A stretch of 36,527 nucleotides of DNA from positions 1 to 36,527 of the forward strand of contig JAMCSX010000018.1 of assembly GCA_023379055.1 (NCBI GenBank). The letters are read 5' to 3'. The notes below the pieces were generated by a model. That model made no database searches. It was not told the origin of the DNA and was given only the letters and a program-made list of their open reading frames with translations. The position numbers were made by a program, and so were the translations under genes. Origin of the DNA: Candidatus Martarchaeota archaeon. Its GTDB lineage: Archaea; Micrarchaeota; Micrarchaeia; Micrarchaeales; CABMGC01. This document shows, piece after piece, positions 1 to 36,527 of this stretch (position 1 is its first letter; every line of letters begins with the position of its first letter).

Positions 1-1
1 C

Positions 2-409
2 TCCTGTGGAAACGATGCTATAGCCATATACAAGGCGACGTCAGATGCAATAAAGAACTCTTCAAATGGCCCAGCTGTGATAGAGTGCGTTACTTATAGA
101 CAGGGTATGCATACCACCTCCGATGATCCTAAAAAATACAGAAACGAATCTGAAGTGGATGGGTGGCTAAAGAAAGACCCTCTTCTTAGGATGAGGCTAT
201 ATCTTACAAAGAAGGGGATGTGGAGCGACCAGATCGAGAATCAGGTCACTGAGGAGCAGAAGAAGAAAATAGACGAAGGTGTAGAGAAGGCCGAGACATT
301 CAAGCCAAACCCCAAAACAATGTTCAGCAATTTATACAGTTTCGTACCTGGGGTTCTGGATGATGAACTTCAGGATGGGATGTCAAACAACTTCTGGCAG
401 GGCGAGTGA
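2..409 (+). CDS. pdhA: 2-oxoacid (pyruvate/branched-chain) dehydrogenase E1 alpha subunit, C-terminal part
   Basis: The frame is open from the left edge of the window, so the N-terminal two thirds, including the thiamine-diphosphate motif, are missing. The visible part begins SCGNDAIAIYKAT and contains the conserved E1alpha stretch IECVTYRQGMHTTSDDP followed by a WLKKDPLLRMR-like segment, typical of the C-terminal half of E1alpha subunits. E1alpha and E1beta form the alpha2beta2 component that decarboxylates a 2-oxoacid on thiamine diphosphate and passes the acyl group to the lipoyl arm of E2. The stop TGA is immediately followed by the ATG of the E1beta gene, so the two are translationally linked. 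Whether the substrate is pyruvate or branched-chain oxoacids cannot be read from this fragment. Confidence 0.92.
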   Translation, partial: SCGNDAIAIYKATSDAIKNSSNGPAVIECVTYRQGMHTTSDDPKKYRNESEVDGWLKKDPLLRMRLYLTKKGMWSDQIENQVTEEQKKKIDEGVEKAETFKPNPKTMFSNLYSFVPGVLDDELQDGMSNNFWQGE

Positions 410-1375
410 ATGTTAGTCAACATGATTGGAGCAATAAACAATGCGTTGGGGATCATACTAAAGGAGAATCCTGATGCAATAATCCTTGGAGAGGATGTTG
501 GCAAGGACGGCGGCGTATTCAGGGTAACCGAAGGATTAATGGAGAAATTCGGGGAGAATCGGGTTATGGATACCCCACTTGCGGAGTCTGCCATAATCGG
601 CGCGTCTATAGGAATGGCACTTGAGGGCATGCATCCAATACCCGAAATACAATTTGCAGGATTCATGTATCTCTCATATAGCCAGATAATAAACCATGCA
701 TCAAGGTACAGATCCAGATCAAGGTCTACTTTCAAGGTTCCAATGACAATAAGGACTCCAGTAAGTGGCGGAGTGCGGGCGCTTGAACACCACTCGGAGA
801 GCCCAGAGGCGCTGTATGCGCATATGGGTGGTCTGATAGTGGCGGAGCCGTCAAGTCCATACGACGCAAAAGGGCTACTGATAAAGGCATCAAGGTTGCA
901 GGATCCCGTGATATTCTTGGAGCCTACAAGATTATACCGACTTTTCAAGCAGGATGTGCCTGACGGAGCATATGAAGTGGAGATTGGAAAAGCAAATGTA
1001 GTAAAAGAAGGGGCTGACCTCTCGATAATAACATACGGTACCATGGTGCCTGTAGTAAAGAACGTTGTCGAAAAGAAGAAATTGAACGCAGAGATAATAG
1101 ACCTTCGCACCATAAACCCGATAGATGAGAAAGCCGTGCTGGACAGTGCGAAGAAGACCGGCAGGGTAATGGTGGTGCATGAAGCCCCACTGAGCTTCGG
1201 TGTCGGTGCGGAAATATCCGCAAGAATAGCGGAAAAGGCCATGTTCGATCTCAAGGCGCCAATAGTCAGGGTGGCTTCCGCAAGCCTTCCATATCCATTT
1301 CCCGGATACGAGAAGTTCTACATACCAAACGAGATAAAAATATCAAAGGCCATAGATAAACTGATGTCGGAGTGA
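410..1375 (+). CDS. pdhB: 2-oxoacid (pyruvate/branched-chain) dehydrogenase E1 beta subunit
   Basis: This 321-residue protein matches the full length of E1beta (transketolase-like pyrimidine-binding domain, then transketolase C-terminal domain). Visible signatures are the ILGEDVGKDGGVFRVTEGL region near residues 25-43, the DTPLAESAIIG and GMHPIPEIQFAGF blocks, and the second-domain motif ADLSIITYGTMVPVV. It pairs with the upstream E1alpha to make the decarboxylating component. The ATG directly abuts the E1alpha stop. The stop overlaps the region of the E2 start, where the sequence GGAGTGAT also resembles an archaeal ribosome binding site. Family assignment is firm. Pyruvate versus branched-chain oxoacid specificity is open, since archaeal complexes of this family differ in substrate. 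Confidence 0.95.
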   Translation: MLVNMIGAINNALGIILKENPDAIILGEDVGKDGGVFRVTEGLMEKFGENRVMDTPLAESAIIGASIGMALEGMHPIPEIQFAGFMYLSYSQIINHASRYRSRSRSTFKVPMTIRTPVSGGVRALEHHSESPEALYAHMGGLIVAEPSSPYDAKGLLIKASRLQDPVIFLEPTRLYRLFKQDVPDGAYEVEIGKANVVKEGADLSIITYGTMVPVVKNVVEKKKLNAEIIDLRTINPIDEKAVLDSAKKTGRVMVVHEAPLSFGVGAEISARIAEKAMFDLKAPIVRVASASLPYPFPGYEKFYIPNEIKISKAIDKLMSE

Positions 1376-1376
1376 T

Positions 1377-2624
1377 GTGTTGAAGACGATTGCATTTGTT
1401 GATGTAGGCGAGGGAATAACCGAGGGTCACGTTCAGAAATGGCTTGTAAATGATGGAGACACGGTAAAGGAGGACGAACCTGTAGTCCAGGTGGAAACGG
1501 ACAAGGCAATAGTAAGCGTTCCAGCGCCAATATCAGGAAAGATAAAGATAAGTATTCCTGGAAATTCTACAGTGCATATAGGCGACGTGCTTGCATATAT
1601 CGGCGACGAGCAGGAGCTGAAATCGATATCGTCTAATGCATTTGCTGTGCAACAACCTGCGCAGCCGAAAACCGTGCAGCAAGTTCCAGTTGCAGAACCA
1701 ACACCTGCACCACCCTCCACGCCGTCGGCCCAGGCTTCCAAGGCTGTTATAGCCACTCCATCAGTAAGAAAGATGGCTAGGGACAACAACATAAGCCTTG
1801 CAAATGTTTCCGGCACGGGGCCAGGCGGCAGAATACTCGAAGATGATCTTAAGAATTACATAGATAAATCTGCAGCACCAAAGACTGCCACGAAGTTCTC
1901 AGAAGTGCGTGAGGAAAAGCATGCAAGCGAGATACAAAGGATTCCGATGTCGCAGACAAGGAAAACCATAGCAAAGAACATGGAACTCTCGGAATCGATA
2001 CCGCGCGCAGTGCACATGGACCTTATAGATGCGGGCCCACTATACTCGATAACATCAATGAAGAAGGAGGCTGCGGCAAAAGCGGGAGTAAAGTTCACTT
2101 TCCTCCCGCTAATAATAAAAGCCACAGTGAGTGCGTTAAAGGAGAATCCGAGCCTTAATTCAAGCTACGATCCAGATAAGCAAGAGATAATACTAAAGAA
2201 ATACTACAATATCGGACTTGCTGCCGAAACAAAGGAAGGCCTTAAGGTGGTGGTCATAAAAGATGCAGATAAGAAAAGTGCCATTGACATTGCAAAGGAG
2301 ATTCAATCGTTCCACAAAAAGCTTATAGAGAACACGATAACTATAGACGAGATGCGCGATAGCACTTTTACCATAACAAATATCGGTAGCCTAGGTGGAG
2401 GCTATCTGTCCGTTCCGCTCATAAACCCGCATGAGGCCGCAATACTCGGTGTTCATCTGGTAAAAGATGCCGCGGTTGTGAAAGACGGCAAGATAGCGGT
2501 CGGCAAACAGCTTCCTTTATCGCTTTCATTTGACCACAGAATACTTGATGGCGCGGAGGCAGCGACGTTTGTCAACTCAATAAAGAAATATCTTGAAGAT
2601 GCAGGTTTTCTCGATCAGCTGTGA
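1377..2624 (+). CDS. pdhC: Dihydrolipoamide acyltransferase (E2) of the 2-oxoacid dehydrogenase complex
   Basis: This 415-residue protein has the standard E2 order. One lipoyl domain (about residues 1-78) has the lipoylation lysine in ETDKA at K43. A Pro/Ala-rich linker (about 85-120) follows, then a peripheral subunit-binding domain (about 122-160, with ARDNNISLANVSGTGPGGRI), and the catalytic acyltransferase domain to the end. The active-site signature is DHRILDG, with H387 and D391. The start is GTG at 1377, with TTG at 1380 the only nearby alternative; the ATG at 1375 is out of frame. The preceding GGAGTGAT can serve as ribosome binding site. The 3' end overlaps the E3 start by four bases. 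The protein forms the core that carries the acyl group to CoA. Confidence 0.95.
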   Translation: MLKTIAFVDVGEGITEGHVQKWLVNDGDTVKEDEPVVQVETDKAIVSVPAPISGKIKISIPGNSTVHIGDVLAYIGDEQELKSISSNAFAVQQPAQPKTVQQVPVAEPTPAPPSTPSAQASKAVIATPSVRKMARDNNISLANVSGTGPGGRILEDDLKNYIDKSAAPKTATKFSEVREEKHASEIQRIPMSQTRKTIAKNMELSESIPRAVHMDLIDAGPLYSITSMKKEAAAKAGVKFTFLPLIIKATVSALKENPSLNSSYDPDKQEIILKKYYNIGLAAETKEGLKVVVIKDADKKSAIDIAKEIQSFHKKLIENTITIDEMRDSTFTITNIGSLGGGYLSVPLINPHEAAILGVHLVKDAAVVKDGKIAVGKQLPLSLSFDHRILDGAEAATFVNSIKKYLEDAGFLDQL

Positions 2625-3994
2625 ATATCATGGTAATGGGCTCGCTTCCTGAGAATGTTGATGTTGCCGTGGTCGGAGGGGGAGTAGGTGGATATATATC
2701 TGCGATAAGAGCCGCTCAGCTTGGCAAGAATGTTGCAGTGGTAGAGAAAGACAAGATGGGGGGCCACTGTCTCAACTATGCGTGCATACCCTCAAAGACG
2801 CTTATACATATAGCTAACCTGCTTTATGATATGACCCACTCAGAGAAATTCGGGATAAAATCCGTAGGCGCATCCATAGATCCGGAGAAGATGTACCTGT
2901 GGCGAATGGGCGTATCAAAGAAGCTGGAGCAGGGTGTGGAGTACCTATGCAAGTCAAATGGCATTGAAATTATAAAGAGCGAAGGTACATTCGTATCCTC
3001 CAGTTCCCTTCAGTTGCAGAACGGAGAGTCGCTTGAATTCAAGAAGGCCATAATTGCAACCGGATCCGAGCCGAGGGAGCTTAAGGGGTTTGAGTTCGGT
3101 GAAAAGATCTTGGACTATAAGGCCGCATTGATGCTGCAAAGCATTCCCAAGAGCATGGTGATAATCGGGGCGGGATATGTTGCAGTGGAAACCGGGATGC
3201 TTTATGCAAAATTAGGCACAAAGGTGGACATAGTAGCACATTCTGACGTTCTGTCAAGGTTTGATCCCGAGGCAACGGCGCTTGTAAAGAAGAGAATGCA
3301 GGAGCTTGGCATAACCATACACACGCATGCAAATCCCGTATCTCTGGATGATTCATCAATAAAGCTTGACAATGGTGAGTCGATAAGCTCCGAAGTAACA
3401 GTATCTGCCATAGGCCTCATGCCTTATACAAAGGGATTGGGGCTTGAGAACACAAAGGCAATGCTTGATGAAAAAGGGTTCATAAAAGTCAACGGTTCGC
3501 TTCAGACAGACGATCCAAACCTATACGCAATAGGAGATGTAATAGGAGAGCCCATGCTCGCCCACAAGGCAATGAGGCAGGCTCCTGTGGCTGCGGAGGC
3601 AGCTTCCGGAAAGAGTGCCTCGTTCGACAATATGGTAATTCCCGCCGTAATATTCTCGGATCCGGAGATAGCCATTGCCGGGACAGTGTCCGGGGATGGA
3701 ATAACCGTTAAGAAGTTCCCTCTCACCGCGCTGGGTCGCGCAATAGCGCTTGACAGGACCGACGGTTTCATAAAAATGGCATATGACAGCGAGGGCATTG
3801 TAAAAGGAGTGGAGATAGTGTCTACGGATGCAAATGCCATGATATCCGAGGCCGCGCTTGCAATTGAGATGGGAGCCACGCTTGAGGACATAGCAGACAC
3901 GATACATCCGCATCCAACATTCTCGGAACTGATGCAGGAGGTCTCGGAGGCGGCGCTTGGCAGGCCTGTGCATTTCTATTATGGTAAAAAATGA
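2621..3994 (+). CDS. lpdA: Dihydrolipoamide dehydrogenase (E3)
   Basis: This 457-residue FAD/NAD-dependent disulfide oxidoreductase reoxidises the lipoyl arm of E2. The N-terminal FAD site is VVGGGVGGY (about 17-25). The redox-active disulfide lies in GGHCLNYACIPSK (C50 and C55), where most family members have NVG rather than NYA between the cysteines. The NAD-binding site is IIGAGYVAVETG, and the FAD-binding ATAIGDV-like motif reads LYAIGDVIGEP. The dimerisation domain ends with HPHPTFSE, supplying the catalytic His-Glu pair. The GTG at 2621 overlaps the E2 stop (GTGA). An in-frame ATG at 2630 is the alternative. It is the last of the four complex genes and overlaps the region upstream of the NAD kinase. 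Confidence 0.95.
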   Translation: MNIMVMGSLPENVDVAVVGGGVGGYISAIRAAQLGKNVAVVEKDKMGGHCLNYACIPSKTLIHIANLLYDMTHSEKFGIKSVGASIDPEKMYLWRMGVSKKLEQGVEYLCKSNGIEIIKSEGTFVSSSSLQLQNGESLEFKKAIIATGSEPRELKGFEFGEKILDYKAALMLQSIPKSMVIIGAGYVAVETGMLYAKLGTKVDIVAHSDVLSRFDPEATALVKKRMQELGITIHTHANPVSLDDSSIKLDNGESISSEVTVSAIGLMPYTKGLGLENTKAMLDEKGFIKVNGSLQTDDPNLYAIGDVIGEPMLAHKAMRQAPVAAEAASGKSASFDNMVIPAVIFSDPEIAIAGTVSGDGITVKKFPLTALGRAIALDRTDGFIKMAYDSEGIVKGVEIVSTDANAMISEAALAIEMGATLEDIADTIHPHPTFSELMQEVSEAALGRPVHFYYGKK

Positions 3995-3998
3995 TTTT

Positions 3999-4760
3999 AT
4001 GAAGATAAAAATAGTCAAGAACAGGGGTTACAAAGAGCTGAAGAAATTCTACAATGCGTTTACCGTATCAAACAAGGGAGACGTATGCATTGCAGTTGGC
4101 GGTGACGGCACATTTGTAAGGGCAGCGCAGGAGAATACTAGCCCCATACTACCGATAAGAAGCGAAGAACGCGGAAGCATAGGCTACTATTCAGACCTAA
4201 ACCTTAAGGATATAGACTTCGCGATAAAGAATCTGAAGGAGGGCAAGTTTACTGTCAAGAATCTCGAGAACAAGATGGAGATTATTGTTGATGGAAAGCA
4301 TTTTTTTGCTGTTAACGAGGCACTTCTCCATAATGTTCTTGAGGAAGTAAGTTTCAGGATATATGAGATCAAGAACGGCAAAAGGGAAAAGATATATCCT
4401 TATGTAATGAGCGGAGACGGAATACTTATAACGAGCTCGATAGGTTCAACTGCGTACAACAAGTCTGCCGGCGGTCCTCTGCTCTTAGTGCCGAATGTGA
4501 TGTGCATTACGTTTCTTAATATTGATGGCCCTTATCGTAATTCTATAGTGGTTGATTCCTCTAAGACTATAGAAGTCGAGGTAGTTAAATACAACGGAAT
4601 GCTCAGATACGATGGAATAGAGATCAAGAAGATGCGGCCGGGTAGCTCCTTCCAGGTAAGAATCTCGCGTGAGGAGCTCAAGATAATACGATTCAACAAT
4701 AGGCATGAAGGGCTATCAAAGAAACTTGACCGTATAATAAGGAGCCGTATGTCTCCTTGA
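3999..4760 (+). CDS. nadK: NAD kinase
   Basis: From the ATG at 3999 the protein is 253 residues. The ATG at 3981, inside the E3 gene, would add six residues and cannot be excluded. It phosphorylates NAD to NADP. The family marks are GGDGT at about 34-38, the NE pair in AVNEALLHN, and GDGILITSSIGSTAYNKSAGGP in the C-terminal domain, the nicotinamide-nucleotide-binding segment. A basic C-terminus completes a normal archaeal length. It follows E3 by only four bases, so it is probably on the 2-oxoacid dehydrogenase transcript. That would couple NADP supply to the main NADH-producing enzyme, but this link is inference. It converges on the asd gene with a 14-base gap. Confidence 0.93.
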   Translation: MKIKIVKNRGYKELKKFYNAFTVSNKGDVCIAVGGDGTFVRAAQENTSPILPIRSEERGSIGYYSDLNLKDIDFAIKNLKEGKFTVKNLENKMEIIVDGKHFFAVNEALLHNVLEEVSFRIYEIKNGKREKIYPYVMSGDGILITSSIGSTAYNKSAGGPLLLVPNVMCITFLNIDGPYRNSIVVDSSKTIEVEVVKYNGMLRYDGIEIKKMRPGSSFQVRISREELKIIRFNNRHEGLSKKLDRIIRSRMSP

Positions 4761-4774
4761 CCTACAAGACAGAT

Positions 4775-5827
4775 CTATTCTAGATATCCTCTTGATTTAA
4801 GCAACTCTGCGTTAAGTATCGCAGCGCCTGCAGCTCCCCTTACAAGATTATGGCCCAGTATTACAAACTTGTAGTCAAGTATGTTGCATTTTCTAAGCCT
4901 TCCAACTACTGATACCATCCCTTTGCCTTCATTCACATCAAGTTTTGGCTGCGGCCTATTGTCCTGCCTGAGATACACAACCGGATGCAATGGCGATGAA
5001 GGCAAATTCAGAGACCTGTCTGTTGTGAAGCTCTCAAACGCGTCTATCACCTCTTCCTCATCCGCTTTTTTTGACAGTTTTACGCTTACACATTCAGTAT
5101 GGCCGTGCTTTACTGCTACCCTGTTGCACTGCGCGCTTATCTTCATGACTGCAGCCTTTATGCCACTTTCGGTAAGCGTGCCGAATATCTTGTTGGGCTC
5201 TGTCTCTACCTTATCCTCTTCGTCATTTATAAATGGTATCACGTTATCCACGATGTCCATTGACGAAACTCCCGGATATCCTGCCCCGCTGAGCGCTTGC
5301 ATTGTAGTCACAAACACCTTCTCGAGCCCAAACCTGTCAAACAGCGGCTTAAGTGCAAGGCACATGTGTATCGTTGAGCAGTTAGGGTCCGTGACTATAA
5401 AACCTGCCCACCCTCTCTTCTTCTGTTGTTTTTTGATAAGGTCTACGTGGTCTGCATTTATCTCAGGTATCAAGAGCGGAATATCGGGATCCATCCTGTG
5501 GTTTTTAGCATTGCTTGATACTGCATATCCTGATTTTGCAAAGTTTTCCTCTATCTCCTTGGCAACTCCGGAATCAAGCGCAGAAAGCACTATGTCGCAG
5601 TTAAGTTTTGGTGTGCATTCCTTTACCTTCAACGGTCTCGCATATTCCGGTATCTGTGAGCTAACATTCCATCTATCTTTCATTACCCTTTCATAATTCA
5701 TTCCTGCGGACCTATCCGAGGCTGCAAGCTCCGTAACCTCAAACCACGGATGATCCTCAAGTAGCCGTACGAGCGTCTGCCCTACCATGCCCGTGGCACC
5801 AAGTATGCCTACAGATATCTTGGACAT
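4775..5827 (-). CDS. asd: Aspartate-semialdehyde dehydrogenase (archaeal/fungal type)
   Basis: This 350-residue enzyme reduces aspartyl-4-phosphate to L-aspartate-4-semialdehyde with NADPH. The Rossmann motif GILGATGMVGQ opens the protein. The catalytic cysteine is in DPNCSTIH (C150), and the partner histidine is in VKHGHTECV (about H243), in the spacing typical of the archaeal/fungal subgroup. The ATG lies four bases after the stop of lysC, so both genes form one unit. The only downstream users of the semialdehyde in this window are the divergent polyamine genes (7322-9724). Homoserine and lysine genes are not present here, so those fates cannot be judged. Confidence 0.95.
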   Translation of the reverse strand: MSKISVGILGATGMVGQTLVRLLEDHPWFEVTELAASDRSAGMNYERVMKDRWNVSSQIPEYARPLKVKECTPKLNCDIVLSALDSGVAKEIEENFAKSGYAVSSNAKNHRMDPDIPLLIPEINADHVDLIKKQQKKRGWAGFIVTDPNCSTIHMCLALKPLFDRFGLEKVFVTTMQALSGAGYPGVSSMDIVDNVIPFINDEEDKVETEPNKIFGTLTESGIKAAVMKISAQCNRVAVKHGHTECVSVKLSKKADEEEVIDAFESFTTDRSLNLPSSPLHPVVYLRQDNRPQPKLDVNEGKGMVSVVGRLRKCNILDYKFVILGHNLVRGAAGAAILNAELLKSRGYLE

Positions 5828-5831
5828 TGAA

Positions 5832-7136
5832 TCAACTAAAGAAAGCAGTATGGAGCTTGTTCATCGCTCTATTTGCAAATCTTTCCGACATTACCATGCT
5901 CTTGTTTTTCCCAGATGCATCTGGTGCCATCATCTCTACGTGTATGCCCTTGAGCGGAGAGTACATGGCATCCAATATGTCTGACAGATCACTGCCTACG
6001 AGTGATATTCTGGCCCTGTTCTTTTCCGATTTCACATTTCCCATGTTCTTAAGCTCATCTATGAGCCCCGCGCTCTCATCCATTTCATCTATTATCACGG
6101 ATACGCCTATCTTCGAGTCTGATATAAGGTCTACCTCTATTCCGCGCTCCTCGAATATCCTGAGCACTTTCTCAACAAAGCCGGCAATCCTGTTTTTACC
6201 TGATGCGGTTATGCTTATCGCTACAACATGTTTTTTGTAAGTTATTGAAGTTACCTTTGAACCTATGCTGTTTCCCAATACCAGAGTGCCTTTCTGGTCC
6301 GGATCGAATGTGTTAAGTATCCTTACTGGTATATTGTTCTCAACTGCTGGAAGTATTGTCTTTGGATGAAGAACCTTTGCGCCAAGCATTGCAAGCTCCG
6401 AAGCCTCCCTGTATGATACCATATCAATGCTTCTTGCGGCTTTCACTATCTTTGGATCAGCTGTCATTATGCCATTCACGTCAGTCCATATCTGTATTTC
6501 TTCTACCCCAAGTGCAGCTCCGATTATTGATGCTGTATAGTCGCTGCCTCCGCGGCCAAGTGTTGTTATTTCTCCGTCCCTGCTTTTACCTATAAAGCCG
6601 GTTATTACTGGTATTATCCCTTTCTTTGCCGAGATGTGCCTTCTTATCTCTTCATATGTACTTGGAAGTATGTCCGCATCTCCGAAATTTGCCGAAGTTA
6701 ACATGCCTATGTCATACGAATCATATGCCCGTGCGCCTATCCCGTTTTTACGCATATATGCGGCCACTATCCTTGCAGACATACGTTCGCCAAATGACAT
6801 TATTCTATCAAGATATCGCGGCGTGAGCTCCTTAAGCATAAATATATCATCAACAACTTTTCTAAGCTGCTCGGCCTCCGATGATATTATCCTTCCGTCA
6901 AGCCCAAGCTCCCTTATGGTGTCATAATGCCTTTCTATTATCTGTTCCAGCATGAAACTAGAATCGAGTCGCGCTGCAGAGACCTTCCCCAGTTGTATAA
7001 GGCTGTCCGTCACTCCGCCAAGAGCAGAAACAACAATTATGGGCCCGCTGGCTAATCTTAATCTTATTATTCCAACAACGTCCCGAATCCTCCCAGCACT
7101 TCCAACGGACGTGCCGCCGAACTTCATTACTATCAT
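5832..7136 (-). CDS. lysC: Aspartate kinase
   Basis: This 434-residue protein phosphorylates aspartate, the committed step to aspartate semialdehyde. The kinase domain begins MIVMKFGGTSVG (KFGGTS at 5-10). It contains ITTLGRGGSDYTA and the substrate region IWTDVNGIMTADP. The last ~130 residues (from about VTSITYKKHVVAISI) are a tandem ACT region, so allosteric inhibition by an amino acid is likely, although which one is not readable. It is the first gene of the lysC-asd unit. A TATA-like element sits about 35 bases upstream of the start, in a 185-base divergent region shared with the polyamine cluster. Confidence 0.95.
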   Translation of the reverse strand: MIVMKFGGTSVGSAGRIRDVVGIIRLRLASGPIIVVSALGGVTDSLIQLGKVSAARLDSSFMLEQIIERHYDTIRELGLDGRIISSEAEQLRKVVDDIFMLKELTPRYLDRIMSFGERMSARIVAAYMRKNGIGARAYDSYDIGMLTSANFGDADILPSTYEEIRRHISAKKGIIPVITGFIGKSRDGEITTLGRGGSDYTASIIGAALGVEEIQIWTDVNGIMTADPKIVKAARSIDMVSYREASELAMLGAKVLHPKTILPAVENNIPVRILNTFDPDQKGTLVLGNSIGSKVTSITYKKHVVAISITASGKNRIAGFVEKVLRIFEERGIEVDLISDSKIGVSVIIDEMDESAGLIDELKNMGNVKSEKNRARISLVGSDLSDILDAMYSPLKGIHVEMMAPDASGKNKSMVMSERFANRAMNKLHTAFFS

Positions 7137-7166
7137 TGGATCTTCGGTTTAATTTGAATAATCAAG

Positions 7167-7175
7167 AATAAAAAG
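7167..7175 (-). promoter_or_regulatory. Probable TATA box of lysC-asd
   Basis: Read on the minus strand this is CTTTTTATT, preceded by a purine-rich stretch that could serve as BRE. Its centre is about 35 bases before the lysC ATG, which would place transcription start some 9 bases before translation start, in line with the short leaders inferred elsewhere in this window. It is called from position and composition only. Confidence 0.45.
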
Positions 7176-7273
7176 GCTTTCCTCAAATTCTTGCAACAGA
7201 CAAATTCCCTGATACTGCAATTATCAAAAATACAGAGAATTCCATTGACTGGAGGTCTGACATTAAATGTGAA

Positions 7274-7283
7274 TATTTAATAA
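7274..7283 (+). promoter_or_regulatory. Probable TATA box of the polyamine cluster
   Basis: The A/T-rich element TATTTAATAA lies about 43 bases upstream of the ATG at 7322. With the usual ~26-base spacing, transcription would start near 7305. No Shine-Dalgarno sequence precedes the start. The region between this box and the lysC TATA box (about 100 bases) is A/T-rich and could hold regulator sites, but no clear palindrome was seen. Confidence 0.45.
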
Positions 7284-7321
7284 TTTTAGTCGTAAGATCT
7301 CTTCAATGTAGTGAATTGACT

Positions 7322-8539
7322 ATGGGGAAAGTGCTCATAATAGGCGCAGGCGGGGTTGGTAGAGTAGTTGCACACAAATGCGCTCAGAATCCCGACACAT
7401 TTATTGAGATAATGCTTGCAAGCATGACAGTCTCAAAATGCGAGCAGATAAGGAAAGAAATAAAAGGCAAGACCAGAAGAGATATATGCGTTGCACATGT
7501 GGACGCAGACAACGTTTCCGAGCTTGTTGCGCTGATCAAAAGCTTTGGTCCAGATGTGGTTGTTAATGTTGCCCTGCCTTATCAGGATCTCCACATAATG
7601 GATGCCTGTCTAGAGGCCGGAGTAAGCTATGTGGACACTGCAAACTACGAGCCACCTGACATAGCACATTTTGAATACAGCTGGCAATGGGCATATCAGG
7701 AAAAATTCAAGAACAAGGGCCTTATGGCAGTACTGGGGTGCGGATTCGACCCAGGCGTATCAAACATTTTCTCTGCATATGCACAGAAACATCTATTCGA
7801 CGAGATAAATTATATAGACATACTTGACTGCAATGCTGGGAACCACGGGCATCCCTTTGCAACCAATTTCAATCCAGAGATAAACATCCGCGAGGTAACC
7901 CAGGTAGTGAGGTACTGGAATGACAACAAGTGGGTGGATTCACCACCAATACTGAATCAAGGCAGCATACATTTTACATTTGACTATCCGATAGTTGGCA
8001 ACAAGGAAAGTTATCTTCTTTATCATGAAGAACTTGAATCTCTGTCAAAGAACATAAAGGGACTTAAGAGGATACGGTTCTGGATGACTTTCTCAGAGGA
8101 CTATTTGACCTACCTAAGAGTCCTTCAAAATATAGGCATGACACGAATAGACGCCGTTGATTACGAAGGAAACCCGGTAATTCCGATAAAGTTCCTTAAG
8201 CGACTGCTTCCAGACCCGGCGAAGCTAGGCGAGAACTATACCGGTAAGACCGTAATAGGGAACGTAATAACAGGGATAAAGGACGGTCGGCAGAAGTCAA
8301 TATACATATATAATGTATGTGATCACGCCGAATCATACAAGGAGATAGGGGCACAAGCGATATCTTATACTACGGGGGTGCCTGCAATGATAAGTGCTAT
8401 GCTTATAATAAAAGGCAACTGGAAAGGCAGTGGAGTATTCAATGCGGAGCAGCTTGATCCGGATCCATTTATGGAGGAACTGAATAGACAGGGGCTTAAG
8501 TGGCAGGTCACCGATTTCAAAGGCAGATTACCAGACTAG
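7322..8539 (+). CDS. Carboxynorspermidine/carboxyspermidine dehydrogenase (saccharopine dehydrogenase family)
   Basis: This is a 405-residue protein from the ATG at 7322; an in-frame TTG at 7316 would add two residues. The N-terminal NADPH-binding motif is VLIIGAGGVGRVVAHKC. Family blocks are the YVDTANYEPPD segment, GCGFDPGVSN, and the NAGNHGHPFATNFNPE region typical of the Lys1-like carboxynorspermidine dehydrogenase group. Established family chemistry is reductive condensation of aspartate semialdehyde with a diamine (1,3-diaminopropane or putrescine), giving carboxynorspermidine or carboxyspermidine. The next gene encodes the matching decarboxylase nine bases downstream. The divergent neighbours make aspartate semialdehyde, and aguB/aguA make putrescine, so carboxyspermidine is the more likely product here. 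Confidence 0.9.
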   Translation: MGKVLIIGAGGVGRVVAHKCAQNPDTFIEIMLASMTVSKCEQIRKEIKGKTRRDICVAHVDADNVSELVALIKSFGPDVVVNVALPYQDLHIMDACLEAGVSYVDTANYEPPDIAHFEYSWQWAYQEKFKNKGLMAVLGCGFDPGVSNIFSAYAQKHLFDEINYIDILDCNAGNHGHPFATNFNPEINIREVTQVVRYWNDNKWVDSPPILNQGSIHFTFDYPIVGNKESYLLYHEELESLSKNIKGLKRIRFWMTFSEDYLTYLRVLQNIGMTRIDAVDYEGNPVIPIKFLKRLLPDPAKLGENYTGKTVIGNVITGIKDGRQKSIYIYNVCDHAESYKEIGAQAISYTTGVPAMISAMLIIKGNWKGSGVFNAEQLDPDPFMEELNRQGLKWQVTDFKGRLPD

Positions 8540-8548
8540 GGGCATCAC

Positions 8549-9724
8549 ATGCAAAAAGATTTCTATACTGGAGAGCGCAAAAACTTTCCACTATCATTAA
8601 CCGACAGTGTGGAGACTCCCTGTTTTCTTGTCAATGAAGATCTTCTTATAAAGAACCTCGAGATTCTGGGGGAGTTAAAGCGGCGTACTGGTTCAAAGGT
8701 GCTTCTTGCCCTAAAGGCTTTTGCAATGCACAGCACCTTTCCTACTATACGCAGGTATCTCGATGGCACATGCGCTAGTGGTCCTATGGAAGCGAGATTG
8801 GGATACGAGAAATTCGGCAAGGAGGTCCATACCTCTGCAGTAGCCTATTCATACAAGGATATTAATGAGTCAATAAAGTATTCAGACGTATTAATCTTTA
8901 ATTCGATTGCGCAGTGGAAGAAATATAAGCCAATGCTCTTGGGATCCAAGAGAAAGGTAGAGATAGGACTAAGAGTAAATCCAGGATGGTCAGAAGTCAA
9001 AACCGACCTGTACAACCCAGTAATTCCGGGATCTAGGCTAGGCATAAGTTTGCATGATATCAGAAATGCGGATCTTGAAGGAATAGATGGGTTGCACTTC
9101 CATGCACTGTGCGAGCAGAATGCTGATGTATTGGTTAGGGTGCTTAAATCATTTGAAAGATTATACTCCGAATACATACCAAGAATGAAGTGGATAAATT
9201 TTGGAGGTGGGCACCACATAACAAGGGATGATTATGACCTAGATCTACTTGTAAATACAATAAACAAATTCAAGAAAAAATACGGGGTCCAGGTACACTT
9301 GGAGCCTGGAGAGGCCGTTGCGCTTAACTGCGGAGTCTTAGTATCAAGTGTGCTGGATGTGGTGCATAATGGGGTTGATATAGCAATACTAGATACGTCT
9401 GCAGAGGCACATATGCCAGATGTGCTTGCGCAACCATACCGGCCAAACATAATCGGTGCAGGAAGGCCAAAGGAGCTAAAGCATACTTACAGGCTCGGGG
9501 GCCTTACATGCCTTGCAGGAGACATTATAGGTGACTACTCATTTGCAAAGGAACTCCATCCCGGCGATCGAATAGTGTTCCTTGACATGGCACATTATAC
9601 CATGGTAAAGGCCACAACATTCAACGGAGTCAGGCACCCTTCGATAATATTGTATAATAAACAAAAAGGAGCCAAAGTAATCAGGAGGTTTGGCTACAAA
9701 GACTATAAAGACAGACTATCGTAA
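8549..9724 (+). CDS. nspC: Carboxynorspermidine/carboxyspermidine decarboxylase
   Basis: This 391-residue PLP enzyme has the alanine-racemase-type (fold III) barrel. The PLP lysine is in VLLALKAFAMHS (K56). Family marks are LDGTCASGPMEARLG, VHTSAVAYSYKDI, the phosphate-binding region NFGGGHHITRDDYD, and the C-terminal LTCLAGDIIGDY and DMAHYTMVKATTFNG blocks that separate NspC from ornithine and diaminopimelate decarboxylases. It removes the carboxyl group left by the previous enzyme to give norspermidine or spermidine. The gene lies nine bases after the dehydrogenase gene and is surely co-transcribed with it. The second active-site element comes from the partner subunit in this dimeric family. 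Confidence 0.93.
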   Translation: MQKDFYTGERKNFPLSLTDSVETPCFLVNEDLLIKNLEILGELKRRTGSKVLLALKAFAMHSTFPTIRRYLDGTCASGPMEARLGYEKFGKEVHTSAVAYSYKDINESIKYSDVLIFNSIAQWKKYKPMLLGSKRKVEIGLRVNPGWSEVKTDLYNPVIPGSRLGISLHDIRNADLEGIDGLHFHALCEQNADVLVRVLKSFERLYSEYIPRMKWINFGGGHHITRDDYDLDLLVNTINKFKKKYGVQVHLEPGEAVALNCGVLVSSVLDVVHNGVDIAILDTSAEAHMPDVLAQPYRPNIIGAGRPKELKHTYRLGGLTCLAGDIIGDYSFAKELHPGDRIVFLDMAHYTMVKATTFNGVRHPSIILYNKQKGAKVIRRFGYKDYKDRLS

Positions 9725-9733
9725 AAGATAAAC

Positions 9734-9741
9734 TATAAAAA
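9734..9741 (+). promoter_or_regulatory. Possible internal TATA box
   Basis: TATAAAAA lies about 37 bases before the TTG start at 9774, so a separate or additional promoter may drive the deoxyhypusine-synthase-like gene and the agu genes behind it. The 49-base gap here is the largest inside the cluster. Confidence 0.4.
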
Positions 9742-9773
9742 GGCAGAATTGAAGGATTAACATAGGCGTATAC

Positions 9774-10796
9774 TTGAAAAACATCCGATACTTGAAAGAA
9801 AGAATAAATCACATAGGCATAGAGACAAATAGCATATCTGAGCTTATGGACGCCTTCTCTTCCATGGCATTCCAATCAAGGAATCTGTCAAATGCCGCAG
9901 ATATATACAACAAGATGCTTGGAGACAAGGATTGTACCATAATACTCTGCCTTGCAGGATCACTGTTCAGTGCAGGTTTGAAGAGGATAGTTTACCAGAT
10001 GGTTTCAAACAATATGGTTGACGCAATAGTCTCCACAGGCGCAATAATTGTTGACCAGGATTTTTTTGAGGGGCTTGGATTCAGCCATTATCGCGGAACG
10101 CCAATGGTGGACGACGAGGATCTTAGGAAGAGCGCAATAGACAGAATATACGATACATACATAAGCGAGGATGACCTTAAGGTATGCGATAATACAATAG
10201 AACAGATAGCCAGTGGACTGGACCAAAGACCGTACTCTTCAAGAGAATTTATAATAGAAATGGGCAGATACCTGAACAAGCATGGAAAGAGACACGATTC
10301 CGTTGTTCTGGAGGCATACAAGAAGGGAGTTCCAATATTCGTACCTGCATTCTCAGATTGCAGCGCAGGATTCGGTCTTGTCATGCATCAATGGAAAAAC
10401 CCACAGAGGCACATATCAATAGACTCGGCAAAGGATTTCCTTGAGCTTACAAAGATAAAGATAGCTTCCAGAGAAAGCGGTCTTCTCATGATAGGCGGTG
10501 GAGTACCGAAGAATTTTGCACAGGATACTGTTGTCGCAGCAGAGTCGCTTAATAAAAAAGTCTCAATGCACAAATATGCCGTACAGATAACTGTGGCAGA
10601 CGAGAGGGATGGCGCATTGTCCGGATCAACATTAAAGGAAGCCCATTCCTGGGGGAAAATAGACACCAAATACACGCAGATGGTATATTCCGAGGCTACC
10701 CTAGCGCTTCCATTGCTTGCCTCATATGCATATCATAAAGGCAACTGGAAAGCAAGGAAGCCAAAGAACTTCAACAAAAAGCTAGAAAAACTGTGA
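9774..10796 (+). CDS. Deoxyhypusine synthase-like protein (possible polyamine synthase)
   Basis: This 340-residue member of the deoxyhypusine synthase family starts at TTG (no ATG or GTG fits upstream). The C-terminal LKEAHSWGKID keeps the catalytic lysine region (K295, matching the Lys of the enzyme-imine in the family), and DERDGALSGS and GVPKNFAQDTVVAAE are conserved. The canonical NAD-site segment TTAGGxEED of eukaryotic and archaeal deoxyhypusine synthases is absent. The corresponding position reads STGAIIVDQDFFEGLG, followed by HYRGTP and an IDRIYDTYI block, a pattern of the divergent DHS-like group also found in bacteria. It may modify aIF5A with spermidine, or transfer aminobutyl groups between small polyamines (homospermidine-type activity). 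Clustering with polyamine genes fits either reading. Confidence 0.85.
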   Translation: MKNIRYLKERINHIGIETNSISELMDAFSSMAFQSRNLSNAADIYNKMLGDKDCTIILCLAGSLFSAGLKRIVYQMVSNNMVDAIVSTGAIIVDQDFFEGLGFSHYRGTPMVDDEDLRKSAIDRIYDTYISEDDLKVCDNTIEQIASGLDQRPYSSREFIIEMGRYLNKHGKRHDSVVLEAYKKGVPIFVPAFSDCSAGFGLVMHQWKNPQRHISIDSAKDFLELTKIKIASRESGLLMIGGGVPKNFAQDTVVAAESLNKKVSMHKYAVQITVADERDGALSGSTLKEAHSWGKIDTKYTQMVYSEATLALPLLASYAYHKGNWKARKPKNFNKKLEKL

Positions 10797-10802
10797 AATA
10801 TC

Positions 10803-11675
10803 ATGAACTATGAAAAAGACAAAATTACCGTAGCCTTGATCCAGATGAGCATGTCAAAGAATCCTGAAGATAATACTGCAAAGGCAATAAGCGGAATAGA
10901 AGAAGCCGCAAAAAAGGGTGCAGATGTAATATGCCTTCCTGAACTGTTCAGATCAACATATTTCTGCCAGGATGAAGATTCCGAGAACTTTGGGCTTGCC
11001 GAAGCTATACCTGGAAATACCACTGCGGCGATGTCAAAGGTTGCAAAGAACACAAACGCTACAATAATCGCAGGAATATTTGAAAAGCGCGCAAGCGGCC
11101 TGTACCACAACTCTGCAGTCGTAATAGATGGCTCAGGCAAGCTCATAGGAACATACAGAAAGATGCATATACCTGACGATCCACATTACTACGAGAAATT
11201 CTATTTCACACCTGGCGATCTCGGATTCAAGTCATTTTCAACTATTCATGGGAAACTTGGAGTTATGATCTGCTGGGACCAGTGGTATCCTGAAGCCGCT
11301 CGCATTACTGCGCTGCAGGGCGCGCAGATTTTGTTTTATCCAACAGCCATAGGCTGGTTTCCCGAAGAGGAAGACTCCTCCAGTGAGATGCAAAATGCCT
11401 GGGAAACTATACAAAGGGCGCATGGCATAGCAAACGGCGTATTCGTTGCCTCGGTAAACAGGGTGGGCACGGAGGGAAGGATAAGATTCTGGGGGTCATC
11501 ATTCATCTCTGGCCCATTCGGCGAAATATTGGCTAAGGCAAGCCCCGACAAGGAAGAGATACTGATTGCAAAATGCGACCTTGGCAAAATAGACGATACC
11601 CGGCATGACTGGCCATTTCTTAGGGACAGGAGAATAGATGCATACAAAGGAATTACATCAAGGTTCATTGATTAG
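10803..11675 (+). CDS. aguB: N-carbamoylputrescine amidohydrolase
   Basis: This 290-residue nitrilase-fold enzyme has the Glu-Lys-Cys triad visible as E47 in LPELF, K120 in YRKMHIPDDP and C157 in MICWDQWYPEAAR. The DDPHYYEKFYFTPGD and WETIQRAHGIAN segments are typical of N-carbamoylputrescine amidases and separate it from generic nitrilases. It hydrolyses N-carbamoylputrescine to putrescine, ammonia and CO2. It begins six bases after the DHS-like gene and is followed eleven bases later by agmatine deiminase, its pathway partner. Confidence 0.95.
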   Translation: MNYEKDKITVALIQMSMSKNPEDNTAKAISGIEEAAKKGADVICLPELFRSTYFCQDEDSENFGLAEAIPGNTTAAMSKVAKNTNATIIAGIFEKRASGLYHNSAVVIDGSGKLIGTYRKMHIPDDPHYYEKFYFTPGDLGFKSFSTIHGKLGVMICWDQWYPEAARITALQGAQILFYPTAIGWFPEEEDSSSEMQNAWETIQRAHGIANGVFVASVNRVGTEGRIRFWGSSFISGPFGEILAKASPDKEEILIAKCDLGKIDDTRHDWPFLRDRRIDAYKGITSRFID

Positions 11676-11686
11676 TTGGTCTTCTA

Positions 11687-12721
11687 ATGGAAAGAGTGCC
11701 TTTTGATCTTGGATATAGAATGCCTGCAGAGTGGTCTACGCATCAAGGCACATGGATATCGTGGCCAAAGAATGTGGATTCTTTCCCAGATAAACTGCTT
11801 CCAAAAGTCGAAGATACCTACATTAGCATCATAGAAGTGCTGCACAAGAATGAAGACGTGCATCTTCTTGTCGATGATAAAAATAGTGAAGATAAGGTAT
11901 GCCGGCTGCTTGAATCAAGAAATGTCGGGAATGAACGACTGTTTTTTCACAGAATCTGCACTTCGGATGTATGGTTCAGAGATTACGGCCCAATATTCCT
12001 CAAAAAGATAACAGGCGAGGTGGCATATACTCACTGGATATTCAATGCGTGGGGAAACAAATACGAGGATCTTAGGCTTGATGCGCATGTACCTGATGAC
12101 ATGCCTCTTGAAGGCATTAAGAAGTTCAGAATTCCAATGGTCCTTGAAGGCGGGTCAATAGATGTTAATGGCATTGGCACATGTCTTACTACTGAACAAT
12201 GCCTTCTCAATAAAAACCGGAATCCGCAGTTCAGCAAGCAGCAGATAGAGATGCATCTACGTGACTATCTTGGTGCAACAAATGTAATATGGCTCAAGGA
12301 AGGCATATCTGGAGACGATACAGACGGTCATGTTGACGACCTTGCAAGGTTTGTAAACGAAACTACTGTGGTGTGCGCACTTGAAACAAACGAGAAAGAT
12401 GAAAACCATGCGCGGCTTAAGGATAACCTCAAACGGCTCAGGTCAGCCAAGGACCAGGAGGGACACGCACTCAATGTCATTCAGGTTCCAATGCCCGCAC
12501 CTGTTATATACGGCGGCCTGCGGCTTCCTGCAAGTTACACCAACTTCTATATCGCAAACAAATCCGTACTTGTACCTACGTTCGGAGACAAAAACGATGC
12601 AAAGGTACTTTACACGCTTGGCAGTCTGTTTAAGGGAAGAGACGTGATAGGAATAAACTGCCGTGAACTGATATATGGATTAGGCGCAATACATTGCGTA
12701 ACCCAGCAGCAGCCGTCATAA
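11687..12721 (+). CDS. aguA: Agmatine deiminase
   Basis: This 344-residue protein belongs to the peptidyl-arginine-deiminase/amidinotransferase fold. The motifs are PAEWSTHQGTWISWP near the start, DVWFRDYGPIF, LEGGSIDVNG, GDDTDGHVDDLARF with the catalytic His, and the C-terminal AIHCVTQQ with nucleophile C337. It converts agmatine to N-carbamoylputrescine, the substrate of the gene just before it. No arginine decarboxylase is visible in the window, so the agmatine source lies elsewhere. It is the last gene of the cluster; a new TATA box follows within 35 bases of its stop. Confidence 0.96.
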   Translation: MERVPFDLGYRMPAEWSTHQGTWISWPKNVDSFPDKLLPKVEDTYISIIEVLHKNEDVHLLVDDKNSEDKVCRLLESRNVGNERLFFHRICTSDVWFRDYGPIFLKKITGEVAYTHWIFNAWGNKYEDLRLDAHVPDDMPLEGIKKFRIPMVLEGGSIDVNGIGTCLTTEQCLLNKNRNPQFSKQQIEMHLRDYLGATNVIWLKEGISGDDTDGHVDDLARFVNETTVVCALETNEKDENHARLKDNLKRLRSAKDQEGHALNVIQVPMPAPVIYGGLRLPASYTNFYIANKSVLVPTFGDKNDAKVLYTLGSLFKGRDVIGINCRELIYGLGAIHCVTQQQPS

Positions 12722-12754
12722 CCTCAATTCGACATTAGTCGTTCCTGGCTACGA

Positions 12755-12764
12755 CTTTTTAAAT
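12755..12764 (+). promoter_or_regulatory. TATA box for the 12797 gene
   Basis: CTTTTTAAAT follows a short GC-rich stretch and is centred about 37 bases before the ATG at 12797. It marks a new transcription unit after the polyamine cluster, with a leader of about ten bases. Confidence 0.5.
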
Positions 12765-12796
12765 ATTCCATATCTAACATCCAAGCAGGTGTATAA

Positions 12797-13120
12797 ATGT
12801 CTATATTGATAATGCACAAGGGGAGGTATGACCTGACTTCTGCAAGGAGGGCGTTCACGGATATTGGTGTGATGCGTTCACAGCTACTTAAAGTAGCTGC
12901 TTCTGAAGACCATGCAGTAATAGCGCATAATGGAGTAATGAGAGGATTCTACAGATCAAAAAAAGGTTATGGGTGGATAGAAGACGGAGTATCTGTCAGG
13001 GAGTCTCTTGTTCTATGCACCTGCGCAGTAATAACTGCAGGGACAAAAGTCCCAGAGGATGCAACATCTGTATATGGCGGCACATACGGGAATACTTACA
13101 CATATTCCGTATACGAGTAA
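12797..13120 (+). CDS. Small conserved-looking protein of unknown function
   Basis: The protein has 107 residues from an ATG with a well-placed TATA box. I do not recognise the family. It has no signal peptide or membrane segment. The sequence is mixed alpha/beta in character, with LTSARRAFTDIGVMRSQLLKVA probably helical, then several short strands. It has a CTC pair (residues about 74-76) and a glycine/tyrosine-rich C-terminus (GGTYGNTYTYSVYE). It is not a pyruvoyl-dependent arginine decarboxylase or an AdoMet decarboxylase by motif, despite the tempting position after the polyamine genes. Coding status is supported by the promoter and by the next gene's own promoter following tightly. Confidence 0.75.
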   Translation: MSILIMHKGRYDLTSARRAFTDIGVMRSQLLKVAASEDHAVIAHNGVMRGFYRSKKGYGWIEDGVSVRESLVLCTCAVITAGTKVPEDATSVYGGTYGNTYTYSVYE

Positions 13121-13122
13121 GT

Positions 13123-13130
13123 GTTTTTAA
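13123..13130 (+). promoter_or_regulatory. TATA box for a leaderless transcript of the 13152 gene
   Basis: GTTTTTAA is centred about 26 bases before the ATG at 13152, the spacing expected when transcription starts at the first base of the start codon. No Shine-Dalgarno sequence is present, which fits a leaderless mRNA. Confidence 0.55.
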
Positions 13131-13151
13131 CTTTGTCACCAAAACAGCCTC

Positions 13152-14663
13152 ATGGCTGTCGGAGATCTGATGAGGCTTATAGCTCATAATGCACCTGAGC
13201 TTCCCAAAGATTGTGAATGGATAAATACAGCAAGGCCTCTCCTGCTCTCAAAGCTTTCTGGTAATATAGTAATACTAGATTTTTGGACATACTGCTGCAT
13301 AAACTGCGTTCACATGATTCACGTGCTCTCAAAGATAGAAAAGAAGTATAAGGATTACCCTGTTGTGATAATCGGGGTGCATTCTGCAAAATTTAAAAAT
13401 GAGAACAACTCAAAGAACATATCCGAGGCAATATCCAGGTATGGTATACAACATCCGGTTGTTTCCGATAAAGAAATGCACGCATGGGCGCTTTTCGGGG
13501 TAAATGCCTGGCCCACAATGGTGATAATAGGTCCTACCGGGAGGATAGAATACAAAATTGCCGGAGAGCTAAGTTTTGAACAGCTTGACCAGCTTTTATC
13601 AGGAATAATACACGATGCTAAAAGCGCAGGGACGCTTGCAAAACACAAATCAAGCATATTCATAAGGAGTCAGAGCCATCAATCACTATTGTCATATCCC
13701 GGAAAGATATCTTTCTCAAAGGACGGATCAAGATTCGCACTTAGCGATTCAAACCACAACAGGATTCTAATAGTCAATTCAAGGAACGGCAAAATACTGG
13801 ATTCAATAGGGAATAGGGACTGTGGTCTAGATGATGGACGTTTTAATGAAGTCTCATTCTCCAGGCCGCAGGGAATATTGTGGCATAACGATTCTGTATA
13901 CGTTGCAGATACTGGGAATCATGCAATAAGACGCATATCACTAACCGACAGGCATGTGGATACAATTGCAGGTACCGGATTGATGGGTTCGTATGCCGAA
14001 TATGGACTAAGTTATCCCGCATGTTCTATCCAGCTAAACTCTCCCTGGGATTTAGCAACTGACGGGAGAACAATATTCATTGCAATGGCGGGTCTACACC
14101 AGATATGGAGTTACTCCATAATGGAAGGTTTAATCTCCCCATTTGCAGGTTCAGGAATCGAGAATATTGGTGACGGGCCACTTGAGTACGCTGAATTTGC
14201 GCAACCAAGCGGATTGTGGTTGCAAGAGAATACCCTCTATGTTGCAGATAGCGAGGTGTCTGGGGTCAGATTCATATCCCTCAGTAAAGGGTTAGTTGGC
14301 ACAATAGTGGGCAGGGGGCTGTTTACCTTTGGCGACAGAACCGGAAGCATCTCGGATGCCCTGCTTCAGCATCCAATCGGAATAACCGGCTGCAAGAGCA
14401 CGCTATATGTAGCTGATACATATAATAACTCAATAAAAGCCATAGACTTGAAAAAGAATTCTATATGCGACGTGATATCTGGAAATGGAAAGGAATCCAT
14501 GTGCAGAATAAACGCTCCGAGATGTGACACGCTTCCCCTTTTTGAGCCGAACGACGTAAAAATATTTAGTAACATACTATATATTACAGATACAAATAAT
14601 CATATTGTAAGATGCTTTGATTTGAAGGAAAGGTGTATGAAAACCTTTAAAATGAGTGAGTGA
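13152..14663 (+). CDS. Thioredoxin-like plus NHL-repeat protein (NHLRC2-like)
   Basis: The 503-residue protein has two parts. Residues about 15-155 form a thioredoxin-like (TlpA/AhpC-type) domain with the redox motif FWTYCCINCVH (C48, C49, C52), WPTMVIIGPTGRI as the cis-proline region, and no signal peptide. Residues about 175-500 contain at least five NHL-type beta-propeller repeats, seen as recurrent VYVADTGNHAIRRI-, LYVADTYNNSIKAI- and LYITDTNNHIVRCF-like strands. The same architecture and CCINC motif are known from NHLRC2 of animals and related bacterial proteins, whose biochemical role is unsettled. It is probably cytoplasmic. The stop abuts the next ATG, so it is co-expressed with the sugar-phosphate isomerase. 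Confidence 0.88.
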   Translation: MAVGDLMRLIAHNAPELPKDCEWINTARPLLLSKLSGNIVILDFWTYCCINCVHMIHVLSKIEKKYKDYPVVIIGVHSAKFKNENNSKNISEAISRYGIQHPVVSDKEMHAWALFGVNAWPTMVIIGPTGRIEYKIAGELSFEQLDQLLSGIIHDAKSAGTLAKHKSSIFIRSQSHQSLLSYPGKISFSKDGSRFALSDSNHNRILIVNSRNGKILDSIGNRDCGLDDGRFNEVSFSRPQGILWHNDSVYVADTGNHAIRRISLTDRHVDTIAGTGLMGSYAEYGLSYPACSIQLNSPWDLATDGRTIFIAMAGLHQIWSYSIMEGLISPFAGSGIENIGDGPLEYAEFAQPSGLWLQENTLYVADSEVSGVRFISLSKGLVGTIVGRGLFTFGDRTGSISDALLQHPIGITGCKSTLYVADTYNNSIKAIDLKKNSICDVISGNGKESMCRINAPRCDTLPLFEPNDVKIFSNILYITDTNNHIVRCFDLKERCMKTFKMSE

Positions 14664-15584
14664 ATGGACTTCATAGAAGAATTAAAGTTTCTCAAGGAGC
14701 AACTTAAGTTTACTGAGAGAGTACGCATTCCAAAACGCACTAAGAATGTAGTAATGGCAGGTATGGGGGGGTCAGGGATTGCCGGCAAGATATTCCAGGA
14801 GTTCTATTCCAGTATGCCAACATACCTTGTGGATGACTACAATATACCTGATTTTGTATCAGAGTCAACACTATTCATCGCTACAAGCTATTCTGGAAAT
14901 ACCGAAGAGACTCTGAATGCCACAAAAAATGCAATTAAGAAGGGCGCATATGTAGTCACAATAAGCTCCGGTGGCAAACTTATCGAATTAGGCCATCAGA
15001 GAATACGCATACCGCGTAGGGATCTGCAACCCAGATCCGTAACCGGATACATGTTAATGCCGCTGCTTAATGGTTTTAGGATTATCTCAGGCAAAGAAAT
15101 TAACAGAGCATACAAACTTCTTGCCGAACTTGACAAAAACAATTCACAGTGCCTCGGCCATGCAAAGGAATTATTCAAGTCAAAAGCAATACCAATAATA
15201 TATGGCGCGTCCCCATTCAAAAGCATGGCATACCGTTGGAAGACACAATTTAATGAAAATTCCAAGATAATTGGGTATTCAAACAGCTTCCCAGAACTAA
15301 ACCACAACGATACAATGGCGTTGGCGCTAACATCACTAAAGAACCACATGTACTTCATGGTATTCGGATCTGACGACAACAGGATAAGCAAGAGAATAAA
15401 GATAACCTCACAGATAACAAAATCAAATTTCAATATTATAACGCCGCAAGGACGTACGCCATTAGAAAAGATGTTCTACCTTCTCCATTATGGCGATTAT
15501 GTAACCTATCATTTCGGCATCTTAAGGAAAGTAAGCCCTACCGACGTCTCACTTATAGAAAAACTTAAATTGAAAATAGGATGA
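14664..15584 (+). CDS. Bifunctional phosphoglucose/phosphomannose isomerase
   Basis: The 306-residue protein has two SIS domains. The first has GMGGSGIAGK (about 33-42) and the sugar-phosphate loop SYSGNTEET. The second carries FPELNHND, the signature that defines the archaeal/bacterial PGI/PMI group. It interconverts fructose-6-phosphate with glucose-6-phosphate and mannose-6-phosphate. The mannose branch would feed glycan precursors, which is relevant because several surface proteins here are rich in N-glycosylation sites. The ATG follows the preceding stop directly. It converges with iscU with a three-base gap. Confidence 0.92.
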   Translation: MDFIEELKFLKEQLKFTERVRIPKRTKNVVMAGMGGSGIAGKIFQEFYSSMPTYLVDDYNIPDFVSESTLFIATSYSGNTEETLNATKNAIKKGAYVVTISSGGKLIELGHQRIRIPRRDLQPRSVTGYMLMPLLNGFRIISGKEINRAYKLLAELDKNNSQCLGHAKELFKSKAIPIIYGASPFKSMAYRWKTQFNENSKIIGYSNSFPELNHNDTMALALTSLKNHMYFMVFGSDDNRISKRIKITSQITKSNFNIITPQGRTPLEKMFYLLHYGDYVTYHFGILRKVSPTDVSLIEKLKLKIG

Positions 15585-15587
15585 AGT

Positions 15588-15992
15588 TCACAAGTCCCTG
15601 GTTTCGCTATCAATGGGTTTATGCTCGTATTCAAGAGCCGCCTTTCTCAATGCCCTAAGAGCCAGCGTAGCGCAATGCATTCTTACTGGGCCCGGGTCTA
15701 TATTTATCAGCTTAAGCAGGCGATCCCTCCCATATGTCTCTATATAAGAGAGGCTCTTCCCTCTTAGCGCTTCTGTAAGTATGCTTGATGTCCCCATTGA
15801 TATCACGCATCCAGAACCATTGAATCTTACATCCTTTACAATTCCACCCTCAACGCTAAGGTATATCGTAACCTTATCACCGCATGATATATTCTCCTCA
15901 TGTGCCTTGGCGTTGGGTCTGCCAAGCTCACCCTTGTTCTTTGGGTGCTCGTAATTGTATATCAGCTCTTCAGCATACATATCAAGATTCAT
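15588..15992 (-). CDS. iscU: Iron-sulfur cluster scaffold protein, IscU/NifU N-terminal type
   Basis: This 134-residue single-domain scaffold has the three cluster-ligand cysteines in ISCGDKV (C37), GSGCVISMGTSS (C62) and VRMHCATLALRAL (C107), with D39 of the CGD motif retained. The N-terminal YNYEHPKNKGEL is typical of the family. It assembles [2Fe-2S] or [4Fe-4S] clusters using sulfur from a cysteine desulfurase, but no desulfurase gene is in the window. It is last in a minus-strand series behind the CoA-binding protein (five-base gap) and the radical SAM enzyme, an iron-sulfur client. Confidence 0.94.
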   Translation of the reverse strand: MNLDMYAEELIYNYEHPKNKGELGRPNAKAHEENISCGDKVTIYLSVEGGIVKDVRFNGSGCVISMGTSSILTEALRGKSLSYIETYGRDRLLKLINIDPGPVRMHCATLALRALRKAALEYEHKPIDSETRDL

Positions 15993-15997
15993 TATAT

Positions 15998-16405
15998 CTA
16001 CTCCTGCAGTTTTTCATATTCTTTCATTATGCATCTATTCTGCACAAATCCAAGTCCATGTTCCTCAGCATATGCCTTAGCGTCATCATTCATTATTCCT
16101 TCCTGCAGCCACACTACCTTTGCCCCAATCCCAACCGCTTGTTTAGTTATCCCTAATGCCTCATTTCCAGGCCTAAACACGTCAACGATCCCAGCATTCG
16201 CATCTGCCGGTACGTTTGCAAGGCTCTTATATACCTTTTCACCAAGTAGCACGCTAGCCTCAGGATTTACCGGTATTATTCTGTATCCCACGGACTGCAT
16301 AAACCTTGATACCTTGTTGCTGTATTTGGATTCGTCGCGTGATAATCCAACAACAGCTATTACCTTATACCTTCTCAGTATATCAGGTATTTCCAGCGTT
16401 AACAC
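15998..16405 (-). CDS. CoA-binding domain protein (YccU type)
   Basis: This 135-residue protein is a single Rossmann-like CoA-binding domain. Its first part, VIAVVGLSRDESKYSNKV, resembles the nucleotide loop. The RIIPVNPEASVLLGEKVYKSL and AKVVWLQEGIMNDDAKAYAEE blocks are characteristic of the YccU group of small CoA-binding proteins. The physiological role of these stand-alone proteins is unsettled. It overlaps the end of the PAP2 gene by 23 bases, indicating one transcript with that gene. Confidence 0.88.
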   Translation of the reverse strand: MLTLEIPDILRRYKVIAVVGLSRDESKYSNKVSRFMQSVGYRIIPVNPEASVLLGEKVYKSLANVPADANAGIVDVFRPGNEALGITKQAVGIGAKVVWLQEGIMNDDAKAYAEEHGLGFVQNRCIMKEYEKLQE

Positions 16406-16952
16406 CCACGACTTTTATGATAGGACCGAAAAGTTTCTTTGCTGTCATGTTAATGATATTCTCATATTTATACATGATATAACATCCGACTATTCCTATT
16501 GCAGCTCCAGCTACAACGTCAGTGAAGTAGTGCTGGCCTAAATACACTCTCCCAAAAAGTACAACTACTAGCCATATCATGTAAGCTGCCCGTACATACG
16601 TGTAATTCTTCATGAAGAAGAAGAGACCAGTAAGCGTAGTGGCATGGCCTGAAGGGAATCCGTATCCAGACTCGCATCCAACATGATTTATCCATGAATA
16701 ATCCGACAAAGCGCACGGCCTCGGTTCCCTTACTATATCCTTGATGATCTCACTTACTGCAAACATGATTACTATCGCGACTGAATAAGGTATCAGATTC
16801 TTATCTTTCTTCAGGTAAAAGTAAAGTGCTATTAATGGCAGTATAATATAGTAGCTTTCCGCCCAATATTTCATTATGAAATTAAGTGTCGGATTTGCCA
16901 TCTGATTAACTAGGCCGAATGCACCGGAATTGATAGAACCTAAGATGTTCAT
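16383..16952 (-). CDS. PAP2-family membrane phosphatase
   Basis: This 189-residue integral membrane protein has about five hydrophobic segments. The three phosphatase signatures are present: KDIVREPRP (KxxxxxxRP), FPSGHATT (PSGH), and GRVYLGQHYFTD (xRxxxxxHxxxD). The family dephosphorylates lipid pyrophosphates or phosphatidate. In an archaeon an isoprenoid (dolichyl or geranylgeranyl) pyrophosphate is a plausible substrate, but this is inference. It starts 21 bases after the radical SAM gene stop and overlaps the next gene by 23 bases. Confidence 0.92.
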   Translation of the reverse strand: MNILGSINSGAFGLVNQMANPTLNFIMKYWAESYYIILPLIALYFYLKKDKNLIPYSVAIVIMFAVSEIIKDIVREPRPCALSDYSWINHVGCESGYGFPSGHATTLTGLFFFMKNYTYVRAAYMIWLVVVLFGRVYLGQHYFTDVVAGAAIGIVGCYIMYKYENIINMTAKKLFGPIIKVVGVNAGNT

Positions 16953-16973
16953 TTAAATGCGTCCCAAAGTATA

Positions 16974-18029
16974 TCAGTATACCGATGTTATGTCCTTAAA
17001 GATTATATTCGTTTCTCTGCATCCTGATATCGGTATTTTGCTATTGCATTTTTTGCATCTATCATCCACGCCCAGGTTCCATGCTGACAGATAGACTCCA
17101 TCTCTCTTTATTGCAATTGCTCCGCAGCTATGGCAGTATGTATTTTCATGCGGATTCCCAGCAACATTGCCTATGTAAACATATCTCAATCCATTTTTTC
17201 TGGCAATGTCATAGTGTAACTTTAACGTCTTGTATGCTGTTTGCGGATAATTAAGCATTCTATAATCCGGATGGAACTGTGTAAAATGTATTGGCGTGTA
17301 AGCGCCAATATTATCTGCGATCCATTTGGTTAGGGAGTCACAAGCCCTAAGTGATTCTCCGACTTGCGGTATTATCAGATCCGTTATCTCAATATGCATT
17401 CCCGACCTTTTCATCTCCAGCAATGCCTCCTTTATCGGCTCGTTCGAAGTGACTGCTTCAAACTTGTTAGAAAATTTTTCATCTCCGTTTCCCTTGAAAT
17501 TCACTACAGCAGCATCTATCAGACCTCGCATTTCTTGCACTGCATCTGTGGTCATGTATCCGTTCGTTATAAACATGGTGAACAATCCTTCCTTATGTGC
17601 AACCCTTGCCACATCCAATGCATACTCCACGAATATTGCTGGTTCATTGTATGTAAATGCTATTCCTTTCACATCACATTCAATTGCTCGGCGTACTATA
17701 TCCTCTGGAGACACATAGCATCCATCAATCTCTTTTGCCCTTGATATGTTATGGTTCTGACAGAATTGACATCCCCAGTTGCACGAGGAAGTGCCTATTC
17801 CTAATACATATGTGCCCGGCATGAAATGGTTGAATGGCTTCTTCTCTATTGGGTCTATCTGAATTGCAGATAATACGCCATAATTAACCAGCGCAAGCTC
17901 GCCACCTATGTTCTGCCTTACAAAGCAGAATCCGTGCGAACCCTGGGGTATCTTGCAGCGCCTTGCACATGCATAGCATTCGACCTTGCCGTCTCCCAAA
18001 GTCCTCCCTAATATGGCCTTCTTTATCAT
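16974..18029 (-). CDS. amrS: AmrS-type radical SAM protein (AmmeMemoRadiSam system)
   Basis: This 351-residue radical SAM enzyme has the iron-sulfur motif CNWGCQFC (C83, C87, C90), an N-terminal cysteine-rich segment CYACARRCKIPQGSHGFC, and a C-terminal zinc-ribbon-like part (CHSCGA ... CKKC). These are features of the AmrS group, often annotated as pyruvate formate-lyase activating enzyme homologues. The AmmeMemoRadiSam partners AMMECR1 and MEMO are not in the window. The substrate is not established. It is the first gene of the minus-strand series that continues with PAP2, CoA-binding protein and IscU. Confidence 0.93.
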   Translation of the reverse strand: MIKKAILGRTLGDGKVECYACARRCKIPQGSHGFCFVRQNIGGELALVNYGVLSAIQIDPIEKKPFNHFMPGTYVLGIGTSSCNWGCQFCQNHNISRAKEIDGCYVSPEDIVRRAIECDVKGIAFTYNEPAIFVEYALDVARVAHKEGLFTMFITNGYMTTDAVQEMRGLIDAAVVNFKGNGDEKFSNKFEAVTSNEPIKEALLEMKRSGMHIEITDLIIPQVGESLRACDSLTKWIADNIGAYTPIHFTQFHPDYRMLNYPQTAYKTLKLHYDIARKNGLRYVYIGNVAGNPHENTYCHSCGAIAIKRDGVYLSAWNLGVDDRCKKCNSKIPISGCRETNIIFKDITSVY

Positions 18030-18098
18030 ATAATCATTAAATGTGCGGAGTAGACTACAGGTATAAATGTATCTCTTGTGGTATATAAATGTAATTCA

Positions 18099-18461
18099 AT
18101 GGAGTACATAATCGTTGACACCAGCTCAATAATGTTTGGACTGTCAAGGAAGATAGACGTGTTCGAGTCAATAAATATACAGTTAGGGTTCAGGCCCGTA
18201 CTATCAAAGGGAATCTTGAGGGAGCTTAGGTCACTCTCTAAAATAAATGGAAAATATAAAAAGTACGCAGCAACTGCTCTTGCGCTTGTAAGTAAGCACA
18301 AACCACTGATAGAAAGCGACAATGGATTTGTAGACAGCTGGATACTCGCGGACTCGGCAAGGCACCCGAACGTATGTACTAACGATATGAAACTGAAGCG
18401 AGATCTGCGTGCAAAAGGAATCTCGGTATATTCTATCTCTGTTGGAGGAAGCCTCAAATAG
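18099..18461 (+). CDS. PIN-domain protein
   Basis: The 120-residue protein starts at MEYIIVDTSSIMFGL. A GTG at 18078 would place the start within A/T-rich promoter-like sequence. The acidic PIN residues are visible: D in IVDTSS, E in ILRELRSL, D in FVDSWILAD, and D in CTNDMKLKRDLRAKG. The last motif (TNDxxLKxxLRxxG) is typical of the archaeal FCF1/UTP24- and Nob1-like PIN branch, which suggests an RNA endonuclease in rRNA or RNA processing rather than a VapC toxin. No antitoxin gene precedes it. It converges with the MFS gene. Confidence 0.85.
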   Translation: MEYIIVDTSSIMFGLSRKIDVFESINIQLGFRPVLSKGILRELRSLSKINGKYKKYAATALALVSKHKPLIESDNGFVDSWILADSARHPNVCTNDMKLKRDLRAKGISVYSISVGGSLK

Positions 18462-18505
18462 CATAAACAGTCAATTAACCTGCGGTTTGACGTTCAAGCA
18501 TCAGA

Positions 18506-19699
18506 TCATGGCCGTATCCGTCTATTTTTCCTGAATAACATCTTGTAGCCAACTCCGCTGGCAATCTGCAGCATGCCTCCAATAAATATCGGCAGTGGCA
18601 GCGAATTATCCATGAGGTATCCGCTTAGCCCTGAACTAAGCTGCCCGACTCTCGATGCAACTCCCTGAATCCCGGTAGCAGTCCCGTAGTCCTCGGGATC
18701 TATGCCTTTCATGTTAATGGCTGTTCTGCTTGGGGATCCGAATCCGGCAAGTACGGCCCTGAGCAGGTAAAAAGCTGCAGCGAATATTAATGCCGGTGAA
18801 AATGCCATTGCAAACAGAAGCATTCCATTAAGCGTCCTCGCATACGCAGCTACATTAAGCGTGTCAAGCCTATGCGCAATTCTTGAAGACAGATAAGAGC
18901 CAAGAGCCGTAGCAAGATACACTGACGTGAATATTATCCCTATTTCTAGTGCATTTGCCCCATAAGAAAGCGCAAACCACAGTGGAAGCAGTGGTAAAAA
19001 CAACCCTACTCCTATTCCACCGATTAGATTTGTCGCGATAACCTTGGCAGAGTAGTGCATGCTGCTACTTTTCATTACCTTTGTAGTCTTTTTTGGCTTT
19101 TTCTCCTCAGTAAGCCTAGCTAAAGACAGTATGGATAGTATAAGCAGACATGCAGAAAGTAAAAAGAGGTACCTGTAAGAATTAAGCAATCCCACTAAAT
19201 TGCTTAAAGGAACCACCATGGCAAATAGGATGCTGCCCCCTATGGCGGATATGGATCCAACCAGGGTTACAAGAGAATACTTATTGATTCTCTTGTTTTG
19301 GTCTGGATAGTTATTTGCTATAAATGCGTTGGTGCCTGGCGAAAAAGCTCCTCGGAGACCTCCTGCTCCGCCACCAACACCCCCTATTACCATACCCATC
19401 ACAATATATAATGGCGTATAAGAGAGGCCTACCATAAGCGCGCCTGAGAAGGAGACGACTTCAGCAATGATAAGTTCCTTCCTGTATCCGTATCTGTCGC
19501 CGATTATTCCCAGCAATATAGTAAGGCACACTACAAAGAGCATGGTAAGTCCAGATATAATCCCTATATAAGTCAAGGTTACATGCAAGGCAGAAAGGTA
19601 AAGAGAAAACGCCAGGCTCATGTATACTATGGCTGCGCTCCTGAATGCCCTTGAATAGAGCAGATACCTGAATCTTGCATCAAGGTTATGATATGTCAT
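18506..19699 (-). CDS. Major facilitator superfamily transporter
   Basis: This 397-residue protein has about twelve hydrophobic segments split by a cytoplasmic basic loop (EEKKPKKTTKVMKSS, about 195-209) between the two six-helix halves. The GDRYGYRKE sequence after the second or third helix matches the MFS loop motif GxxxDRxGRR. The start ATG follows no obvious Shine-Dalgarno site. The substrate cannot be deduced. No neighbouring gene suggests one. Confidence 0.9.
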   Translation of the reverse strand: MTYHNLDARFRYLLYSRAFRSAAIVYMSLAFSLYLSALHVTLTYIGIISGLTMLFVVCLTILLGIIGDRYGYRKELIIAEVVSFSGALMVGLSYTPLYIVMGMVIGGVGGGAGGLRGAFSPGTNAFIANNYPDQNKRINKYSLVTLVGSISAIGGSILFAMVVPLSNLVGLLNSYRYLFLLSACLLILSILSLARLTEEKKPKKTTKVMKSSSMHYSAKVIATNLIGGIGVGLFLPLLPLWFALSYGANALEIGIIFTSVYLATALGSYLSSRIAHRLDTLNVAAYARTLNGMLLFAMAFSPALIFAAAFYLLRAVLAGFGSPSRTAINMKGIDPEDYGTATGIQGVASRVGQLSSGLSGYLMDNSLPLPIFIGGMLQIASGVGYKMLFRKNRRIRP

Positions 19700-19833
19700 A
19701 AAACATGCACCAATCCAAGCATGTCCTTGGGAATGTTACAGACCTGCAGTTATTCATTAGGTTAGCACAATAGAAATGCTAATATATCTTGCTTTTGATA
19801 ATTATTGGTCTAGGATTCCTAGTGGTGCATACC

Positions 19834-20418
19834 TTGTACTATATACACACTGTTGAGGATACGATAAGTATATCTCCAAGCTACTTTGGGGAAGACATAG
19901 AGAAGACCGCACTCGAGGTCCTTAGGAAAAAATACGAAAGGACTCTTGACAGGGAGCTTGGCATAATCGTCTCAGTATTCGATGTTAATAACATAAGCGA
20001 CGGCATAATTATGCCTGGAGATCCGTCAACCCATCATGGACTGACATTCAAGATTCTATCCTTCAACCTTGACATAGACGAAGTGGTAGTTGGGGAGGTG
20101 TCTGAGCTTGCGGATTTCGGGTGCTTTGTACGGCTTGGCCCAATAGACGGCCTTGTTCATCTCTCCCAGATAGCAAGCGACTTTATAAATTACGACAAGA
20201 AGTCCAGTGCCTTCGTGTCAAGGAATACGGGCAAGAGCCTGAAGAAGGGGGACTCAGTCTATGCAAAGGTATCATCAATAAGCCTTAAAGGCGGATTGAA
20301 GGATGCCAAAATAGCACTCACAATGAGGCCCGACGGCCTCGGAAAGCCCGAGTGGTCAAGGGGAGAGACAAAGAGAGAGTACAGGAGAGGAAAAGACAAC
20401 AGGCGCAGGAAGAAGTAG
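19834..20418 (+). CDS. rpoE: DNA-directed RNA polymerase subunit Rpo7 (E')
   Basis: The protein has 194 residues from a TTG at 19834, chosen because it gives MYYIHTVEDTISISPSYFG, matching the usual Rpo7 N-terminus. The open frame extends 15 codons upstream without a family match, and GTG at 19822 or 19825 is possible. The N-terminal RNP-like domain (to about residue 78) is followed by an S1 domain, with VVGEVSELADFGCFVRLGPIDGLVHLSQI as its first strands. A basic tail ends the protein. Rpo7 forms the RNA polymerase stalk with Rpo4. A TATA-like element (around 19781-19787) lies about 50 bases upstream. The spt4 gene follows after 11 bases. Confidence 0.93.
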   Translation: MYYIHTVEDTISISPSYFGEDIEKTALEVLRKKYERTLDRELGIIVSVFDVNNISDGIIMPGDPSTHHGLTFKILSFNLDIDEVVVGEVSELADFGCFVRLGPIDGLVHLSQIASDFINYDKKSSAFVSRNTGKSLKKGDSVYAKVSSISLKGGLKDAKIALTMRPDGLGKPEWSRGETKREYRRGKDNRRRKK

Positions 20419-20429
20419 GGGAAGATATT

Positions 20430-20618
20430 ATGGAATCCGCATGTAAGACTGACAAACTGATAATAGCACAGGGAAACACCTGTCCAATCTGCGGACAGTC
20501 AAACCTGACCACCAAGTGGAGCGGCCACATAGTCGTACTCAACGTCGAAAAATCAGAGGCTGCGAAGAAGCTCGGGATAAAGGTAAATGGCACATATGCG
20601 ATAAACATTAACGATTAG
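20430..20618 (+). CDS. spt4: Transcription elongation factor Spt4 (RpoE'')
   Basis: This 62-residue protein starts at an ATG preceded by AGGGGAAG. The C-terminal half, WSGHIVVLNVEKSEAAKKLGIKVNGTYAI, is the diagnostic Spt4 sequence, and one zinc-ligand pair is clear in CPICGQ. The N-terminal ligand pair that is normally CxxC reads ACKTDKL, with only one cysteine, so zinc binding is reduced or uses another ligand. Spt4 binds Spt5 to form the processivity clamp of archaeal RNA polymerase. Its place after rpo7 is the common archaeal order. Confidence 0.93.
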   Translation: MESACKTDKLIIAQGNTCPICGQSNLTTKWSGHIVVLNVEKSEAAKKLGIKVNGTYAININD

Positions 20619-20642
20619 CTCCGCAGCAGAGTCCCATTGTCT

Positions 20643-20657
20643 GAAGACGGTGTCTTC
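20643..20657. terminator. Small hairpin between convergent spt4 and FKBP genes
   Basis: A perfect 6-bp inverted repeat GAAGAC/GTCTTC with a 3-base loop sits in the 97-base gap between the two convergent stops. No T-run follows on either strand, so a terminator role is only suggested by position. Confidence 0.3.
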
Positions 20658-20715
20658 CTGCCAAGCAGCCTGCGAGTATCCGATTATAGAACTGGCCTGC
20701 AAATAAGCTTCCATC

Positions 20716-21402
20716 TCACTGCTTCTTTGCAGGTCTTGCATATTCCTCTTCAAATACTACCTTCTGTATCCTTTCCATGTATTTAAGTATTCCCTCTGCA
20801 AAAGCTGACTTGTTGACAAGATAGTCTGCGTTCTTCTCTACCTTTTCACCAAACACAATCTTTGCCACCCCCCCGCTCACGGCTATGGCGTCTGGCTGCA
20901 GCGAATAATTTTCTGCAAGAGCCTTCACCCTCGCATCATCACCATCCAGTTTTTCAATTACCTTTATATCATATATGAGCGTTTCGCCAGCAAGCTGATG
21001 ATTAAGGTCTACAACTACCCTTCCCGAGTTCACGCTCTTTATGGTCGCTATGCGTCCATCTACGTTTACCTGCATTCCGGGCATAGGGTTTATGTCTTTT
21101 TCTCTGAAGTCTGATAAATGCATTACGCTAACTAACTGTTCATTCCTTTGCCCAAAGGCATCTTCAGGCTTCAGCGTAGCCTTCTTCTCCTCTCCAACTA
21201 CCATGGACCTTACTGCATTTTCTACCCCCCTAAGTGCATCATTCTTGCCTATTATTATGAGCTGTGGAGCATACCTCGCCTTTTCATCATATATTTTCTC
21301 ATCATTTGCAACCTTCTCTACAGTAGTATAAGCTACACTATTGTCAGATGCCCTCCTTGCAGTATAATCTATCCTTACAAAATCCCCATCATTAAAGCTC
21401 AT
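20716..21402 (-). CDS. FKBP-type peptidyl-prolyl isomerase (SlyD-like, with insert domain)
   Basis: This 228-residue protein is cytoplasmic (no signal peptide). The FKBP core opens with DGDFVRIDYTARRASDNSVAY and includes IIIGKNDALRGVENAV and the MVVGEEKKATLKPEDAFGQRN region. The insert-in-flap chaperone domain follows (MPGMQVNVDGRIATIKSVNSGRVVVDLNHQLAGETL), with the NHQLAGETLIYDIKV return strand typical of archaeal long FKBPs and SlyD. About 80 C-terminal residues form an extra domain found in archaeal long-type FKBPs. It catalyses prolyl isomerisation and assists folding. Confidence 0.92.
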   Translation of the reverse strand: MSFNDGDFVRIDYTARRASDNSVAYTTVEKVANDEKIYDEKARYAPQLIIIGKNDALRGVENAVRSMVVGEEKKATLKPEDAFGQRNEQLVSVMHLSDFREKDINPMPGMQVNVDGRIATIKSVNSGRVVVDLNHQLAGETLIYDIKVIEKLDGDDARVKALAENYSLQPDAIAVSGGVAKIVFGEKVEKNADYLVNKSAFAEGILKYMERIQKVVFEEEYARPAKKQ

Positions 21403-21465
21403 GGCATCACTCGATATTTTATATATGCCTACTATTAATACTGTATTGTTATAAATCTTGTGATT

Positions 21466-22077
21466 ATGATGGACAAAAAAAGGATTACCGAAGTGCTACT
21501 GGCATTTTTTGTTGCTGCAATATTCGTAAGCTCATACGTATCACTTACAAACTACAATACGCCTCAGAATGCTACTACCACAGTTCCTGCTACTGTGTAT
21601 GTACAGGGCTTGTCAAATGCCATAATAAACGGATATGGCGGCGATCTGTATCTCAACATAACCTGCCCAAATCGCACAGTCTCCGCGGAGACTGTCAATA
21701 CGCTTACCTCATACCTCACAAAACTTGAAAACAATAACTCGATATTAGACTATTTCAATCCAGGACTTAACATTTCTGTAGCTCCGGAAAACATGAGCAG
21801 CTATTCTATATACAATTCATCTATAATCCAGTTAAAAGGCCCCGAGCGTGACTGCATTACTGGATATGCGACCGCATTCGTGACGCTGCCACGTACAGTC
21901 TATATGAATACTGGCACACAGGTTGTTCCAGTGCAGTTCACGACTAGCGAACGGAATGCATCATTCACGTCTAAGATAAAGTGGCCTGTAGGAACGTCGT
22001 TAAACGTGAAGCTTTCGGCGCTAATAACGCAGAATGGTACAATATACGGGCCGATAAGCCTTGTCTTGCTGAAGTAG
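21466..22077 (+). CDS. Membrane-anchored secreted protein of unknown function
   Basis: This is a 203-residue protein from the ATG at 21466; GTG at 21460 and ATG at 21469 are alternatives. A short basic N-terminus (MMDKKR) precedes one hydrophobic segment (about 7-28, VLLAFFVAAIFVSSYVSL), giving a signal anchor. The rest is probably extracytoplasmic and has at least eight NxS/T sequons (NAT, NIT, NRT, NIS, NMS, NSS, NAS and NGT are readable). Two cysteines (in ITCPN and ERDCITG) could form a disulfide. No family is recognised. It lies six bases before gltX, so the two may share a transcript by position only. Confidence 0.75.
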   Translation: MMDKKRITEVLLAFFVAAIFVSSYVSLTNYNTPQNATTTVPATVYVQGLSNAIINGYGGDLYLNITCPNRTVSAETVNTLTSYLTKLENNNSILDYFNPGLNISVAPENMSSYSIYNSSIIQLKGPERDCITGYATAFVTLPRTVYMNTGTQVVPVQFTTSERNASFTSKIKWPVGTSLNVKLSALITQNGTIYGPISLVLLK

Positions 22078-22083
22078 ATAAGA

Positions 22084-23808
22084 ATGACACTAAGCAAAGA
22101 CGTAAGCGGTTCAATACGCAAGTATGCGATAAAGAATGCAATGGATTACGGCAAGGCCAGCGCAGGAAACGTCCTTAACAAGATAATCTTCATATATCCT
22201 GAGCTCAAGCCTGAGATGAAAGCCCTATCAAAGGAGGTTGCAACGATAGTTGGGGAAGTGAACTCGCTAGGGAAAGAGGCAGTAGGATCAGAATATTCTG
22301 GATATTCTGAAGAGTTCAGTGCTGCAGATGCCGAGAAAGCAAAAAACTCAGCAAAACCAAAGTTCATTCTTGAGGGCGTATCCGAAGGTGACTTTGTGGG
22401 AAGGGCATCACCAGAGCCAAGCGGATATGCACATATGGGCCATGCAAAACAGGCACTGTTAAACCATGAGTTCTCAAGGATATACAAGGGAAAGGTATAC
22501 CTCTATTTTGACGATACAAATCCCGAAAAATGCAGGCAGGAGTACGTTGATGCCATAAAAAGGGACTTTCTATGGCTTGGAATAAAATTTGATAAGGAAT
22601 ACTACGCCAGTGACAACGTAGAGAAGATGTATGACTACGCAAGGCAGCTGATAAAATCTGGACGTGCATGCGTTTGCCAGTGCGACAGGGAAGAGATGAA
22701 GAAAAACCGGATGTCAGGCACGGAGTGTAGCCACAGGCGTCAGGATCTTGGCAGGAATATCGACCTTTTCGAGGATATGATTGCCGGCAGATTTGAAGAG
22801 GGCCAGGCAGTCGTAAGGTTCAATGGAAACATTAGCTCACAGAATACCGTGCTTAGAGATCCCGTGATGCTAAGGATTGTGAATTTACCTCATTACAGGC
22901 AGGGCGCTAAATATCATGTATGGCCACTTTATGACTTCAACACCCCAATAATGGACTCAATAAACGGAATAACAGACATAATACGCAGCAAGGAATACGA
23001 GTTGAGGGATGAGCTAACCCGTGAGATACTCGGAGCACTTCATCTCCGAGTGCCAAGGATGCATATAGAGGCGAGACTTAACATAAAGGGCAACGTAGTG
23101 CAGAAGAGGGTGATAAGGAAGCTCATTGCAGACGGGCTTGTCAAGAAATGGGATGACCCCCGGCTTATGACTATCATGTCATTGCGCAGGAGAGGCGTGC
23201 AGCCCGAAGCCCTAAGGAAGTTTGTGCTCAGGTTCGGGATGAGCCATACTGACAGCACAGTAAGCATAGATATGCTCCTTGCTGAGAATAAGAAGATAAT
23301 AGAGCCGCTTGCAAAGCATCTGTTTTTCGTAAAGGATCCGATAAAGTTGACGGTTAATGGCATCGACAGGGAAAGCGTATCGCTAAAGCTGCACCCATCT
23401 GGAGATCTTATGCGCGAATACTCGGTAGGTAACACATTCTACATAAGCGGCGAAGATGCAAAAGGACTTGCCAAAGGCAACTCTATGCGATTAAAGGATC
23501 TTATGGACATAGATATACTATCCAATGGTACCGAAGGCATAATTGCATCCAAGTCTGCTATGCAGGCCAAGGGAAAAATAGTGCAATGGGTATCTGAGGG
23601 CAACCATCTGGCGTGCAGTGTACTTATCCCCGGAGAGATAGTGGATGGGAATGACAATTTCAATCCAAACAGTCTTGCGACCGTACATGGATATGTGGAA
23701 GGATACGCAAAAGGGTTGGAAGAACACGACATAGTACAGTTTGAGAGATTCGGCTACTGCATACTAGACGACAAAAAAACCATGCAGTTCATACTGACTT
23801 CTGGATAG
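22084..23808 (+). CDS. gltX: Glutamyl-tRNA synthetase (archaeal type)
   Basis: This 574-residue class I synthetase has about 100 residues of N-terminal helical domain, then RASPEPSGYAHMGHAK, where the HIGH signature appears as HMGH (117-120). The VYLYFDDTNPEKCRQEY and KEYELRDELTREILGAL blocks are typical of archaeal GluRS/GlnRS. The KMSKS equivalent is the KRVIRKLIADGLVKKWDDPRL region, in the archaeal form that lacks a literal KMSKS. The C-terminal anticodon-binding part is the beta-barrel type shared with GlnRS. It charges tRNA-Glu, and in archaea also tRNA-Gln as the first step of the amidotransferase route. Its stop directly abuts the stop of the convergent prs gene. Confidence 0.95.
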   Translation: MTLSKDVSGSIRKYAIKNAMDYGKASAGNVLNKIIFIYPELKPEMKALSKEVATIVGEVNSLGKEAVGSEYSGYSEEFSAADAEKAKNSAKPKFILEGVSEGDFVGRASPEPSGYAHMGHAKQALLNHEFSRIYKGKVYLYFDDTNPEKCRQEYVDAIKRDFLWLGIKFDKEYYASDNVEKMYDYARQLIKSGRACVCQCDREEMKKNRMSGTECSHRRQDLGRNIDLFEDMIAGRFEEGQAVVRFNGNISSQNTVLRDPVMLRIVNLPHYRQGAKYHVWPLYDFNTPIMDSINGITDIIRSKEYELRDELTREILGALHLRVPRMHIEARLNIKGNVVQKRVIRKLIADGLVKKWDDPRLMTIMSLRRRGVQPEALRKFVLRFGMSHTDSTVSIDMLLAENKKIIEPLAKHLFFVKDPIKLTVNGIDRESVSLKLHPSGDLMREYSVGNTFYISGEDAKGLAKGNSMRLKDLMDIDILSNGTEGIIASKSAMQAKGKIVQWVSEGNHLACSVLIPGEIVDGNDNFNPNSLATVHGYVEGYAKGLEEHDIVQFERFGYCILDDKKTMQFILTSG

Positions 23809-24684
23809 CTATATTCCCAGCCCTGTAAGTGTTTTTGCAATGTCTGGGGCGATGTCTATTATCTCTGCATGCTCAAAAGGAACAGTATTGGATCCAAATA
23901 TCCTGGTGACTCCAGCATTCTTGAGCTTCTCATAAGCGCTACCTGCCATTACCAGGTGCACGGCAGCTGTTGATACCGTGCTTGCGCCTTCATCAAACGC
24001 ATACCTGGCAGCCTGCTCTATAGTGCCTCCGGTGCTTATTATGTCATCAAATATGATGACATTCTTGTCCCTGAAGTCGCCTCCATGGGTCTTTTTTATG
24101 CTTACTGCTCCGTATAAGTCCCTTTCCTTCTCTACGTAAGTATATTCGCAACCAACGACTTTGGCAGCGTTTTTTGCAATTACGAGCCCGCCCTTGTCCG
24201 GTGCCATCACTATGGGGTTTTCAATACTCTTTTTCACAGTCTCTGCAATTGTGTCTATTGCATTGGCTATGCCAACCTTTCCCACGAAGTGCATAAGCGG
24301 CCCGCTCTTATGCGGGTTTACTGTGATGAGCGACGTTATTCCTGCAACTTTGAACATGTCTAGCACCACGTTTACGCTTACTGCCTCGCCAGGATAAAAA
24401 CTCCTATTTTGCCTGGCATATGCAAGATAAGGCACTACTGCGGTAATGTTCACGCCTCTTCGCACAAGTTCCTGCGCAATTAAGAGAAGCTCGAACATAT
24501 TCTTTTCCTGTGGGAAGTGCGTTGACTGCACTATTACCGCATTTTTGGCGTCGAATTCGGGCACCCTCACCTTTATTTCACCGTCTGGAAATTTCGATGT
24601 CTCTACCTTGACGAGATCCGCGCCAATAAGCTTTGACAGGGATATATCCATCCCATTGCTTGCAGTGCCACCTACTACAATCAT
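23809..24684 (-). CDS. prs: Ribose-phosphate pyrophosphokinase (PRPP synthase)
   Basis: The 291-residue protein has the archaeal short length. Marks are KFPDGEIKVRV, the flexible loop PYLAYARQNRSF with the catalytic basic residues, VNPHKSGPLMHF, MAPDKGGLVIAK, and the PRPP-binding loop VIIFDDIISTGGTI. It transfers pyrophosphate from ATP to ribose-5-phosphate for nucleotide and histidine synthesis. It ends exactly where gltX ends on the other strand (no spacer), and diverges from the 24737 gene across about 50 bases. Confidence 0.95.
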   Translation of the reverse strand: MIVVGGTASNGMDISLSKLIGADLVKVETSKFPDGEIKVRVPEFDAKNAVIVQSTHFPQEKNMFELLLIAQELVRRGVNITAVVPYLAYARQNRSFYPGEAVSVNVVLDMFKVAGITSLITVNPHKSGPLMHFVGKVGIANAIDTIAETVKKSIENPIVMAPDKGGLVIAKNAAKVVGCEYTYVEKERDLYGAVSIKKTHGGDFRDKNVIIFDDIISTGGTIEQAARYAFDEGASTVSTAAVHLVMAGSAYEKLKNAGVTRIFGSNTVPFEHAEIIDIAPDIAKTLTGLGI

Positions 24685-24706
24685 ATTGGGATATTAGACA
24701 AAAAGA

Positions 24707-24714
24707 CTTAAAAT
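24707..24714 (+). promoter_or_regulatory. TATA box for a leaderless transcript of the 24737 gene
   Basis: CTTAAAAT is centred about 26 bases before the ATG at 24737. That spacing favours 24737 over the in-frame ATG at 24731 as start. Confidence 0.45.
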
Positions 24715-24736
24715 CCTATTCAAGCAATCTATGGTC

Positions 24737-25393
24737 ATGAACCCTAGTTTCATAAAATGGATAGGCCATGCAAGCTTCCTTCTCACGCTAAACGGGAAGA
24801 ATGTCTACATAGATCCGTTCAACCTGCGCAATACCCGGACACACGCCGATGTCATATTAATAACGCATCCGCACTTTGACCATCTCAGCGAGAAGGACAT
24901 AAAATTAATAGCCGACGGCAAAACCAAGGTATTCGTTCCAAAGGACAGTATATCCAAGATACCTGTGGGGGATGTCGTTGGGGTTGAATCAAACTGCCAC
25001 TACTCGCACGAAGGGCTGGAATTTGACACGGTACCTGCATACAATGTAGTAGAGAACAGGGTCCATTTCCATCCTAAAGAAAATGGGTGGGTCGGATACG
25101 TTCTTGATATAAACGGAACGAAAGTGTACCATGCAGGCGATACCGACTTCATAAAGGACATGACGAAGATAGTGACCGGGCTTGCACTGCTTCCAATCGG
25201 GGGTACGTATGTCATGGACATAGACGAGGCAATAGTCGCATCAAAGTCCTTTAAGGCAGAGAAGATTGCACCCATACACTACAAAAACCTGCTTGGAAAG
25301 GGAGGGTCTGCGGCCGCCGAGGAGAAATTTTTAAACGGCGTCAAGAACGGCATAATACTAAAGGAAATAGAAGAGCCAACCTACTCATTTTAG
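24737..25393 (+). CDS. Metal-dependent hydrolase of the UPF0173 / metallo-beta-lactamase superfamily
   Basis: This is a 218-residue protein (two more residues if the ATG at 24731 is used). The metal-binding motif is THPHFDHLS, with a further metal ligand in VYHAGDTDF and the terminal histidine in IAPIHYKN. The opening IKWIGHASFLLTLNGKNVYIDPF is characteristic of the UPF0173 group, which includes L-ascorbate-6-phosphate-lactonase-like proteins of unproved substrate. The start is supported by the TATA spacing. The gene overlaps the 3' end of the convergent ksgA by nine bases. Confidence 0.92.
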   Translation: MNPSFIKWIGHASFLLTLNGKNVYIDPFNLRNTRTHADVILITHPHFDHLSEKDIKLIADGKTKVFVPKDSISKIPVGDVVGVESNCHYSHEGLEFDTVPAYNVVENRVHFHPKENGWVGYVLDINGTKVYHAGDTDFIKDMTKIVTGLALLPIGGTYVMDIDEAIVASKSFKAEKIAPIHYKNLLGKGGSAAAEEKFLNGVKNGIILKEIEEPTYSF

Positions 25394-26170
25394 GCCTGCC
25401 TCAAGCTCTTTGGCTATCTCCAGTATCTGTGAAGGATTCAGCTTAAACACGCGTTGACCGCTGTTGCTTACGGCATCTGCGATCCTTGTTGCCCTATCCC
25501 TGCCTATTTTAAGGTAGGATCTTGAGTCTATTATAGCGTTTCTTACGGTCTTCTTCTTATGCTGCATTACCAGCCCTATCATCTCTGTCTGGCGCGCAGT
25601 TATGTGCACATTGAGCGGCTTAATATATATCACCACCGAGTCAACTTTGGGTATTGGCCTGAAATTTCCTCGTGGCACCTTTATTACCTGATTTATCCTG
25701 AACATCAGCGAGGCCACAACGCTGAGTCTTGAATAATTGGGTGTATCGGGCTTTGCCATCATATGCTGCACAAATTCCTTCTGAAGGCAAAGCACCGCCT
25801 GCATCCTTTTTTCAGCCAGCCAGCCTATCATCTTGCTTGAGAGATTGTATGGTATGTTGGATATCACTATGTCTACCTTGCCGAAACCAAGTTTTTTGTT
25901 GCTCATGCTAAAAAAATCGCCGTTTATCAAAACTAAGTTAGCGAAGCCCATCTCGCTCTTTAATATTTCGTATAATGAGGAGTCCTTCTCAACGGCGATC
26001 ACCCTCTTTGCATTCTTGCATAACTCCCTCGTAAGCATTCCGGTGCCAGGCCCAATCTCCAGCACGACTTTGTCATACGCATGCGCAGCTTCGGCCTCTG
26101 CAATGCGCTGATTGACTAGGAATACCTGGCCAAGAGCCCTTTTGCTTCTTATCTCTCCGAAGAAATTCAT
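25385..26170 (-). CDS. ksgA: 16S rRNA dimethyladenosine transferase (KsgA/Dim1)
   Basis: This is a 261-residue protein from the ATG at 26170; a TTG at 26179 would add three residues. The SAM-binding motif VVLEIGPGTGMLTREL and the catalytic motif ISNIPYNLSSK identify a KsgA/Dim1 N6-adenine dimethyltransferase acting on the two adjacent adenosines in the 3' hairpin of 16S rRNA. RSKRALGQVFLVNQRI at the N-terminus is the RNA-entry segment. The C-terminal all-alpha domain has PKVDSVVI and KKKTVRNAI. It diverges from the pilin-like gene with 49 bases between start codons. Confidence 0.95.
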   Translation of the reverse strand: MNFFGEIRSKRALGQVFLVNQRIAEAEAAHAYDKVVLEIGPGTGMLTRELCKNAKRVIAVEKDSSLYEILKSEMGFANLVLINGDFFSMSNKKLGFGKVDIVISNIPYNLSSKMIGWLAEKRMQAVLCLQKEFVQHMMAKPDTPNYSRLSVVASLMFRINQVIKVPRGNFRPIPKVDSVVIYIKPLNVHITARQTEMIGLVMQHKKKTVRNAIIDSRSYLKIGRDRATRIADAVSNSGQRVFKLNPSQILEIAKELEAGLK

Positions 26171-26187
26171 CTCAACCAAAACAACTA

Positions 26188-26198
26188 TTTTATTAAAT
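26188..26198 (+). promoter_or_regulatory. TATA box for a leaderless transcript of the pilin-like gene
   Basis: TTTTATTAAAT is centred 26-27 bases before the ATG at 26220, the distance expected when the mRNA starts at the initiation codon. No Shine-Dalgarno site precedes the ATG. Confidence 0.55.
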
Positions 26199-26219
26199 CT
26201 AAGTGCATCTCTCTTATTG

Positions 26220-26741
26220 ATGCACGGCAGCAGCAGGCTTCAATCTGCGATTGAATTCCTCACTACCTACGGATTCATGATAACAATACTTACATTGCTG
26301 GTTATTATAATAATCTATGTTGCTACTCCTGTCTCGCACGTATTTCCGTCACAGTGCAATGCATACGGGGGCTTCGTATGTGCAGAGGCTGCTTATTACT
26401 CAAACACCGCAGCCAATAATGCAAATGTAGTAATCTTCCTCTCGAATTCCGGAAGCTCGCCAACAAACATAATAGGGATTAATGTAATAATAAATGGTCA
26501 TACGATGCAGGGAACTTGCAGTCCGTCATTTCTTGTTCCCGGGTCAAATACCCTATGTATTGCCACATCCGATACCGCTATACCCCAGGGAAGCCAGATC
26601 ACCGGTCAGTTTGCAGTTGCAGGCCAATCATGCAATTCAGGAGTAAGCCAATTCTCCCAGGAAAGCTGCAGTTTCATAAATGCACAATATGCTGGTTCAT
26701 TCCTGACGTATGCTGGCGGATCACACTACGGCACCACATAG
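26220..26741 (+). CDS. Type IV pilin-like secreted protein with class III signal peptide
   Basis: This 173-residue protein starts MHGSSRLQSAIEFLTTYGF and then has a hydrophobic helix (about 13-36, ending in LTLLVIIIIYVA). A short basic N-terminus, QSAIEFL at the start of the helix and the hydrophobic stretch are the archaeal class III prepilin pattern cleaved by a PibD/FlaK-type peptidase, probably just before Q8. The remainder is a Ser/Asn/Ala-rich extracellular domain with five or six cysteines (C in SQCNAYGGFVCAEA, GTCSPS, NTLCIA, QSCNS, ESCSF), suggesting disulfides. No pilus assembly ATPase or platform gene is nearby. Upstream in-frame codons from 26112 are not used, as shown by the TATA spacing. 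Confidence 0.82.
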   Translation: MHGSSRLQSAIEFLTTYGFMITILTLLVIIIIYVATPVSHVFPSQCNAYGGFVCAEAAYYSNTAANNANVVIFLSNSGSSPTNIIGINVIINGHTMQGTCSPSFLVPGSNTLCIATSDTAIPQGSQITGQFAVAGQSCNSGVSQFSQESCSFINAQYAGSFLTYAGGSHYGTT

Positions 26742-26745
26742 CCCC

Positions 26746-26813
26746 AGCTACAAAATAACCTGTGTCTGTGGCTTTCAAAGAGCCGCATGCCAGTTTGAAC
26801 CTAGGTTGTAGCT
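26746..26813. repeat. Inverted repeat between convergent pilin-like and pelota genes
   Basis: AGCTACAA (26746-26753) and TTGTAGCT (26806-26813) form an 8-bp inverted repeat enclosing a 52-base loop, with a short inner GGCT/AGCC pairing. The right arm overlaps the last codons of pelota. It may act as a bidirectional 3'-end structure for the two converging genes. I checked it as a tRNA and found no proper T-arm. Confidence 0.35.
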
Positions 26814-27820
26814 ATGCCCTTGAAGTTTTTAAGCTGTATGCCTGCATCATCCTGTGAATTGAAAATCTCTATGTGTATGCCAAGCTTGTCTGCGTTGTCA
26901 AGCAGCTCCTTTATTTGGCCATCATTTATTATGTCGTCGTTTACCAGTATGGCGGATATGACATGTTTGTCAAGATGCTTCCGTATTCCATCTATCCCGT
27001 AAAAAGAGCTACCAGTCCTTATTCCTATCATAAGCCTGTTCATGTACTCAAATTCTCTCCTCACGTGCTCATTCTCAAGAACCTTTGAAACCGTATCACT
27101 TTGCATCACTTCACGTATTCCTGATCTTTCTGCATCGCTTGCAGGCGCATAAACGAGCCTTTTTTTGATTTCTATGCCCATGTCGGATACGTATTTTCTT
27201 ATGTCATCCTTTGTAAATCCCGGTCCAGCAATAACTACTATGTCCACACTAAGGTTGTTTGCTGCGGCAATCACGCTCTTGAAGTACTCCTCGCGCTGTC
27301 TCTCGAAGTCCTTCATCTTCATCCTCTTGCTCAGCCTGCTGTACAGCTCAGAGACAATCTCTATCCCATACCCCTTTATGTAGGCTACCAGCGCTTTCTC
27401 ATCATCAAGAACTATTATCCCAAGCCTTGGCCTCTTCGAGTCTATCACCGCCTGCCTTATTCTCTTCAATATGTAGTCCTTCCACTCACCCTTGTGCACA
27501 TCTATCACATCACCCGCTGCGATATTGAGCGTATGATAGCTGCCGAGAGTCACGAACTCCTCTGGTTTGCCGGAGACTATCTTGCCGGACAGTCTCAGCC
27601 TTCCCGCATTTTTATCTATCTCGGAGCGTTCCACAGTAATTCTGACCAGCACGTCCTTCTGCTCCCCTATGTCGCCTTCATTAGGCCTGAATCTCCTTGT
27701 AGTGCGCGATTCAACAACGTCATTCTTGGATATTATTATCGCAAGCACGTAGAGGTCTTCTATCGACTGCGGCTCTACCTTGAGGAAACTGCTCACATTG
27801 TTAAACCTTATAACGCGCAT
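26801..27820 (-). CDS. pelA: mRNA surveillance protein pelota
   Basis: This 339-residue protein has the three pelota domains: the N-terminal Sm-like domain (about 1-125, with the FRPNEGDIGEQKDVLVRITVE basic loop region), the central domain (VDIVVIAGPGFTKDDIRKYV), and the C-terminal domain ending in IEIFNSQDDAGIQLKNFKGIA, close to the eRF1 fold. It lacks the GGQ of eRF1, as expected. It rescues stalled ribosomes with the aEF1A or ABCE1 partners. It has its own TATA element about 34 bases upstream and is transcribed away from the C39-like/Pcc1/L15e genes in the same direction. Confidence 0.95.
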   Translation of the reverse strand: MRVIRFNNVSSFLKVEPQSIEDLYVLAIIISKNDVVESRTTRRFRPNEGDIGEQKDVLVRITVERSEIDKNAGRLRLSGKIVSGKPEEFVTLGSYHTLNIAAGDVIDVHKGEWKDYILKRIRQAVIDSKRPRLGIIVLDDEKALVAYIKGYGIEIVSELYSRLSKRMKMKDFERQREEYFKSVIAAANNLSVDIVVIAGPGFTKDDIRKYVSDMGIEIKKRLVYAPASDAERSGIREVMQSDTVSKVLENEHVRREFEYMNRLMIGIRTGSSFYGIDGIRKHLDKHVISAILVNDDIINDGQIKELLDNADKLGIHIEIFNSQDDAGIQLKNFKGIATT

Positions 27821-27849
27821 TATCCCGATAAAATAATGCAGGACTAAAG

Positions 27850-27857
27850 TTAAAAAG
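27850..27857 (-). promoter_or_regulatory. Probable TATA box of pelota
   Basis: On the minus strand CTTTTTAA is centred about 34 bases before the pelota ATG, which predicts a leader of about eight bases. Confidence 0.45.
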
Positions 27858-27862
27858 CCGAC

Positions 27863-27881
27863 CAGGACCTAAGATGTCCTG
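27863..27881 (-). terminator. Possible terminator hairpin of the L15e-Pcc1-C39 unit
   Basis: CAGGAC and GTCCTG pair across a 7-base loop spanning the stop codon of the C39-like gene. On the minus strand a T-rich run (CTTTTTAA) follows after about seven bases. The run also serves as the candidate pelota TATA box, so the two signals would overlap. Confidence 0.35.
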
Positions 27882-28291
27882 CTGAATATGGCATAGATGG
27901 GCCTTCCAGGCAGCCTCTTGCGGAATCCAGCAATCGCATGATCCGGATCCATGTCTCGCGTGCCGAAATTTATCCACAGACCCATCCATCCTTTCCCTAC
28001 CCTGCACAAATAATGCCCAAAAGGATAGCGTTTCGACCTTTTTATGAAAACAATGGTATTGTTGCCGAAATGCCCGGCCTTTACATACCTGTAATCATAC
28101 TCTTTACCGAATTTCTTCAAAGCCCTGACCATGTCCCTGCAAGAATATCCGCCCGTGGTTGCCTTATTCTCGTCGAATAACTTGTGCTTTGCATTCGTAT
28201 AGCTGATTCCAGTCACAAAGGCTACGCAGGCTATGCCGCACCCGAACGAGTCCTTTTGGGCGATTGGTATCCTCCTGCATTTATCCAACAA
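27869..28291 (-). CDS. Stand-alone C39-like cysteine peptidase
   Basis: This 140-residue protein resembles the papain-like C39 (double-glycine leader) peptidase domain. The oxyanion Gln and nucleophile are in IAQKDSFGCGIACVAFVTG (Q12, C18), the middle helix is YSCRDMVRALKKFG, the histidine is in YPFGHYLCRVG (H93), and the third residue is probably in GLWINFG (N108). It has no signal peptide, membrane segment or ABC transporter domain, so a bacteriocin-exporter role is unlikely. The target is unknown. It overlaps the upstream pcc1 gene by 11 bases, so it is expressed together with a tRNA-modification subunit and L15e. Confidence 0.7.
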   Translation of the reverse strand: MLDKCRRIPIAQKDSFGCGIACVAFVTGISYTNAKHKLFDENKATTGGYSCRDMVRALKKFGKEYDYRYVKAGHFGNNTIVFIKRSKRYPFGHYLCRVGKGWMGLWINFGTRDMDPDHAIAGFRKRLPGRPIYAIFSRTS

Positions 28292-28502
28292 GATCAGAGG
28301 TCTGGTCTATTATCCTTATCTGCTTTATTATGCTGCCCGCAATGGACATAAGCGCCTTTGGGCTGTCTGCATCGATCCTAACCTTAAGCAAACTACCCTC
28401 TGGTTTTATGCTTACCCTGCTGTTGCTAAAACGTTCCCCATCAAGAATTTCGAAATAATCCTTGGGATTGTCTAGTTCAATTGTAAGAGTCAGTTTAGGC
28501 AT
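28281..28502 (-). CDS. pcc1: KEOPS complex subunit Pcc1
   Basis: This 73-residue protein has one small alpha/beta domain. The C-terminal helix region IDADSPKALMSIAGSIIKQIRII matches the Pcc1/CTAG family, which forms the dimerisation core of the KEOPS complex that makes t6A37 in tRNAs. It starts six bases after the L15e stop and overlaps the C39-like gene. Other KEOPS subunits are not in the window. Small size makes the assignment somewhat less certain than for its neighbours. Confidence 0.8.
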   Translation of the reverse strand: MPKLTLTIELDNPKDYFEILDGERFSNSRVSIKPEGSLLKVRIDADSPKALMSIAGSIIKQIRIIDQTSDLVG

Positions 28503-28507
28503 GTCAA

Positions 28508-29026
28508 TTACTTTTTCTGTATGGAGTCCCTATGTGACCTGCCGGAGCTTGTAAGACCGCGGAATACTCTCCTATTCCTGTTGAGCACGCTCCTATAGAG
28601 CGCATCGGACCTTATGGCAGGATGCATTTTGTCAACAAGTATTGCCTCGAAGAATTTGTATGATCCATCCTCGCCGACATAATACGAGTTCATCACTTCA
28701 CAGTTTATATATTTTCTTGCAGCTCTTTCCTCGGCAATTGACTGCAGTGACTTCTCCATCGCAAAGAACCTTCCGCTCTTTGACGGCTTCCTTCCCTTTG
28801 CAGCCTTCTCTCTCTTCCTCAATCCCTTCCTTACCCTTATCCTAGCCAGTATGACCCCCTGTTTTGCCTTGTACCCCAGATTCCTGGCCCGTGACAAGTT
28901 TGTAGGCTTTTGTACCCTGAGTATTGGGGGTTCGCCTCTCCACTGCACAATCTTTGACTTCAGTGCGTCCGGCCTTTCTTTATATTCCTTCCTTATGGTT
29001 GAAGTTATCTGATTGTAACTGCTCAT
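28508..29026 (-). CDS. rpl15e: 50S ribosomal protein L15e
   Basis: The protein has 172 residues from the ATG at 29026. The frame continues 13 codons upstream without family similarity. YNQITSTIRKEYKERPD, the basic RVQKPTNLSRARNLGYKAKQG and RIRVRKGLRKREKAAKGRKPSKSGRF segments, and FRGLTSSGRSHR near the end are standard L15e. It is an archaeal/eukaryotic-specific large-subunit protein. The gene leads the L15e-Pcc1-C39 unit and follows priS by 46 bases on the same strand. Confidence 0.96.
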   Translation of the reverse strand: MSSYNQITSTIRKEYKERPDALKSKIVQWRGEPPILRVQKPTNLSRARNLGYKAKQGVILARIRVRKGLRKREKAAKGRKPSKSGRFFAMEKSLQSIAEERAARKYINCEVMNSYYVGEDGSYKFFEAILVDKMHPAIRSDALYRSVLNRNRRVFRGLTSSGRSHRDSIQKK

Positions 29027-29072
29027 AAAATCACTAAGATAGCACAAATTGCAAGAGTATATCAATACAAAG

Positions 29073-30242
29073 CTAAATAAAGTTTGTTATCTTTGCCATA
29101 CCTTTGAGATAGAGATATGTGCCAACGTACGTTGGCACCTTTATCTCCCCTCCGTACGGCCCGAATCTCTGTCCATTCATATGCAATGGGTTGTCAGTCT
29201 TTGCAGATATCCTCACGAATCCCTTCCTAAAGGCTATTGCATCCTTCATCGGATCGAAATCATGCAGATCCTTTGCTGAATGCAACTTTTTTGCTATTAG
29301 TCCGCTCCCTCCATGTATTGAATTGGCAAGCCTCAAAAGATGGGTCGGGTCATTTGTGACATTACTGTCTATCCTATCGCTCTGGCTCACCGCCTGCCTG
29401 TCAAGTATATTCCTCCAGAAACTTGCCTTGCTCTTTATGTACACCATATCCCAATTCCCATTTGCAATCCCCATCTGTACCAAAGCCCTGTTCTTCCAAA
29501 GCCTTGCAGCAGTCGGCCTGTCTATTCCCAGACCTATGAGTGCGTTTATCCCTTCATTAAGGCTTTTTATAAAACTTCTTGCTATCTTTCCCCTCCATCC
29601 TTTGTCTTCTGGTCTCGGGCCAACTAGCTTCTCCCCGCGCATTCCCGCTGTGGGAAATATGTCCCCAAAATCAATTCCTATGCCTGCAATATAGTCTGTT
29701 ATCTGTTTTCTTGCAGCGGCATCCAACATGATAACGTCCTTGTCCTTTACATGCACGTGATAGCCTCTGTTTCCGCTGAAATTCACCTGCATCTCTTCCT
29801 CGGAGAATCCAAAATCCGGAATTAGAAAGTCATATATCAGTTTTATTGTCTCGTCTCGCACCTTATCCAGACATGTTGGACATATCCACTGCCTACCATG
29901 CTTTGACTGGCATTGCAGGTTCATGTCAGTCACATCAAGGTCAAAGACAAGCTCAGATCCTATCCATCCCTTTCTTTCCATTGGTCTCTTCTCTGGAAAC
30001 CTGTAATATGCAGATGATGACGAGACATAAGGCACAGCGTTATTCGACAGGTACTCCTTCAGAATGCGTTCATTTCCAAACGACATGTGCCTCTTCGATA
30101 TCTTTACATCAAAGTTTCCCACTCCAAACTCACGTTCCACTATCCTGTCCGGTGCAATCCCCGCGCAATTCCTGTAGTAATCTGATATAAGTCTATTGAC
30201 AATATCAAGACCAGGATCCTTCACTGTAGGTGACGTCGGCAT
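29073..30242 (-). CDS. priS: DNA primase small (catalytic) subunit PriS
   Basis: This 389-residue protein starts at MPTSPTVKDPG; the upstream in-frame start at 30293 would read through promoter-like A/T sequence. The catalytic acid pair is in ELVFDLDVTD (D101, D103), zinc ligands are in C111/H115/WICPTC (C121, C124), and SGNRGYHVHV (156-165) is the nucleotide-binding SGGRGxH variant. DPTHLLRLANSIHGGSGL is the conserved C-terminal block. It synthesises RNA primers with PriL, which is not in the window. It is a separate gene rather than a fused small-large primase as in some nanoarchaea. A TATA-like element lies about 35 bases upstream. Confidence 0.95.
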   Translation of the reverse strand: MPTSPTVKDPGLDIVNRLISDYYRNCAGIAPDRIVEREFGVGNFDVKISKRHMSFGNERILKEYLSNNAVPYVSSSSAYYRFPEKRPMERKGWIGSELVFDLDVTDMNLQCQSKHGRQWICPTCLDKVRDETIKLIYDFLIPDFGFSEEEMQVNFSGNRGYHVHVKDKDVIMLDAAARKQITDYIAGIGIDFGDIFPTAGMRGEKLVGPRPEDKGWRGKIARSFIKSLNEGINALIGLGIDRPTAARLWKNRALVQMGIANGNWDMVYIKSKASFWRNILDRQAVSQSDRIDSNVTNDPTHLLRLANSIHGGSGLIAKKLHSAKDLHDFDPMKDAIAFRKGFVRISAKTDNPLHMNGQRFGPYGGEIKVPTYVGTYLYLKGMAKITNFI

Positions 30243-30272
30243 ATCAACGTATATATATATCCATGTGGCACC

Positions 30273-30280
30273 AATAAATA
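30273..30280. promoter_or_regulatory. Shared A/T element between divergent priS and the 30312 gene
   Basis: AATAAATA lies in the 69-base divergent gap. Its centre is about 35 bases from both the priS ATG (30242) and the ATG at 30312. It could serve as TATA box in either direction; a separate CATAAAAGG lies closer to the plus-strand gene. Confidence 0.35.
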
Positions 30281-30311
30281 ACTTCAGTAACATAAAAGGT
30301 TGCGGGATTAC

Positions 30312-30554
30312 ATGCTAAAATCTGGTAAAGGCAACAGGGAACTTCTGAACGACTATGCCATGCTTGACGGCATGTCACGGCAGCTTGCGGCTCACCAGAG
30401 GAAGATATTTGGCATCGGCAAAAGGCTTGTGGAGAGGGCGAGCCAGAGTGACATATCAGAAGGCCTCATAGATAACCTCGACATGGTAATTGCACACATG
30501 AAGAAGGCCCAGAAGGAGATAGAGACTGCAAAAAGGAGATTGAAGAAGATCTGA
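30312..30554 (+). CDS. Small coiled-coil protein of unknown function
   Basis: This is an 80-residue protein from the ATG at 30312; a TTG at 30300 would add four residues. It is almost entirely helical and charged, with heptad-like leucine/isoleucine spacing in LLNDYAMLDGMSRQLAAHQRK and LIDNLDMVIAHMKKAQKEIETAKRRLKKI, so a helical hairpin or coiled coil is likely. No family is recognised. The stop abuts the ATG of pth2, which supports real translation and co-expression. Confidence 0.72.
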   Translation: MLKSGKGNRELLNDYAMLDGMSRQLAAHQRKIFGIGKRLVERASQSDISEGLIDNLDMVIAHMKKAQKEIETAKRRLKKI

Positions 30555-30914
30555 ATGGAGGAAGAGCTGAAGCAAGCAATAGTAATAAGGAGCGACATAG
30601 ACATGGGCAAGGGGAAGGCAGTGGCGCAGGGCGCGCATGCATCCCTGATGGGCTATCTCGAGACCGCGAAAGAGCACAAGGATATTGCCGATAAGTGGAT
30701 AAGGGACGGGGAGAGAAAGATAGTACTTAAGATAGACAGCGAGGAGAAGCTGAAGAGGCTTGCGGAGGCATTGAAATACAAGGGCATACCGTGTGCGCTG
30801 GTATCCGATGCGGGGCTTACGCAGTTACCCCCTGGCACAGTAACCGCCCTTGGCATAGGCCCGTGGAAGAGATCCGAGATAGACTTCTTCACGTCATCGC
30901 TGAAACTTCTATGA
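30555..30914 (+). CDS. pth2: Peptidyl-tRNA hydrolase, archaeal type Pth2
   Basis: This 119-residue protein has the Pth2 motifs: LKQAIVIRSDIDMGKGKAVAQGAHAS near the start, with conserved Lys and His, then GIPCALVSDAGLTQLPPGTVTALGIGP and a final basic segment. It cleaves the ester bond of stray peptidyl-tRNAs. It abuts the coiled-coil gene upstream and lies 13 bases before the RimK-like gene. Confidence 0.97.
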   Translation: MEEELKQAIVIRSDIDMGKGKAVAQGAHASLMGYLETAKEHKDIADKWIRDGERKIVLKIDSEEKLKRLAEALKYKGIPCALVSDAGLTQLPPGTVTALGIGPWKRSEIDFFTSSLKLL

Positions 30915-30927
30915 CGCTGGTAATTCC

Positions 30928-31827
30928 ATGGACATAGGCGTAATAACCCCTTCCAACAGCACCGAGGGCAGCGAGACAAAGGACATCATATCTGCAATCA
31001 GGAAGTCCGGGAACACCCCGGTCCCGATAAACATACAGAACATTGTGGTAAAAATCGGAAGGGGTGGGGTAGTCCCGCATTGCCTCTCTGAGTTCACAAA
31101 AGAGTCGCGCATAGATCTGGACTGCGCGGTATTCAGGCACATAGGCATAATAAACGACTACGAGCAGTTCGGTCAGAGGATATGGGCAGTAAGATCAATG
31201 GAGATGAACGGCATGCGCACTGTCAACAACATACTCAGCTGGGTGAGGGCAAGCGACAAGCTAGGAACGCTTATGGAACTATCAGCGCACGGGATCAGAG
31301 TGCCGCAGACAATGTCTGGGGAGAGTTTCTTCTCTGGATACGCGGCGGTAAAGGAATTCGGGAGTGCAGTTGTGAAGCCTCTTAGAAGCGGAAAGGGTCT
31401 TGGAGTGTTCAAGGTCGACGACCCTGACGTCGCAATGCACATATTCAGCTATTTCACCAACCTGAGCAAGCCAATATACGTGCAGAAGTACCTTGACAAG
31501 GTTGGCGGAGGTGACTACCGCGTGGTAGTGGTGGGCGGAGGCGTGATAGGCGCAGAGTACAGGAAGGGGACAGGATGGAAGAGCAACGTGGCGCAGGGCG
31601 CAAAGGCAAGGGCAGTAAAGCCTTCTGCAGAGCTGTCCGAACTTGCGATAAAGGCAGCTGAGGCAATGGGATTGGATTATGCGGGGGTTGACATAGCAGA
31701 GACAAAAGGGGGTTACTTCGTATTGGAGACAAATCCCACTGTGGCCTGGGCAGCGTTCAAAAAAACCACCGGAATAAATCCCGCAGAGCACATAGTCAGG
31801 CATGCAATAAGGAGGAGCAGGTTGTGA
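30928..31827 (+). CDS. RimK-like ATP-grasp ligase
   Basis: This 299-residue protein has an N-terminal pre-ATP-grasp domain, then the ATP-grasp fold with VVKPLRSGKGLGVFKV as the ATP loop, YVQKYLDKVGGGDYRVVVVGG, and the metal-binding end FVLETNPTVAW (Glu and Asn). It belongs with RimK/LysX/MptN/CofF enzymes that add amino acids, often glutamate, to a carboxyl group. The acceptor is not readable; LysW-type carrier or coenzyme genes are not nearby. It is the last intact gene before the degraded region. Its 3' end reads GGAGGAGCAGG and the stop is TGA. Confidence 0.88.
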   Translation: MDIGVITPSNSTEGSETKDIISAIRKSGNTPVPINIQNIVVKIGRGGVVPHCLSEFTKESRIDLDCAVFRHIGIINDYEQFGQRIWAVRSMEMNGMRTVNNILSWVRASDKLGTLMELSAHGIRVPQTMSGESFFSGYAAVKEFGSAVVKPLRSGKGLGVFKVDDPDVAMHIFSYFTNLSKPIYVQKYLDKVGGGDYRVVVVGGGVIGAEYRKGTGWKSNVAQGAKARAVKPSAELSELAIKAAEAMGLDYAGVDIAETKGGYFVLETNPTVAWAAFKKTTGINPAEHIVRHAIRRSRL

Positions 31828-31837
31828 TTCTGAAGTC

Positions 31838-31971
31838 AGTACAACGATACAGCTAGAGAAAGTACCTGAGAGAGACTTAACAAGCTAAAGATTTACAAAC
31901 ACGCAACTTATGACGAGATAATAAACGCATTGATAGACCTTATGCCTGTGGAGGATGGGGAAGGAAAGTAA
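31838..31971 (+). pseudogene. Frameshifted VapB/RHH-like antitoxin remnant
   Basis: One frame from 31838 reads STTIQLEKVPERDLTS then a stop at 31886. The frame shifted by two bases from about 31870 reads ERLNKLKIYKHATYDEIINALIDL and ends at TAA 31969-31971. Joined, they give the usual archaeal antitoxin pattern TTIQLxKxxxERLxxLKIxxxxTYDEIINxLI. A usable start codon is absent and one frame change lies around 31865-31870, so this is a dead gene. It begins 10 bases after the ATP-grasp stop. Confidence 0.65.
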
Positions 31972-32064
31972 CGAGGTTGGGGGAATGTTCAGGTATTCAA
32001 AATTGGCTACCACAACTTATTGAGCAAGTACAAAAAACAGCATCAGCCTACGCAATCAAATCAT

Positions 32065-32246
32065 TTAGTACATATTTTTCTTATGCCCCATTGTCCTAAT
32101 CAACACTTTCTTCCTAAGTTCATCAATGTCCGCAATCATCTGGTAATTCTCAACTCTCAGTTTGTACTCTGGATGACCCGATAATTGTTTGAAAAATAAT
32201 GCGGATTATCTGTCGCAGAACCACATTTTTTTAGAATAAGTGAGAG
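32065..32246 (-). pseudogene. Frameshifted RelE/ParE-family toxin remnant
   Basis: On the minus strand the 3' part reads FKQLSGHPEYKLRVENYQMIADID followed by KKVLIRTMGHKKNMY and a TAA stop at 32065-32067, the typical C-terminal half of an archaeal RelE toxin with the GHRKxxY-like end. Upstream, a different frame gives LKKCGSATDNPHYF, the usual DNPHYF segment that should join directly to FKQLSG, so a frameshift lies near 32193. The N-terminal third is missing before the hairpin at 32252. Confidence 0.65.
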
Positions 32247-32251
32247 CTTTC

Positions 32252-32268
32252 CCCCGACCTCGTCGGGG
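32252..32268. repeat. GC-rich hairpin
   Basis: CCCCGAC and GTCGGGG form a perfect 7-bp stem with a 3-base loop in an A/T-rich neighbourhood. It marks the truncated N-terminal side of the RelE remnant and may be a transposon-end hairpin or a terminator-like relic. Confidence 0.45.
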
Positions 32269-32320
32269 TGACTACCTAATCCTACAATAAATATATGCCT
32301 TGCCATCGAAAAATTAGTGA

Positions 32321-32341
32321 CGCGACGTGATGTTCGTCGCG
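32321..32341. repeat. Hairpin upstream of the IS200-type tnpA remnant
   Basis: CGCGACG and CGTCGCG form a 7-bp stem with the loop TGATGTT, 15 bases before the first plausible tnpA codon. IS200/IS605 elements carry subterminal hairpins recognised by TnpA, so this is a candidate left-end hairpin. Confidence 0.45.
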
Positions 32342-32355
32342 CCGAAGTGTCAACT

Positions 32356-32762
32356 ATGAGTTTAACTTATGAAGAAAATATAAAGGAATTGGACTGAGTG
32401 TACAATTTTCAACACGTTGTGTTGGTATCCAAGTACCGATTCAAAGTCTTCAGAAATCCAAGGATGCAGAAAGTCGTTGCAGATGCGTTCAGGGAAGTAG
32501 AACTCCAATTCGGAATCAAGATAAAGGAATTCGCATTTGGAGACGACTATGCACACATCCATATAGTGGTAAACGTGCCGGCAAACCTTTCGATGCAGCA
32601 GGCGCGAGACAGATTCTGAAGTCACACTCCGCATCGAAGGTCTTCAGGGAGATGCCGAACTTCATAAAGAGATATCTGAGAGGGAGTTTCTGGGGCGGCC
32701 AACCGTCAGGAACCAGTGTCGGATCTGTCGGCGAGAACATAATAAATCGGAAATTATGCGGT
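32356..32762 (+). pseudogene. tnpA: Decayed IS200/IS605-type TnpA (Y1 HUH transposase)
   Basis: ATG at 32356 opens MSLTYEENIKELD, then an in-frame TGA at 32395. The same frame continues VYNFQHVVLVSKYRFKVF and DYAHIHIVVNVP, where HIH is the HUH metal motif. Near 32605 the frame changes: the next part reads ILKSHSASKVFREMPNFIKRY and FWGG, then GTSVGSVGENII. In active enzymes the last region is GYFVGSVG with the nucleophilic tyrosine. Here that tyrosine is replaced, so the protein would be inactive even without the stop and frameshift. The 3' end runs into the convergent membrane-protein gene at 32763. No tnpB is next to it. Confidence 0.8.
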
Positions 32763-33716
32763 CTATGTGAACAACGCTTCTTCTGTGATATATGTGCCAG
32801 GAACTGTGCATGCTATTTTTGCTGACATTGAACCGCTTTGGTTGTCACCAAATCCACATGCAACCATGCCACTTTGACCATAACCTCCACCTACCCAGCC
32901 AGACCACACATATCCTCCAGCAGGCGTTGCATTTATAGTTATAGTCTGATTTATGTTGGCACAATCATATATCTCTGAAAGGTAACTGCTTGTTGATACT
33001 GACCTTAACGGACCTGATATTGAGACCGTTCCATTACCAAGACCTACATACGCAGAAACGCAGAAACTCGTTGCATTTACCTGTGGAACGGCTCTAGTCA
33101 TAGTTGTGGTAATAGTAGAGATTACTGTAGAGGGATTGGAATTTGGTGCTGTGGCAGAGGTATTAATTATATAATATGCATTGATATCGAGTGATCCATT
33201 AACCATGAAGGTGCCTGTCGGAGATGTGTAGTTTTTGCCATATATCCTAACACGATTGAAAGTATAAGTTAGGTTGGTAGCTGGGCCTACAGTCAATTTA
33301 TAAGTCTGAGCAAATTTGTAGTAATGGGAGCTTCCCGATTGCCATTGGAAATTATCCAATTGGTAAAGAGCATAATTGGTGCCATTTATACTTACAATAG
33401 TTTCATTCGTAAAGCCAAATGGATTAACCATTCCGTTTATAATTATGGTGCTGGTATGAATTGCTATATGGTAGGTTAACCACAAAACCGTCACCATAGC
33501 CACTAAACCAATTACCATTAATAACACTCCTAATATACGAAAGAAAACGAGGCTTTTGGCGCTAGCAGAAATATTTATTCCTATCAGAGACCATCCAAGA
33601 GTATACCATCTCAAAAACCATGTTGGCTTTTCAAAGGATATTAACCCCTGAACGAAGAAAACTACGAAAAACAATCCCGCGAGTCCGACGCCAAAATATA
33701 ATTCAGCAGTGTCCAT
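32763..33716 (-). CDS. Glycosylation-site-rich membrane surface protein
   Basis: The 317-residue protein has an N-terminal membrane region with two or three helices (about 6-28, 37-52 and 55-82) and then about 235 residues likely outside the cell. The outer part has ten or more NxS/T sequons (NET, NGT, NLT, NYT, NGS, NTS, NAT, NQT and NQS are readable). Its C-terminus, ATPAGGYVWSGWVGGGYG onward to ITEEALFT, resembles the bacterial/archaeal surface repeat that ends ITETAxFT, with a cysteine pair. GGTGA lies a few bases before the ATG. The gene is intact although its stop touches the tnpA remnant. The function is unknown. Confidence 0.75.
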   Translation of the reverse strand: MDTAELYFGVGLAGLFFVVFFVQGLISFEKPTWFLRWYTLGWSLIGINISASAKSLVFFRILGVLLMVIGLVAMVTVLWLTYHIAIHTSTIIINGMVNPFGFTNETIVSINGTNYALYQLDNFQWQSGSSHYYKFAQTYKLTVGPATNLTYTFNRVRIYGKNYTSPTGTFMVNGSLDINAYYIINTSATAPNSNPSTVISTITTTMTRAVPQVNATSFCVSAYVGLGNGTVSISGPLRSVSTSSYLSEIYDCANINQTITINATPAGGYVWSGWVGGGYGQSGMVACGFGDNQSGSMSAKIACTVPGTYITEEALFT

Positions 33717-34159
33717 GTTTCACCAATCCTTTTGTTTAAGTTATTGCGAGCTGATAAGTGTGATGTATGGGTTAAAGATAAGGTCAAGTCTTATTTTGTA
33801 GATTCAAGCGCATCTAAACATTCTACCTTTATAGCCAACCGCAAAAGTAATTAAACCTGAAAGCTTCATAATAGGTTTTTACGGTGCCATCCTTATTCTT
33901 CCTCACAAATTTTCGTATAAAGGCCATAGTGAGTGATATGTATCATTCATTTATATCACTACGGTTTTCAAATAGAGAAGTGTACTTCAATGCGTCGAGG
34001 ACTCGCCAGCAGACCAATCGGAATCTTTATTGTAAATCTAACCAACGTTTGACGCCATGTTATAACTATCGCTGGCCCTGCGCAACATTCTTAAATTCTT
34101 TCATGCAATAGATTCCTGCTTATCTTCCCGCAATCACTGCATTATGCAGGAGGGATAAT
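33717..34159. other. 443-base intergenic region between the membrane protein and rpl1
   Basis: No gene is supported here. An open frame at 33884-34111 has no recognisable motif and biased, low-quality composition. The region holds an 8-bp inverted repeat AGTGATAT/ATATCACT (33932-33939 and 33953-33960) with a 13-base spacer, and CTGCAT/ATGCAG (34137-34142 and 34144-34149) right before the rpl1 ribosome binding site. It probably contains the promoter and leader of the ribosomal operon. TTCTTAAATTC near 34088 is a possible TATA element, giving a leader of about 40 bases. No tRNA was recognised. Confidence 0.5.
34148..34154 (+). promoter_or_regulatory. Strong Shine-Dalgarno site of rpl1 within a small palindrome
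   Basis: AGGAGGG lies five bases before the rpl1 ATG, stronger than any other ribosome binding site in the window, where many genes appear leaderless. Its first bases overlap the right arm of CTGCAT-T-ATGCAG, so a structure or bound protein could mask it. L1 is known to repress its own operon in archaea and bacteria. Confidence 0.5.
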
Positions 34160-34792
34160 ATGGTAGAAAGTCTGGAGAATTTCAGCAAGTTCATTGCTGA
34201 GAATAAGGGGCAGAGGAAATTCAAGCAAACGGTAGAGCTGGCCATAAACTTCAAGGGCATAGACTTCTCAAAGCAGGACAACAGGATAAACGTGGAGGTC
34301 ATACTTCCTAACGGAAAGGGAAAGGCGCTGAAGATAGGGGTATTCGCAACGGACAGGACCATTGCTGAAGAAGCAAGGAAGAACGGCATAGAGGTAATAG
34401 ACGGCAATGACATAGAGAAGATATCGAAGGATGCCACAAGGCTAAACACACTTCTTGACTATGAGCTTATGGCACAGCCAAGTCTTATGCCTGTGGTGGC
34501 GAAGAATCTCGGTCAGTTTCTTGGTCCAAGGAACAAGATGCCTAAGCCTCTGATAGGCAGCGCTGGCATGGCAAACCTGGCAAACGAGCTGAACAAAAGG
34601 ATAAGCATAAAGAACAAGGGCAAGTTCCTTCCCACTGTGCACTGCATAGTGGGGAGTGAGGATATGGATGCAAACAAGATATATGACAATGTAAGAGAGG
34701 TGCTGAACGGTGTGACTAAGAAAGTGGGCGGCACGCACGTGAGATCGGCATACGTGAAGCTCACAATGTCAAAGCCGTTCAGGGTAGCGTGA
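34160..34792 (+). CDS. rpl1: 50S ribosomal protein L1
   Basis: The 210-residue protein has the L1 blocks: FKQTVELAINFKGIDF at the start, VILPNGKGKALKIGVFA, LMPVVAKNLGQFLGPRNKMPKPL as the rRNA-binding motif, and the C-terminal THVRSAYVKLTMSKPFRV. It builds the L1 stalk and may regulate its own mRNA. It is the first gene of the L1-P0-L12 operon here. L11, which often precedes L1, is absent from the window. Confidence 0.97.
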   Translation: MVESLENFSKFIAENKGQRKFKQTVELAINFKGIDFSKQDNRINVEVILPNGKGKALKIGVFATDRTIAEEARKNGIEVIDGNDIEKISKDATRLNTLLDYELMAQPSLMPVVAKNLGQFLGPRNKMPKPLIGSAGMANLANELNKRISIKNKGKFLPTVHCIVGSEDMDANKIYDNVREVLNGVTKKVGGTHVRSAYVKLTMSKPFRVA

Positions 34793-34797
34793 TATTC

Positions 34798-35712
34798 ATG
34801 ATGTTGAAGGCAGAAAAGATAAAATACGTAAAAAAGATTCTGGAAGAGGTCAAGGAATACAAGACCGTAGGGATAATGTCGCTTGACTCGGTGCCAGATA
34901 CGCTTGTGCAGAGAGTCAGGAACAGACTGAAGCCTGATGTAAAGTTCCTTGTGATGAGGCGCAGCCTTGCCCTGAGGGTATTCGAGGGCGACCCGAGAAT
35001 AGCAAGACTTGCTGATTACACTGGCAAAAACTTTGCAATACTGCTCTCAAACAAGGATCCATCGGAGTTGAATGCCATAATCGCCTCAAACAAGATGAGA
35101 CTTGCTGCAAAGCCAAGTCAGATATCTCCTTTGGACATATTCATAGAGTCAGGCGAGACTGCAATAGCCCCCGGGCAGGCAGTAACAGACCTCAAGGCCG
35201 CAGGCATAGATGTGCAGATACAGAAAGGCAAGGTAGTCATAGGGAAGTCGAAGGTGCTGGTGAAGAAAGGGGACAAGATAACAACTGCGGTGTCAAAGGG
35301 TCTGAAGATGCTCGACATAATGCCATTTGAGGCAGGGACAAAGCTGCTTGCTATCGTGCATGAGAATCTCCTGTTCAATGAGGCTGCGCTCGGGATAAAC
35401 GTTGAATTTGTCACAAATGAGCTTGCGCTCAATTTTGCGCAGGCAAACACACTTGCAACACAAATAGGGTTCATAACCCGGTACAACGTGGAGGGATTTG
35501 TAAGGAAGGCGTACCTGTCTGCTCTCGGCCTCGGGCTTGACGCTGAGATATACGAGCCTGGGATAACGGACAAGCTGATAGCAAAGGCAGTGCGCGAGGC
35601 ACTGAGCATCAACGGATTGGTAAAGTCAGAAATAAATGAGGAAAAGAAGGAAGAAAAGAAAGAAGAGAAAAAGGAGGAAGCACCTGCACCGGATGCAGGG
35701 GCAGCGAAATGA
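34798..35712 (+). CDS. rplP0: 50S ribosomal protein L10 (acidic stalk protein P0)
   Basis: This is a 304-residue protein from the ATG at 34798; ATG at 34801 and GTG at 34789 are close alternatives. GTGAT a few bases before is a fitting ribosome binding site. The N-terminal L10 domain begins EKIKYVKKILEEVKEY and holds the RNRLKPDVKFLVMRRSLALR rRNA-binding segment. The archaeal extra domain includes IEIFESGE-like IFIESGETAIAPGQAV. A helical spine follows, and the charged tail is a lysine/glutamate-rich run (about 275-295) before APAPDAGAAK. It carries the L12 dimers. Confidence 0.96.
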   Translation: MMLKAEKIKYVKKILEEVKEYKTVGIMSLDSVPDTLVQRVRNRLKPDVKFLVMRRSLALRVFEGDPRIARLADYTGKNFAILLSNKDPSELNAIIASNKMRLAAKPSQISPLDIFIESGETAIAPGQAVTDLKAAGIDVQIQKGKVVIGKSKVLVKKGDKITTAVSKGLKMLDIMPFEAGTKLLAIVHENLLFNEAALGINVEFVTNELALNFAQANTLATQIGFITRYNVEGFVRKAYLSALGLGLDAEIYEPGITDKLIAKAVREALSINGLVKSEINEEKKEEKKEEKKEEAPAPDAGAAK

Positions 35713-35739
35713 TTATTATACTGAACAAATGGTGAAAAA

Positions 35740-36042
35740 ATGGAGTACATATACGCAGCGCTTCTCTTGGATGCAGCTGGAAAGGAGATAAGCGAAAAGA
35801 GCCTTGCAGATGTGGTCAAGGCGGCAGGAATGAGCGCAGATGAGGCAATGGCGAAGTCAGTAGCAACCTCGTTGAAGGGCGTTAACATAAAAGACGTGAT
35901 AAAAAACGCGCAGAACGTCCAAGTAGCCGCAGCACCTGCAACAGCTCCTGCAGCAGGCGAAAAGAAGGAGAAGAAGGAGGCCGCAGAGGAGAAGGTAAGC
36001 GAGGAGCAGGCAGCAGGAGGGCTTGCAAGCCTATTCGGCTGA
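35740..36042 (+). CDS. rpl12: 50S ribosomal protein L12 (acidic stalk protein, P1/P2 type)
   Basis: This 100-residue protein has the archaeal P1/P2 helical N-terminus [22 protein letters not shown], an Ala/Pro/Glu/Lys hinge (about 64-90), and a short tail GGLASLFG that is the conserved factor-binding end. GGTGA precedes the ATG by seven bases. It binds to P0 in several copies and recruits translation factors. It closes the ribosomal operon; the sequence behind it is mobile DNA. Confidence 0.96.
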
Positions 36043-36120
36043 ATGGAAGGTCCATGTCAAGCCGAATGCCTAGGGTTAGCCTTGCCGCTTAGGTCATTTC
36101 ATGGTAGCAAAAAAGAAAGG

Positions 36121-36372
36121 ATGGGGAGAAAGCTGCTGGACGATGCAAAGTCGCTATACGAGCTGTACCCGGATTGGCATGCTGCACGCGGCGTCGCAAT
36201 TGAGGAAGAGGATAACGTATCCCTATCTGCAATACAATGGCAGCCACGATAGGAACTAAAACTTCTGTTGGAAAACATACGGCCAAGCACGCAATATCGT
36301 TTCGTTCAACGTGCAAAAGTAACTCTCCTTGCAGCGAGAGGGATGTCAAACGAAAAGATAGCAAAAAGGTCG
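36121..36372 (+). pseudogene. N-terminal remnant of an IS630-type transposase, truncated
   Basis: In one frame from the ATG at 36121 the sequence reads MGRKLLDDAKSLYELYPDW and, before an in-frame TAG at 36250-36252, VSLSAIQWQPR. The same frame continues ELKLLLENIRPSTQYR and FVQRAKVTLLAARGMSNEKIAKR. The last part closely follows the helix-turn-helix start of IS630-family transposases (R-x-RIxLLAAxGxSNxEIARR). Similarity stops at 36366, exactly where a hairpin-rich block begins, so the gene has been cut by another insertion or deletion. The rest of the transposase is not seen. The first codons to about 36205 are not clearly part of the family. Confidence 0.6.
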
Positions 36373-36490
36373 GTTTATCACTGTGGGCGTAAAACCCACA
36401 GTCTTTAGACCGACATAATTGATTTCTCCTCCTAGCACCTGACGCCGCAACAAGTCAGATAATGTTGCGGCGTGATGTATAAACAGGTGC
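36369..36490 (+). ncRNA. Candidate structured noncoding RNA in front of an IS110-like ORF
   Basis: Two strong stem systems fill this block. The first is GTCGGT (36369-36374) with ACCGAC (36409-36414), enclosing CTGTGGG (36381-36387) with CCCACAG (36395-36401). The second is GCACCTG (36435-36441) with CAGGTGC (36484-36490), enclosing the perfect 10-bp stem ACGCCGCAAC (36442-36451) with GTTGCGGCGT (36464-36473), a 12-base loop, and a one-sided 10-base internal loop. The block ends four bases before the ATG at 36495. Placement fits a left-end bridge RNA of an IS110 element, but a transposon-end hairpin or a TnpB-type right-end RNA are alternatives. Expression cannot be judged. Confidence 0.4.
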
Positions 36491-36494
36491 AAAC

Positions 36495-36527
36495 ATGGAA
36501 ATAGCAATAGACCTCGGAAAGTGGAAG
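36495..36527 (+). CDS. Probable IS110-type transposase, N-terminal fragment cut by window end
   Basis: Only 11 codons are visible: MEIAIDLGKWK, open at the right edge. A start with hydrophobic-hydrophobic-I-D-x-x-K-x-K is the usual opening of IS110/IS1111-family DEDD recombinases, where the aspartate is the first catalytic residue. It sits right behind a structured leader and next to a broken IS630 gene, which fits a mobile element. A sugar-kinase or RNase-H-fold protein could also begin this way, so the call is tentative. Confidence 0.45.
   Translation, partial: MEIAIDLGKWK

What the first reader, a model, noticed from the sequence alone, without database searches (positions are those of the whole stretch)
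36369..36527. Structured RNA leader directly before an IS110-like transposase: candidate bridge RNA
About 120 bases between the broken IS630 gene and the ATG contain two nested stem systems, the second with a perfect 10-bp stem, a 12-base loop, a one-sided internal loop and a 7-bp closing stem. IS110-family elements are known to express a guide (bridge) RNA from their noncoding left end, with loops pairing to target and donor DNA. If MEIAIDLGKWK begins such a recombinase, this is a candidate guide RNA in a small archaeal genome, and the loops can be tested against the insertion site in the IS630 fragment.
Basis: inference. Interest (0 to 1): 0.68.

Follow-up and report, generated by a model that had tools for sequence, protein, structure and literature searches.

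The report
Structured leader of RNA-guided archaeal transposon
The folded RNA at the end of this window is not the transposon's guide RNA, which lies at the other end of the element and whose sequence matches where each copy has landed, but a conserved hairpin in front of the transposase gene that probably keeps the enzyme's translation low.

Summary
The stems are real. The window ends inside the left end of an IS110-family, IS1111-type insertion sequence of a Micrarchaeota genome. The two stems belong to different things. Stem 1 (36369-36410) is the end hairpin of a TnpB (IS200/605) element, which is the insertion target. Stem 2 (36435-36490) is the element's own 5' leader. The leader is not the guide RNA: it stays nearly constant while targets change, and it shows no match to the flanks (p 0.22-0.89). 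The guide RNA is in the right end, beyond the window. Its two target strands match the left flank (p 1e-5) and the reverse complement of the right flank (p 2e-5) of each copy. Its donor strand changes together with the element's right end, natural empty sites support it, and one prediction about a high-copy element (TGGRCGTA) was made before looking and came out correct. The leader hairpin recurs in front of this transposase in about 30 copies and has compensatory changes in 7 of 10 pairs. In the window's clade it buries the ribosome-binding site completely. The best reading is a translational brake like the ISPpu9 5'-UTR. Its invariant loop, AAGTCAG, is shared with the donor loop of the guide RNA and is unexplained.

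The parts
36369..36410 (+). End hairpin of an IS200/605-type (TnpB) element remnant; the site into which the element inserted
   Evidence: about 29-36 nt shared with L004, L005, L006; L005 hairpin is followed by a TnpB N-terminus, HTH_OrfB_IS605 E 1.7e-11
36403..36410 (+). CTTTAGAC, left half of the target with the inferred core TAG at 36406-36408
   Evidence: Same 8 nt in guide strand 2 of the in-genome copy (L002 GTGCTTTAGACT)
36411..36527 (+). Left end of an IS1111-type IS110-family element; runs off the contig
   Evidence: Copies on C4 and C16 are 99% and 95% identical from about here on; full element read on C4
36418..36429 (+). Subterminal inverted repeat ATTGATTTCTCC
   Evidence: Inverted copy GGAGAAATCAAT at the right end of L028; 12-18 bp near-perfect repeats in most complete relatives
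36435..36490 (+). Leader hairpin of the transposase mRNA: closing stem 36435-36441/36484-36490, upper stem 36442-36451/36464-36473
   Evidence: z -4.28; upper stem 7/10 pairs with compensatory change, covariation 0.390 vs 0.209 shuffled, 0/500; covariance-model score 61.6 bits
36452..36463 (+). Conserved hairpin loop AAGTCAGATAAT; AAGTCAG recurs in the left donor strand of the guide RNA and, inverted, near the right end in some lineages
36485..36489 (+). Shine-Dalgarno-like AGGTG of the transposase gene, buried in the closing stem
   Evidence: unpaired probability 0.00, shuffles 0.31
36495..36527 (+). First 11 codons of the DEDD transposase (MEIAIDLGKWK), cut by the contig end
   Evidence: identical start in L002, which carries PF01548 and PF02371

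Best explanation
The window ends inside the left end of an IS1111-type, RNA-guided IS110-family element that has inserted into the terminal hairpin of a TnpB element. Target choice is made by a guide RNA encoded at the other (right) end. That RNA has a target loop whose first strand is complementary to the right flank and whose second strand matches the left flank, and a donor loop whose second strand matches the element's own right end. In the window's element type the target-loop stem overlaps the last codons of the transposase. The leader described in the finding is a separate RNA: a 5'-UTR hairpin that pairs the transposase ribosome-binding site with CACCT upstream and so most likely holds transposase translation low, including from transcripts that read in from outside. 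Its invariant loop is probably a binding site for a regulator (transposase, guide RNP or another RNA). Shown: family, element ends, guide/flank matches, empty sites, leader covariation, burial of the Shine-Dalgarno motif in silico. Inferred: expression of either RNA, the translational effect, and the role of the loop.
For: Family and catalytic residues. Guide strand 2 vs left flank p 1e-5 and rc(guide strand 1) vs right flank p 2e-5 over 13 diverged elements. With the whole 178-nt right-end segment and no chosen windows: p 2e-5 and 0.0036, the longest match to the left flank falling at segment positions 45-53 in 11 of 13. Donor strand co-varies with the right end: TAGTAG, TAGTTG (L044), TAGTCG (L015), TAGAAG (L036), TAGAAAT (L047, L013). 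Empty sites in the genus of L013 restore GCTTAAATATTTCCTG, read by both guide strands. The inferred empty target CTTTAGCGGTGGGA occurs 31 times in 11 relatives, 0 in the backward control; of 12 instances examined at least 3 adjoin tnpB. Prediction noted (GGCGTAT guide for the G017 high-copy element, whose copies sit at TGGRCGTA) met in its right end: TGGACGTATAACGC. Guide structure covaries: 17/22 pairs, 0/500 shuffles for cells changed on both sides. Leader: covariation, SD unpaired 0.00 in 14 of 22 leaders, compensatory SD pairing in L031 (CACCC/GGGTG) and L047 (CTCACC/GGTGAG). Precedent: ISPpu9 5'-UTR buries the RBS and weakening it raises translation (PMC8450116).
Against: SD burial is not universal: L044, L046, L036/L037 and L022 keep the upper hairpin without fully burying the SD, so the upper hairpin has a further role. 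No expression data. GU versus AC counts do not settle whether RNA or DNA is selected (4 vs 2). Right-flank matches are weak in some elements (L032, L037, L046, L014).
Confidence: 0.72

Rival explanations
1. The leader itself is the bridge/seek RNA, as in the IS110 group, with its loops pairing to target and donor.
For: It is structured, lies in the left end upstream of the transposase as IS110-group guide RNAs do (PMC11187229), and its loop shares AAGTCAG with the donor loop of the right-end RNA.
Against: Leader vs flanks p 0.22-0.89. Same leader core in elements with different targets (L028 and L032; L030 differs by one base). Guide model absent from the last 2.5 kb of the window. A second, variable, flank-matching RNA sits at the right end.
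Confidence: 0.03
2. The leader is a decoy or mimic of the guide RNA's donor loop: the transposase or its RNP binds the AAGTCAG hairpin in its own mRNA and shuts off translation, coupling transposase level to guide RNA supply.
For: AAGTC(A/T), or AAGCCA in L031, at the same structural place in the donor loops and in the leader loops; 7-10 nt identity in most; own-versus-other p 0.011, with L031 (AAGCCAG in both) and L047 (AAGTCAAAAT in both) the clearest cases. Loop conserved in elements that do not bury the SD.
Against: Single-element matches are mostly 7 nt and not significant alone; L044 and L046 differ at the sixth base. No binding data.
Confidence: 0.2
3. The hairpin acts as DNA: a subterminal recombinase site or cruciform, part of an extended inverted repeat between the two ends.
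For: Leader loop motif is mirrored near the right end in several lineages, with co-variation (L044 GTCAGATTAAT in both; inner alignments beat shuffles in L030, L031, L032, L044).
Against: Mirror copy lacks the 3' arm and is absent or not significant in L036, L037, L047, L013, L015, L046, whereas the full hairpin with compensatory pairs is present throughout.
Confidence: 0.12
4. Circle-specific switch: in transcripts from the excised circle the right-end copy pairs with the leader and frees the ribosome site.
For: Complementarity exists; in L047 and L013 predicted SD exposure rises (0.04 to 0.52, 0.20 to 0.49).
Against: In the window's clade the SD stays buried in the folded circle transcript (0.00).
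Confidence: 0.06

Closest known systems
IS1111 family with seekRNA (ISEc11, ISPa11, ISKpn4; PMC11187229)
   Same: DEDD transposase with GL-P----SG motif, subterminal inverted repeats, long noncoding region downstream of tnp, guide strand complementary to the top strand before the strand matching it, one target type per element
   Different: Archaeal (Micrarchaeota, Thermoplasmata); guide stem overlaps the transposase stop in the window's clade; shared core at the junctions is 2-4 nt; structured leader in the left end not found described there
ISPpu9 (PMC8450116)
   Same: IS110-family element whose transposase mRNA 5'-UTR folds over its ribosome-binding site
   Different: There the UTR is 244 nt and is opened by an antisense RNA Asr9; here the leader is about 85 nt and no antisense RNA has been shown
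IS621 bridge RNA (PMC11208160, PDB 8wt6)
   Same: Homologous transposase (E 3e-9), target loop plus donor loop logic
   Different: IS621 RNA is in the left end; here it is in the right end and the left end carries another hairpin
IS4321/IS5075 (IS1111 family, target Tn21-family inverted repeats; Partridge and Hall 2003, cited in PMC11208160)
   Same: Uses the end of another mobile element as its target
   Different: Here the ends of TnpB elements

Membership tests
IS1111 group of IS110 family | DEDD N-terminal domain and C-terminal domain with catalytic Ser in GL-P----SG | tested here: met
   PF01548 2.8e-14, PF02371 1.9e-22; NF033542 189.9 bits; D6, E50, D89, S241 invariant and GLVPRIYQSG
IS1111 group of IS110 family | Subterminal inverted repeats of about 11-13 bp | tested here: met
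   12-18 bp near-perfect in most complete elements, 0-2 of 300 shuffles as good in most; L002 has a weaker one
IS1111 group of IS110 family | Left extension 7 bp, right extension 3 bp beyond the repeats | tested here: inconclusive
   Fits L013 if the AAAT core is split; in others a 2-4 nt core is shared at both junctions
IS1111 group of IS110 family | Guide RNA encoded downstream of tnp, top-strand complement first, top-strand match second | tested here: met
IS1111 group of IS110 family | Guide RNA expressed and bound by transposase; circular intermediate | not testable with these tools
   needs RNA and protein
IS110-group guide RNA in the left end (the finding) | Left-end RNA with loops matching target flanks | tested here: not met
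   p 0.22-0.89 against flanks; guide model absent
ISPpu9-type 5'-UTR control | Ribosome-binding site buried in mRNA leader structure | tested here: met
   in silico only: unpaired 0.00 in the window and 13 other leaders, not in all relatives
ISPpu9-type 5'-UTR control | Opening the structure raises translation | not testable with these tools
   needs a reporter

The most novel reading that the evidence does not exclude
The leader is an RNA mimic of the guide RNA's donor loop, by which the RNA-guided transposase senses its own free level or guide supply and represses its own mRNA: an autoregulatory RNA built from a copy of the guide scaffold.
Probability: 0.2. Interest if true: 0.72.

Novelty: new variant of a known kind. 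Interest (0 to 1): 0.46.

Why it matters
It places RNA-guided IS1111-type transposition in small DPANN archaea and shows natural reprogramming of the guide across many target types, with empty sites and a prediction that came out correct. It also adds a family-wide leader hairpin that may couple transposase synthesis to the guide RNA. It corrects a natural mistake: the structured RNA next to the transposase start is not the guide.

Tried and rejected
Leader as target guide: rejected by permutation tests. Rfam: no family matched the leader or the right end. Viral contigs: no relative. Empty-site pattern TTTAGAC(N0-5)GTGGGAGGATGTCAC: no match, because the core is TAG, not TAGAC; the corrected pattern worked. 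Circle-transcript switch: not supported for the window's clade. RNA versus DNA from GU/AC counts: undecided. Small ORFs in leader or right end: seen by eye, reading frames not conserved. RNAalifold on the right-end alignment missed the outer stem because MAFFT misaligned it; a covariance model mended that. IS630 fragment: no significant Pfam match.

Full report
Observation. The stems are present and far beyond chance. The ATG is at 36495. The contig ends at 36527, 11 codons into the gene.

What the gene is. The copy on contig C4 of the same genome (L002, 331-1308) gives the full protein, with one in-frame TAA at codon 180. It carries PF01548 and PF02371. A 99% identical intact copy (L028, Micrarchaeota TL1-5.bin55) scores 189.9 bits with NCBIfam 'IS110 family RNA-guided transposase', cutoff 140, and matches IS621 and ISCro4 structures by sequence. 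The acidic residues D6, E50 and D89 and the serine S241 are invariant across nine relatives down to 27% identity.

Where the element begins. The DNA search in the genome shows C4 and C16 copies matching only from about 36403-36407 on, while 36371-36410 matches three other places; at two of them (L004, L005) it stands at the end of a TnpB gene. So stem 1 is the target and stem 2 is the element. The insertion is nested: TnpB end, then this element, next to what may be an IS630 fragment (not confirmed).

Where the guide RNA is. Downstream of the gene the complete relatives of the window's clade have about 190 nt of mostly noncoding DNA (shorter in L036, L037 and L015) that folds into a target loop and a donor loop. 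Strand 1 of the target loop is the reverse complement of the right flank and strand 2 equals the left flank. Examples: L030 TTGGCGAAGTCT (12/12) and GTTAGGTT (8/8); L036 TTATTAGACT and GAAATCCTCT (10/10 each); L013 TTAAATTT and AATATTTCCTG (8 and 11). Over 13 elements the match to own flanks beats reassigned flanks at p 1e-5 and 2e-5. Without choosing guide windows, scanning the whole segment, p is 2e-5 and 0.0036, and the best left-flank matches cluster at one position. The guide windows were set by hand; one search is the check on that. The second donor strand follows the element's right end through TAGTAG, TAGTTG, TAGTCG, TAGAAG and TAGAAAT.

Empty sites and a prediction. In the genus of L013 three genomes hold the uninterrupted site, for example GTGCTTAAATATTTCCTGCG (L062), which both guide strands read across the junction. 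For the window's element type the inferred empty target CTTTAGCGGTGGGA occurs 31 times in 11 of 60 relatives and never in the backward control; of the 12 instances examined at least three adjoin tnpB genes, at either end (L134, L137, L144). In G017 seven copies whose left flank I read sit at TGGGCGTA, TGGACGTA or a close variant. I noted beforehand that the guide should contain GGCGTAT; its right-end pieces read TGGACGTATAACGC.

Covariation of the guide RNA. Model R2 finds 21 right ends, including L047 and L013 that were not in its alignment, and 17 of 22 pairs have changes on both sides, 69 cells against 24 in shuffles, 0/500. The alignment is fitted to the model, so these counts lean towards the structure; the inner stems also came out of an unguided fold. 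Folding energy alone is significant for some right ends and not for others (L030 z -0.33). In this genome only C4 1285-1415 matches, and the last 2.5 kb of the window does not.

What the leader is. Model R1 finds the hairpin repeatedly in relatives, and where I read the context it lay just inside the subterminal repeat, in front of this transposase start or a remnant of it. It is absent from more distant IS110-like elements in the set. The 10-bp stem has compensatory change at 7 pairs. In the window's clade the Shine-Dalgarno-like AGGTG is fully paired. In L031 (CACCC/GGGTG) and L047 (CTCACC/GGTGAG) the pairing is kept by compensating change. This is the ISPpu9 arrangement, where weakening the 5'-UTR structure raised translation (PMC8450116). 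Four lineages keep the upper hairpin but not full burial, so translation control by burial is not the whole story.

The shared motif. AAGTC(A/T) opens the leader loop and also lies at one fixed place in the left donor strand of the guide RNA; L031 has AAGCCAG in both and L047 AAGTCAAAAT in both (p 0.011). In several lineages the motif also stands inverted near the right end. A binding site for the transposase or its RNP would explain the first fact; a shared DNA end motif would explain the second. Neither is shown. A switch that opens the leader only in circle transcripts failed for the window's clade.

Comparison and novelty. By gene, repeats, RNA position and strand order the element belongs to the IS1111 group, which PMC11187229 reports to be abundant in archaea as well as bacteria. 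What is new is the archaeal set with natural reprogramming and the family-wide leader hairpin. In the papers held I found no description of either; most subscription journals and preprints are not in that library.

Noticed in passing
L002 868-870 (G000 contig C4): The only full transposase copy in this genome has an in-frame TAA at codon 180; intact relatives exist (L028).
   Followed up: partly
G017, contigs C10, C13, C15, C20, C24, C25, C30, C35, C41, C42, C46, C47: A related element is present in about a dozen copies, those read at TGGRCGTA-like sites, with contigs broken inside it, which suggests recent activity.
   Followed up: partly
L036, L037: Close relatives of the element, with leader and guide RNA, lie in Thermoplasmata MAG contigs (one 150 kb long), which suggests transfer between Micrarchaeota and Thermoplasmata. 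Binning was not checked.
   Followed up: no
L134, L137, L144 and the other places: CTTTAGCGGTGGGA lies next to TnpB genes at either end, so one guide could serve for both ends of the TnpB element.
   Followed up: partly
L043 (G000 contig C17, 122188-122270): Solo right-end remnant of the element without a transposase.
   Followed up: no
L003 (G000 contig C16, from 1501): One copy starts about 210 bases downstream of the archaeal 23S rRNA match; its left flank (AGTACAAGTCC) differs from the TnpB-end target.
   Followed up: no
L051 1325-1466, L053 1327-1488: More distant IS110-like elements (about 30% identical) also match the right-end guide RNA model but lack the leader hairpin.
   Followed up: no
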